From a bacterium (GTDB lineage: Bacteria; SZUA-79; Acidulodesulfobacterales; Acidulodesulfobacteraceae): a stretch of 49,395 bases of DNA. Below the pieces are notes generated by a model. It worked only from the letters and a program-made list of their open reading frames with translations, ran no database searches and had not been told where the DNA came from. The position numbers and the translations under genes are program-made. Where the stretch lies: positions 607-50,001 of the forward strand of contig QIJE01000007.1 of the NCBI GenBank assembly GCA_003232385.1. The letters run 5' to 3'. Positions 1 through 49,395 of this stretch are shown piece by piece (positions within the stretch are counted from its first letter, which is position 1; every line of letters starts with the position of its first letter).

Positions 1-57
1 TTAAGTTATAATTACCGTTACCCCCCCCCGATATCCTTCTTTACGGAGAAGATTTAA

Positions 58-309
58 TTATATCTCGGAGCTGTTTTTTTGAACGTCTTTTTTAAAATAG
101 CCCCTTATGTCTAAAAATAATAATATCACGTTTAAAATCAAGAGGCTCGGCACATTATCTATGTAGGCTATTGCTATCCAAAAAATACAGCTTACTATCG
201 ATACCGCAAATCCTATCTTATATTTATGCGACGAAAAAAACCACACTGCCAACAGAGTGGCCGACAAGCCCGAATAATTTAAAATTTGAAAGAATATTTG
301 ATACAGCAT
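58..309 (-). CDS. Small three-helix membrane protein, function unknown
   Basis: This is an 83-residue, strongly hydrophobic protein with about three membrane-spanning stretches (roughly residues 8-25, 30-48 and 53-68) and a short charged C-terminal tail. A GGGAAA ribosome site sits just before its ATG. I do not recognise a family with confidence. The size and layout recall half-transporters of the SemiSWEET or PnuC type, but I see no PQ motif or other signature. It lies 97 bases downstream of a family 2 glycosyltransferase on the same strand, so it may be the last gene of the glycosyltransferase-flippase operon and act in the inner membrane. No function is assigned. Confidence 0.7.
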   Translation of the reverse strand: MLYQIFFQILNYSGLSATLLAVWFFSSHKYKIGFAVSIVSCIFWIAIAYIDNVPSLLILNVILLFLDIRGYFKKDVQKNSSEI

Positions 310-406
310 AATTGTTTCCCTTATCGCTATAAATCCGTGAAGTTTTCTTTGAGGGAGTAAGGAAGATAAGCTGTTTACGCATTTGAACGGCCGCTGTCAC
401 TATTTT

Positions 407-1123
407 TTATCTAACCACATCGTAATGCTCTGCCGGTTTGAAGAAATATCCGCCCATCCATTCTAAGGCCGTCTTTATATAGCCGTTTGTTTCAAACCGC
501 CTCATAGATGTTACCGCGCTTATATCGCCTAAATATTTAAACCTTGCCCTATTTTTTAAGGCTATATTTATAAATTTCAGGTCCTCCCCTGCGGGCATTC
601 TTTCATCAAAACCACCGACAGCCCCATAAACATTTCTATGGCAAAATATTAAGGCCATAGACGTCTTTGAAACCATATGGGCTATATTATTGCAATACAT
701 AAAGAATTTGGCCTTGGCGGTGTTAATATCCGGTAAGAGCTTGGATGTGCCTATAAAGTCCGTTGCATTCTTAAATTCGTCAAGCCTCTTTAAAAATCCG
801 TCTTTTAAAATGGTGTCTGCATCTAAAAATAAAAAAATATCGCCTCTCGAAACATCGGCGCCGACATTTCTTGCCTCTGAAACCCCGCTGAAATCATCTG
901 CTATAAGGTTTACTTCGGGATATTTTGCTACCGCCCCTGCGGTATCGTCATTGCCATGCGTAACAACTACCGTAAGTTCGCAAAGCGTTTTGCCGGATTT
1001 TGCAAAATCCCCCGGTTTTTCATCCTTTCCTATGAATGTCACTCCGGTTTGCCCGAAAATATCCTCTATTGAAATACTTATATATTTTTCTTCTTCATGC
1101 GCCGGTATAATTATGGAAATCAT
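407..1123 (-). CDS. Family 2 glycosyltransferase (GT-A fold)
   Basis: This is an inverting-type glycosyltransferase of about 238 residues that would transfer a sugar from a nucleotide or lipid-linked donor at the cytoplasmic face of the membrane. It starts with the GT2 strand and loop ISIIIPAHEE, carries SEARNVGAD before the donor site, and has the metal-binding DxD motif as LDADT near residues 100-104. A GGFDE...GED segment near residue 180 fits the acceptor and base region. I place the start at the internal ATG at 1123, because GGAGG lies four bases before it and this start clears the upstream gene; the frame stays open to 1159. It follows the MJ1255-type glycosyltransferase by about 20 bases. 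Substrate unknown. Confidence 0.85.
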   Translation of the reverse strand: MISIIIPAHEEEKYISISIEDIFGQTGVTFIGKDEKPGDFAKSGKTLCELTVVVTHGNDDTAGAVAKYPEVNLIADDFSGVSEARNVGADVSRGDIFLFLDADTILKDGFLKRLDEFKNATDFIGTSKLLPDINTAKAKFFMYCNNIAHMVSKTSMALIFCHRNVYGAVGGFDERMPAGEDLKFINIALKNRARFKYLGDISAVTSMRRFETNGYIKTALEWMGGYFFKPAEHYDVVR

Positions 1124-1142
1124 CAAACCTCCATGGGTAAAT

Positions 1143-2213
1143 TCACTCTTTAATTCCAATAACTTTAAGAAACCTTTCTATGCTTTCCGCCGTTTTCCAC
1201 GGAGGCGTAAACCCTTTATATATTAATGCCTCTTTGACGTCCCTGTCAAGTTTAAGTTTTCTTTGCTTTACCGAGTGAAACAACCCTGTTTTTTCTAAAT
1301 GATGCGCAAGGTAAACCTGCTCGGTCTGCCCCGGCGTCGGGATAAAAAGCGCTTTTTTGTCTATCTCCGCCACATCCATTATGGTAGTGTAACCCGACCT
1401 TGAAATTACAATCTTGGCTCTGTTCATCAGCTCATCGCGCCTCTTTTTTTCAAGATAGGAATATATCGTAGTATTCCCTCTGACCTCTTCGGTATATCCG
1501 TCCGGCTTTCCAAGCGCAACCGCAATCTTGCCCTTTAAAAGATGAATCTGGGAAAATAGTTTCTCTTCCAATATTGTCCGTGTGGGCTCGGGACCGGAAA
1601 TGGAAAACAAATAATCTAAATCTTTATCCGTATCTATCTTCTCGAAATCCGAAAGGATCCCTATGTATTCTATTTTCTCTTTGTCAAAATACCTCATGTT
1701 ATGGGATAAATCCCCCGAAAGAGAATTCTCTTCGTAATCCGGAACGATAATCTTTTCAAATTTATTTTGTAAATAATGATTGTAAAACTCCGTAAGCATC
1801 TCTGCCGGAGGCAGTCTTAACGGAGCAATGAATCTTAATTGATGAAACAAAAGGTATGAAGGGACGGATTTACAGTAAGAACCGAATCTTGAATCCGAAA
1901 TTATGAGACTTACTTTGTTTTCTTTGACTATCTTGTCTACGTCTTTGACCTCTTCCTTGATTATGCCCATAATCTTAGGGGCTATTACCATAAACCTGAC
2001 TGCAAAACCTATTTTATCGGAATAAGGTGAGGGGTAAGGAACCGACTCAATAAATCTTACATTATCCTTAAGCTCCGATTTTAAAAGTGCAAGACCCCTT
2101 CCCGACGTATAAACGATAACATCGTGACCGTCTTTCACGAGTCTTCTCAGCATGGGAAGGCCTCTCGTGGCATGCCCCAACCCCCAGCTGCATAGAGAAT
2201 ATAATATCGTCAT
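1143..2213 (-). CDS. MurG/GT28-like glycosyltransferase, MJ1255 type
   Basis: A GT-B glycosyltransferase of 356 residues. The N-terminus has a glycine-rich loop in a GLGHATR context (about residues 9-17), typical of MurG-like and MJ1255-like enzymes that bind a lipid acceptor. The C-terminal half has a nucleotide-sugar site with SRSGYTTIMD followed by an acidic residue and a TPGQTEQ segment. Its ATG overlaps the stop of the flippase-like gene by four bases (ATGA), so the two are translationally coupled. AAGGGGGG lies upstream as ribosome site. Together with the GT2 gene and the flippase it probably builds a lipid-linked glycan at the inner membrane. The donor, acceptor and final product cannot be read from sequence. 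Confidence 0.85.
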   Translation of the reverse strand: MTILYSLCSWGLGHATRGLPMLRRLVKDGHDVIVYTSGRGLALLKSELKDNVRFIESVPYPSPYSDKIGFAVRFMVIAPKIMGIIKEEVKDVDKIVKENKVSLIISDSRFGSYCKSVPSYLLFHQLRFIAPLRLPPAEMLTEFYNHYLQNKFEKIIVPDYEENSLSGDLSHNMRYFDKEKIEYIGILSDFEKIDTDKDLDYLFSISGPEPTRTILEEKLFSQIHLLKGKIAVALGKPDGYTEEVRGNTTIYSYLEKKRRDELMNRAKIVISRSGYTTIMDVAEIDKKALFIPTPGQTEQVYLAHHLEKTGLFHSVKQRKLKLDRDVKEALIYKGFTPPWKTAESIERFLKVIGIKE

Positions 2214-3283
2214 GTTTGCGACCCCCCTTCGCCGCCGACCTCTTTTTCGCTTTCGTTACCGTTATTGCCTCCGTCTTCATTTTTATGTTTTTTAAAGAAA
2301 TGAAATCCATAATAGGGCACAACAAAAAATGAAATGGCGACCATAAGCAAATTTACCGCCCTCATCACTAAGCTGAAAGTCAAACCTAAATTGGAACCTA
2401 AACCTAAAATATCAAAAAGGCCGACCTGCGAAAGTTCATATGTTCCGGCAGAACCCGGCGCCAAAGGAAGCGCAAAGACGAGCATGGAAACCGAAAATAC
2501 CAACAGTGTCTTGGAAAACCCCATGTTAACGCCAAGATAGTGAACCAAAAGCCATATCTGAAATACTAAGACGGCCGTCTCTATCAGGCTTAAAAAAAGG
2601 CTTAAAAAGAGATATCTGACCCCTTTCATGTAAAATAAATGAAGCTCTTTTTCAAAATCGTCTATATGTTTTAAAATTTTGAATATTAATATACTCAAAA
2701 TTTTAAATCTAGTCAAATATTTTAATATTTTAGTGAAGAACCTATTGTCTATTATAGGGTTTATTAAAAAAACAAGGGTTATAACGCCTACAAATATCGC
2801 CGCAATCAGCAGAAAAAACCATATTTCGGGCGGAAGATAAAAATATCTGAACCCGAGTATAAGCCCGAGATAAATAAAGATCAAGAATGTTCCGAATTCT
2901 ATTACTTTTGCGGCTAATCCGGCAGAGAACCCCTTTCTGAATTCAAAACCGCTTCTCTTTTTCAGTATCAATGCCATTATGGCATCTCCGCTTATAAAAC
3001 CGGCAAATATTCCGGAGGGGGCGATATAGTTTGCGCTGTAACCTATCAGTTTAATATTTATAAGATTCTTGAGGTCTATTTTGGCATCGTAAACGTCAAG
3101 GGCATTGTTATAAGAAAGAGCGGAGAAAAATAATGCAAGATAGGAAAGAAAAAATAAAAACAAAAAATCCAAAAGATTTAAGTGATTCATCATATGCAAT
3201 ATATTTCCCGGACCGACCAGCATGATCAAGACTATTACAAATAATAAACCTATGGAAGTTGAAATTATAAAGGCTTTATTCAA
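2210..3283 (-). CDS. Flippase-like integral membrane protein (LPG synthase TM / AglD superfamily)
   Basis: A 357-residue protein with about eight hydrophobic helices, matching the lysylphosphatidylglycerol-synthase membrane domain superfamily (UPF0104/AglD). The conserved features I can see are the N-GPSGIF-like segment (AGFISGDAIM after APSGIFAG) near residues 90-105 and a PGSAGTYE segment near residue 278. The C-terminus is a hydrophilic Gly/Asn/Glu-rich tail. Members often sit with glycosyltransferases and are thought to help move or modify lipid-linked glycans. The only plausible start is TTG at 3283; no ATG or GTG is in frame upstream before a stop. The strong purine-rich AAAGGAGAGGG lies about 45 bases further up, beyond a possible hairpin. 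Specific substrate unknown. Confidence 0.85.
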   Translation of the reverse strand: MNKAFIISTSIGLLFVIVLIMLVGPGNILHMMNHLNLLDFLFLFFLSYLALFFSALSYNNALDVYDAKIDLKNLINIKLIGYSANYIAPSGIFAGFISGDAIMALILKKRSGFEFRKGFSAGLAAKVIEFGTFLIFIYLGLILGFRYFYLPPEIWFFLLIAAIFVGVITLVFLINPIIDNRFFTKILKYLTRFKILSILIFKILKHIDDFEKELHLFYMKGVRYLFLSLFLSLIETAVLVFQIWLLVHYLGVNMGFSKTLLVFSVSMLVFALPLAPGSAGTYELSQVGLFDILGLGSNLGLTFSLVMRAVNLLMVAISFFVVPYYGFHFFKKHKNEDGGNNGNESEKEVGGEGGSQT

Positions 3284-3293
3284 ATCGACTTTC

Positions 3294-3325
3294 GGACGAA
3301 AACAGATACCGCTTTTCTTTCGTCC
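3294..3325. repeat. Inverted repeat upstream of the flippase-like gene
   Basis: Perfect 8-base arms GGACGAAA (3294-3301) and TTTCGTCC (3318-3325) are separated by 16 bases. In the transcript of the flippase gene the hairpin lies between a strong purine-rich ribosome-binding-like sequence (about 3325-3340) and the TTG start at 3283. It could bring the two closer or act in regulation. There is no U-tract, so it is not a terminator. Confidence 0.45.
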
Positions 3326-3441
3326 CTCTCCTTTGATTATTAATTATTTAATTATTCCCGGTTATCCGGCAAAACGCATAGCGGAGCAGTATATGTATCC
3401 TTTTTTGAAACGGCATATGCCCGGATATCACACCCTTGCGA

Positions 3442-3458
3442 CGGCAAATGCGCATCCG
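3442..3458. repeat. Direct repeat copy of the pdaD 3' coding end
   Basis: A 17-base segment (CGGCAAATGCGCATCCG) identical to 3530-3546, which lies inside the pdaD coding end. Read on the minus strand, this copy follows the stop of pdaD by 39 bases and is preceded by GTGAACTTCGGAT, which resembles the pdaD GTAAATTTCGGAT. Translated, the stretch reads like a broken second VNFG...GCAFA. It looks like a decayed partial duplication of the gene end. Confidence 0.5.
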
Positions 3459-3497
3459 CAAATTAATAAAATATATCCGAAGTTCACAACGGAAAAA

Positions 3498-3971
3498 TTA
3501 TAACAAATTAAGATACCACATAGGAACGGCGGCAAATGCGCATCCGAAATTTACCACGATGTGTTCCGAGCTTAAGGATTTCAACTCTTTTATTTTAACA
3601 TTTCTGTGCTTCATCGCGTCTTCCGCCATTTTTCTAGCCGTTTTTTCCACTTCTTCCGCCGACGTAATACCTGAATACTCCATTATTACCCCGAAGCCGT
3701 CATCTGCCGAAATTGCAATAGCAACGGATGCGGCAATCATTTCACCCTTTACGTCGCTTGAAATCGAGCCGTATGCGATGGGAACAAGCACCCCGCGCGG
3801 ATAGACTATTCTATTCTGAAAAGACGCCCCGGGCGGTAATATGGAGCTTAATTTTATAAGATTGGTATTACCGACCCCCGCATTTAAAATCGCATTGTCG
3901 AATGCCCCCAATTTTGAAGTTCCTTCCGACGTTCCACTTATCAAAGTATATATATCGGGTATCTCAAACAC
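3498..3971 (-). CDS. pdaD: Pyruvoyl-dependent arginine decarboxylase
   Basis: Decarboxylates arginine to agmatine using a pyruvoyl group made by self-cleavage of the chain. The cleavage site is the Ser-Ser pair in NLIKLSSILPPG (residues 42-43 from the chosen start), preceded by the conserved LNAGVGN. The end carries GCAFAAVPMWYL, as in archaeal homologues. I favour a GTG start at 3971, because GGAGGG lies seven bases before it, whereas the ATG at 3992 has no ribosome site; the protein then begins right at the family's first strand. It follows speB by about 50 bases, so arginine decarboxylase, agmatinase and spermidine synthase form one pathway operon. This class is best known from Archaea and some bacteria such as Chlamydia. 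Function is secure, start less so. Confidence 0.9.
   Translation of the reverse strand: MFEIPDIYTLISGTSEGTSKLGAFDNAILNAGVGNTNLIKLSSILPPGASFQNRIVYPRGVLVPIAYGSISSDVKGEMIAASVAIAISADDGFGVIMEYSGITSAEEVEKTARKMAEDAMKHRNVKIKELKSLSSEHIVVNFGCAFAAVPMWYLNLL
3530..3546. repeat. Direct repeat, parental copy inside pdaD
   Basis: This is the 17-base sequence shared with 3442-3458, here encoding the conserved GCAFAA segment of the pyruvoyl-dependent arginine decarboxylase. The other copy is outside the gene, downstream of its stop codon. Confidence 0.5.
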
Positions 3972-4024
3972 TGTTATTCCCTCCGATTCCATTTATATTT
4001 TAATATTTTTGTCTCTTTTATCCT

Positions 4025-4909
4025 TCATTTATTTTTGCTCAAACCGATGATAATTTCTCTTATAAGCTTTGCGGCAATTGCGGAGGTTATATCGGAATTA
4101 TCCGCCGGGGGACAAACCTCTACCACGTCCACCCCTACGATGTTGACCCTCGGCAATATCAGCGATACGGCATTTAAAAGCTCTACGGACGATATTCCCC
4201 CCGGTTCGAGGTACCCGGTTCCGGGAGCAAAAGCAGGGTCAAGAACGTCTATGTCTATGGTAAGATAGACGTCCCTTCCGGACAACTGACTCATGGCCCG
4301 CTTTAACGGTTCGTAAACCCCGTTTTCATAAATACGGCAGAACTTTCTGGCAAAGCTAAATTCCTCCTCGGAGCCGGACCTAATACCGAATTGATATAAA
4401 TTATTTCCGGTTATTATTTCATGAATACGCCTTAAAACCGTCGCATGAGAATATTTTTCGTTGCCCCACTCGTTCCTCAGATCCAAATGCGCATCGAATT
4501 GCACGACTGCCAAATCTTTAAACTTGGACGCATATTGTTTTACAATAGGGTACGTTATCAAATGGTCGCCGCCGATACCGATAATCTTTTTACCGTCGTT
4601 TATCAAATCTCCGACTATTTCATCTATAAGTCTTATACTTTTATCTGTATTTCCCCACGGCATATCAATATCCCCGATATCGTAAAACCTGCCGTCAGTC
4701 GACTCGCCTAAAACGGGGCTGTAACTCTCAAGCGTATGCGACAACTCCCGTATTCTTTTCGGAGCGAATCTTGAGCCGGGAACATTGCTTGCGGTATTAT
4801 CCATAGGGATACCGATAAGAACCAAATCGGAATTCTCATAAGAATCCGACGAACTAAAAAAAGACGATGTCTCAAGCATCAAATTTTCTTTTTCAATTTC
4901 GATTTTCAT
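4025..4909 (-). CDS. speB: Agmatinase (ureohydrolase family)
   Basis: Hydrolyses agmatine to putrescine and urea with a two-manganese centre in the cytoplasm. The 294-residue protein shows all ureohydrolase metal motifs: GGDH (113-116), DAHLD (139-143) and DIDVLDP (about 219-225), followed by PGTGYLEPGG, the agmatinase-type substrate loop. Arginase is the alternative, but the neighbouring arginine decarboxylase, which makes agmatine, favours agmatinase. It starts four bases after the stop of speE, with no strong ribosome site of its own, so coupling to speE is likely. A second Met at residue 11 is a possible later start. Confidence 0.92.
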   Translation of the reverse strand: MKIEIEKENLMLETSSFFSSSDSYENSDLVLIGIPMDNTASNVPGSRFAPKRIRELSHTLESYSPVLGESTDGRFYDIGDIDMPWGNTDKSIRLIDEIVGDLINDGKKIIGIGGDHLITYPIVKQYASKFKDLAVVQFDAHLDLRNEWGNEKYSHATVLRRIHEIITGNNLYQFGIRSGSEEEFSFARKFCRIYENGVYEPLKRAMSQLSGRDVYLTIDIDVLDPAFAPGTGYLEPGGISSVELLNAVSLILPRVNIVGVDVVEVCPPADNSDITSAIAAKLIREIIIGLSKNK

Positions 4910-4913
4910 AGAA

Positions 4914-5771
4914 TTACTTTAGGATATCCCTTGCAAAATTAGGCAAAACAAACGACGAAGCATGTATTTCGGGGGAATAATATTTAAAATTATGCCTGTC
5001 GAAATCAAAACCCTTATAGCTTTCATTGATAATTTTCGGATCGTATTTTTTGGAACCGATGGTAAAACTCCACAAGCCGCCGGGATAAATGGGAACGTTT
5101 GCGCAATAAAGGGATGATTTTTCATATATTTCGTTTATAATTTTGCCTATGTTTTTTATTAAATCTTCATTAAAAAAAGGAGATTCGGTTTGCGCCGCAA
5201 AAATTCCGTCATTCTTTAACGACCCCGCGACGGATTCGTAAAAATCTCTCCTGAATAAACCCTCGGCAAAACCGATTGGGTCGGTAGAATCGACAAGTAT
5301 TACATCGTATTTTTCGTCTTCCCGGTCGCTTAATTTTATCCTTTTCACAAACTCTATTCCGTCTTCGGGGATAATTTTTACTCGTTTATCTTCTAATCCG
5401 AAGGCTACTTCCGGAAAAAACTTTTTAGATACCTCAATGACCCTCTTATCTATCTCTACAAGGTCGATATGATTAACGAACGGATTTTTCAAGCACTCCC
5501 TGATCACGCCCCCGTCGCCACCCCCGATGATAAGGATCTTTTCCGGTTTCTCATGGGCGAATAAAGGGACAAGCCCGAGCATCTCATGATAAACAAACTC
5601 ATTTTTTTCGGTAAACATAGTAGCTTTATCCAATACAAGCATCTTTCCGAACTCAAAAGTATCATATACCGCTATTTCCTGATAATCGGAAAATTCACAA
5701 TGTAAAATAGATTTAATACGAATTCTTATTCCGAAATCATCGGTTTGATCCTCTAAAAACCATGCCTCCAT
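4914..5771 (-). CDS. speE: Spermidine synthase (polyamine aminopropyltransferase)
   Basis: Transfers an aminopropyl group from decarboxylated S-adenosylmethionine to putrescine, giving spermidine and methylthioadenosine. The 285-residue protein has the N-terminal beta domain with YQEIAVYDT and MLVLDKATMFTEKNEFVYHEM, the nucleotide-binding GGGDGG (about 83-88), LVEID, and the catalytic-loop VDSTDP. I use the ATG at 5771; a TTG directly before it (5774) shares the same AAGGAGAA ribosome site. It is the first of the three polyamine genes, 58 bases after the HIT gene. The decarboxylase that makes its donor (speD) is not in this window. metK, which makes S-adenosylmethionine, is about 27 kb away. 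Confidence 0.93.
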   Translation of the reverse strand: MEAWFLEDQTDDFGIRIRIKSILHCEFSDYQEIAVYDTFEFGKMLVLDKATMFTEKNEFVYHEMLGLVPLFAHEKPEKILIIGGGDGGVIRECLKNPFVNHIDLVEIDKRVIEVSKKFFPEVAFGLEDKRVKIIPEDGIEFVKRIKLSDREDEKYDVILVDSTDPIGFAEGLFRRDFYESVAGSLKNDGIFAAQTESPFFNEDLIKNIGKIINEIYEKSSLYCANVPIYPGGLWSFTIGSKKYDPKIINESYKGFDFDRHNFKYYSPEIHASSFVLPNFARDILK

Positions 5772-5829
5772 CAACTCAGTTCTCCTTATATATATTTTAT
5801 TTATAGTTATTATTGTCAGATATTGTTTA

Positions 5830-6183
5830 TTAACCCGGCGGCCACGTGAACCGCCTGCCCGACATAAAATGAATATGCATATGATCTACCGTTTGACCGC
5901 CGTCTTCCTTTGTATTTATTACAACCCTAAAGCCTCTGTCGACGGCATTAAACTCGACGGCAAGTTCTCCGCATAAACCGAATATCTCATTTCCGTATAT
6001 TTCTCCCTCGCCTTTGACGTCGAGAAGGCTATTATAGTGCCTTTTGGAAATTATTAAAAGATGAATAGGCGAAACGGGGTTAATATCCTTTATTACTATA
6101 AAATTACCGGTTTCTTTTACTATATCCGCCGGTATTTCTTTGTCGACTATTTTACAAAAAATGCAATCATTCGCATTATGCAT
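5830..6183 (-). CDS. HIT (histidine triad) family hydrolase, HinT-like
   Basis: A 117-residue HIT-domain protein, the usual length for HinT-type purine nucleoside phosphoramidate or adenylyl hydrolases. It begins with the zinc-type CIFC motif (residues 7-10) followed by KIVDKEIPAD, and ends with the catalytic triad DHMHIHF, in which His101, His103 and His105 form the HxHxH pattern. The substrate in the cell is not known for most members. It lies at the head of the polyamine operon on the same strand, 58 bases from speE, and is divergent from the kinase gene at 6318. Whether it takes part in polyamine metabolism or only shares the promoter is not visible. Confidence 0.9.
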   Translation of the reverse strand: MHNANDCIFCKIVDKEIPADIVKETGNFIVIKDINPVSPIHLLIISKRHYNSLLDVKGEGEIYGNEIFGLCGELAVEFNAVDRGFRVVINTKEDGGQTVDHMHIHFMSGRRFTWPPG

Positions 6184-6221
6184 TGCCTCGATACCCCTAT
6201 TTTATCTACAAAAGTGTAATA

Positions 6222-6248
6222 ATTTATTATAAACGATTTATTATAAAC
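6222..6248. repeat. Tandem AT-rich repeat in a divergent promoter region
   Basis: The 13-base unit ATTTATTATAAAC occurs twice (6222-6234 and 6236-6248), with a decayed third copy following at about 6249-6266. It lies between the divergent HIT and histidine kinase genes, where both promoters must be. It may be simple AT-rich promoter DNA or a repeated binding site. Confidence 0.5.
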
Positions 6249-6317
6249 AATTTATAAAATTTAAACAATAAAATTTTATCCAACCTTAAGGCAAAAATAA
6301 ATGTTATCATTAAAGGC

Positions 6318-7376
6318 ATGACGGACACTGACAATTTAATACTGAATAATTTGAATTATTCTTTAATTTTATTCGACGAAAATTTGATTTTGAGGTTTTT
6401 AAACCTTCCGGCGCAGGAACTTACCGGATATTCCGATAGATTTTTAAATACTATTACCTTGGACCGCTTTTTTGGCAACAACGCCTACATAGAAGGAAAG
6501 GTGAGGACCGCAATAAATACCGGCGAGGGGTTCATAGATTTTGAATATAAATTTACAAATAAAAATAGGAGTAAATTCGTTATCCTGGAAGTATCAAAGA
6601 TTGTCTATGGAGCAACATTTTACATTTTGATATCCCTGAAGGATATAACGAGGTTTAAAGAAATGGACCACCATATCAAAGACGAGGAAAGAATAGAAGA
6701 CCTGTCGAGATTTATAGCCGAAATGTCGCATGAAATAAGAAATCCCCTTGGCGGGATTAAGGCCTCCGCCGCTTATTTAAAAAGAAAGTTCAATCAGCCG
6801 GATTTAAATGATTTTTTAGAGATAATAATAAAGGAATCCACCAGAATTAACGACCTTATAGAAAATCTTCTTGATCTATCCAAAAAACACAGAATAAAAA
6901 CATCTCCCGTCAATATAAACAAAGCGATTAATGAAATAATCATTATGGAGCAGGTTAAGTTATCTGAAAAGAATATCGAGATTATAAAAGAATTCGACCC
7001 GAGTCTTCCCTTGATTTATGCGTCGGAAAACGCCTTGAGGCAAGTCTTTTTGAATATGATAAAAAATTCCGGCTTTGCAATAAAAAAGCATAACGGGGGG
7101 GTGGTAAAGATAGTAACCAAATTGGATTATACCAGAAATAATCCCAAATTTATAAAAATAGAATTCATAGATAACGGATGCGGAATAAGCAAAAAAGATA
7201 TTAAAAATATATTTGTTCCGTTTTTTACCACCAAAGAAAAGGGAAGCGGCTTAGGGCTTGCCGTAAGCCAAAAAATAATACATGAACACGGCGGTTTTAT
7301 TAATATAGACTCGGTTAAAAACAGAGGTACCACGGTTTCGATATATATTCCCATCGAAAAATCCAAGCTGAATTAA
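6318..7376 (+). CDS. Soluble PAS-domain sensor histidine kinase, NtrB-like
   Basis: A 352-residue kinase without membrane segments, so cytoplasmic. A PAS domain covers about residues 8-115. The phosphoacceptor helix follows, with SHEIRNPLGG and His138; the NPLGGIKA context is that of NtrB/GlnL kinases. The ATPase domain has the N box NMIKNSG, the G1 box DNGCGI and the G2 box GSGLGLA. It should autophosphorylate on His138 and pass the phosphate to a receiver, but no response regulator lies next to it, so it is an orphan here. NtrX is 13 kb away and PII 11 kb away. A run of seven G bases in the coding region (7095-7101) is prone to slippage. The ATG at 6318 has only a weak ribosome site. Confidence 0.88.
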   Translation: MTDTDNLILNNLNYSLILFDENLILRFLNLPAQELTGYSDRFLNTITLDRFFGNNAYIEGKVRTAINTGEGFIDFEYKFTNKNRSKFVILEVSKIVYGATFYILISLKDITRFKEMDHHIKDEERIEDLSRFIAEMSHEIRNPLGGIKASAAYLKRKFNQPDLNDFLEIIIKESTRINDLIENLLDLSKKHRIKTSPVNINKAINEIIIMEQVKLSEKNIEIIKEFDPSLPLIYASENALRQVFLNMIKNSGFAIKKHNGGVVKIVTKLDYTRNNPKFIKIEFIDNGCGISKKDIKNIFVPFFTTKEKGSGLGLAVSQKIIHEHGGFINIDSVKNRGTTVSIYIPIEKSKLN

Positions 7377-7395
7377 ATTGAAACCGATGCCGTGA

Positions 7396-7809
7396 CTAAG
7401 ATATATTTTTGAGCAAAAACGATAAATCTATGATATTAAAATGGATAAGGGCCTCAATAACGGCAATTAAGAATAATATAATCAAAATTACAAGGGTTAT
7501 TATCTGTAACGAATTAATCTTCCCCTTTTCCTTGTTATCCTTTGCCGTAACAGCTTCGTCTTTTGCAACAGCGGCGTTTATTTCTGATGCAGCCGATTGC
7601 GCAGCATCATTCTCATTATCGCTTTTTTCTCCTGAAACAGGCTCTTTTCCCGAATCAGGTCTTTCTTTTACCGCTCCAGTATTTTTATTAATAACAAATA
7701 CATTCGAACATACCCTGCACCTTGCCTTAACATCGTTATACGGCAGCGCAGATACATCTATATCGTAAGGAGTACCGCAAAAAGGACAATAAATATGCAT
7801 ACTGTTCAT
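7396..7809 (-). CDS. MJ0042-type zinc-ribbon protein with C-terminal membrane anchor
   Basis: A 137-residue protein. The N-terminal zinc ribbon has CPFCG and CRVC (Cys8, Cys11, Cys31, Cys34), matching the MJ0042/zinc-ribbon family frequent in Deltaproteobacteria and Myxococci. A low-complexity linker rich in Ala, Glu, Asp and Lys covers about residues 42-98. A single transmembrane helix (about 104-126) ends the chain, which would put the ribbon in the cytoplasm if the tail is inserted. The role of the family is not established. The ATG at 7809 has GAGG eight bases upstream. The gene is convergent with the kinase at 6318 (19 bases apart) and carries a 22-base palindrome just upstream. Confidence 0.75.
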   Translation of the reverse strand: MNSMHIYCPFCGTPYDIDVSALPYNDVKARCRVCSNVFVINKNTGAVKERPDSGKEPVSGEKSDNENDAAQSAASEINAAVAKDEAVTAKDNKEKGKINSLQIITLVILIILFLIAVIEALIHFNIIDLSFLLKNIS

Positions 7810-7821
7810 CCCACTCGCCTC

Positions 7822-7843
7822 ATTGTAAGTTTAAATTTACAAT
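7822..7843. promoter_or_regulatory. 22-base near-perfect palindrome, candidate operator
   Basis: The two halves ATTGTAAGTTT and AAATTTACAAT are inverted copies with one mismatch. The site starts 12 bases upstream of the zinc-ribbon gene and lies in the 203-base divergent region shared with the DciA-like gene. Position and symmetry fit a dimeric repressor site. I cannot name a regulator. Confidence 0.4.
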
Positions 7844-8012
7844 TCCATATTTATTACATATTGAATATTTTTACATTATAAACAATAATATTATAATAAT
7901 GAATTTAAATCAACAATTAAATTTAAAATATTAATAACTTTTATTTTTTCATATAACTTGTTAAGCTATGAAAGAGTGAAGTATTAAATAAGAACAGGGG
8001 GGGTTACACGGG

Positions 8013-8333
8013 TTGGCTAAACAATTAGATTTAAGGGACACTCTTCTAAGGGTGCTGAAAAGCAAACTTCGTTTATCGGATTATTACACATTGATACTTT
8101 ATGAACATTGGGAGATCATCTGCGGGGATAAAATAGGGAAAAAAACCAAGCCCAAGGCACTTAATAGAAATGTTTTAACGGTAGGTGTAGAAAATCCGGC
8201 TCTGATATTCGAACTGGGATTTATTAAGGAAGAATTCGTAAAAAAGGTAAACGATTTTTTTTCTTCAGAAGATAAAAACCTGCCCTCAGACAAGCGAATA
8301 TCTATTAAAAATATTCGCTTTGTCAATGAATAA
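8013..8333 (+). CDS. DUF721 / DciA-like protein
   Basis: A 106-residue protein of the DUF721 family. Members of the DciA subgroup load or stimulate the replicative helicase DnaB in bacteria that lack DnaC. The matching features are the Trp of YEHWEIICGDKIGKKTKP, followed by NVLTVGVENPALIFELGF and a helical tail. It begins with TTG at 8013, preceded by a run of seven G bases (7997-8003) that acts as ribosome site. The upstream divergent region is AT-rich. It is convergent with dnaJ, which ends nine bases away. Family membership is good; the helicase-loading role is inferred from the family. Confidence 0.75.
   Translation: MAKQLDLRDTLLRVLKSKLRLSDYYTLILYEHWEIICGDKIGKKTKPKALNRNVLTVGVENPALIFELGFIKEEFVKKVNDFFSSEDKNLPSDKRISIKNIRFVNE
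8292..8320. terminator. Stem-loop at a convergent gene end, possible weak bidirectional terminator
   Basis: A perfect 10-base stem, AAGCGAATAT and ATATTCGCTT, encloses a nine-base loop inside the last codons of the DciA-like gene, where it meets the end of dnaJ. No long U-tract follows on either strand, so efficient intrinsic termination is doubtful. It may instead protect the 3' ends of the messages. Confidence 0.35.
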
Positions 8334-8341
8334 CGGGCATA

Positions 8342-9421
8342 CTATATAAACGATTTAATCTTATCCATAAAAGACTTTTTCAGCGGATGGGTTTCTTCCT
8401 TGTTTTCTTCGGCAAGCTCCTCTAAGAGCCTTCTTTGTTTCTGACCCAGATTCATCGGTGTCTCCACGACCACATTGACATATTCGTTCCCCCGTGCGCC
8501 GCCGCTAAGCCTCGGGGCACCTTTTCCTCTAAGGGTAAATCGCGCTCCGCTCTGGGTTCCGGGCGATATTCTTATCGCGGATTCCCCTTCCATAGTGGGC
8601 ACGTCCAATTCACAACCTAATGCCGCCTGAGAAAAACTTATAGGCATTGTAACGAATATATCGTTCCCCCTCCTTTTAAATACGTCATGGGGTTCTACCG
8701 TAATATCGACATACAAGTCGCCGGCAGGACCTCCGTAAACTCCCGAAGCCCCCTCTCCCGCAACCTTAAGCCTGTTGTTGTTGTCTATGCCGGCGGGTAT
8801 CTTTATATCTAATTTACGCTCTTTTATAACCCTTCCGCTTCCCCTGCAGATATGGCACGGGGTCTCTATTATATCCCCCTCCCCGTTACATTTGTAGCAC
8901 GTTCTCGATATTGAAAAAAAACCTTGTTGCTGCCTTATTTCTCCGGTACCGTTGCATACCGGACAAACAAGCCTATCGGTCCCTTTTTTAGCACCAGTCC
9001 CCCCACATGGAGAGCATGCTTCGTATCTATTATACTTTATCTCTTTATATACGCCGAATAACGCCTCTTCAAATTTTATTTTAACCCCGTATCTCAGGTC
9101 CTCGCCTCTTTTTCGCCTACTTTTTTTATTGGGCTGAGAAAAAACATCGCCGAAGAAGTCGCTAAATATGTCGCCGAAACCCCCGTCCTGCGCATTGGCA
9201 CCGTCATGTCCGAACCTATCGTAAGCCGCTCTTTTTTCTTCATCGCACAGAACACTGTATGCCTCATTTATTTCCTTGAATTTTTCTTCCGATTCTCCAT
9301 CACCCTGATTTTTATCAGGGTGATATTTTAACGCTAATTTTCTATAAGTTTTTTTTATTTCATCGCTTGTCGCATCTCTGTCTAATCCGAGAATTTCATA
9401 ATAGTCCCTTTTAACTGCCAT
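8342..9421 (-). CDS. dnaJ: Chaperone DnaJ (Hsp40)
   Basis: Co-chaperone that delivers unfolded clients to DnaK and stimulates its ATPase. Its 359 residues have the full type I layout. The J domain has HPD at 34-36, followed by a Gly/Phe-rich stretch (about 71-95). Four zinc-binding CxxCxGxG repeats lie between residues 136 and 197 ([32 protein letters not shown]). A C-terminal client-binding domain completes it. It is the last gene of the hrcA-grpE-dnaK-dnaJ operon, 52 bases after dnaK. No clear ribosome site precedes the ATG. Confidence 0.97.
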
Positions 9422-9473
9422 AAGTTATAAATATTATATTTTAATTTGTTTAATTATTTTATTTTATTGAATT

Positions 9474-11417
9474 TTACTGATCCTTTTGATCCTTTTTATC
9501 TTTAACTTCCTCGTATTCGGCTTCCACAACATCTTCTTCGCCGGACGCCGCTTGCTCTCCCGTCTCGGAAGGTCCCGCCGCCGGTCCCCCGGAACCTGCG
9601 CCGGTTTCTTCTGCCGCCTTCTTATAAATAGATTCGGCTATAGAATGGGATAATTTCTCTAATTCTTCGGTTATCCGCTTCATCGTATCGACATCGTCTC
9701 CCTCAAGGGCCTTTTTAGCTTCCACGATTTTTTCTTCGGCAGACATTTTATCCGAAGATTCAACCTTGTCTCCGGAGTCTTTCAGCGTTTTTTCTACCGA
9801 ATAGACTAAACCGTCCAAATGATTCCTTGCCTCTATCAGCTCCTTCTTTTTGATGTCCTCGTCCTTATGCAAATCGGCTTCTTTAACCATCTTTTCTATC
9901 TCTTCCTTAGACAATCCGCTTGAAGCCGTGATCCTGATGGACTGTTCTTTACCCGTACCAAGGTCTTTTGCCGAAACATGAACTATGCCGTTGGCATCTA
10001 TATCAAAAGTAACCTCAACTTGAGGAACGCCTCTCGGAGCGGGCGGTATTCCCGTCAACTCAAATCTTCCAAGGCTTTTGTTGTCCATCGACATTTCTCT
10101 CTCGCCCTGTAATACGTTAATGGTAACGGCGGGCTGATTATCTGCGGCAGTCGAAAATATCTGACTCTTTCTGGTAGGTATGGTCGTATTTTTGTCTATT
10201 AACTTTGTCGTTACTCCGCCAAGCGTTTCTATCCCTAAAGATAAAGGCATAACATCAAGCAACAAGACGTCCTTTACATCCCCTTTAAGAACGGCGCCCT
10301 GAATTGCCGCCCCTACCGCGACTACCTCGTCGGGATTAACGCCCTTATGGGGTTCTTTCCCGAAAAATTCCTTAACGGACTGCTGAACCTTGGGCATTCT
10401 GGTCTGTCCACCCACTAAAATAACCTCGTCAATCTGAGACGTCGTTAAACCCGCATCCCTTAATGCAACCTTAACCGGAGCCATGGATTTTTCCACCAAT
10501 TCACCGGTAAGCTGTTCTAGTTTTGCCCTCGAAAGTTTTATGTTAAGGTGCTTGGGTCCGCCTGCGTCTGCCGTAATAAACGGAAGATTTATATCGGTTT
10601 CCAAAGAGGACGATAATTCTATCTTTGCCTTTTCGGCAGCCTCTTTTAACCTTTGAAGCGCCATCTTGTCGCCCCTTAAATCTATGCCGTTATCTTTTCT
10701 AAATTCATCGGCTATATAATTAATAACTTTCTGATCAAAATCTTCTCCGCCGAGGAATGTGTCTCCATTGGTAGATTTAACCTCAAAAACTCCCTCACCG
10801 AGTTCAAGTATGGATATATCGAACGTTCCGCCGCCAAGGTCGTAAACGGCAATTTTTTCTTCTTTCTTTTTATCCAATCCGTAAGAAAGAGAAGATGCCG
10901 TAGGTTCGTTAATAATTCTTAAAACGTCAAGACCCGCGATCTTTCCGGCATCCTTCGTCGCTTGCCGCTGAGAATCGTTAAAATATGCAGGAACCGTGAT
11001 AACCGCCTCGGTAACGGTCTCTCCGAGATAATCCTCTGCCGTTTTTTTCATTTTCATTAATATCATTGAAGAAATTTCTGCCGGAGAATACTTTCTGCCT
11101 TTTATTTCCACCCATGCATCCCCGTTGTCGCTTGAAACGATTTTATAAGAGCACATTTTTTTAAAGGCATTAACCTCCGGGGAATCAAATTTTCTGCCGA
11201 TAAGTCTTTTTACGGCATAAATAGTATTTTCCGGATTTGTAACAGCCTGTCTTTTTGCCGCCTGTCCTACGAGCCTCTCACCACTATCGCTTATAGACAC
11301 AGCGGACGGGGTCGTCCTGGTTCCCTCCGAATTTGCTATTACGACGGGTTCCTTCCCCTCCATAACTGCAACGCAGGAGTTTGTAGTTCCTAAATCAATA
11401 CCTATAACTTTTCCCAT
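9474..11417 (-). CDS. dnaK: Chaperone DnaK (Hsp70)
   Basis: ATP-driven chaperone that binds exposed hydrophobic segments in the cytoplasm. The 647-residue protein is full length. The actin-like ATPase opens with [14 protein letters not shown] and has the phosphate loop [12 protein letters not shown] and the adenosine motif [14 protein letters not shown]. The substrate domain begins around [17 protein letters not shown], and the disordered acidic end is VVEAEYEEV, as in other DnaK proteins. AAGGAG lies ahead of the ATG. It stands between grpE and dnaJ; the 89-base gap before it holds a possible internal promoter. Confidence 0.98.
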
Positions 11418-11481
11418 AATCAGTTTCTCCTTGAAAATATAAAAATTTATTTTTAAACTTTTGTTATAAATTATACCTTAA

Positions 11482-11510
11482 AATATACTGTTTACATATA
11501 CTTTGTTCAA
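11482..11510 (-). promoter_or_regulatory. Candidate internal sigma-70-type promoter for dnaK-dnaJ
   Basis: On the minus strand TTGAAC (11505-11510) and TATATT (11482-11487) are separated by 17 bases, close to the TTGACA/TATAAT consensus. The -35 box overlaps the stop of grpE and transcription would begin about 60 bases before dnaK. It carries no CIRCE copy, so it would give HrcA-independent dnaK expression. The region is AT-rich, so chance matches are possible. Confidence 0.4.
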
Positions 11511-12175
11511 TCTTTTTTATCGCCGTCAGGCTTAGAAATAGACACCAGAGACGGCCTGATAAGTCTTTCCTTATAAATGTAACCCTTTCTTTTTTCCTTT
11601 ATGATTTTCCCATCCGGCTGATCCGAATCTCCAACCATTTCAACTATCTGATGAAAATTAGGGTCAAAATCTTTAGATGTCGTATCCACTGTTTCTATGC
11701 CGAAATTCTTTAAAACTTTGATAAATTCATTATACGCCAACTTAACTCCGTCTACGAAAGATTTTAAGTTTCCGGAGGTATCCTGTTTTACATAGGGTGC
11801 GGAATGTTCTATCGCCAAGTCTAAAAAATCTAAAACCGGAAGCAGATCCCTTAAAAGGCTTTCATTGGAATATTTCAAAGATTCTTCCTTATCTCTATTC
11901 ATCCTCTTTCTGAAATTTTCGGCATCCGCAAGACTTTTAAGATAGTTTGAATTTAAATCGTCATACTCCTTTTTCATATTTTTAAGCACATTTCTAAGAT
12001 AATTAAGCTCGGTCTCCGCTTCGATAAGGCTTCCCGGACTGGGAATATCGTCGATATCAAGATCGGACTGATTAGAGATTTGCCCTCCGGCAGGTTCCTC
12101 TATCTTTTTTCCGAATTCTTCATGGACATCCGCTTCGTTTTTATCGTTACCACCGTTTTTTTCATCCGCAGTCAT
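11507..12175 (-). CDS. grpE: Nucleotide exchange factor GrpE
   Basis: Releases ADP from DnaK to restart its cycle. The protein has 222 residues: an acidic, disordered N-terminus (to about residue 50), a long coiled-coil helix (about 55-110, with YLKSLADAENFRKRMNRD), and a beta domain ending in FDPNFHQIVE and a KGYIYKERLIRPSLVSI segment, the GrpE signature. AAGGAG stands nine bases before the ATG. It lies second in the heat-shock operon, 50 bases after hrcA. Confidence 0.96.
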   Translation of the reverse strand: MTADEKNGGNDKNEADVHEEFGKKIEEPAGGQISNQSDLDIDDIPSPGSLIEAETELNYLRNVLKNMKKEYDDLNSNYLKSLADAENFRKRMNRDKEESLKYSNESLLRDLLPVLDFLDLAIEHSAPYVKQDTSGNLKSFVDGVKLAYNEFIKVLKNFGIETVDTTSKDFDPNFHQIVEMVGDSDQPDGKIIKEKRKGYIYKERLIRPSLVSISKPDGDKKD

Positions 12176-12225
12176 TTACTCAATCTCCTTGATTATTAAA
12201 ATTTCCTATATTTCATTTTAGGAAT

Positions 12226-13278
12226 CTATATAATTTCGCTCAATAATTCAGCCATAAAATCTATTACGGGAATGACGAGAGAATAATTCATCCTCAAGGG
12301 ACCTATTATTCCTATCGAACCCTTAAGCATGTTATTTTTGCCGACATACGGCGCAGATACGAGAGATAACCCTGTAATTTCGGACCATTCCTCATCGGAA
12401 CCGATGAATATTCGCTTCGTCTTACAATTTTTGGTAAGCCCAAGCAGTTTTATTACCGTTTTTTTATCGGAAATAGTTTTTATAAGAAATTTTATCTGTT
12501 CGTTATCGGAAAACTCCGGCTCTTCCAGTAAATATCCCTCAGGTCCCACGTATAAACAATTATCGTAGTTACTCTCCGTATTATCCGTATCTACGGAACA
12601 AAATACCGCATTATTTATTATTGAATAAAAATTATCCCTGTCGTCATGTATTTCATCTATAATAACATCCCTGAGATTATCTATGCTGCAATTTTTTTTC
12701 TCTAAAATACAATTCAGCTTATCGGAATATCCCTTCAATTCCTTTTGTTCTACGTCTTTATCTATATAAATCGACCTATTTTCGGTAACACCGTTTTTAA
12801 ATACGATGATCACGAGTATATTATTCGATTTTATCTTTATAAATTGTATGTGTAAAAGATAAACGCCGACAGTGTCTGGAGCAAGAACTACTCCGGCATA
12901 ATGAGACAAATCCGACAGCGATCTGGAAGTTCGGTTTAACGTGTCCGACAAACTTCCGCCTGCCGAACTAAACCTTTTTTTTATAATTTCTTTTTGCTTG
13001 TGCGAAATTTTTTCCGCTTTCATCATACCTTCGACGTAAAATCCATACCCCTTAGCCGTCGGTACTCTTCCCGCTGAAAGATGCGGCTGATATATATACC
13101 CTTCTTCTTCTAAAGAAACCATTATATTTCTAATGGAAGCCGGGCTCAAGTTTAAATTGCAACTTTCAGATACGAACTTTGAACCGACCGGGCTTGCCGT
13201 TTCAAAATATCCTTCTATTATGCCGAGAAAAACCTCCCTTTCCCTTTCGTTTATATCGTTACGGCGGTATCCTTCCAT
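12226..13278 (-). CDS. hrcA: Heat-inducible transcription repressor HrcA
   Basis: Represses class I heat-shock genes by binding CIRCE; folding of HrcA depends on the GroEL system, so heat stress lifts repression. The first 75 residues form a winged helix (ERERVFLGIIEGYF-type start, then SVGSKFVSE-like and LNLSPASIRNIMVSLEEEGYIYQPH with HLSAGRVPT), the family hallmark. A GAF-like middle domain and the C-terminal GSIGIIGPLRMNYSLVIP follow. I take the ATG at 13278; a TTG at 13293 in the same frame is possible, and neither has a strong ribosome site. It is the first gene of the operon and is autoregulated, since the CIRCE lies 28 bases upstream. Confidence 0.95.
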   Translation of the reverse strand: MEGYRRNDINEREREVFLGIIEGYFETASPVGSKFVSESCNLNLSPASIRNIMVSLEEEGYIYQPHLSAGRVPTAKGYGFYVEGMMKAEKISHKQKEIIKKRFSSAGGSLSDTLNRTSRSLSDLSHYAGVVLAPDTVGVYLLHIQFIKIKSNNILVIIVFKNGVTENRSIYIDKDVEQKELKGYSDKLNCILEKKNCSIDNLRDVIIDEIHDDRDNFYSIINNAVFCSVDTDNTESNYDNCLYVGPEGYLLEEPEFSDNEQIKFLIKTISDKKTVIKLLGLTKNCKTKRIFIGSDEEWSEITGLSLVSAPYVGKNNMLKGSIGIIGPLRMNYSLVIPVIDFMAELLSEII

Positions 13279-13305
13279 TTCGCACTGTCTCAATTCTTTT
13301 TATTT

Positions 13306-13332
13306 TTAGCACTTAAACATTATGAGTGCTAA
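13306..13332. promoter_or_regulatory. CIRCE operator
   Basis: The inverted repeat TTAGCACTT (13306-13314), nine spacer bases, GAGTGCTAA (13324-13332) matches the CIRCE consensus TTAGCACTC-N9-GAGTGCTAA with one mismatch. It sits at the expected transcription start of hrcA, where bound HrcA would block the polymerase. Confidence 0.95.
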
Positions 13333-13336
13333 GTAT

Positions 13337-13366
13337 AATTTAAACAATATTTTTACATTTTGTCAA
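13337..13366 (-). promoter_or_regulatory. Sigma-70-type promoter of hrcA-grpE-dnaK-dnaJ
   Basis: On the minus strand a perfect -35 box TTGACA (13361-13366) and a -10 box TAAATT (13337-13342) are 18 bases apart. The predicted start near 13330 falls inside the CIRCE operator. This is the classic HrcA-controlled arrangement and shows that the operon is driven by the housekeeping factor. Confidence 0.75.
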
Positions 13367-13439
13367 GACCAATCCGTGAAATATTCGCAGTGATTTTTTC
13401 CTTTACAATTTTGAGACAATCAAATAAAATATTAAGATA

Positions 13440-14789
13440 ATGCTTTCAAAACTAAACAAATTCTTTTCCTCCACCAAATTAGCTATATTTATTTTCATAA
13501 CTATCGGCTCGGTGTCAATGATCGGAACGTTTATAGATCAAGGCAACACGATGAGCCGATACAAAATTATATACGGAGCAAAAGTTTTTTCTGTTTTATA
13601 CTGGCTCGGTTTTTTAAACGTATATGATTCATGGTATTTTATCCTCCTTGCCGCGTTATTGATTATAAATCTCATAATGGCGTCGGTAAATATTTTTCCG
13701 CGAACCCTGAAGTCCGTTTTCGGGCCGTATCCGTCTTTCAAAGAAATAACGGATAAAAAAAATCCAAAGGCCGTATATAAAAGTTTTGAATCCGGAAAGG
13801 GCATAAAAGAAACAATAAGTGTCTTAAACAAACGGTTAGGCGCACCGGTCATCAATAAAACGGATAAATCCTCTCGGGAAACGGAGTTATATTATTCAAA
13901 AAACTCTATACTCAGATTTTCTCCCTATATTGCACATCTCAGCATTATAATAATCGTTATAGGCATACTGTTAAACGCAAAATACGGCTTTAGGTCTTAT
14001 ACGAACATAAAAGTAAACGAAAGAACAAATATTTCATATCTGCTTAAAAACAATAAACCGATAAAACTTCCTTTTGTTATAAGATTGGATAAATACGAAA
14101 CCGAATACTACCACGACGGCATAACAAAGGCATATGTCAGCACAATAAGCATAATCAATAAGGAACACATAAACCTTCTCACAAAAGACATCAAGGTAAA
14201 TCATCCGCTGACATACGACGGCATAACCGTGTATCAGGCAAGTTACGGCCATTATAAGCCTACCGCCGCAAAGATTCTGATACTTAACTTAAAAAACAGT
14301 AAATATAAAAAGGTCGTATATGCTCAGTTCGGTAAATTTTACGATGCCGGAATAGGTAACGTAAAATTTAAATTCGTTCCCTATAAAAATCCGAAAAGGG
14401 GCGAAATTCCCTTCTTTATAGAACTCGGCAATAAACGAATATTAAACTTTATCCCGTTATCGATTAAGAATTACAGGACTCCATTGATATTGACCAAGTA
14501 TGATGATATGGCATTTCTCTACGAAGGGGTAAAAAATTATTATTACAGCGGATTCGAAATAACGAAAAATTCTTATGTCGGAGTCATATGGATAGGGTCT
14601 GTAATCCTGATAATCTCCCTGTTTTTCTCATTCTTTTTTAATCAAAGGGAGGTATGGGTAAGACTGATGAACTTAAAAGACGGGAAAAAATCTAAGGTTG
14701 AAATATTAGCCGTACCTAAGAAAAAATTTGAATCGTTTTATAGAAACTTTAATAAAAAAACGGATTTGATAAAAAAAGCATTAATCTAA
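13440..14789 (+). CDS. resB: Cytochrome c biogenesis protein ResB (System II)
   Basis: With CcsA, this protein carries haem across the membrane and attaches it to apocytochrome c outside. The 449-residue protein has the ResB pattern: FSSTKLAIFIFITIGSVSMIGTF as first helix, then a second near 57-80 after GFLNVYDSWYF, a third near 160-182 and a last near 377-400. A large extracytoplasmic domain with HPLTYDGITVYQASYG lies between helices three and four. It starts at ATG 13440 with a weak ribosome site. It is divergent from hrcA and 21 bases ahead of ccsA. System II assembly is typical of many delta- and epsilonproteobacteria, cyanobacteria and Gram-positives. Confidence 0.92.
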   Translation: MLSKLNKFFSSTKLAIFIFITIGSVSMIGTFIDQGNTMSRYKIIYGAKVFSVLYWLGFLNVYDSWYFILLAALLIINLIMASVNIFPRTLKSVFGPYPSFKEITDKKNPKAVYKSFESGKGIKETISVLNKRLGAPVINKTDKSSRETELYYSKNSILRFSPYIAHLSIIIIVIGILLNAKYGFRSYTNIKVNERTNISYLLKNNKPIKLPFVIRLDKYETEYYHDGITKAYVSTISIINKEHINLLTKDIKVNHPLTYDGITVYQASYGHYKPTAAKILILNLKNSKYKKVVYAQFGKFYDAGIGNVKFKFVPYKNPKRGEIPFFIELGNKRILNFIPLSIKNYRTPLILTKYDDMAFLYEGVKNYYYSGFEITKNSYVGVIWIGSVILIISLFFSFFFNQREVWVRLMNLKDGKKSKVEILAVPKKKFESFYRNFNKKTDLIKKALI

Positions 14790-14810
14790 AAATGAAGATG
14801 AGGTTCGATT

Positions 14811-15707
14811 ATGATTTCCGCTAACATGTCTATACTTGACGGTTCGTTATATTTTACGATATCCCTGCTTTTCCTAATATTGTCGTTTTTGGGCTATTCA
14901 ATCTTTTTGTTCACGGGAAACAAAAAGATTTCCAAGATATCTTTTTTTGCCTTAATCTTAACGTTTTCAATACAAACATTCGCATTTATCATAAGGTGGA
15001 TTTATGCCTATAAAATAGGCATAGACACTCCTCCCTTGGTCGATCTTTACGATTCGTTGGTATTTTTTTCATATGTCATTATGTTCGGCTTTATTTTATT
15101 AAGAATTTTTTACGATTTCGACGCCCTCGGCTTTATTATAACGGCTGCTGCTGTTGTCGTATTGTCGTTTGCATCGTTCTCTCCGCTTGCCACAAGCGCT
15201 ATAGAGCCGACGATTCCGGCACTCCAAAGCTATTGGCTGCTTTATCATATCATAAGTTTATTCGTATCTTACGGGGCATTCGCGGCGGCATTCGGTTTAG
15301 GAATCCTATATTTAATTAAAAACAGAAAGGAAACCGACAAAGCAAAAAAACAGGGTCGTTTTTTTAGCCTTTTACCCCCTTCAGCCGTAATAGAAGAAAC
15401 AATTTACAAGGTCGTCGTATTCGGTCTGTTTTTTTTAACCGTGGGTGTCGTCATAGGGGCGGCGTGGGCGGACAGCGCATGGGGCGGATTCTGGAGCTGG
15501 GACCCTAAGGAGACATGGTCGCTTATAACATGGCTTACGTACGTTTTGTTTATTCACGCAAAGATTACCAAGGGCTGGAGCGGAAAGAAGATGGCATGGA
15601 TCGCTATTATAGGATTTGCCGTAGTAATATTCTGTTACCTCGGGGTGGACTTGATAATCCCGGGGTTGCATTCTTATGCCACGCCCGGTTCGACATCCGT
15701 TCTATAA
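14811..15707 (+). CDS. ccsA: Cytochrome c biogenesis protein CcsA/ResC (System II)
   Basis: Haem-handling partner of ResB in the inner membrane. Its 298 residues form about eight helices. The tryptophan-rich WWD motif reads WGGFWSWDPKETW (about 224-236) and faces outside to hold haem. Conserved histidines occur near residue 146 (YHIIS), in the helix after the WWD motif (FIHAK) and near the end (LHSYA). The ATG has GAGG nine bases before it. The two genes together make a complete System II synthetase and imply that the organism makes periplasmic or surface c-type cytochromes, though none is encoded in this window. Confidence 0.94.
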   Translation: MISANMSILDGSLYFTISLLFLILSFLGYSIFLFTGNKKISKISFFALILTFSIQTFAFIIRWIYAYKIGIDTPPLVDLYDSLVFFSYVIMFGFILLRIFYDFDALGFIITAAAVVVLSFASFSPLATSAIEPTIPALQSYWLLYHIISLFVSYGAFAAAFGLGILYLIKNRKETDKAKKQGRFFSLLPPSAVIEETIYKVVVFGLFFLTVGVVIGAAWADSAWGGFWSWDPKETWSLITWLTYVLFIHAKITKGWSGKKMAWIAIIGFAVVIFCYLGVDLIIPGLHSYATPGSTSVL

Positions 15708-15739
15708 TAAAAAATAACTTTTAAGGGAGACAGATAAAC

Positions 15740-17035
15740 TTGAAAAAAACCGGTGTTAGCGTTTTGCCTTTCAGGCCGTACGTTTATAATAAAAAAATCG
15801 TGGATATAAAAGACGTAGTCGCTCCCCCTTACGACGTAATAACCGAGGAAATGCAGAACGAGCTTTACGGCAAGTCGGATTTTAATATAGTGAGGCTGGA
15901 GTTCGGTAAGGAGTTTGAAAACGACACCGAAAAGGAAAATAAATATTATAGGGCCGACGGTATTTTTAAAGACTGGATAGATACAGGGGCATTGGAATTA
16001 GAACCGGAAGATTCCATTTACATCTATACTCAAAGGTTTTACATAAATAATGTTCCCCATGAAAGGATCGGATTTTTATCCCTTTTTCTGCTTCCGGAAA
16101 CCCAAAATAATAAGTCCATTTACGGTCACGAGACAACGCTTTCTAAGCCGAAAGAAGATAGGTTCAAGCTTGTAAATGCTACTAAGGCAAATTTTAGCCC
16201 TATTTTTTCGGTATTCGAAGACAAAAACTCTGCCGTATTGGAAATTTTAAAAAAATCGATACGAGACGGCATTGCCGTATTACTTTATGATTTTAATGAT
16301 GAAAAAAATATCAAAAATGTTTTATACAGACTCTCCGACAAGGACTCAATTAAATTCATTCGGGATGAGATGAAAGAAAAATCCGTCTACATAGCGGACG
16401 GCCATCACCGATTTGAAACCTACATGAATTTTAGAGATTACGTCAAAGAACAGGGTATAACCGGAATTAACGCGGATTCGTGCCTTATGTACTTTGCCCC
16501 TTCCAACCAGGAAGGACTCGTTATATTGCCTACCCACAGGGGCATAACGGGAAAGAGTATAGAGCCGGAGGCTTTTTTAGACGGCATCAAGGAAGATTTT
16601 GACTACAAAGAGGTAAGTTTTGCCGATATATTGAAAGAAAACAAAAAATCAGGTAAAAACGGAGTATCCTTTGGTTTTGCGCATAACTCCGGACGCGGAT
16701 TTATTTTATCCTTTAAGAAAAATAGCGGGGGATCAGACGATAATCCCCTTAAAACATTAGACGTTTCTATACTGGAGGCATATGTTTTAAAAAAAGCATT
16801 GAATATAACGCAAAACGAAATAGATGCACAGAGATACCTTGTATATGAAAAAGATGCCGAAAAGGCGTTGGAAAAGGTTAAGAACGGGGGCTTAGAGGCT
16901 GTTTTTTTTATGAACCCCGCTTCAATAGAAGACGTAATTAAAATAGCATCCTTAAACCTGAGGATGCCTCAAAAATCCACTTATTTTTATCCTAAAATCA
17001 TCACCGGTTTAACAATAAATTCACTGAAGATATAG
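15740..17035 (+). CDS. DUF1015 family protein
   Basis: A 431-residue cytoplasmic protein of the DUF1015 family. Signature parts are VLPFRPYVYN...VVAPPYDVI at the start, YIYTQRF near residue 95, and YIADGHHRFETYMNFRD near residue 215, whose DGHHR is the most conserved block and looks like an active or metal site. In many bacteria DUF1015 genes lie near serine biosynthesis genes such as serA; none is next to it here. Its function is unproven. Translation starts at TTG 15740 with AAGGGAGA nine bases upstream. It follows ccsA by 32 bases and is convergent with amtB across a strong terminator. Confidence 0.9.
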   Translation: MKKTGVSVLPFRPYVYNKKIVDIKDVVAPPYDVITEEMQNELYGKSDFNIVRLEFGKEFENDTEKENKYYRADGIFKDWIDTGALELEPEDSIYIYTQRFYINNVPHERIGFLSLFLLPETQNNKSIYGHETTLSKPKEDRFKLVNATKANFSPIFSVFEDKNSAVLEILKKSIRDGIAVLLYDFNDEKNIKNVLYRLSDKDSIKFIRDEMKEKSVYIADGHHRFETYMNFRDYVKEQGITGINADSCLMYFAPSNQEGLVILPTHRGITGKSIEPEAFLDGIKEDFDYKEVSFADILKENKKSGKNGVSFGFAHNSGRGFILSFKKNSGGSDDNPLKTLDVSILEAYVLKKALNITQNEIDAQRYLVYEKDAEKALEKVKNGGLEAVFFMNPASIEDVIKIASLNLRMPQKSTYFYPKIITGLTINSLKI

Positions 17036-17036
17036 T

Positions 17037-17074
17037 AAAAACGGGCGGCAGATTTATATTAAATGCACCGCCCG
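17037..17074 (-). terminator. Intrinsic terminator of the porin-glnB-amtB operon
   Basis: On the minus strand CGGGCGG pairs perfectly with CCGCCCG. The stem continues inward through two G-U pairs, one mismatch and five more A-U pairs around a short loop, and five U residues follow (17037-17041). It lies between amtB and the convergent DUF1015 gene. The same stem may slow transcription from the other side, where the U-tract is weaker. Confidence 0.85.
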
Positions 17075-17088
17075 CATATCTTTTGCAG

Positions 17089-18432
17089 TTAAAAATTATA
17101 TCCGGCTTCGTCATGTTGGGTAATATCGAGACCGATTGCCTCGGTTTCTTTATTAACCCTCAAACCCATAACCTTGTCTATCACCTTAAATATTATATAA
17201 CTCATTACGAACGAATATATCGCTACGGTAGCTACGGTCAGGAACTGCACCCACATCTGACCCGGATTGCCGTAAAATAAGCCCCTTCCGGCAGAATTAA
17301 TGAGCGGATCGGCAAATAAACCGGTTGCCAGAGCCCCCCATGCCCCGCCTATCGCATGAACGTTAAAGGCGTCAAGGGCATCGTCGTAGCCCAATTTCGG
17401 TTTAACGAAAACAACCATGGAATAACAGATAATTCCGGCAACGAAACCGATTAGAATAGAATCTACCGGATTAACAAAACCGGATGCGGGCGTTATTGCA
17501 ACAAGCCCCGCAACGGCTCCGGAAACCATGCCTAAGGTCGTGGGTTTTCCGCTGCGAATCCATTCCGCGATCATCCAGCCGATAGCCGCTGCCGCTGCCG
17601 CCGTATTGGTTACCAAAAACGCCGAGGCGGCAAGAGAGTTAGCCCCTAAGGCGCTTCCGGCATTAAAACCGAACCACCCGAACCATAAGAGTGATGCGCC
17701 TAATATAGTGTAACCCAACTGATTGGGCTGAACAATATTCTCTTTCATGTAACCCTTTCTTCTTCCGAGAACAATAGCCCCCGCAAGCCCTGCAACTCCG
17801 GAATTGATATGGACTACGGTTCCACCTGCAAAATCAAGAACCCCCATCTTCTGAAATATTCCGCCTATACCCCAAACCGACTGAGCCACCGGGGCATAAA
17901 CCAATGTGAGCCATACTATGGTAAACACTATCCATGAAGAAAACTTGATTCTTTCCGCCAATGCACCGCTTATCAATGCAACCGTTATTATCGCAAACAT
18001 AAGCTGAAACATGACGTAAATATAAGAAGGTATAGTGCCGTCATATCTTGAATGCTGGGCCTCGCCCATCGCAAATAGGCCTATATATTTAAAACCCCCG
18101 ATAATCCCGCCTATCGCATCCGGACCAAAAGCCAAAGAATAACCCCATAAGATCCATATTATACTTACGGTACATATGGTAATAAAACTGAGCGATATGG
18201 TATTTAAAACGTTTTTTCTCCTGACCATACCGCCGTAATAAAATCCAAGTCCGGGCGTCATAATCAAAACAAGAGCCGATGAAGTTAATACCCATGCCGT
18301 ATTACCTGCGCTAAACGCGGGAACTTTAGAAGCGGCGGCAAAAACCGGACCCGCCCAGGAAAATAAAACCAAAGACATACCGCCTATTAAAGACAGTATG
18401 ACTGTAATTATCGGTACTTTAAAATTTTTCAT
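17089..18432 (-). CDS. amtB: Ammonium transporter Amt
   Basis: Trimeric inner-membrane channel for ammonium uptake when nitrogen is scarce. The 447-residue protein has a hydrophobic leader (residues 1-32, probably cleaved after VFA or serving as an extra helix) and eleven channel helices. The family markers are TPGLGFYYGGMV, the first pore histidine in FAGGTVVHINSG, and the second in FNVHAIGGAWGA. GGAGG and AGGG precede the ATG. It ends the operon porin-glnB-amtB, 48 bases after the PII gene. The PII trimer normally plugs Amt when nitrogen is plentiful. Confidence 0.97.
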   Translation of the reverse strand: MKNFKVPIITVILSLIGGMSLVLFSWAGPVFAAASKVPAFSAGNTAWVLTSSALVLIMTPGLGFYYGGMVRRKNVLNTISLSFITICTVSIIWILWGYSLAFGPDAIGGIIGGFKYIGLFAMGEAQHSRYDGTIPSYIYVMFQLMFAIITVALISGALAERIKFSSWIVFTIVWLTLVYAPVAQSVWGIGGIFQKMGVLDFAGGTVVHINSGVAGLAGAIVLGRRKGYMKENIVQPNQLGYTILGASLLWFGWFGFNAGSALGANSLAASAFLVTNTAAAAAAIGWMIAEWIRSGKPTTLGMVSGAVAGLVAITPASGFVNPVDSILIGFVAGIICYSMVVFVKPKLGYDDALDAFNVHAIGGAWGALATGLFADPLINSAGRGLFYGNPGQMWVQFLTVATVAIYSFVMSYIIFKVIDKVMGLRVNKETEAIGLDITQHDEAGYNF

Positions 18433-18480
18433 GATTTTCCCTACTCCTCCTTCAAATTTATATTGATTTTTTATATAAAA

Positions 18481-18822
<342 letters not shown>

Positions 18823-18835
18823 TTATCTCCTCCTC

Positions 18836-20230
18836 TTAAAAACTATATAAAACCGTTAAATTCAACGTATTCTGCTGCGAATGCGCAGGTACGCCCTCGG
18901 AATTTAAATAGACGTTATGATTTGCCGCCTGATGCTCAAGCTCAAACCTAAACTGTATATTTTTAAATCCTTTAAAAGAGGGCAAATAAGCAAACGTCAG
19001 CGTAGAGTCCGTATAGTTATTGTCAATCCCGGGAATGCTCGCAGCCTCCCACAAGCCGTTTTGGTCGTATGCCCAAACTTCTCTCAAGGTTTCTGCAACC
19101 TGACCGAAAAAATAATTGTGCTGATGATGAACGTATCCGGCTATGCCGTAAAAACGGGATTTGCTATACGTAGATGCGGATGTTTTAATCAGTGTCGGAT
19201 ATGTTACGCTGCTCAGTGTTATTCCGTTATCGCTAAAAACCGAATTGTTTATTCCGCCGCCGAGACCAAGCTCGTAATCGACGACAAAAGACCAGTCGCT
19301 CGTTGGGCTGTACACGGCATCTAAATAACTATAAAAACTCTTGTTCAAGTTATCCCTATACAAGGTTTTGTCGGCTACGACATAACTATTGGCCCCATAA
19401 ATAAATCCTCCGTTGAACGTAAGCGTGCTAAGCGCCGCATAACTCTCATTCAGTTCGATAACGGGCAGGTTATCGACCGGAACGACGGAATTAATAGTAT
19501 TTGCAATCCCGAGGGTCGAGGTCAATGCGGGAATAAAATTATACGTTAAAAAAACGCCGGTTAACGTTGCCGGCTCTACCGCAGTCAGTAATGAATAGGT
19601 ATTGTTCCAGCTTCTGACAGGATTAAAGGCTTCAAATCCCAAAAGTTCGCTCTCCTTTCCGATGTGTATATCCAATCCGTTTCCTACCGGCAGATTTATG
19701 TCTATATATGCCTTCCTCACATCGTAAGGGGTTCTGTCCTGAAAAGACTGTGTAAAATAAGACTTATTTCCGTAATAAGCCTTATAAAACTGTATATTCT
19801 GACCGAAATCAATCGAGACATGAAAGCCCACGCCGTAAGGGGTGAAAGAATTGCCCGGCGAACGCTTCAGCGTTATATCGGCATTGTTGACCGTAAAACC
19901 GTCGGACTGCCAGTTATCCCCGTAATTGCCGTTATAACCGTCCGGCTTTGCAAGATTATACGTATAAGAGGCTGCTATCGTCCCAAGCAATTGTATGTTG
20001 GAAAAATAGTTGTTTCGGTTATTGGCCTCTTGTGTTTTTAATGCACTGATATCGGACAGCGCCTTATTTAATTTCTTTTCTATTTTTTTAATGCTTGCAT
20101 TCGTATTGATATTCGCATAGGCATCGACGGCATAAGACTCTCTAACCCCCGTAGCCGATAAAAATACGGCAAATAAAACAAAACATAAAAATACCTTAAT
20201 ATTGAACCCGGATTTTGATTTATGCTCCAT
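18836..20230 (-). CDS. Outer-membrane beta-barrel porin with N-terminal coiled coil
   Basis: A 464-residue exported protein. A signal peptide spans residues 1-34, ending at SYA. A short heptad-like helix follows (NINTNASIKKIEKKLNKAL, about 40-68), as in trimeric porins with periplasmic coiled coils. The rest is rich in Tyr, Asn, Gly and Ser with alternating strands and ends in LTVLYSF, with the terminal Phe recognised by the Bam machinery. It looks like the BBP2/OmpL-like putative porins found next to glnK and amt genes in Deltaproteobacteria. AAGGGAGG stands before the ATG. It leads the operon, so it probably lets ammonium or another small nitrogen source through the outer membrane under limitation. 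Substrate is inference. Confidence 0.88.
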   Translation of the reverse strand: MEHKSKSGFNIKVFLCFVLFAVFLSATGVRESYAVDAYANINTNASIKKIEKKLNKALSDISALKTQEANNRNNYFSNIQLLGTIAASYTYNLAKPDGYNGNYGDNWQSDGFTVNNADITLKRSPGNSFTPYGVGFHVSIDFGQNIQFYKAYYGNKSYFTQSFQDRTPYDVRKAYIDINLPVGNGLDIHIGKESELLGFEAFNPVRSWNNTYSLLTAVEPATLTGVFLTYNFIPALTSTLGIANTINSVVPVDNLPVIELNESYAALSTLTFNGGFIYGANSYVVADKTLYRDNLNKSFYSYLDAVYSPTSDWSFVVDYELGLGGGINNSVFSDNGITLSSVTYPTLIKTSASTYSKSRFYGIAGYVHHQHNYFFGQVAETLREVWAYDQNGLWEAASIPGIDNNYTDSTLTFAYLPSFKGFKNIQFRFELEHQAANHNVYLNSEGVPAHSQQNTLNLTVLYSF

Positions 20231-20262
20231 AAAGCCTCCCTTTAAAAAATTTTAAGTTTAAA

Positions 20263-20278
20263 TTACCTGCGCAGGTAA
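20263..20278. promoter_or_regulatory. 16-base perfect palindrome in the porin leader
   Basis: TTACCTGCGCAGGTAA is perfectly symmetrical and lies 33 bases upstream of the porin start, within the expected 5' leader of the operon. It could be a repressor site, or an RNA hairpin with a GCGC loop. I cannot name a regulator. Confidence 0.45.
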
Positions 20279-20279
20279 A

Positions 20280-20318
20280 AACCTTTAAGAATTACAATTG
20301 GAGGTAAAATTAAAGGTT
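20280..20318. repeat. Inverted repeat in the porin leader
   Basis: The arms AACCTTTAA (20280-20288) and TTAAAGGTT (20310-20318) are perfect nine-base inverted copies 21 bases apart, directly between the sigma-54 promoter and the 16-base palindrome. In RNA they would make a hairpin followed by several U residues, which might attenuate or stabilise the message. Confidence 0.4.
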
Positions 20319-20340
20319 ATTTTTTCTATTTATGTTATAC

Positions 20341-20356
20341 GCAAAGGTTGTGCCAG
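20341..20356 (-). promoter_or_regulatory. Sigma-54 (RpoN) promoter of porin-glnB-amtB
   Basis: Read on the minus strand the site is CTGGCACAACCTTTGC, matching the consensus YTGGCACR-N4-TTGC with the invariant GG and GC exactly ten bases apart. Transcription should begin near 20329, about 100 bases before the porin gene. It is the only convincing -24/-12 site I noticed in the window. RpoN is encoded at 34933-36393 and a sigma-54 activator (NtrX) directly upstream at 20499-21869. Confidence 0.85.
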
Positions 20357-20450
20357 TTTTCAGGAAAAATGAATTTTAGAGGGTTTGAAGAACGGAAAAT
20401 AGGGTGAACAGTGAAAAAAAAATATACATATTTTCTTTCGGAAACATTTC

Positions 20451-20467
20451 GGCAACAATATGCTGCC
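20451..20467. promoter_or_regulatory. Imperfect dyad upstream of the sigma-54 promoter, possible activator site
   Basis: GGCAACAATATGCTGCC has GGCA/TGCC ends and 12 of 17 symmetric positions. It lies about 95-125 bases upstream of the -24/-12 element, the usual distance for NtrC-family enhancer sites. It does not match the canonical NtrC half-site TGCACC well, so this is only a candidate. Confidence 0.25.
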
Positions 20468-20498
20468 ACAATTTTAACCACTTTATCATATTAATCAT

Positions 20499-21869
20499 TT
20501 ATTGATTAATATTTAAGCAGTCCATTCTCTTCTGTAGATTACGCCTGCTCATACCGAGGGTAATTGCTGTTTTTGTAATATTATTGTCGTTCTCTTTTAA
20601 TTTATAAGATAGAAATGCCCTCTCAAAGTCTTCTTTTGCCTGCTTGAACGAATTTATTTTCATATAACCCCCGTCGCTTATTGTCTCTACATTATGTTTA
20701 TCCGCTAACGGCTCGATCTTTAACTCGCTCAAAACATCTTCTTTAGTTATTTTATTGTTAGAATTTAAAATGGAAAACCTTTCTATAATGTTTTTCAGCT
20801 CCCTGACGTTTCCGCGCCAGTCGTAATTTTTCATAATATTTACGGCATCGTCGTCTATCTTCAGCCTGTCGACGTTATCGCCGAAGATATTAATAAAATA
20901 ATCAATTAATAAAGGAATATCGTTCCTCCTCTCTCTGAGCGGGGGAATGAAAAACGGAATAACGTTAAGCCGATAGAATAAATCACTCCTAAATCTACCG
21001 GAGGCTATCTCCGACTCAAGATCCTTGTTCGTAGCCGCTACGACTCTGACGTCAACATCTACGTCGGTTTCTCCCCCAACCCTTTGAAATCTGTTTTCCT
21101 GCAGGACTCTCAAAATTTTAGACTGCATTCGCAGGCTCATATCACCGATTTCATCAAGAAGAATAGTCCCCCCGTCCGCAAGCTCAAATTTTCCCCTTTT
21201 CCTGCCGTTAGCCCCGGTGAACGCCCCTCTCTCGTGGCCGAAAATTTCACTCTCTATAAGTTCATCCGGTATGGCTGCGCAATTTATAGCGATAAACGGC
21301 TCATCACTCCTCTTGAGACTGTTGGAATGAATAGCCCTTGCAATCATCTCTTTTCCCGTGCCGTTTTCCCCTGTAATCAGCACGGGAGCCGTCGAAGATG
21401 CAACCTTCAGTATTTTTTCTTTCAGGGCATTAATGCCGTCGGATTCGCCTATGAGTTCGAACCCGCCCGAAAGCGTTCCCGCCAATATGGTTTTCTTTTC
21501 GCTGACACTGTTATATTTAACGGCATTTTCTACGGTTATCACAATCCTGTCCAATGATAGGGGTTTTTCGATAAAATCGTATGCCCCGATTCTTATAGTT
21601 TGTATGGCCGTGTCTATACCGGAATGACCGGAAATCATTATGACCGGAATTTTTTTATCTATTTTCACCATTTCGCGTAAGATATTCACTCCGTCCGTAT
21701 CCGGAAGCCATACGTCAAGTAAAACGGCATTAGGGGGATTTTCCCTAAAAGACTTAAGCCCCGCCTCGCCGTTTCCTTCCGATAAGACACCGTAACCCTC
21801 GTCGCCTAATATCCCTTCCAGTGATTCTCTTATGCTGCCCTCGTCGTCTATTATCAAAACAAACTTCAC
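20499..21869 (-). CDS. ntrX: Sigma-54-dependent response regulator NtrX
   Basis: A 456-residue transcription activator. The receiver domain (1-120) has the acidic pair at 8-9, phosphoacceptor Asp52 in LLDVWLP and the Lys of EKPLS near 102. The AAA+ domain has Walker A GENGTGKE (167-174), the sigma-54 contact motif GAFTGA (215-220) and Walker B ILLDEIGD. A Fis-type helix-turn-helix with TAITLGMSRRNLQKRM ends the chain. Start is GTG at 21869 with AGGGGG just before it. It follows the kinase gene by 13 bases. NtrYX pairs respond to nitrogen or redox state; its nearest downstream target is the sigma-54 promoter at 20341, which makes the adjacent operon a natural regulon member. Confidence 0.92.
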   Translation of the reverse strand: MKFVLIIDDEGSIRESLEGILGDEGYGVLSEGNGEAGLKSFRENPPNAVLLDVWLPDTDGVNILREMVKIDKKIPVIMISGHSGIDTAIQTIRIGAYDFIEKPLSLDRIVITVENAVKYNSVSEKKTILAGTLSGGFELIGESDGINALKEKILKVASSTAPVLITGENGTGKEMIARAIHSNSLKRSDEPFIAINCAAIPDELIESEIFGHERGAFTGANGRKRGKFELADGGTILLDEIGDMSLRMQSKILRVLQENRFQRVGGETDVDVDVRVVAATNKDLESEIASGRFRSDLFYRLNVIPFFIPPLRERRNDIPLLIDYFINIFGDNVDRLKIDDDAVNIMKNYDWRGNVRELKNIIERFSILNSNNKITKEDVLSELKIEPLADKHNVETISDGGYMKINSFKQAKEDFERAFLSYKLKENDNNITKTAITLGMSRRNLQKRMDCLNINQ

Positions 21870-21882
21870 TCCTGCCCCCTCG

Positions 21883-23844
21883 TTATTTCTTCATTGAGTT
21901 ATTCTTAAAACTACTTGTCGATTCCGCCTTCAAGTCTATTATAAAGTCCGCCCCGCCTCTTTTATTATTTTTAGCCGTTATAACCGCATTATTCTCCATA
22001 GCGATATTTTTTGTAATCGCCAACCCCAAACCCGTTCCGCCCTGTTTGGTAGAAAAATAAGGTTCATACATGCTCTGCATGACCTCGCCTTTTATGCCGA
22101 TTCCGTTATCCGAAAAAACTACCCTTACGATATTTTCATTTTTATTCCCGCCGAATACCGACTTTGTCGTCACGGTTATATTGCCCTCATAACCCGCCGC
22201 CGGACCGGCGCCGTGTTTTCCCAATAACTTCAAGGTTATGCTGAATAATGCATTATCTATAATATTCATGAATGCCCTTTTCATCTGTCTTTTATCTATG
22301 AAGACCTTAGGCAGCTTTTCGGCAAACTTTTCGATAAATTCTATATTTTTATGTGCACCTTTGTAAAGCAAAACAGCCTCGCCTATTAAAATGTTTAAAT
22401 CCGCCGGCTCAAAATTAGCCTTTGGAAGCCTTGCATAAAGTGAAAATTCGTCGACGAGATTTTTCAAATCGTCCGTCTCCTTAATTATCATATTAATAGA
22501 ATCGTTAAAAATGGTATCGTCGGCATCTATTTTATTTCCGAATTTTCTTTTAAGCCGTTCGGCGGAAAGCCTTATCGGCGTCAAGGGGTTTTTAATTTCA
22601 TGAGACATGCGCTTGGCGACCTCTTCCCATGCCGCAACCCTTTGCGCCTTCATCATATCCGTAGTATCGTTTAAAACGATGATAAAACCTACGTAATTAC
22701 CGGCTTCATCTTTCAGAACCGTAAGGTTTACTATATAAACTTTTAAATTTCCGCTTATATTAAACTTTATTTCTTTCGTCAAACTTTCTTTATTTTCTTT
22801 AGTTAAAATTTTGATAATACTCCTTATATCGGAAAATACGGCTTCATCGAAAACATCCTTGTAATTTCTGCCGGAAACATCTTTATGGTTAATTCCGAAC
22901 ATCTCCTCCGCCGCATTATTCAAGCTTCTAATCTTACCCGTAGCATCTATTCCGATAACGCCTGCGTGAATGTTTTTAAGTATTATCTCCATATATTTTC
23001 CTTTTCTGTCTATTTCTTCATTGACTTTTTTTAAGTCGGTATTCGTTTTTTCGATCTCTTCTTTGTTTTTCTTTAAATCCATTGCCATTACGTTAAAAGA
23101 ATCGATAAGCATACCTATTTCATCGTCTGAATTTTTAGGCACTTTTATATTGAAATCTCCGGATGCCGCTTTTTTCGTACCCTCGACAAGGTCTATTATC
23201 GGCTTGGTTAATTTCTTGGAAAAATAAAACCCGACCCACAAGGAAACAAATAGAATAATAAGCGTAAATATTGAAAAAAATATCAGATAAGTCGTCTCAA
23301 CCGGGTTTTTTATAAATCTTATCTGTAAATATTCCATATAGAAATGACTGAGCCATTTAATCTTATGGCTGATATCTGCATTATTCTTGCCGAAGGCGCT
23401 ATTACCGGCGATACTCGCGGCATAATCCATAGCCTTTTCGAACCTCGGCGAATACCATTTATTTATAATATTTGCGGCAAAACCGGTCATAATCAAAACA
23501 ATAAACATAAAAATAGACGGAACAATACTGACTATGACGAATAAGCCGACAAATTTCGTTCTAAGCTTTGCGCCTATAATCCCTTTTTTCCGTTCTATGA
23601 CTAATTTTACGACATTTCTAAGCACAAGAAACGACATCAGCAAGAACAGGACTACGGTGATATTTATGTAAGCATAGACTATAACCTTGGATGTGATTGA
23701 TGCATTGGAAAAATAAACCATCCGAAGCTCTTCGAATGTGGAAAAAATAACGAGGATTAATACCGCTGCCGCAAAAATAATCTCACGCCGGATTTTGACT
23801 CTTTCGGTATCTTTTTTATTTTTGTTCGTTTTAAAGTTTAACAT
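21883..23844 (-). CDS. ntrY: Membrane sensor histidine kinase NtrY
   Basis: A 653-residue kinase with the NtrY layout. Transmembrane helices lie at about 21-38, 53-76, 98-124 and 184-208, with an extracytoplasmic loop between the last two. A HAMP linker (208-260), a coiled coil (260-285) and a PAS domain (285-395) follow, then the phosphoacceptor helix with SHEIKNPLTPIRLSAERL and His415, and an ATPase domain with DNGIGIKGE and GGTGLGLAITK. It phosphorylates NtrX, which is encoded directly downstream. The gene is divergent from the MBL-fold gene across 72 bases. The signal it senses is not evident from the short external loop. Confidence 0.92.
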   Translation of the reverse strand: MLNFKTNKNKKDTERVKIRREIIFAAAVLILVIFSTFEELRMVYFSNASITSKVIVYAYINITVVLFLLMSFLVLRNVVKLVIERKKGIIGAKLRTKFVGLFVIVSIVPSIFMFIVLIMTGFAANIINKWYSPRFEKAMDYAASIAGNSAFGKNNADISHKIKWLSHFYMEYLQIRFIKNPVETTYLIFFSIFTLIILFVSLWVGFYFSKKLTKPIIDLVEGTKKAASGDFNIKVPKNSDDEIGMLIDSFNVMAMDLKKNKEEIEKTNTDLKKVNEEIDRKGKYMEIILKNIHAGVIGIDATGKIRSLNNAAEEMFGINHKDVSGRNYKDVFDEAVFSDIRSIIKILTKENKESLTKEIKFNISGNLKVYIVNLTVLKDEAGNYVGFIIVLNDTTDMMKAQRVAAWEEVAKRMSHEIKNPLTPIRLSAERLKRKFGNKIDADDTIFNDSINMIIKETDDLKNLVDEFSLYARLPKANFEPADLNILIGEAVLLYKGAHKNIEFIEKFAEKLPKVFIDKRQMKRAFMNIIDNALFSITLKLLGKHGAGPAAGYEGNITVTTKSVFGGNKNENIVRVVFSDNGIGIKGEVMQSMYEPYFSTKQGGTGLGLAITKNIAMENNAVITAKNNKRGGADFIIDLKAESTSSFKNNSMKK

Positions 23845-23916
23845 CCCCTGTCCGCAATACGTTTTAATCGCCGTGCTGTTTGCGCCAGCGCCTATTTTAT
23901 TGTATCATAAAAGAAT

Positions 23917-24684
23917 ATGAAAGTATTAGTTTTAGGATGCGGTACTTCGACCGGCGTTCCTTTAATCGGATGCAAATGCGAAGTTTGCACGTCGTCCAAT
24001 CCGAAAAATAAAAGGCTTAGGCCGTCTGTTATGGTATCCGAAAATAATTTGGATATTTTAATAGATACCACGCCGGATTTGAGAACCCAAGCATTGAGTC
24101 TTAATATCGAAAACGTGGATGCGGTATTATATACCCACACCCATGCCGACCATATTTTCGGCATAGACGATTTAAGGATGTTTAACTATTTGAAAAACGA
24201 AGATAATAGATTTATACCCATATACGCATCGGAAACGGCAATAAATTTTATTAAAACTAAATTCGGCTACATTTTTAAAGAAAAGTCTCAATCCAGCAAG
24301 CCGTACCTGACCCCCTGCGTCATTAATAAAAGTATGGAAATAAAGTCGGGGCTAAAAATAACGCCGATTCCCGTCTATCACGGAAAAAACCTGATAAACG
24401 GTTATAGAATAAACGATTTCGCATATATTACCGATACGTCTAAAATACCGAAGTCTTCATTCGACTTGTTGAAAAATTTAGATATATTAATGATAGATGC
24501 ACTCAGACACAAACCGCATCCGACGCATCTCAGCATAGAAGAAGCAATTGCTGTTTCTAAAAAAATAAATCCGACCAAAACATACTTCACACATATGGGG
24601 CATGACTTAGATTACGAACGCGTTAAGGAATATGGTACCGATAATCTTATGCCGGCATATGACGGACTGCGTATCGAGTTATAA
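23917..24684 (+). CDS. MBL-fold metallohydrolase, PhnP-like
   Basis: A 255-residue metallo-beta-lactamase-fold enzyme. The catalytic metal site is THTHADH (73-79), with later histidines in VYHGKN and THMGHD. An extra GCKCEVC cysteine cluster (18-24) marks the PhnP-like phosphodiesterase subgroup, in which these residues bind a structural zinc. PhnP itself hydrolyses cyclic ribose phosphodiesters, but there are no phosphonate genes nearby, so the substrate here is open. The ATG at 23917 has only a weak ribosome site. It is convergent with lptG and divergent from ntrY, so probably a single-gene unit. Confidence 0.88.
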   Translation: MKVLVLGCGTSTGVPLIGCKCEVCTSSNPKNKRLRPSVMVSENNLDILIDTTPDLRTQALSLNIENVDAVLYTHTHADHIFGIDDLRMFNYLKNEDNRFIPIYASETAINFIKTKFGYIFKEKSQSSKPYLTPCVINKSMEIKSGLKITPIPVYHGKNLINGYRINDFAYITDTSKIPKSSFDLLKNLDILMIDALRHKPHPTHLSIEEAIAVSKKINPTKTYFTHMGHDLDYERVKEYGTDNLMPAYDGLRIEL

Positions 24685-24708
24685 GCCGTTAGATTGGATA
24701 TTGCGCGG

Positions 24709-25818
24709 TCAGTCTATATCCGTCATGAGATACACGGCAAAGGATAAAAATATAATATTAGCCATGAATGCAGCCAACAAGGGATTAAGTTGCGCCGACT
24801 CCCCAAGCGATAGGGCGATGGAGTTTATAATCCACCAAGCAAACGCGAACGCCAAACTTATGCCTACGGAAATAGGAGAATTGCCTTTACTGCCAAGTAT
24901 CAGCCCTATCGATATTCCAATAAGTATAAGTATTAAGTTGACAACGGGATAGGATAGTTTGGAGTAATAATCGGTCAAGATATAGTTTAAACCCGACCCT
25001 GACTTTCTCGCGACGGCAATCATTCTTGAAAGATTTATTATGGATAAAAATTCCGGCTTTAATTTATAAGACCTAAAAAAGTTTAAATTTAAATAGATTG
25101 GAATCTCAACCGATTTAATACTTTTTTCGGAAAAAATAGCTTTATTTTTATTTGTAAAATTAAACCTTCCTTCGCGTACGCCTGTTAACTTGAGGCCTTT
25201 TTTACCGAAATAACCCGCTTTTGCGATGTATCTCTTATTTAGTATAAATTTATCATTAAAAATATATATGTTGACCCCTTTCATTGTTTTGGAAGTCGGC
25301 TCCATGGTCTTAGCCGTAATAATACTGTGCTTATAATGAATCAATATATTTTTGGTCCTATATTTATATATGGAACTGATATCGTAAGTCTTATTCTTAT
25401 TGATATACCTCTGCATAACGACGGTTCGCAGCATGTTAGACCTTACGACTATAAAATTCGAAAGCAAAAAAGCAAAAACAGATATCACCGCCCCTAAGAC
25501 GATCAGCGGTAGAAAAAACTTAAACATACTCAAACCGGAAGATTTCACCGCCGTTATTTCATTATTCTTATTAAAAAAAGAAATTGAAAGCAGAGTCGCA
25601 AGAAGAACCGCCAACGGAAGCATCCGATATGTTATTTCCGGCAGTTTATAGATGAAATAAAGAATGACATACCTGAGTTCAGGGGCATGCTCGGTAAAAG
25701 TGCCTATATTGGAAATAAAATCCACTACTACGTAAAAAGCCGCTAAACTTATAATCGCTATAATGAAATGTTTTAAAAATTCGCTTAATAAATATCTTTG
25801 CAGTATCTTAATCTTCAT
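24709..25818 (-). CDS. lptG: LPS export permease LptG (YjgP/YjgQ family)
   Basis: Inner-membrane half of the LptB2FG transporter that extracts LPS from the membrane and passes it to LptC. The 369-residue protein has the family's six helices: two groups at the ends (about 14-32, 60-80, 100-125 and 290-310, 318-340, 346-365) around a beta-rich periplasmic domain (about 140-270). It begins with the amphipathic LQRYLLSEFLKHF typical of this family. I assign LptG rather than LptF because it is second in the pair and its helices read LYFIYKLPEITYRMLPLAVLLA. It follows lptF by 49 bases on the same strand. The two may be swapped. Confidence 0.88.
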   Translation of the reverse strand: MKIKILQRYLLSEFLKHFIIAIISLAAFYVVVDFISNIGTFTEHAPELRYVILYFIYKLPEITYRMLPLAVLLATLLSISFFNKNNEITAVKSSGLSMFKFFLPLIVLGAVISVFAFLLSNFIVVRSNMLRTVVMQRYINKNKTYDISSIYKYRTKNILIHYKHSIITAKTMEPTSKTMKGVNIYIFNDKFILNKRYIAKAGYFGKKGLKLTGVREGRFNFTNKNKAIFSEKSIKSVEIPIYLNLNFFRSYKLKPEFLSIINLSRMIAVARKSGSGLNYILTDYYSKLSYPVVNLILILIGISIGLILGSKGNSPISVGISLAFAFAWWIINSIALSLGESAQLNPLLAAFMANIIFLSFAVYLMTDID

Positions 25819-25867
25819 AAATTTATTACCGCTATATTACATTTTAATTAAAATCGTTTGTTTATAT

Positions 25868-26959
25868 TTATTGCCTTAGAAATGCCTTCGTATATAATAT
25901 AATTCCCAAAACGACAAGGAATAAATCCGCCCCCCATGTGCCTATAAAGGGATTAACCTGATTTCTGAGCGACAGATAAAACCCGGACGTAAATAAAACA
26001 TAGTAGATTACAACAATAATTATCGTATAGAAAATTGCAAGAAACAAGCTTCTTTTCTCTATAAGCATGCCGAGTGGCAGTCCTATGAATACGAACAATA
26101 AAGCAGCTATCGGAATAGCAATCTTTTTATACATATACACAAGATACATACTTTTTAATTTATGGTTATGTTCGGAAAGATATCTCCTCGTAAGTTGAGG
26201 AAACGTCAAGAAATGAACCGAGCTGTTTTTCCCCGGAAAAGATAGCCCCCTCAATTTAATGTTTATCTTATAGTCATCAAAATGCAATATCCAGAAATTT
26301 TTAGAATATGGATTTTGGTTTTGAATAATTCCGTTCTTTAAATAAAGAGATAAGGTATTTTGTTTTTGATTATACGTTATAACACCCCTTTTAGCGATTA
26401 ACGTCTCGGGTTCATTACCCACCTTATTCAATATAAAAATACCCTTAAGGGTATTTTTATTTGTATTGACATCCTTAACAAAAATCCTCAAATTTCCAAA
26501 TCTATCGGTAAACATATTTTTTTTTAATGCCGAAAGCGCCGCATTCTTAACCTCTTTTACCGCAAGCACCCTAAAAAAAAAGTTAAATCTCGGGGCCATA
26601 TAAAAAGAAAAAAAAATGGAGATAGACAGCGGTATTAAAGCAAAAATAATAACGGGTTTGGTAAGCTTAAACATACTTACGCCGGAAGCCGTTAACGCCG
26701 CAATCTCGTTGTCTTGAGTCATCTTGCCGAAAACCGCCAACACGGCAAGCAAGAAAGAGATCGGAAGGGTTATTATCATAAAATCCGGTATCGTCAAGCT
26801 TGCAAGTTTCAATACCGCCAAAACGCTTATGCCCTCGTTAAGGACCATCTGAGTCAGCAGCAGGATACGATTGATCGTAACGCTGAAAGTAAAAATCAAA
26901 AGCCCGAAAATAAATGGGAAAATCATCTGTTTAAATATATATCTGTCGATTGTCGACAT
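25868..26959 (-). CDS. lptF: LPS export permease LptF (YjgP/YjgQ family)
   Basis: Partner of LptG in the LPS exporter. The 363-residue protein starts with IDRYIFKQMIFPFIFG, the family's N-terminal helix, and includes LASLTIPDFMIITLPISFLLA and NEIAALTASGVSM, where the coupling helix touches the ATPase LptB. A periplasmic beta-jellyroll separates two sets of three helices. It heads the lptF-lptG pair and is divergent from the receiver gene at 27146. LptB, LptC and LptA are encoded about 10 kb to the right, so most of the inner-membrane and periplasmic export machinery is in this window. Confidence 0.88.
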   Translation of the reverse strand: MSTIDRYIFKQMIFPFIFGLLIFTFSVTINRILLLTQMVLNEGISVLAVLKLASLTIPDFMIITLPISFLLAVLAVFGKMTQDNEIAALTASGVSMFKLTKPVIIFALIPLSISIFFSFYMAPRFNFFFRVLAVKEVKNAALSALKKNMFTDRFGNLRIFVKDVNTNKNTLKGIFILNKVGNEPETLIAKRGVITYNQKQNTLSLYLKNGIIQNQNPYSKNFWILHFDDYKINIKLRGLSFPGKNSSVHFLTFPQLTRRYLSEHNHKLKSMYLVYMYKKIAIPIAALLFVFIGLPLGMLIEKRSLFLAIFYTIIIVVIYYVLFTSGFYLSLRNQVNPFIGTWGADLFLVVLGIILYTKAFLRQ

Positions 26960-27098
26960 AAAAGCCCGCTTATTTTAAAATATTTAGTTTAAATTATTGA
27001 CTATATTATATATTAATATTAATATTAATATATTGCACGTGTCTCATGGGTATTAATTAGGCCAAAATTTATGATATAGTATAACAAAAATTATAATT

Positions 27099-27127
27099 GT
27101 TTTAAAGGCGTTAAGGACTTTTAAAAC
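27099..27127. repeat. Inverted repeat in the leader of the receiver-nadC operon
   Basis: GTTTTAAA (27099-27106) and TTTAAAAC (27120-27127) are perfect inverted arms around 13 bases, shortly before the GGAGGG ribosome site of the receiver gene. A -10-like TATAGT lies at 27075-27080, which would make this part of the transcript leader. AT-rich hairpins are common by chance. Confidence 0.3.
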
Positions 27128-27145
27128 ATTGGAGGGCGACTTATT

Positions 27146-28297
27146 ATGGTACACGATTTAGTTTTTATAGATGATAGCGAAGCGATGCAGAGGGCGGTAT
27201 CCACCATATTTCTCAGTAATCAGGAATTTAAATTAGACATGATTAGCGAGCCGTCAATGCTGTTAAACGAGACGGAAAAATCTGCGCCGGACTTAATTAT
27301 ACTAAATTACGACACGATTAACACGGAATTAAAAAAAAATATTGTAGAGATCAAAAACAGCGATAATTTCTCAGATACCCCGCTTCTATTATTAGTGCCT
27401 TCGGATTTATCGGACAAAGAAAGAGAATCTCTCATAGAGCTTAAAGCCGACGGCTTCATATATAGGCCATTCGATAAAAACTCGTTTATTTCTAAGATAA
27501 AAAGGACGATAAGTGCTAAAATCCGTAATAAAAAAGAGGTGAAGACAGGGGAAAAGATATACGACATTTCATCATTTGAGGTTGAAACCAATACCGAGAC
27601 ATCATCCGAACCGCCTTCTACCGCCGATGCGACTTTAACGAATCCATCTGCGGAAGCCGCATCGGGAGAATCGGAAGATTCATACAATGCCGACGATCGG
27701 ACAGATACAAATTCTTCGGAACTGAGTCAGGCTTTCGAGAATCTTTTTAAAGACGATGCGATATTCAAGGAATTTAAGGAACTTAATAAAAAAGAATCCG
27801 ATTCTCAAGTTTCCTCTGCCAACGCCATGCCGGAAACGCAGCCGGCGGGCGAATCCATTGTGCCCGCTAACTCCGAGAGCCCTTCGGAAAAGATTGAACT
27901 TACCGAAAATATTGCAAAAAACTTGGAATCGGAAAATTCTATCGACATTAATCATACCTTGGACGACGATAAATCGGACGAACATCCCGAATCGGATATA
28001 CCCCTCAAACAGCAGGAAACGGCTGCACTGAGAGAGCCGGCTATGGAGGATAAATCCGTTGCACAACCTATTAGCGATGATAACGATAATATAAACGCAG
28101 ATAATCATAAAGGAGAATTAAATTTGAAAATCTTAGATGAGCAAGATTTAGTTAAATTAGACGATTATTTAAGGGATGCGATAGAAAAAACTCTTGAGGA
28201 AGTTAAGCCTCGGATAGTGGAGAGCATAAAAAATACCATGCCGGATATTATAGAAAAACTCGTTAAAGAAGAAATAGAAAAAATTAAGCAACAATAA
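27146..28297 (+). CDS. Degenerate receiver-domain protein with acidic linker and PopZ-like C-terminal helices
   Basis: This is a 383-residue protein in three parts. Residues 1-125 are a CheY-like receiver with the acidic pair Asp9-Asp10, but the phosphoacceptor position in DLIILNYD is Asn54, and the usual Lys is Arg in YRPF, so it probably cannot be phosphorylated normally. Residues 130-325 are a disordered, Glu/Asp/Ser/Pro-rich linker. Residues 327-383 form amphipathic helices with VKPRIVESI...MPDIIEKLVKEEIEKI, which follow the pattern of the PopZ/DUF2497 oligomerisation tail. GGAGGG precedes the ATG. It is nine bases ahead of nadC and likely cotranscribed with it. A role in polar scaffolding or localisation is inference; I know no characterised homologue. 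Confidence 0.72.
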   Translation: MVHDLVFIDDSEAMQRAVSTIFLSNQEFKLDMISEPSMLLNETEKSAPDLIILNYDTINTELKKNIVEIKNSDNFSDTPLLLLVPSDLSDKERESLIELKADGFIYRPFDKNSFISKIKRTISAKIRNKKEVKTGEKIYDISSFEVETNTETSSEPPSTADATLTNPSAEAASGESEDSYNADDRTDTNSSELSQAFENLFKDDAIFKEFKELNKKESDSQVSSANAMPETQPAGESIVPANSESPSEKIELTENIAKNLESENSIDINHTLDDDKSDEHPESDIPLKQQETAALREPAMEDKSVAQPISDDNDNINADNHKGELNLKILDEQDLVKLDDYLRDAIEKTLEEVKPRIVESIKNTMPDIIEKLVKEEIEKIKQQ

Positions 28298-28306
28298 AGG
28301 AAAAAC

Positions 28307-29158
28307 ATGCGTATTTTTGAATCTCAGGTAAAACCGCTGATATACACGGCTCTAAATGAAGATATAAAAGGCGGCGACATTACGACCGATGCGCTCACAT
28401 TGAAAGACGACCCGATTGTACGATGTGAAGTTATAGCCAAAGAACAATCCGTAGTGTGCGGATTGCCTGTGTTTTCCATGGTTATAGATATGGTTTCGGG
28501 CGGCAATCATAAAATAGATTTTTTAGTTCGCGAAGGCGACTCGGTATCAAAATCTTGCAGCGTTATATCGTTTGAGGCAAAAGCAAGCGTAATACTTTAT
28601 GCCGAGAGAACCGCGCTTAATTTTCTCCAGCATTTATCCGGTATAGCAACGGCATCCGATATTGCCGCAAATGAACTTAGGGGGCTTAAAACTAAGGTAT
28701 TGGATACCAGAAAGACCGTTCCGGGTTTAAGAGTCCTTCAAAAATATGCGGTCAAAACGGGGGGCGGAGAAAATCACAGATTTGACCTGTCATCCGGAAT
28801 ACTCATAAAAGACAACCACATTAAGCTCGCGGGCGGAATAAAGAATGCCGTAAGTATGGTCAAGGCCTATCATTCGGGTTTGAATTTCAAGATAGAAATA
28901 GAAACGGCAAATCTTGACGAAGTTAAGGAGGCGTTAGACGCAAAGGCTGATGTAATAATGTTAGACAATATGGACCCCGATACAATGAGGGATGCCGTCT
29001 GCATCATAGACGGAAATGCCCTTACCGAGGCTTCCGGAAATATAAAAACGACTCAATTAAGAAGCATTGCCGAATTGACATGCGTAGATTATATTTCTAT
29101 GGGATGCCTGACCAACTCCGTTACGCCTGCCGATTTCTCATTAAATTTTATTATTTAG
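28307..29158 (+). CDS. nadC: Nicotinate-nucleotide pyrophosphorylase (carboxylating)
   Basis: Converts quinolinate and PRPP to nicotinate mononucleotide in de novo NAD synthesis. The 283-residue protein shows the quinolinate and PRPP site DTRKTVPGLRVLQKYAVKTGGGENHR near residue 138, IKDNHIK near 168, and the C-terminal MLDNM and IDGNALTEASGNI, the full NadC set. AAAGGA lies before the ATG. It sits between the pseudo-receiver gene and birA in a cofactor operon (NAD, biotin attachment, CoA). nadA and nadB are not in this window. Confidence 0.96.
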   Translation: MRIFESQVKPLIYTALNEDIKGGDITTDALTLKDDPIVRCEVIAKEQSVVCGLPVFSMVIDMVSGGNHKIDFLVREGDSVSKSCSVISFEAKASVILYAERTALNFLQHLSGIATASDIAANELRGLKTKVLDTRKTVPGLRVLQKYAVKTGGGENHRFDLSSGILIKDNHIKLAGGIKNAVSMVKAYHSGLNFKIEIETANLDEVKEALDAKADVIMLDNMDPDTMRDAVCIIDGNALTEASGNIKTTQLRSIAELTCVDYISMGCLTNSVTPADFSLNFII

Positions 29159-29247
29159 ATTTTACTTAAATTTTTTGCAGAAATGATATAATATAATATA
29201 TAGATTTATAAAATTAAAAAATATAGAATTTCAAGGGGCTGTAGAAA

Positions 29248-30060
29248 ATGGACGAAATAAAGAGCATTGATACCTCAGAAATTAAAAAGAGGCTTAAGGG
29301 CTATTTTGTAGAGAAAGACCTATATTATCAAAAGAAAGTTGATTCCACAAATACCATCGCCAGAAACTTGGTATCCAAGGGCGCAAAAAACGGAAGCGTA
29401 GTTATAGCAGATTGCCAGGAAAAGGGCAGGGGCAGAAACGGAAAGATATGGACGTCTCCATGTGGATGTAACATATATATGTCTATTATATTGAGACCTA
29501 AGTTTAACCCTGAAGCGGCGCAAGGAATGACTATTTTAGCCGCGGTTTCCGTTGCCGACGCAATAGCCGAGATTGCATCCTTAAAGCCTCAGATTAAATG
29601 GCCGAACGATGTCCTTATAGGCACAAAAAAGGTTTCCGGCATACTGACCGAGATGAGTACGCAAAATATGAATATAGAGTATATTATCGTCGGTATAGGA
29701 ATGAACGTCAACACCGAAGAAGAGGATATAAACGATAACATAAGGGATATCGCAACATCGCTTTTAATCGAGTCTAAAAAAATAAACGGTCAAACCGATC
29801 CCATCGATAGAAATAAACTTATAGCGTCTATTTTAAACAAGTTCGATAAATATTACGAAATGTTTTTATCTACGGGTTTATCGTCTATCCTTCACAACTA
29901 CCAAAAATACTTCGATATGATGGGTAAGACAATCAGAATAAATATTAAAGACAAAGATGTCGAGGGACAAGTTGTCGGTATTGATTCTAAAGGAGCCCTT
30001 CTTTTAAAAACCGGTGAAAATAAATTGGAGAAGGTTATCTCCGGCGAAATATATTTTTAA
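29248..30060 (+). CDS. birA: Biotin-[acetyl-CoA-carboxylase] ligase, HTH-less type
   Basis: Activates biotin to biotinyl-AMP and attaches it to carboxyl-carrier proteins. The 270-residue protein has the catalytic GRGRNGKIW (60-68), followed by the family's KWPNDVLIG with the lysine of KVSGILTE, and a C-terminal SH3-like domain with GQVVGIDSKGALLL. It starts directly with the catalytic domain, so it lacks the DNA-binding domain of E. coli BirA and should not repress biotin genes. It stands 89 bases after nadC, with an AT-rich gap that may hold a weak internal promoter, and 3 bases before coaX. Confidence 0.95.
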   Translation: MDEIKSIDTSEIKKRLKGYFVEKDLYYQKKVDSTNTIARNLVSKGAKNGSVVIADCQEKGRGRNGKIWTSPCGCNIYMSIILRPKFNPEAAQGMTILAAVSVADAIAEIASLKPQIKWPNDVLIGTKKVSGILTEMSTQNMNIEYIIVGIGMNVNTEEEDINDNIRDIATSLLIESKKINGQTDPIDRNKLIASILNKFDKYYEMFLSTGLSSILHNYQKYFDMMGKTIRINIKDKDVEGQVVGIDSKGALLLKTGENKLEKVISGEIYF

Positions 30061-30063
30061 AAT

Positions 30064-30849
30064 ATGCTATTAGCATGCGATATAGGTAATTCTTCCTCAA
30101 ATTTTGGAATATTCGATGAAAAAAACAATATAATTAAAACCTTCAAGGTAAGTACGGCAAAGATATCTTCCTTGAACGATTTAAAGAAACTTTTCGCCAA
30201 AAACTTTTCGCCAAAAGAGATAAGCAATGCCTCCATATCCTCGGTAGTTCCCTCGGCAGATCCGATATATAAAGAATTTTTCGATAAAACGAAAATTAAC
30301 TCTTTTTATATTTCATCTAAAATAAAGTTAAACATCCGAATTTGCTTAGAAAATAGCAACAAACTGGGTTCAGACAGGATAGCCAACGTAAGTTATGCCT
30401 TTTTTGCAGAACAAAAGTTTCATATAATAGTGGATTCCGGAACCGCTTTGACTATAGACGTAATGGATAAAAGGGGCTGTTTTCTCGGAGGAATCATTTT
30501 TCCGGGGCTTTCCATGCTAACGAATTCGCTTTATCAATCTACGGAAAAACTCCCGATAGTCGAAGCAACAAAAAAAAACATAAAAAAAATCGGCATAATA
30601 GGTACAAATACGGAGAATTCAATACTATCCGGAATATACTTCGGATATATCTACTCTATTAAGGGATTTATAGACAACATCTATAAATATTACAATTGCA
30701 AGCCGGAAGACACAAATATAATAATCACCGGCGGCAATTGTAATTTAATCTTTGATGCTTTGAACTTAAAATATCAAAACAGAATAGATAAGTTCTGGAC
30801 ACTTAAGGGAATCAAATATCTATACGATCTAAATATTAAAGACAAATAG
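30064..30849 (+). CDS. coaX: Type III pantothenate kinase
   Basis: Phosphorylates pantothenate in the first step of CoA synthesis. The 261-residue protein belongs to the ASKHA fold, with the phosphate loop CDIGNSSSNFGIF (4-16), the pantothenate region near LGSDRIANVSYAF, and DSGTALTIDVMD with GGIIFPGLSML, all diagnostic of CoaX. Type III enzymes use a monovalent cation and are not inhibited by CoA. It starts three bases after the stop of birA and closes the operon. It is convergent with ahcY, seven bases away. BirA-CoaX neighbours are common in bacteria. Confidence 0.95.
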   Translation: MLLACDIGNSSSNFGIFDEKNNIIKTFKVSTAKISSLNDLKKLFAKNFSPKEISNASISSVVPSADPIYKEFFDKTKINSFYISSKIKLNIRICLENSNKLGSDRIANVSYAFFAEQKFHIIVDSGTALTIDVMDKRGCFLGGIIFPGLSMLTNSLYQSTEKLPIVEATKKNIKKIGIIGTNTENSILSGIYFGYIYSIKGFIDNIYKYYNCKPEDTNIIITGGNCNLIFDALNLKYQNRIDKFWTLKGIKYLYDLNIKDK

Positions 30850-30856
30850 TTTTTTA

Positions 30857-32107
30857 TTACGTACCTTCCCGCCATGATTTTAAATAAGCTATTTGTTCTT
30901 CGGTAAGCGCATCTATTTCCACCCCGAGGGACTTTAATTTTAAGAATGCGATTCTTTCGTCTATTTCTTTGGGAACGTCGTAAACCTTAGGGGGCATCGT
31001 CTCCCCGAAGACCACGAATTCCGCCGAAAGAGCCTGTACGGAAAAACTCATATCCATAACGCTTGCCGGGTGTCCGTGAGCGCTTGCAAGGTTTATTAAT
31101 CTGCCTTCCGCAAGCAAATATATTCTGTTGCCGTTACTTAACGTATATTCTTCAATAAAGTCTTTGACCCTTTTTACCTTCTTTGCCATCTTCTTTAACT
31201 TTTTTATGTTTATTTCGATGTCAAAATGCCCGGAATTGGAAACTATAGCACCGTCTTTCATGTTTTCAAAGTGTTCTGCATCTATAATATTTATATCGCC
31301 GGTTACCGTACAAAAAATATCGCCTATTTTGGCGGCTTCGGTACCCTTCATAACCCTGAATCCATCCATCACCGCCTCTAACGCCTTAACCGGATCAACC
31401 TCGGTAACTATAACGTTAGAACCGATGCCTCTCGCCCTTAATGCAAGCCCTTTTCCGCACCAGCCGTAACCCATAACGACAAAATTCTTGCCGGCAAGAA
31501 GAACGTCCGTCGCCCTTATTATGCCGTCTATCGTAGATTGTCCCGTCCCGTATCTATTATCAAAAAGGTGTTTGGCGTCGGCATCGTTTACAGCAATTAC
31601 CGGTATCTTAAGTTCTCCCGCCGACTCCATGGAACGCAGCCTTATTACGCCGGTAGTGGTTTCTTCCATAGACGCCTTTATATTTTTAATCAATTTTTTA
31701 TGTTTTTTATGTATTACGGATATGATATCCGCCCCGTCGTCAAGGGTAATATTGGGTTCTTGGCTTAGAACGCTTTCTATGTGTTTGTAGTAGGTATCGG
31801 AATCCTCTCCCCTGACGGCATAAACGTCTATCCCGAAATCCTTCGTAAGGGATGCGGCAACATCATCCTGCGTGGACAGGGGATTTGATGCGCATAAATA
31901 TACCCCCGCGCCGCCTTCTTTTAACGTCCTTGCGAGGTTAGCTGTTTCCGCCGTAACATGGAGGCATAAACCCATATTTAGGCCTTTAAAAGGCTTTTTC
32001 TCGGCAAACTGCTCTTTTATTAGACCCAAAACAGGCATATCCTGCTCTGCCCATAATATTCTTTCTTTACCGTGACTTGCAAGCTTAATATCCTTAATAT
32101 CCGACAT
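30857..32107 (-). CDS. ahcY: Adenosylhomocysteinase (S-adenosylhomocysteine hydrolase)
   Basis: Splits S-adenosylhomocysteine into adenosine and homocysteine, removing the inhibitory product of methyl transfer. The 416-residue protein has the substrate-domain parts [15 protein letters not shown] and ITLDDGADI, and the NAD loop GYGWCGKG within [17 protein letters not shown]. The chain ends at [10 protein letters not shown] without the DxYRY tail found in most bacterial and eukaryotic enzymes and lacks the long insertion of those forms; it resembles the short archaeal and Thermotoga type. AAAGGAG precedes the ATG. It follows metK by 70 bases, so a metK-ahcY methyl-cycle operon is likely. Confidence 0.95.
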
Positions 32108-32177
32108 TTCATCTCCTTTAATTGTTTTTATCCTATTTTATATCATTTTTAATATAAATATTTCGGTATTTTTTACC

Positions 32178-33371
32178 TTAAACGAAGGTCTTCACCTTGC
32201 TTAATTCAAGTGCTTCTTTCTTAAGCTCTTGAATTTTAATAAGCTTCTCCCAAGTAAAATCATCGTCGAACCTACCGAAGTGTCCATAGTTGGATGTCTT
32301 GGCATAAATAGGCCTTAAAAGATCAAGGGCTTTAAGCATATTATAAGGCTTTAGACTAAAAACCTTGCTTATGGCTGCAGAAATTATATCATCCGGATGG
32401 ATTCCGGTGCCAAAGGTATCCGTCATAACGGATACAGGCTCTGCAATACCTATCGCATAAGCAATCTGGACCTCGCATTTTTTTGCAATTCCGCTGCCTA
32501 CGATATTTTTAGCGATAAACCTGGCCATGTAAGAACCGCTTCTATCGACTTTAGAGGGGTCCTTTCCTGAAAAAGCCCCGCCGCCGTGTCTGCCCATCCC
32601 GCCGTATGTATCGACTATAATTTTTCTTCCGGTAAGTCCGGTATCACCATTAGGACCGCCTATAACAAAGCGTCCCGTAGGATTTATAAAAAATTTAGTA
32701 TCCTTATCTATAAGCTCGGCGGGTATCGTTTTATCGATAACCTCAGATATTACTGCTTCTTTAAGGCTTTTCTGCGATATTGAATCGGCATGCTGCGTAG
32801 AGATAACGATGGATGTAATTTTATCGGGTTCGCCGTTAACATACCTAACCGAAACCTGCGATTTTCCATCCGGTCTGATAAAATCTAAAATGCCGGCTTT
32901 CCTGACATCGGCAAGCCTCTTGGTGAGTTTATGTGCATAATAAATCGGGGCAGGCATAAAGTCGTCCGTTTCCGATGTCGCATACCCGAACATAAGCCCC
33001 TGGTCTCCCGCACCCTGGTCTTCTTCTTTCTCTCTTTCGACTCCCATGCTTATATCGGAAGACTGTTTGCCGACAGCGGTAATTATTCCGCAACTCTTAT
33101 AATCAAAACCGATAGCCGAATCGTCATACCCTATTTCCTTTATTACATTCCTGATTATATCTTGGTAATTTACAATACCGTTTGACGTAACCTCGCCTGC
33201 TACGGCGACAAGCCCCGTCGTTACCATCGTCTCTAACGCAACCTTGGAATATTTATCCTGCGCAATAAAATCATCGAGAATAGAGTCTGATATTTTGTCG
33301 CATATTTTATCGGGATGCCCTTCCGTCACCGATTCGGATGTAAAAATAAAGCTGCCTCTTTGATTATTCAT
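32178..33371 (-). CDS. metK: S-adenosylmethionine synthetase
   Basis: Makes S-adenosylmethionine from methionine and ATP, using the tripolyphosphate as second product. The 397-residue protein has full-length family features: FTSESVTEGHPDKICD near the start, GAGDQGLMFGYA at about 120-131, and GGGAFSGKDPSKVDRSG near 270, the phosphate loop. AAGAAAGG precedes the ATG. A good sigma-70-type promoter lies upstream. It supplies the methyl cycle with AhcY and ultimately the aminopropyl donor for SpeE. No SAM riboswitch is visible in the 111-base upstream gap. Confidence 0.97.
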   Translation of the reverse strand: MNNQRGSFIFTSESVTEGHPDKICDKISDSILDDFIAQDKYSKVALETMVTTGLVAVAGEVTSNGIVNYQDIIRNVIKEIGYDDSAIGFDYKSCGIITAVGKQSSDISMGVEREKEEDQGAGDQGLMFGYATSETDDFMPAPIYYAHKLTKRLADVRKAGILDFIRPDGKSQVSVRYVNGEPDKITSIVISTQHADSISQKSLKEAVISEVIDKTIPAELIDKDTKFFINPTGRFVIGGPNGDTGLTGRKIIVDTYGGMGRHGGGAFSGKDPSKVDRSGSYMARFIAKNIVGSGIAKKCEVQIAYAIGIAEPVSVMTDTFGTGIHPDDIISAAISKVFSLKPYNMLKALDLLRPIYAKTSNYGHFGRFDDDFTWEKLIKIQELKKEALELSKVKTFV

Positions 33372-33415
33372 GATGGTTCACCTTTCTTAAAATTATGAAT
33401 TTTTTATATATACTA

Positions 33416-33445
33416 ATGATACAATAAAATATGTCTTTGGGTCAA
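33416..33445 (-). promoter_or_regulatory. Sigma-70-type promoter of metK-ahcY
   Basis: On the minus strand TTGACC (33440-33445) and TATCAT (33416-33421) are 18 bases apart, one and two changes from consensus. Transcription would start near 33409, leaving a leader of about 38 bases before metK. The leader is too short for a SAM riboswitch. Confidence 0.6.
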
Positions 33446-33482
33446 TTTATATTTCCAAACGACCATTAACCGTCAGCCGAAC

Positions 33483-34358
33483 TTATTTTTTCATATCCCT
33501 GTGAGAGTATGATATGTCATATTCCTCGCTAATGTCTCCGAGCCTTTTCTTTAACTCTTCAACTACAAAAACAGACCTGTGAACCCCCCCTGTACAGCCC
33601 ACCCCGACGGTAAAATAGGACTTATTTTCCTCTTTATAAAGGGGTAGGGTAAATATCAAAAAATTTCTTATATATTCTATAAACTTACCGGATTCACTAA
33701 AAGAAAGCATATATTCTGTTATTTTCCGACTCATACCGGTAAAATCTTTTAAAAGAGGGATAAAAAACGGATTAGGGAGAAATCTCGCATCGAAAACGGT
33801 ATCGGCCTCAAGAGGCAATCCGTATTTAAAACCGAAAGATATAATCTTAACCGAAAACGAGGTGCTGCATGTGGCAAGCCCCTTGAGGCGCGTCATCAAT
33901 ATGCCTTCTAAATCATGAATTTTGATATCGGACGTATCGACGACAATGTCGGCGTTAAGCTTGGCGGCGGAGAGAAGTTGACGTTCTTTTTTGAGTGCAG
34001 TTAAAATACTTCCCTCCGAAATAGGGTGTTTTCTGCGTGTTTCGGAATATCTTCTTATAAGAATTTCATCCCTTGCATCAAAAAAGATAAATTTAAAAAA
34101 CGACGGTATGTTTCTTAAAAATTTAATATAATTTTCAAATTCGTTTAAAAAACTCTTTTCCCTTATATCTATAACAAAGAGTATATTCTTTAGCCTTGCC
34201 GACAGCCCCAGTTCAAAAAATTTAGGCAGTAGAAGCATGGGCATATTATCGACGCAAAAAAAGCCTTTATCTTCGAAAATTTTTAATGCGGATGATTTGC
34301 CGGAACCGGAAACACCGCTAATTAAAATTATATTCGGCTTCCCCGTGTTTTCTTCCAA
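33483..34358 (-). CDS. rapZ: RNase adapter RapZ (YvcJ family)
   Basis: A 291-residue P-loop protein with Walker A GVSGSGKSSA (15-24), VDNMPM at about 36, and the C-terminal domain with GLPLEADTVFDARFLPNPF and VGVGCTGGVHRSV, the RapZ signature. In enterobacteria RapZ senses glucosamine-6-phosphate and guides decay of GlmZ RNA; outside that group its role is less clear. Translation starts at TTG 34358 with GGGGAGG upstream. It is the last gene of the rpoN-hpf-rapZ group, in the place it usually holds between hpf and PTS genes. No PTS genes follow here: metK comes next. Confidence 0.95.
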   Translation of the reverse strand: MEENTGKPNIILISGVSGSGKSSALKIFEDKGFFCVDNMPMLLLPKFFELGLSARLKNILFVIDIREKSFLNEFENYIKFLRNIPSFFKFIFFDARDEILIRRYSETRRKHPISEGSILTALKKERQLLSAAKLNADIVVDTSDIKIHDLEGILMTRLKGLATCSTSFSVKIISFGFKYGLPLEADTVFDARFLPNPFFIPLLKDFTGMSRKITEYMLSFSESGKFIEYIRNFLIFTLPLYKEENKSYFTVGVGCTGGVHRSVFVVEELKKRLGDISEEYDISYSHRDMKK

Positions 34359-34390
34359 TATTAACCCGCCTCCCCGCTATATAATAAATA

Positions 34391-34909
34391 TTATAATTCA
34401 GGGGCGATCAAAGAAAAACGCCCGTCCTTTTCTTTAAAAAGAAAAGATATTACAGAGGATTCTTTGTCTATAAAAATTATAAAATTCTTATTTCGTTTTT
34501 CAAGTTTTTGTATCGCTTCATCTATACTTAAGGGTTGCCTTTCATAATCGTCTTTAATCTCTATGCTTGGAGCGCTGTCAACGGCAGAGACAAAACCTTC
34601 TTCGCTGTGATCTTTCCTTCTTGCCTTGTCTTTATATTTTTTAACCTGAGTCTCGACTTTCCCCATTAAAAGATCGATAGCGCTGTAAATATCTGCCGAC
34701 TTTTCCTCGGCATTAATCGTAAAGTTCTTCGTCAATAGTTTAACCTGCGCCACACCGGACTCTTTATGCTCGACACGTTCCACGCTCAGGGTTATATGTA
34801 CCTCTATAATATTATTTAAATACTTTTCGAGTTTTGAAATCTTAGATTCGGCATACTGTTTTATGGCTTCCGTCGAATCGATATGTTTAAAGGTAACCTT
34901 AATATTCAT
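34391..34909 (-). CDS. hpf: Long-form ribosome hibernation promoting factor
   Basis: Binds the 30S subunit and joins two ribosomes into inactive 100S dimers during stress. At 172 residues it is the long form: an N-terminal S30AE domain (1-100; FKHIDSTEAIKQYAESKI and LTLSVERVEHK-like strands), a charged linker, and the C-terminal dimerisation domain (about 120-172, PLSIDEAIQKLEKRNKNFIIFID). GGAG stands nine bases before the ATG. It lies directly after rpoN, a conserved pair in many Gram-negative bacteria. Confidence 0.95.
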   Translation of the reverse strand: MNIKVTFKHIDSTEAIKQYAESKISKLEKYLNNIIEVHITLSVERVEHKESGVAQVKLLTKNFTINAEEKSADIYSAIDLLMGKVETQVKKYKDKARRKDHSEEGFVSAVDSAPSIEIKDDYERQPLSIDEAIQKLEKRNKNFIIFIDKESSVISFLFKEKDGRFSLIAPEL

Positions 34910-34932
34910 TTGAGTAGTCTCCGTTTATTAGT

Positions 34933-36393
34933 TTAATTATTGATTATATTCTTACTTCTGACACTTGACGACGGTATATCCATAATCTCCCTGTACTTGG
35001 CAATAGTCCTGCGGGCAATGACTACACCCTGTCTTTTTAGAATATCCGTTATTTCATTATCCCTGAAAACCCTTCCCGCCAACTCCTCGGAATTTATAAT
35101 TGTTTTGATTCTTGCCATAACGTTTTTGGAAGAAGAATCACCATACGAAGCACCGGTAAAAAAGCTCTTCAACTCAAGAACCCCGATATGCGTACTTAAA
35201 TATTTATTAGATGTTGCCCTTGACACCGTCGATTCATGAATATTTAATTCTAACGCTATATCTTTTAAGATTAAAGGCTTAAGATCTCCGCTCCCTTTAT
35301 CGAAATAATCAGATTGTTTATCTATAATCTTCTGGGCTATTTTTAAAATAGTCTCCTTTCTCGTATCTATGCTTTTAATCAACCATAAGGCTGATTTAAA
35401 TCTCTCCTCTACGTAATTCTTCATGTCCTGCGGGACAACGATTTCACCGCTTAAAATTTTTTTATAATAAGAGCTTATTCTAATTTCAGGAATATAGCCG
35501 TCGTTCATGAAAACCAGATACTTCCCGTCTTTTTTTTTAAGAAACAGATCCGGCGTTATATATCTCGGCTCATCTCTGCCGAAGCTTATCCCCGGATACG
35601 GATTTAATTTCTTTAAGTTCTCCATGGAACTTAATACCGCATCAATATGTTCCCCGGTTTCTTTGCTTATCTTTTGATAATTTTTATTTGCAGCCTCTTT
35701 TAAATAATTGTTAATTATCAATTTAAGCAAATTATCGCCGCTGAAATAATATTCTGCTTGAATCGTCAAGCTTGACGCGACATTTTTGGAAGCAAGGCCT
35801 ACCGGCTCCAACCTATATATTTTGTCTAAAACACCGCTTGCGAATTCTTTGATATCTTCTTCGCTGCCGCTTTCGTTTACAATATTAGCCGATACAAACT
35901 CCTCAATGTCCGGCATAGATACGGCAAGAAACCCCTTTGAATCCAAATTGCCCGCAATATATTCGGAAAGTAAAACTTCCTGCTCCGAGAAATATCCGGT
36001 TCTGACCTGCTCCATTATATGTTCGTATAGGGTCTTGCCGCTACAAAAACTATTTTCTATACAATTTTCTATATAATTATTATCGGTACCCTTATAATTA
36101 CCGCCGGCCTTAGACAAATCGACAAGCTGCTCATTATAGTTTACTAAATATTGTGCAATCTCCTTAAATTCTTCTTCGCTCTCAACCCTGCCTTCGTCCG
36201 CCTGTAAGGATTCTTTATTTTTATCATAATCTTCCTCGGCGTCTACTATCGGGTTCTCCAATATTTCCTGATTTATCATATCGGAAAGCTCAACATTATT
36301 TAGCGCCAGCATTTTAATGGCAAGCTGAAGACGCGGGGTCATAACCAGCTGCTGAGATAACTTTAAATTTTGTCTTAATTCTATACCGCCCAT
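34933..36393 (-). CDS. rpoN: RNA polymerase sigma-54 factor
   Basis: Sigma factor for -24/-12 promoters that needs an AAA+ activator. The 486-residue protein has region I (LRQNLKLSQQLVMTPRLQLAIKML, Gln- and Leu-rich, contacts activators), an acidic region II (about 50-110), a core-binding domain with IYRLEPVGLASKN and NPYPG, and the DNA-binding end with the RpoN box ARRTIAKYRE (460-469). AGGAG precedes the ATG. It lies after lptB and before hpf. A likely target in the window is the promoter at 20341, with NtrX as activator. Confidence 0.97.
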   Translation of the reverse strand: MGGIELRQNLKLSQQLVMTPRLQLAIKMLALNNVELSDMINQEILENPIVDAEEDYDKNKESLQADEGRVESEEEFKEIAQYLVNYNEQLVDLSKAGGNYKGTDNNYIENCIENSFCSGKTLYEHIMEQVRTGYFSEQEVLLSEYIAGNLDSKGFLAVSMPDIEEFVSANIVNESGSEEDIKEFASGVLDKIYRLEPVGLASKNVASSLTIQAEYYFSGDNLLKLIINNYLKEAANKNYQKISKETGEHIDAVLSSMENLKKLNPYPGISFGRDEPRYITPDLFLKKKDGKYLVFMNDGYIPEIRISSYYKKILSGEIVVPQDMKNYVEERFKSALWLIKSIDTRKETILKIAQKIIDKQSDYFDKGSGDLKPLILKDIALELNIHESTVSRATSNKYLSTHIGVLELKSFFTGASYGDSSSKNVMARIKTIINSEELAGRVFRDNEITDILKRQGVVIARRTIAKYREIMDIPSSSVRSKNIINN

Positions 36394-36469
36394 ACGATAC
36401 GACTCCTAAGTGGTAACTAAACGATAACTATAATAAGCAGTTATAATATATAATTATATAACATCAAGC

Positions 36470-37192
36470 TCATACACTCAAATTAAACTTCTCTCCAAGA
36501 AAAAATCTCTTTACTATACTGCTTGAAATAATATGTGCCGGTGTACCGTTTTCTATAATTTTACCGTCGTTAATTATATAAGCGCTATTGCATATTCTAA
36601 GTGCCTCCCTTACATTATGGTCGGTTATTAAAATTCCTATAGAATCATCTTTCAAACCCATAAGAATATCCTGCATATCTTCAACGGCTACCGGGTCTAT
36701 TCCGGAAAACGGTTCGTCCAACAAAATGAATTTGGGGGAAAGTATAAGCGACCTCGCAACCTCAACCCTTCTCCTTTCCCCACCCGACAGACTCATAACC
36801 GGCAATTTTCTGACCTTTTCAAGGCCGAACTTGCCTATTAATTCATTAAGCCTTTCATCTTTTTCTTTATTTGATATTTTCAATAATTCAAAAATGGCAA
36901 TCAAATTTTTCTCGGTGCTAAGTTTCCTGAAAACCGATGTTTCCTGGGGAAGATACCCTACACCCAACCTTGCCTTTTTATACATAGGCAATTTAGTAAT
37001 CTCCATATCGTCCAAAAATACGGAACCGCTATCAGGCTTCAACATTCCCGAAATCATGTTGAACGTCGTAGTCTTTCCTGCACCGTTAGGGCCCAAAAGG
37101 CCCGTTATCTCACCGGGCATTATTTCTAATGAAACATTATTTACTACAACTCTTTTTTTAAATCTTTTTACTAAATTTAAAACCTTTATCAT
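36470..37192 (-). CDS. lptB: LPS export ATPase LptB
   Basis: ATPase of the LptB2FG exporter. The 240-residue ABC protein has Walker A GPNGAGKTT (34-42), Q-loop LPQETSVFRKLS, signature LSGGERRR, Walker B FILLDEPFSGIDP and switch ITDHNVRE; the ETSVFRKL and DHNVRE stretches are LptB-specific. It follows lptA by four bases. The 76-base gap to rpoN is longer than others in this cluster and AT-rich. Its membrane partners lptF and lptG lie about 10 kb to the left. Confidence 0.97.
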   Translation of the reverse strand: MIKVLNLVKRFKKRVVVNNVSLEIMPGEITGLLGPNGAGKTTTFNMISGMLKPDSGSVFLDDMEITKLPMYKKARLGVGYLPQETSVFRKLSTEKNLIAIFELLKISNKEKDERLNELIGKFGLEKVRKLPVMSLSGGERRRVEVARSLILSPKFILLDEPFSGIDPVAVEDMQDILMGLKDDSIGILITDHNVREALRICNSAYIINDGKIIENGTPAHIISSSIVKRFFLGEKFNLSV

Positions 37193-37196
37193 TATA

Positions 37197-37718
37197 TTAC
37201 CTATTTTTTTTACCGAAAGATTTGCCGACGGTTAGAGACTTATTGGAATATACTACCGCGCTGACTCTCCTTTCGGCGCTGCCTATAACGGTAGAAATAC
37301 CCGTCTTAAAATCGACGATTATTTTTTTTCCGGCAATTTTATTCTTCCCTTCATATGCAACCGGGTTTTTCGTTATAACAACAATTCCTTTTTTATCGTA
37401 ATAGACCGCCTTACCCCCGGTAATATTGCTTTTTCCTTTTATAATATGCACATTTCCGGTTGCAACAAGCATTTTAATCTTATGTTTCTTCGTATAAACG
37501 ACATTTAATACCGAGGAGGATATTCTAAGGCCACCCTTAATCACAACTACATGCCCGGTAAACACGGCAGTATCTTTTTTATTGTTTACCCTCAATGAGT
37601 TCGAAGTTATATTCGTTTCGGGTTGCAATTTATTGGTAATGCCAAATCCTTTTCCAGGAAAAATAAAAAGAAAACTTAAAAAAATAAATAAAATTAAAAA
37701 GTATGAACTTATTTTCAT
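37197..37718 (-). CDS. lptA: LPS transport periplasmic protein LptA (OstA-like)
   Basis: Periplasmic bridge protein that carries LPS from LptC to the outer-membrane LptD/E complex. The 173-residue protein has a signal peptide (1-26, to about KGFG) and a repeated short beta-strand pattern of the OstA domain, with TAVFTGHVVVIKGGLRI and GNVHIIKGKSNITGGKAVYYDKK. The ATG overlaps the stop of lptC by four bases, showing coupling. Divergence from E. coli LptA is large but domain and position agree. Confidence 0.9.
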   Translation of the reverse strand: MKISSYFLILFIFLSFLFIFPGKGFGITNKLQPETNITSNSLRVNNKKDTAVFTGHVVVIKGGLRISSSVLNVVYTKKHKIKMLVATGNVHIIKGKSNITGGKAVYYDKKGIVVITKNPVAYEGKNKIAGKKIIVDFKTGISTVIGSAERRVSAVVYSNKSLTVGKSFGKKNR

Positions 37719-38311
37719 CCTGTTATTGCCCCGCTATTTTTATTATTATGTTTATAAGATATGAAATGAACGTTTTTCCGTAATATAAAAATACCCTTTT
37801 TAATATAGATAATAAGCATCTTCCCCGAAATAGAATAACTTTTTCCTTTAATTTCCATATAGCCTGGGGCGATAATTTTATTCTCTTTCACGAAAAAATG
37901 AATCATATCGGCTTTCATCCGCATCCCCCTCGCATATTTTATTATAACATCTCCTGAAATTATAATATTTTTTGAAACGGTATTTAAGCGCCCGGATTTT
38001 CCTGTTATAATATATACGGGTTTTTTATTTTTTCCGTAAATATATGCCTTAACGCCGCTAAGCTTAATAACCTCCTCTTTTTGGGAGCGGTAATTCAGGC
38101 TTTTGGAAAATATCTCATAGGCAAGAACACCCTTTTTAAAAAATTTATAATCGACCTTCTTTAAACTTATATAGCCCTTGGAAATTTTAAAATTCAGCAG
38201 GTCTTTTTTGTTGTTTAAATAATGAATAATTAAAAAAAAGCCTAGTATGAGAATAAAAACGACACCCGATATAAGGGTTATTTTCCTTAAAATTTGCCGA
38301 TCTAAAAACAT
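37715..38311 (-). CDS. lptC: LPS export protein LptC
   Basis: Membrane-anchored relay between LptFG and LptA. The 198-residue protein has a single N-terminal membrane helix (about 11-30, LISGVVFILILGFFLIIHYL) and a periplasmic beta-jellyroll with several short strands such as GRLNTVSKNIIISGDVII, the LptC pattern. It is encoded between kdsC (eight bases) and lptA (four-base overlap). Sequence identity in this family is low, so the gene order is much of the evidence. Confidence 0.87.
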   Translation of the reverse strand: MFLDRQILRKITLISGVVFILILGFFLIIHYLNNKKDLLNFKISKGYISLKKVDYKFFKKGVLAYEIFSKSLNYRSQKEEVIKLSGVKAYIYGKNKKPVYIITGKSGRLNTVSKNIIISGDVIIKYARGMRMKADMIHFFVKENKIIAPGYMEIKGKSYSISGKMLIIYIKKGIFILRKNVHFISYKHNNKNSGAITG

Positions 38312-38319
38312 TATTTTTT

Positions 38320-38841
38320 TTATAGGTTATTTAAAAAATTTAAAAGAAGTCCCTTTTTTTCCAATATAATATCGCAAACCTCTCTTACAGCCCCGTATCC
38401 GCCCTCTTTAACGGTTATAATATCGGCATGAGCCCCGACGTATTCCGGTGCATTCGGAACGGATGCGGAAACGGCAGCCGATTTTAGAAGCTCAATGTCT
38501 ACTATGTCATCGCCCATATAAAATAAATTTTTAACGGTCATACCATAGTCTTTTAAAATCAGCTCTAAAGCGTTATATTTGTCCTTGCATCCCTCTATGT
38601 AAAAATCTACGCCAAGTTCTTTTGCCCTGATAGCAGCGGCATTGCTTGTCCTGGCGGAAATCATACCTACTTTAAGCCCTAATTCCCTGACCAATTTTAT
38701 ACCGGCACCGTCGCGGACGAAAAATGTTTTCATTTCAACCCCATTTTCCGATAAATATATCTTTCCGTCGGTTAAAATTCCGTCGATGTCGAAAACTAAG
38801 ATTTTTATCTCCTCAAAGCTGGAATCAATTCCGTAATCCAT
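38320..38841 (-). CDS. kdsC: 3-deoxy-D-manno-octulosonate 8-phosphate phosphatase
   Basis: Removes the phosphate from Kdo-8-phosphate to give Kdo, the inner-core sugar of LPS. The 173-residue protein is a capless HAD phosphatase, with catalytic Asp18 and Asp20 in VFDIDGILTDG, motif II SARTSNA and the final YMGDDIVDIELL acid pair. It forms a tetramer in known homologues. It lies 66 bases after kdsD and directly before lptC. Confidence 0.95.
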   Translation of the reverse strand: MDYGIDSSFEEIKILVFDIDGILTDGKIYLSENGVEMKTFFVRDGAGIKLVRELGLKVGMISARTSNAAAIRAKELGVDFYIEGCKDKYNALELILKDYGMTVKNLFYMGDDIVDIELLKSAAVSASVPNAPEYVGAHADIITVKEGGYGAVREVCDIILEKKGLLLNFLNNL

Positions 38842-38907
38842 ATGAATTCTCGCCTTTAAAGTTAAGTTAATGTTTATAATTCTCTTGCGTATTCACATTT
38901 ATTCCAA

Positions 38908-39879
38908 TCAAATTATTCCCGCTTTTACTATATCGTGCATACGTATAACACCCACCGGCTTATTATTATCCGCAGATTCTACCGCAAATAGCGACGTAAT
39001 TTTCAAATCCTCCATTTTTCTCAGGGCATTTACGGCAAGCGTATCTTCTATGATGGTTTTGGGATTTTTAGTCATAATATCTCTGACGGACCTGCCTATA
39101 ATATTTTCCGCAGAACCCAATAACGCCCTTCTTAAATCTCCGTCTACGATAATGCCGCAAAGACAAAGGTTGTTATCTATAACACCGGTCAATCCCAACC
39201 TTTTAGAGTTCATCTCTATAATTGCATCTTTCAGCAATGCCGAGTCTTTTACCAACGGAACTTCATTGCCCCTGTGCATTATATCCGTTACCTTCAAAAA
39301 CTTTTTACCGATAGAACCTCCGGGGTGAAGCTTGGCAAAATCTTCTTCGAGAAAATTTCGTTTTTTCAGCAAAGAAACCGCTAAAGCGTCTCCTATTGCA
39401 AGCTGCACGGCAGTGCTTGCCGTAGGGGCGAGATTATAGGGACAAGCCTCCTTTTTTACCGATATATCGAAAAAATAATCCGACAGCGCAAAAAGCCGCG
39501 AATTTTTGTTTCCGGAAAATCCTATTACCTTAGCGCCTATAAACTTTATAGCGGGTAATATGGCGATTATCTCCTTGGTATTGCCGCTGTTAGAGAGTAT
39601 TATCACGGCATCGTTCGACGAAATCACGCCTAAATCCCCATGCGACGCCTCCGCCGGATGCATAAAAAAAGACGGTGTGCCGGTGCTTGCAAGGGTCGAA
39701 GATATTTTCCTTGCAATAATGCCGGATTTTCCCATCCCCGTAAGTATCACTTTGCCCGTTATATCAATGAGACAATCTATCATTCTTTCAAAATTTTCGT
39801 CAAGCCTATCCGTCAGGGCCATTATCGAATCGGCCTCCACCTTTAATACATCCATAGCCGTCTCTAATATATCATGCAT
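38908..39879 (-). CDS. kdsD: Arabinose-5-phosphate isomerase
   Basis: Converts ribulose-5-phosphate to arabinose-5-phosphate, the sugar used by KdsA. The 323-residue protein has an N-terminal SIS domain (about 25-175; GMGKSGIIARKISSTLASTG, MHPAEASHGDLG, LSNSGNTKEI) and two CBS domains (about 205-323) that probably sense nucleotides or sugar phosphates. The GMGKSG and HPAEASHGD blocks are diagnostic for the KdsD/KpsF/GutQ group. Its ATG overlaps the end of kdsA by eight bases. Placement in the Kdo operon supports KdsD. Confidence 0.95.
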   Translation of the reverse strand: MHDILETAMDVLKVEADSIMALTDRLDENFERMIDCLIDITGKVILTGMGKSGIIARKISSTLASTGTPSFFMHPAEASHGDLGVISSNDAVIILSNSGNTKEIIAILPAIKFIGAKVIGFSGNKNSRLFALSDYFFDISVKKEACPYNLAPTASTAVQLAIGDALAVSLLKKRNFLEEDFAKLHPGGSIGKKFLKVTDIMHRGNEVPLVKDSALLKDAIIEMNSKRLGLTGVIDNNLCLCGIIVDGDLRRALLGSAENIIGRSVRDIMTKNPKTIIEDTLAVNALRKMEDLKITSLFAVESADNNKPVGVIRMHDIVKAGII

Positions 39880-40750
39880 GCCGCTTTGATATCTCTAAAA
39901 TACCTTTTAATTCATCTTTAAACGAACTTAAATAAACCGAATTGGCAGAGTCGCTCAGCGCCTGCGGGGGATCGGCATGAACCTCAAAAAATATGCCGTC
40001 TACTCCTACCGCTGAAGCGGCCCTTGCAAGCGGCATAACGTATTTCCTGCCTCCGGAAGAAGCGGCTACGCCCGGAAGTTGCACACTGTGCGTAGCGTCG
40101 AAAACGACAAGGGCGTCGAACTCCTTCATTACTATCAGCGACCTGAAATCTACTACAAGGTTGTTATAACCGAAACTTACACCCCTTTCGGTCAAGATTA
40201 TCTTATTATTTCCGACCGATTTTATCTTCTCTACGATATATTTAGTATCCCATGGAGCCAAAAACTGCCCTTTTTTAACATTGACTATTTTTCCCGTTTT
40301 TGCCGCCTCTAACAGCATATCCGTTTGTCGAGACAAAAACGCCGGTATCTGAATTATATCAAGAACAGCCTTAGCCTTTTCTATCTCGCGAACATCGTGA
40401 ACATCGCTTAAAACCGGAATACCGTATTTTGCTTTAATACCTTCAAGTATTTCAAGCCCCTTATCGATCCCGGGTCCCCTGAAGGAATTAATGGACGTTC
40501 TGTTCGCTTTATCATAAGATGCTTTAAATATAAGATTAAAATTAAGCTCTTCCGAATAGTCCTTTAAAATTCCGGCAATATTATATGCAGTCTCGGCGTC
40601 TTCTATGACGCACGGTCCTGCTATGATAAACGGATAAGTATTATCGAATTTGAAGTTTAATAAATACCCTAAATCATCTTTTGTAAAAATACTATCTGTT
40701 TTCATGGTCGGAAGATTATAATGCAAGGGTTTTCCTCTTATTTTTTGCAT
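39872..40750 (-). CDS. kdsA: 3-deoxy-8-phosphooctulonate synthase
   Basis: Condenses arabinose-5-phosphate with phosphoenolpyruvate to Kdo-8-phosphate. The 292-residue protein has [37 protein letters not shown], and [12 protein letters not shown], the class markers. Two starts are possible. The ATG at 40750 has GGAG ten bases upstream and overlaps pyrG by 35 bases. The ATG at 40705 has no clear ribosome site but begins nearer to the usual length. I keep the longer one. Gene order pyrG-kdsA-kdsD-kdsC is shared with other Deltaproteobacteria. Confidence 0.95.
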
Positions 40751-42452
40751 GCGAAGATTTCTCCAATCCGTTTAACGCATTGGAATATTTTACCGCCGCA
40801 GCGACAAATCCTCTAAATAAAGGGTGAGGGTATAAGGGCGAAGACTTAAATTCGGGATGGAATTGACATCCTATAAACCACGGATGGTCCTTTAACTCAC
40901 AAATTTCGATAAGTTTGCCGTCGGGAGAAACGCCGGAGAAAATAAAACCGGAAGCCTCAAACGCTTCTCTGTATTTATTATTAAATTCAAACCGGTGCCG
41001 ATGTCTCTCGCTTATAGAAATAGTACCGTCATGATTTAATTCGACACCGTTTTTGTCGTTGGTTACATGATTATATCTTTTATTGTTTCTAAAATAAATA
41101 CTATATGCAAGGGTATTCTTGGATATTACGCACGGATATGCGCCAAGCCTCATAGTTCCGCCCATATTGCCTATATCCTTCTGATCGTCCATTATATTTA
41201 TTACCGGGTTCGGGGTAGTTGCATTAAATTCATAAGAATTAGCGTCTCTAAGCCCGAGTACGTTTCTGGCATACTCTATCGTCAAAAGCTGCATTCCGAG
41301 GCATATTCCCAAGTATGGAATTTTATTGATCCTTGCATACTCTACAGCCTGCAACATGCCGTTAATTCCGCGAAGGCCGAAACCGCCGGGGACTAAAATA
41401 CCGGAACAGTCCTCTAATTCTTTAAGCTTTTCTTTAAGGCAATCTCCTTCAAAATCTTCGGAATTTATATATTTTACTTTTACATTAATACTATTAGCGA
41501 GTCCCCCGTGAATCAGGCTTTCGTTTAGGCTTTTATAAGACTCCCTAAGGTTAACATACTTGCCGATAATACCGATGGTTATATAATTCTTAAGTGTTTT
41601 TAGGGTGTTTGATATATTTTCCCATTCACTTAAATCCGGGGATCTTGCCCATATATTTAAATATTCTATTATTTTAGAATCAAGTCCTTCTCTGCGCAAG
41701 GCAAGCGGCACGTCGTAAATGCTGTCCTCGTCCTTAGCGGTAATAACCGCTCCTTCTTCCACGTTACAGAATAACGCTATTTTCGCCTTAATATCTCGGG
41801 GTAACATCCTATCCGCCCGGCATATTATAATAGAAGGTTCTATCCCTATCGCCCTCAGTTCTCTCACCGAATGCTGTGTGGGTTTTGTTTTTAATTCTCC
41901 GGCGGTTTTAATAAACGGAACAAGGGTAAGATGAATATATAATACATTATCTTTGCCCTTATCCAATTTAAACTGCCTTATCGCCTCAAGAAACGGAAGA
42001 CTCTCTATGTCCCCGACCGTTCCGCCTATTTCCACGATTACGACATCCTTGCCGTCCGCGGCTTCCATTATATTCTTTTTTATTTCGTCTGTAATATGGG
42101 GTATAACCTGAACGGTCTTGCCCAGATACAAACCCCTTCTTTCGTTATTGATAACGGTATCGTAAACCTTACCGCTCGTTAAATTATTCTTTTTTGTAAG
42201 CGAAAGCGACGTAAATCTCTCATAATGTCCCAAATCAAGGTCTGTCTCCGCTCCGTCATCGGTAACAAATACCTCTCCGTGCTGAAAGGGGTTCATCGTT
42301 CCGGGATCTACGTTTATATACGGATCTAACTTCTGTATGGTAATATTGAAACCCCTCGCTTCAAGAAGAGTTCCTATGGAAGAAGCGGCTACGCCCTTCC
42401 CCAGGCTTGAAACGACGCCACCGGTAATAAAAATATATTTCGTCTTATCCAT
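40716..42452 (-). CDS. pyrG: CTP synthase
   Basis: Makes CTP from UTP and ATP, using ammonia released from glutamine. The 578-residue protein has the synthase domain ([27 protein letters not shown] at the start, [38 protein letters not shown] next) and the C-terminal glutamine amidotransferase (GVLVPGGFG-like and [11 protein letters not shown], with Cys in [13 protein letters not shown]). It overlaps dapB by eight bases and kdsA by about 35, so all three may be translationally coupled. CTP is also needed to activate Kdo, in line with its neighbours. Confidence 0.97.
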
Positions 42453-43242
42453 TTTTATTTAACCCCAGAACATCCCTCATATCGTAAAATCCCTTATTCT
42501 TTTCGCCAAGCCAAACGGCAGCCTTTATGGCCCCTCTTGCAAAACTATTTCTCGATACCGCCTTGTGCGACACCTCTATGGTTTCTTCATTACCGGCAAA
42601 TATAACCTTATGTTCGCCTATTATATCCCCGGCTCTGACCGATAAAATACCTATCTCGTCTTTTTTTCTCTCCCCTATATCACCGCATCTGCCGAAAACG
42701 GCGTTCTTACTTAAATCGACATTTCTCTGTTTCGCAACAGACTCGGCAAGCATCTTAGCCGTCCCGCTTGGGGCATCCTTTTTTCTCCTATGGTGCATTT
42801 CTATTATTTCACAATCGTAATCCGAGCCCAAATATTTAGAAACGTCATATACCACATTTAATAAAACGTTAATCCCGAGACTCATATTGCCGGATAAAAC
42901 CACGGGGATACGCTCTCCATATCCCTCTATAATCTTAACGTCTTCTTCGGAAAATCCGGTGGAACCTATGACTATCGGAACATTGTGCGACGCGGCCTCT
43001 TCGGCGTTAGCCATGGACGCGTTCCTTGAAGTAAAATCTATTATCACTCTATTTTCAATCTTTTCTGTCAAAAGAAGTGTCTTTTTCAACGTTAAAAACC
43101 TGTCCGAACGTTCGGATGTTATCTCGTCCTCAATATAAGACGAATCTACTCCCCCGATAAAAGACAAATTATCATAATCGGCTATAAGGGATATTATGGC
43201 ACTGCCCATCCTGCCCTTACTACCGCATACTATTACATTCAT
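42445..43242 (-). CDS. dapB: 4-hydroxy-tetrahydrodipicolinate reductase
   Basis: Second step of the lysine and diaminopimelate branch, with NAD(P)H as donor. The 265-residue protein has the nucleotide loop [10 protein letters not shown] (4-13), [18 protein letters not shown] and the substrate block [16 protein letters not shown] choose the ATG at 43242 because GGAG lies five bases before it; an ATG at 43269 in the same frame has no ribosome site. It follows dapA by 36 bases and overlaps pyrG by eight. Confidence 0.95.
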
Positions 43243-43278
43243 TTTAACTCCGTCAATGATTATACTCATAAGTTTTTA

Positions 43279-44151
43279 TTATAATATTCCGTATTCTTTT
43301 AATGCGATCCTGATTTTTTCTACTATTACTGCAGAGGGTTCCGATAACGGAAGCCTTATTTCATTTTCTATAAATCCCATAATATTAAGAGCCTTCTTGA
43401 CCGGGATAGGATTTGTTTCTATGAACATCGCATGTATCAAGGGAAGAATCTTAAAATTAATCTCTCTAGCGGACTTGAAGTTGCTCTCAAGGGCATAATT
43501 CGTCATAAAAGCCATATCCCTGGGTGCTACGTTGGAGACGGTAGAAATAACGCCGTGCCCGCCGACTGCAATAATGGGAAGCGTAAGGGCATCGTCGCCG
43601 GATAACACACAAAATCTCTCAGGGGCTTTTCTTAAAATAGCGACAGCCTGATCTATGGAACCGCTGGCCTCCTTGATTCCGACTATATTATCTATTTCCG
43701 CAAGCCTTAATACCGTTTCGGGAAGAATATTCACCGCCGTTCTAGAGGGAACGTTGTAAAGAATAACCGGCATAGAACAGTTTTGCGCTATCGTTTTAAA
43801 GTGGAGATAAAGACCTTCCTGCGTAGGCTTGTTATAATACGGAGCGATTTGTAAATGCCCGTCTATCTTAAACCTTTCCGCCTCTTTTACGAGACGGACC
43901 GCCTCTACGGTATTATTTGAACCCGTACCGGCGATAACCTTAATTTTACCGTAAGCAAATTCAGATACTATCTCTATAACCTCTATATGCTCTTTAAAGG
44001 ATAAGGTTGCAGATTCACCCGTGCTTCCGCAGGCTACGATTCCGTCCGCGCCGTTTTCTATCTGAAACTCTATCAATTTTTTGAGGGCTTTCTCATCAAT
44101 CCTGCCATTTTTAAACGGCGTAACGATAGCCGTAAAAACTCCCTTGAACAT
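43279..44151 (-). CDS. dapA: 4-hydroxy-tetrahydrodipicolinate synthase
   Basis: Condenses pyruvate with aspartate semialdehyde. The 290-residue protein is a TIM barrel with GVFTAIVTPF, CGSTGESATL, the catalytic Tyr in ILYNVPSRTAVN (near 133) and the Schiff-base Lys in IVGIKEASGS (near 161). GGGAGAG precedes the ATG. It stands between lysA (61-base gap) and dapB, so the window holds three lysine genes; the remaining steps (dapD/L, dapE, dapF) are elsewhere. Confidence 0.96.
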   Translation of the reverse strand: MFKGVFTAIVTPFKNGRIDEKALKKLIEFQIENGADGIVACGSTGESATLSFKEHIEVIEIVSEFAYGKIKVIAGTGSNNTVEAVRLVKEAERFKIDGHLQIAPYYNKPTQEGLYLHFKTIAQNCSMPVILYNVPSRTAVNILPETVLRLAEIDNIVGIKEASGSIDQAVAILRKAPERFCVLSGDDALTLPIIAVGGHGVISTVSNVAPRDMAFMTNYALESNFKSAREINFKILPLIHAMFIETNPIPVKKALNIMGFIENEIRLPLSEPSAVIVEKIRIALKEYGIL

Positions 44152-44212
44152 AACGACTCTCCCGTGCTTTTTATATTAATAATATTGCATTGTTTTATTG
44201 TTTCAAGTTTAC

Positions 44213-45472
44213 TTATATTCGAGTATAATCCGGAATCATCTCTTTATCCGTCAGGTCTTCATAAGTCTCCCGGCGCCTTATCAGAGAAAATCTATCTTTA
44301 TCGACAAGCACCTCTGCGACCCTCGGTCTTGAGTTGTAATTAGACGACATAGAAAAACCGTAAGCTCCGGCACTGAATACGGCAAGCAAATCACCCTCTT
44401 CAACCCCGTTCATAACCCTATCCTTACCTAAAAAATCGGCAGATTCGCATATGGGACCGACTATATCGACCTTAAGCTTAGCGCCGCTTTTTTTAATTAC
44501 GGGAATGATTTCATGGTAAGCCTCGTATAACGCCGGCCTAAGTAAATCGTTCATACCGCCATCCACTATAACAAATTTTTTACTACCGGCATCCTTATTG
44601 TGTATTACCTTTGTAACGAATATCCCGCTATTCCCAGCAATAAGCCTTCCCGGTTCAAATATAACCTGCCCGTCGTAGCCCGTCAATATTTTTTTTATAG
44701 AATTCATGTAGGTAGAAGGGTGCGGGGGCATTTCGTTTTCATACGTAATACCGAGACCCCCGCCCAGATCTAAATATTTAATATCTATGCCTTTTGCAAT
44801 AATTTTTAAAAGCAGTTTATTTATAATTTTCACCGCATCATTAAACGGCGATATCTCGGTAAGTTGCGACCCTATGTGGCAGTCAAGCCCTACGATATCG
44901 ATATTGTTCAATCCTTCCGCCTTTTCATACGCAACTAACGCTTGTCTTATGTTGATTCCGAATTTGTTTTTCTTAAGTCCCGTAGAAATATACGGATGCG
45001 TCTTCGGATCGACGTTAGGGTTAATCCTAAAGGAAATTCTTGCCTTTTTACCTATTCTTCCGGCAACTTTATCAATGAGGAAGACCTCGGGCAACGACTC
45101 TACGTTGAACATTAATATATCGGATTTTAGAGCAAATTCTATCTCAGCTTCAGTTTTTCCCACACCGGAATACACAACCTTTTTCGTATCTACTCCGGCC
45201 TTAATTGCCCTGAAAAGCTCTCCTCCGGAAACGATATCCGCCCCCCAACCCATTTTAAACAAAAAATTTAGAATAGCTATATTGGAATTGGCCTTTACAC
45301 TATAACAAACAATGGAATTTAAAACCTTAGAGCTTTCGTTAAATACGTTAAAATGCCTTTTTAGGGTTGCAAGCGAATATAGATAAAAAGGGGTTCCGAC
45401 CTCGGATGCAATCTCTCTAACGGGAATATCCTCGCAATAAAGCTCATTTTCTTTAAAAATAAAATCATTCAT
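44213..45472 (-). CDS. lysA: Diaminopimelate decarboxylase
   Basis: Last step of lysine synthesis, with pyridoxal phosphate. The 419-residue fold-III enzyme has the cofactor lysine in CYSVKANSN near residue 59, LGGGLGI and EPGRLIAGNSGIF phosphate-binding parts, VDGGMNDLLRPALY, and the second-subunit cysteine in GPICESADFLG. YGFSMSSNYNSRPRVAEVLVD follows, as in DAP decarboxylases rather than ornithine or arginine enzymes. It starts four bases after the polyprenyl synthase stop. Confidence 0.96.
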   Translation of the reverse strand: MNDFIFKENELYCEDIPVREIASEVGTPFYLYSLATLKRHFNVFNESSKVLNSIVCYSVKANSNIAILNFLFKMGWGADIVSGGELFRAIKAGVDTKKVVYSGVGKTEAEIEFALKSDILMFNVESLPEVFLIDKVAGRIGKKARISFRINPNVDPKTHPYISTGLKKNKFGINIRQALVAYEKAEGLNNIDIVGLDCHIGSQLTEISPFNDAVKIINKLLLKIIAKGIDIKYLDLGGGLGITYENEMPPHPSTYMNSIKKILTGYDGQVIFEPGRLIAGNSGIFVTKVIHNKDAGSKKFVIVDGGMNDLLRPALYEAYHEIIPVIKKSGAKLKVDIVGPICESADFLGKDRVMNGVEEGDLLAVFSAGAYGFSMSSNYNSRPRVAEVLVDKDRFSLIRRRETYEDLTDKEMIPDYTRI

Positions 45473-45475
45473 AAT

Positions 45476-46444
45476 TTATAATTTCCTTTCTACCACATAA
45501 TTTGCAATATTAATCATACTTGTTTTATATTCGGAATCGGGAAAAATATCAATGTTTCTTTTTGCTTTTTCAACGGCGTCTTTTGCCTTTGAAACGGTAT
45601 AATCTATCGAACCGCAATTATTGATGAGACTCAAAACCGTTTTAAGGTCCTGCCGCGTCAGTTTTTTCTTGTAAACTATCTCCGATATGACATCTCTTTC
45701 CTTGTTGTCCGCTTTCCTCATAGTATGAATTAACGGGAGGGTAAACTTGCCTTCCTTTAAATCGTTACCTATAAATTTGCCGAACTCCTTGTTGGAGGTG
45801 TAATCCAGGGCATCATCCATAAGCTGAAACGCAATGCCGATGTTTAAACCGTAATCGTAAAGATTTTCAATATAATCGCTGCTTTTGCCGGCTATTATAG
45901 CACCTACCTGTGAAGCACAGGCAAAAAGGACAGCGGTTTTATTTATTATTATATCTAAATAATCCTCTTCGGTCGTCTTAATATCCGCCGTTTTGACAAG
46001 CTCTTTAACCTCGCCCTCCGCTATAAGCGTCGTAGCATCGGAATATGCCTTTATAATGTCGGAATCATTAAAAACAGAAAGAATTTTAAAAGATTTGGCA
46101 AATAGATAATCTCCCACGAGAACTGCCGCTTCGTTTCCAAAAATGATATTCGCCGACGACTTGCCCCTTCTTAACGGGGCATTGTCCACAACATCGTCAT
46201 GAAGAAGCGTTGCGGTATGAATGAACTCTATCACGGCAGCCAAGGAAATATGATAGTCGCCTTTATATCCGCACATTCTTGAAGCCGCTATGAGCAGCAT
46301 AGGCCTTATTCTCTTTCCGCCGCTTGAAATCACGTATTTTGCCACTTTGTGAATTAACGGCGTTTCGGTTGAAAGATATGCTTCAAACCGGCTTTCTACC
46401 TCCCGTAATTCATTCTCTATATAACTCTGCGAAATATTTTGCAA
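45476..46444 (-). CDS. ispB: Trans-polyprenyl diphosphate synthase (octaprenyl type)
   Basis: Adds isopentenyl units to an allylic diphosphate, giving a long quinone side chain or similar lipid precursor. The 322-residue protein has the first aspartate motif LLHDDVVDNAPLRRG (81-95), GGKRIRPML near 42, and the second motif FQLMDDALDY with GNDLKEGKFTLPLI. Small residues before the first motif suggest a long product, but length cannot be fixed by eye. It begins with TTG at 46444. It sits between radA and lysA, and a geranylgeranyl-reductase-like gene lies 1.6 kb upstream. Confidence 0.9.
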   Translation of the reverse strand: MQNISQSYIENELREVESRFEAYLSTETPLIHKVAKYVISSGGKRIRPMLLIAASRMCGYKGDYHISLAAVIEFIHTATLLHDDVVDNAPLRRGKSSANIIFGNEAAVLVGDYLFAKSFKILSVFNDSDIIKAYSDATTLIAEGEVKELVKTADIKTTEEDYLDIIINKTAVLFACASQVGAIIAGKSSDYIENLYDYGLNIGIAFQLMDDALDYTSNKEFGKFIGNDLKEGKFTLPLIHTMRKADNKERDVISEIVYKKKLTRQDLKTVLSLINNCGSIDYTVSKAKDAVEKAKRNIDIFPDSEYKTSMINIANYVVERKL

Positions 46445-46516
46445 ATTAAATCTCTTTAAAAAATTTACTTATTAATCAATATGCTATAAAAATCCGTTTT
46501 TACCATTTTATTTTAG

Positions 46517-47875
46517 TTATGTCAAATATTCAATAATTTTTTTTAACTTCGAAATCGGATGAAGATTTATACCGCTTGTACTCTTTACGTTTTTAACATC
46601 CTTTAAGTTAGACTGCGGGAATAAAACATCGGTAAACCCCATATTGACAGCCTCTCTTATTCGAACGACAGCATTTTTAACCCCTCTAACCTCACCGGTC
46701 AAATCGGCTTCTCCAAACGCGACAAAACCGTAAGGCAACGGCTTCTCCATATAGCTTGAAACAATGGAAACTGCGACCGGCAAATCTATTGCAGGCTCTT
46801 GTACGCTAATCCCTCCGAATATTTTAACATAAATCTCTTTAGACGAAAGTTTTATACCCTCTTTCTTTTCCAAAACGGCGGCAATAATAGAAATCCTTCC
46901 ACCGTCTATCCCGAGGCAAACCCTTTTCGGAACGGGCATATATGAAGGAACGACCAATGCCTGCACTTCGACAAGCATAGACCTCGTGCCCTCTAAGCTC
47001 GCCGTAACTACGGAACCCGGGGAATCGGTCTGTCGTTCGGGTATAAAATACGCCGAAGGATTTTCAACACCCTTCAACCCGTCCTCAGACATTTCATAAA
47101 TGCCTATTTCGTCGGTAGAACCAAATCTGTTTTTATAACACCTTAGAATGCGGTATGAATCCCTTTTGCCGGAATCAAAATATAAAACGGTATCAACTAT
47201 ATGTTCCAAAGTTTTCGGACCGGCAATGCCGCCTTCTTTGTTAACATGACATACAAAAAATGCACCGCAATTCTTCTTTATGCAAGCAGATGTTATCTCG
47301 TGCGCAATTTCCCTCAACCTGTTAACACTGCCGTAAGCCGATTCGGAACCGGATACCGTGATTCTTTGTATGGAATCTATTATTATAAAATCATATCCGC
47401 CGTTTTCAATAAAGTAGAGTATCTCGTTTATTTCGTTTAAGGACTGAAAAAATAACGTCTTAGAGGAAAGATTAAGCCTTTTTGCCCTTAAAATAATCTG
47501 AACTAAAGATTCTTCGGTAGAAATATAAAGGATTTTTAACCCGCAGGCAGCAACCCTATCGGCTATCTGAAGCATAAGAGTAGACTTGCCTACCCCCGGT
47601 TCCCCGCCTATCAAAACACTTTGCCCTTTTACGAGTCCTGACCCAACCGACAAGTCAAACTCCTTTATTCCGGTCTTTATTCTGCTTAACGGGTTTAAGT
47701 CTTTACTATCAGCTATCGTTACCGGAGAGATATCGGGCGATTTTCTTTTGAACTTAATAACGTTCGACAGCTCTTCTTCCCCTGCAATTTCTCCCATGGT
47801 ATTATAATTCAGGCATTCCGGGCATTTTCCTACCCATTTTATAGAAATAGCGCCGCAATTATTACATTTATACAT
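46517..47875 (-). CDS. radA: DNA repair protein RadA
   Basis: RecA-related helicase that extends heteroduplex DNA during recombination. The 452-residue protein has a zinc finger (Cys4, Cys7, Cys18, Cys21), the ATPase with Walker A GGEPGVGKST near 90-99, the RadA-specific KNRFG motif near 245, and a Lon-protease-like C-terminal domain (about 280-452) with VQEPAIDLPVAV. It stands alone on its strand between the polyprenyl synthase (72-base gap) and the flavoprotein. The 166 bases upstream are AT-rich and hold TATATCCGG/CCGGATATA inverted arms (47882-47890, 47938-47946). Confidence 0.96.
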   Translation of the reverse strand: MYKCNNCGAISIKWVGKCPECLNYNTMGEIAGEEELSNVIKFKRKSPDISPVTIADSKDLNPLSRIKTGIKEFDLSVGSGLVKGQSVLIGGEPGVGKSTLMLQIADRVAACGLKILYISTEESLVQIILRAKRLNLSSKTLFFQSLNEINEILYFIENGGYDFIIIDSIQRITVSGSESAYGSVNRLREIAHEITSACIKKNCGAFFVCHVNKEGGIAGPKTLEHIVDTVLYFDSGKRDSYRILRCYKNRFGSTDEIGIYEMSEDGLKGVENPSAYFIPERQTDSPGSVVTASLEGTRSMLVEVQALVVPSYMPVPKRVCLGIDGGRISIIAAVLEKKEGIKLSSKEIYVKIFGGISVQEPAIDLPVAVSIVSSYMEKPLPYGFVAFGEADLTGEVRGVKNAVVRIREAVNMGFTDVLFPQSNLKDVKNVKSTSGINLHPISKLKKIIEYLT

Positions 47876-48041
47876 TTAATCTATATCCGGCTTTTGCGAT
47901 AATACCCGTCCATATCCGTTCTCTTATTAAACTTTTTCCGGATATAATATGTTTTTATCTTTAATTTTTTTATATCCTTTTGTTATATTTTACCCCATTA
48001 ACGATAATAAAACAATCTTTTAATCCGAATTTATCCGAGCC

Positions 48042-49106
48042 TCACGTTTTGCGATAATATTCGTTAAATGAAGGCCACAAATATTTTATTTTATCGTTTA
48101 TACCTTTTATATCCGTCATGGACGGGTATAAAACCGACCTTTTTTCAAAAGCAATTCGCATAGGCTTTTTAAAGACAGACTCGATTTCCTCTCTGTAATC
48201 GTTCAGCAGATTTTTAGACGTTTTTACGCTTTCGGCGATATAATTACCCGCCAGTTCTCCCGACATCACGGCATTTAGAATGCCGGCTCCGGTAATCGGA
48301 TGCGTCAAACCGGCTGCATCTCCGCAAAGAACGATATTACCGGTATTTATATCGTTTAATCCGGAAACAGGAACGATGCCCGACGTTTTTCCTGCTATTT
48401 CTGTGCCGATAAACTCGGCGGTCCTCATCTCCTCAAGAAATTTATCCAAGGCAAACGACAAGGGCATGCCGGATATCGGCTTTTCAATACCGATACCCAC
48501 ATTTGCAAATCTCCCTTTTGGAAAAATCCATCCGTATCCATAGGGGATATAGGGTCTGAAAAAGCAAATAACCGAATCAAGCCCTTTTAAAAGGTTAACC
48601 TTAACCTGCGCGGCAAAAATATAGGAACGGTTTTTTGGAATAACGGATAACGTGCTTTTCGGACCAGCCGCAACTATTAAATAATCATAATAAATTTTAG
48701 ACGGCTTATTCTCCTTAAGATCTAAAACATCAATACGGTTTTTCCGTCCGTCTATATTGAATACCCTTGAAGCGGTTAACAGGCTTGTTCCGGCTCTGAC
48801 GGCGGAGTCCGCCATATATCGGTCGAAAACATCCCGATTTAACATATATCCCTTACCGTCAAACCTGTAAATATTATCACCGACGTCTATATCCGTAAAT
48901 CTGATGCTTCGGCTTATTGCGGAAGGGATGCTGCTTAAATTTACATAAGTATTTATATTGAGACCGACAAACTCGGCACACTGAACGGGGATCCCTACGG
49001 TATTCTTTTTATCGATTAAGACATTGGGAATACCTTTCTTAGACAGAGCCAATGCGGCGGACGATCCGGCGGGGCCGGCGCCTATAACGGCAACTTCAGT
49101 TTTCAT
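48042..49106 (-). CDS. Geranylgeranyl reductase family flavoprotein
   Basis: A 354-residue FAD-dependent oxidoreductase of the geranylgeranyl reductase / ChlP superfamily. The FAD loop is VIGAGPAGSSAALALSKKG (7-25), followed by the family block PVQCAEFVG near 41-49, YGWIFPKG and the second FAD site LCGDAAGLTHPITGAGI near 270-286. Members hydrogenate isoprenoid double bonds in chlorophyll, archaeal lipids or menaquinone side chains, while others act on unknown substrates. Cys in the CAEFVG block is conserved. It is 13 bases downstream of a beta-propeller gene, and a polyprenyl synthase is close by, so a role in saturating a quinone tail or lipid is plausible but unproven. Confidence 0.85.
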   Translation of the reverse strand: MKTEVAVIGAGPAGSSAALALSKKGIPNVLIDKKNTVGIPVQCAEFVGLNINTYVNLSSIPSAISRSIRFTDIDVGDNIYRFDGKGYMLNRDVFDRYMADSAVRAGTSLLTASRVFNIDGRKNRIDVLDLKENKPSKIYYDYLIVAAGPKSTLSVIPKNRSYIFAAQVKVNLLKGLDSVICFFRPYIPYGYGWIFPKGRFANVGIGIEKPISGMPLSFALDKFLEEMRTAEFIGTEIAGKTSGIVPVSGLNDINTGNIVLCGDAAGLTHPITGAGILNAVMSGELAGNYIAESVKTSKNLLNDYREEIESVFKKPMRIAFEKRSVLYPSMTDIKGINDKIKYLWPSFNEYYRKT

Positions 49107-49119
49107 ATAAAATTAAAGA

Positions 49120-49395
49120 TTACTTTAAACCGAATATACGATATACCAGGACCCTGTTATTATTCGTATCGGCTACGGCAATATATTTACCGCTTGCGGA
49201 AATAGATATATTGGATTCGTGATTAAAATTTCTCCCTCCCAAGCCCGGTGTGCCGAAATTATAAGATTTAACAACGTCATAACCGTTTTCGAGTTTAAAC
49301 ACCGTTAGGATGCTTCTTCCGTAATTTGCTACGAAAAGATAGCCTTTTTTATAAACAATACCGACGGGATGATACAATTGATAGCCTTTTTCTCC
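49120..49395 (-). CDS. NHL/beta-propeller repeat protein, C-terminal part (cut by window edge)
   Basis: Only the last 92 or so residues are in the window; the frame runs open past the right edge. The visible part has two propeller-blade-like repeats, YHPVGIVYKKGYLFVANYGRS and HESNISISASGKYIAVADTN, with the NHL-type pattern V-ADTNNNRVLVY. Such repeats bind proteins, sugars or cofactors and are often extracytoplasmic, but the N-terminus that would show a signal peptide is missing. It is probably cotranscribed with the geranylgeranyl-reductase-like gene 13 bases downstream. TTG at 49377 is in frame but is unlikely to be the true start. Confidence 0.75.
   Translation of the reverse strand, partial: GEKGYQLYHPVGIVYKKGYLFVANYGRSILTVFKLENGYDVVKSYNFGTPGLGGRNFNHESNISISASGKYIAVADTNNNRVLVYRIFGLK

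Follow-up and report, generated by a model that had tools for sequence, protein, structure and literature searches.

A pseudo-receiver protein of the Acidulodesulfobacteraceae with RomR-type architecture and a C-terminal tail similar to that of PopZ

FrzS of Myxococcus xanthus is a polar motility protein with a receiver fold that works without normal phosphorylation, and it continues into a long coiled coil. RomR (MXAN_4461), studied in M. xanthus and Bdellovibrio, consists of a receiver, an unstructured linker and a helical, Glu-rich C-terminal region with an invariant Trp and Pro, and occurs in Myxococcales, Geobacter, Acidobacteria and other groups alongside MglA and MglB (PMC3441718). The tail of RomR forms oligomers (up to trimers), and polar localisation depends on it (PMC10329633, PMC3441718); RomR-C is described in PMC3441718 as not homologous to characterised domains, and its targeting to the pole is called unknown in PMC10329633. 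PopZ has been described as an alphaproteobacterial protein. Its C-terminal helices, modelled as trimers and hexamers, drive condensation and assembly, and an acidic intrinsically disordered region tunes condensation (PMC9512792, PMC9926476). PopZ and RomR have been studied as unrelated polar hubs, and in PMC11025332 helices 3-4 of PopZ are used as a recruitment tag on RomR.

The window analysed here, a whole stretch of 49,395 nucleotides from a genome of the Acidulodesulfobacteraceae, carries at 27146-28297 (+) a gene for a protein of 383 amino acids in which a pseudo-receiver is followed by an acidic disordered linker and a tail resembling those of PopZ and RomR-C. Its reading frame is uninterrupted, with a GGAGG Shine-Dalgarno sequence ~12 bases before the ATG. 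The gene is single-copy in this genome (1.54 Mb) and is represented by orthologues in most of the family's genomes; GenBank relatives of the genome include Candidatus Acididesulfobacter diazotrophicus (L045), and the order, Acidulodesulfobacterales, is one of acid mine drainage (PMC6776010). The conserved upstream neighbour is the divergent lptF (25868-26959, -). Downstream, nadC (28307-29158, +) begins after 9 bp and lies at the same place in every orthologous locus long enough to include it, followed by birA, encoding biotin-protein ligase (29248-30060, +), and, after a gap of 3 bp, by coaX, encoding type III pantothenate kinase (30064-30849, +). This order is kept in every genus examined, wherever the orthologous loci extend far enough, with a spacing of ~1-50 bp between the receiver-tail gene and nadC.

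Because of the two short gaps and the conserved order, the cotranscription that the original prediction had assumed seems plausible, with the receiver-tail gene and nadC-birA-coaX forming one operon; terminator and promoter scans of this AT-rich region barely differed from shuffled sequence or carried no information on the matter. What ties the gene to those for NAD, biotin and CoA is its position, and operon membership does not amount to a metabolic link. An operon so well conserved could nevertheless reflect a role in metabolism instead of in spatial organisation, so that the protein would be a local regulator of these genes or their enzymes, gathering or responding to them, and the pole would be irrelevant. 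We consider this quite improbable: operon location has little weight on its own, the Pfam search returned no DNA-binding domain, relatives elsewhere have other neighbours (purM/purN in the case of L122), and the receiver-tail protein, with ~40-55% identity, diverges much faster than the products of nadC or birA (60-80%).

The pseudo-receiver occupies residues 1-129 (27146-27532, +). The Pfam family Response_reg matches residues 7-118 with an E value of 9e-6, under the family cut-off, whereas AlphaFold2 confidently predicts a CheY fold for residues 1-130 and Foldseek matches receiver structures with TM-scores to the target of 0.8-0.9. The pseudo-receiver constitutes the likeness to FrzS, with 2i6f among these structural matches, and the long coiled coil that comes after the FrzS receiver constitutes the difference. 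In the alignment the acidic pair, D9 and D10, is kept, while N54, V84 and R107 replace the phosphoacceptor Asp, the switch Thr/Ser and the conserved Lys, respectively. The original prediction had taken the replacements at positions 54 and 107 as a loss of normal phosphorylation, and the survey of homologues extends this to the whole clade. The phosphoacceptor Asp is absent from all 26 receiver-bearing orthologues (13 Ser, 9 Asn, 4 Gly), each of which also has Arg at the Lys position and Val or Ala at the Thr/Ser position; the first acidic residue of the pair is retained in every one. An ordinary phosphorylated response regulator was consequently rejected on account of these three positions, the acidic pair notwithstanding.

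Conservation in the receiver of this clade is shifted to the beta4-alpha4 and beta5-alpha5 part, with 16 invariant positions out of 39 within residues 82-120 versus 6 out of 81 before them (Fisher p 2e-5), a pattern that would be expected of a constitutive docking surface. A tree of receivers recovers the clade as monophyletic (support 0.99) and places it closer to other receiver-tail proteins than to ordinary receivers of the same genome, with the proviso that deeper nodes are unsupported and branches long.

The linker, residues 134-325 (27545-28120, +), corresponds to the acidic, low-complexity middle that had been predicted: 25% of its residues are Asp or Glu, its net charge is -33 and Pro makes up 6%, and pLDDT falls below 50 at residues 144-188 and 219-326. 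Its length ranges from ~150 to 435 residues among orthologues, and that of the tail is steady at ~66-73. Two short motifs are conserved within it. Motif 1, K-I-Y-D-I-x-x-F-E (residues 137-145; 27554-27580, +), is kept even in an orthologue that has no receiver, and motif 2, SSELSQAFENLFKDDAIFKEFxxLNKK (~residues 189-216; 27710-27793, +), is predicted by AlphaFold2 as two short helices with a modest pLDDT of ~65.

The segment ELSQAFENLF of motif 2 has a counterpart, ELDxAF, in the linkers of L105, L115 and L174, which come from one other family, and both show a slight resemblance to the CheY-binding end of FliM. Of 57 linkers, 5 contain the pattern EL..[AL]F, where shuffling gives 1.0 on average and 5 at most, a marginal enrichment that makes a CheY-binding-like motif common to these linkers a lead only. 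A further peculiarity of disordered linkers is a WDLxEPEA-like repeat, with five copies each in L098 and L104.

The tail, residues 326-383 (28121-28294, +), is modelled as a helix at residues 332-382 (pLDDT 73-84). It is conserved in 25 orthologues, with P366 and E370 (tail positions 58 and 62) invariant in all of them. A family profile built with 20 tails from bacteria outside the clade finds the window's tail as its sole match in the genome (E 7e-8) and matches 57 genomes outside the clade, distributed over 44 families of the sample. A receiver is present in 53 of the 57 non-clade tail ORFs examined, the remaining four beginning at a contig end. Of 52 such receivers, 45 retain the phosphoacceptor Asp and seven have lost it (Ser, Asn or Ala), and the Lys is present in all 53.

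About half of the non-clade tails (29) contain the Trp of [IV]AWEVVPDLAE, and a Roadblock (MglB-type) protein is encoded in six of the seven tested genomes with tails of this Trp type versus 3 of 18 other tail genomes and none of the 22 clade genomes, where a Robl_LC7 search (E<=0.001) retrieved no Roadblock/LC7 protein of the MglB/MglC kind. Since Roadblock proteins are distributed in this way, the Trp-type proteins, which match the published description and stand in here for M. xanthus RomR itself, can very probably be equated with RomR, to which the window's protein would be an Mgl-less cousin. The likeness comprises the N-terminal receiver, the long unstructured linker and the Glu-rich helical tail with a conserved Pro.

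Two points of the original prediction have to be adjusted in this light. The architecture had been thought a new kind of hub, which does not hold, taking into account that RomR was already known (PMC10329633, PMC3441718) and that 53 relatives with receivers exist outside the clade. Similar tails had also been mentioned on deltaproteobacterial receivers, as lacking a known function; these very probably belong to the RomR-type family, and for its RomR members a function is known.

The same three-part architecture, together with the fact that the window's tail was found by a profile that includes Trp-containing, MglB-associated tails, could be taken to indicate a true RomR orthologue acting in an MglA/MglB-type polarity switch. 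In the strict sense this is refuted, and it retains only a very slight probability, given that the clade has lost the phosphorylation residues, that MglB/MglC-type proteins are missing from the 22 genomes searched, and that the Trp described as invariant in RomR-C (PMC3441718) is missing from all 25 clade tails. RomR proper was rejected as an identification for the last two reasons. One relative within the clade, moreover, departs from RomR by having no receiver at all.

Several members of the wider family show variations of their own. L111 contains two receiver-tail paralogues side by side (4991-6136 and 6492-7604) in one genome (G101). In L107 (G059:C23:3986-4609) the tail is tandemly duplicated, as two copies of ~55 amino acids (E 9e-17 and 8e-8 with a profile of the tail family), and L101 (G152) has a second Trp-containing repeat upstream of its tail. 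These natural duplications resemble the engineered pentavalent PopZ tail (PMC9512792).

The original prediction had also pointed to an amphipathic pattern in the tail resembling the oligomerisation end of PopZ; the tail does contain this pattern, and comparisons in both search directions, with decoys, bear the resemblance out. Among Pfam families, PF10691 (DUF2497, PopZ) ranks first for each of the 25 clade tails, which upholds the expected profile match in kind and not in degree, every score being sub-threshold (best E 3.6e-5): the whole window protein obtains 14.3 bits, its tail alone 18.4-18.6 and the best orthologue 23.4, for a cut-off of 27. When PF10691 was run over six-frame translations of 386 genomes, it gave zero matches above the curated cut-off and ten at E<=1e-3, every one of them on a tail of this type; seven lie in the window's clade, L122 and L124 have receivers, and L123 is cut by the start of its contig. 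A profile made with four PopZ tails from Alphaproteobacteria, searched against 2,913 ORFs, a set enriched for receiver-tail loci, placed receiver-tail proteins at ranks 2-58 with no other ORF between. Residues 1-134 of the PopZ query were confirmed against PDB 6xry and the rest by its PF10691 score, and PopZ sequences from database records were added in later tests.

Direct profile alignment with hhalign gave a probability of 92% and a score of 36.5 between PopZ and the clade's tails; 100 column shuffles scored at most 14.3 and the reversed profile scored 10.7. For PopZ and the tails of other bacteria the values were 95% and 40.7, with column shuffles of at most 15.1 and 15.2 for the reversed profile; an earlier "broad" profile had included two tails found with the PopZ model, which was partly circular, and these figures come from the repetition without both, that is, from a profile free of sequences found through that model. 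In the reverse direction, each of the two tail profiles ranked popZ first in a replicon of Sphingomonas (0.85 Mb), one of Sinorhizobium (3.7 Mb) and one of Shinella (4.6 Mb), with E values of 1.6e-4 to 0.067. Two database records that are labelled as plasmids, CP090106.1 and NZ_CP069303.1 (3.7 and 4.6 Mb), are probably mislabelled chromosomes, in which popZ adjoins the gene for valine-tRNA ligase.

What PopZ and the tails have in common is P-x10-P followed by P-x-[IVL][IV]E-x-x-[VI]-x-x-EI-x-[KR]-[IV], in the region of PopZ helices 3-4, to which P355-x10-P366-x-IIEKLVKEEIEKI of the window's protein aligns. The acidic disordered middle ahead of C-terminal oligomerisation helices is a further likeness to PopZ. 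As for the differences, the linker has 6% Pro and not the 23% reported for Caulobacterales PopZ, PopZ helix 2 is not recognisable, and the N-terminus is a receiver where PopZ has its client-binding helix, which was not found in the window's protein. Because the protein stays below the DUF2497 cut-off and is without that helix, it is not a PopZ, and PopZ proper was discarded as an identification. A search for PopZ relatives in viral contigs was without result.

These comparisons support a specific similarity between the tail and the C-terminal oligomerisation domain of PopZ, and homology between the two appears quite probable. The alternative is that the likeness is convergent, short acidic amphipathic helices having met the same physical demand, a C-terminal trimeric bundle, in which case the tail could still work as in PopZ. 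Some room for this is left by a short helical region of ~30-40 residues with a charged composition, by single scores that are weak and under curated cut-offs, and by L106, an unrelated ORF to which the clade's tail profile assigns E 5e-4, as good as PopZ in one direction. Even so, convergence seems unlikely: shuffled profiles, which keep composition, and reversed ones, which keep both composition and periodicity, score far lower; popZ heads the results of two tail profiles in three whole replicons; and PopZ and the tails share both prolines, the 11-residue spacing between them and the C-terminal position, with matches confined to one architecture. A functional likeness of the tail to that of PopZ is more likely still than homology.

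Reduced versions of the protein occur in two genomes. At the same locus, genome G002 (99% complete) encodes an orthologue of 86 amino acids (L116:5786-6043, -) made up of motif 1, in the form EIHDISEFE, a short linker and the tail. The divergent lptF lies only ~120 bp from this gene, which leaves no space for a receiver. Motif 2 is absent as well, and its presence seems tied to that of the receiver. Since this orthologue keeps only motif 1 and the tail, these can be regarded as the conserved core. It is a single case, and no second genome shows loss of the receiver. Separately, L124:1498-1986 (-), in genome G373, encodes a miniature of 163 amino acids in which a degenerate receiver is combined with the tail LEQWLRDQAPQYAKEVIREEITKLIG, a sequence that has DUF2497 as its best Pfam family (E 2.6e-4).

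Taking all of this together, the reading we prefer, with a probability of about 0.62, is that the window encodes a RomR-like hub independent of both Mgl proteins and phosphorylation, which would trimerise through a PopZ-type domain. Oligomerisation and polar localisation through the tail have been shown by others for its relatives, RomR-C and PopZ, and it is by analogy with them that we infer trimerisation, localisation, docking and clients here. The tail helices would form a trimer able to assemble further and would place the protein, probably at the cell pole, which is its likeliest location. The long acidic linker would space the assembly, keep it soluble and carry the two short docking motifs. 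The pseudo-receiver would be a constitutive docking module acting through its alpha4-beta5-alpha5 face, and it may, along with the linker motifs, bind clients with no phosphorylation switch. Such a hub would have no need of MglA/MglB/MglC, the polarity module served by RomR. The genome encodes type IV pilus/secretion ATPases and 18 ordinary receivers, and these are only candidates as clients.

The protein is a variant of a scaffold type already known, and the new, testable point is the link between RomR-type tails and PopZ. No comparison of the two tails is contained in the available passages of PMC11025332, PMC3441718 and PMC10547168, and priority for the link is not certain. A broader proposal, which we favour slightly, is that PopZ and RomR share a homologous C-terminal oligomerisation domain, widespread (more than 40 families in the sample) and normally joined to a receiver. 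In the acidophile clade of the window this receiver would have become a constitutive docking domain and would have been lost in one lineage, resulting in a PopZ-like protein outside the Alphaproteobacteria composed of a short docking motif, a short linker and the tail.

If the shared domain is real, what is known about PopZ assembly could be put to a direct test in RomR and in dozens of receiver proteins that have yet to be studied, and assays in which PopZ helices serve for recruitment with RomR baits, as in PMC11025332, might cross-assemble. It would also suggest a common origin for two polarity systems. The tail that the window's protein has in common with RomR-type proteins points to a single common principle in the construction of protein hubs, and the loss of the phosphorylation site throughout the clade, together with that of the whole receiver in one genome, suggests that in these bacteria the function of the scaffold has been separated from signalling input.
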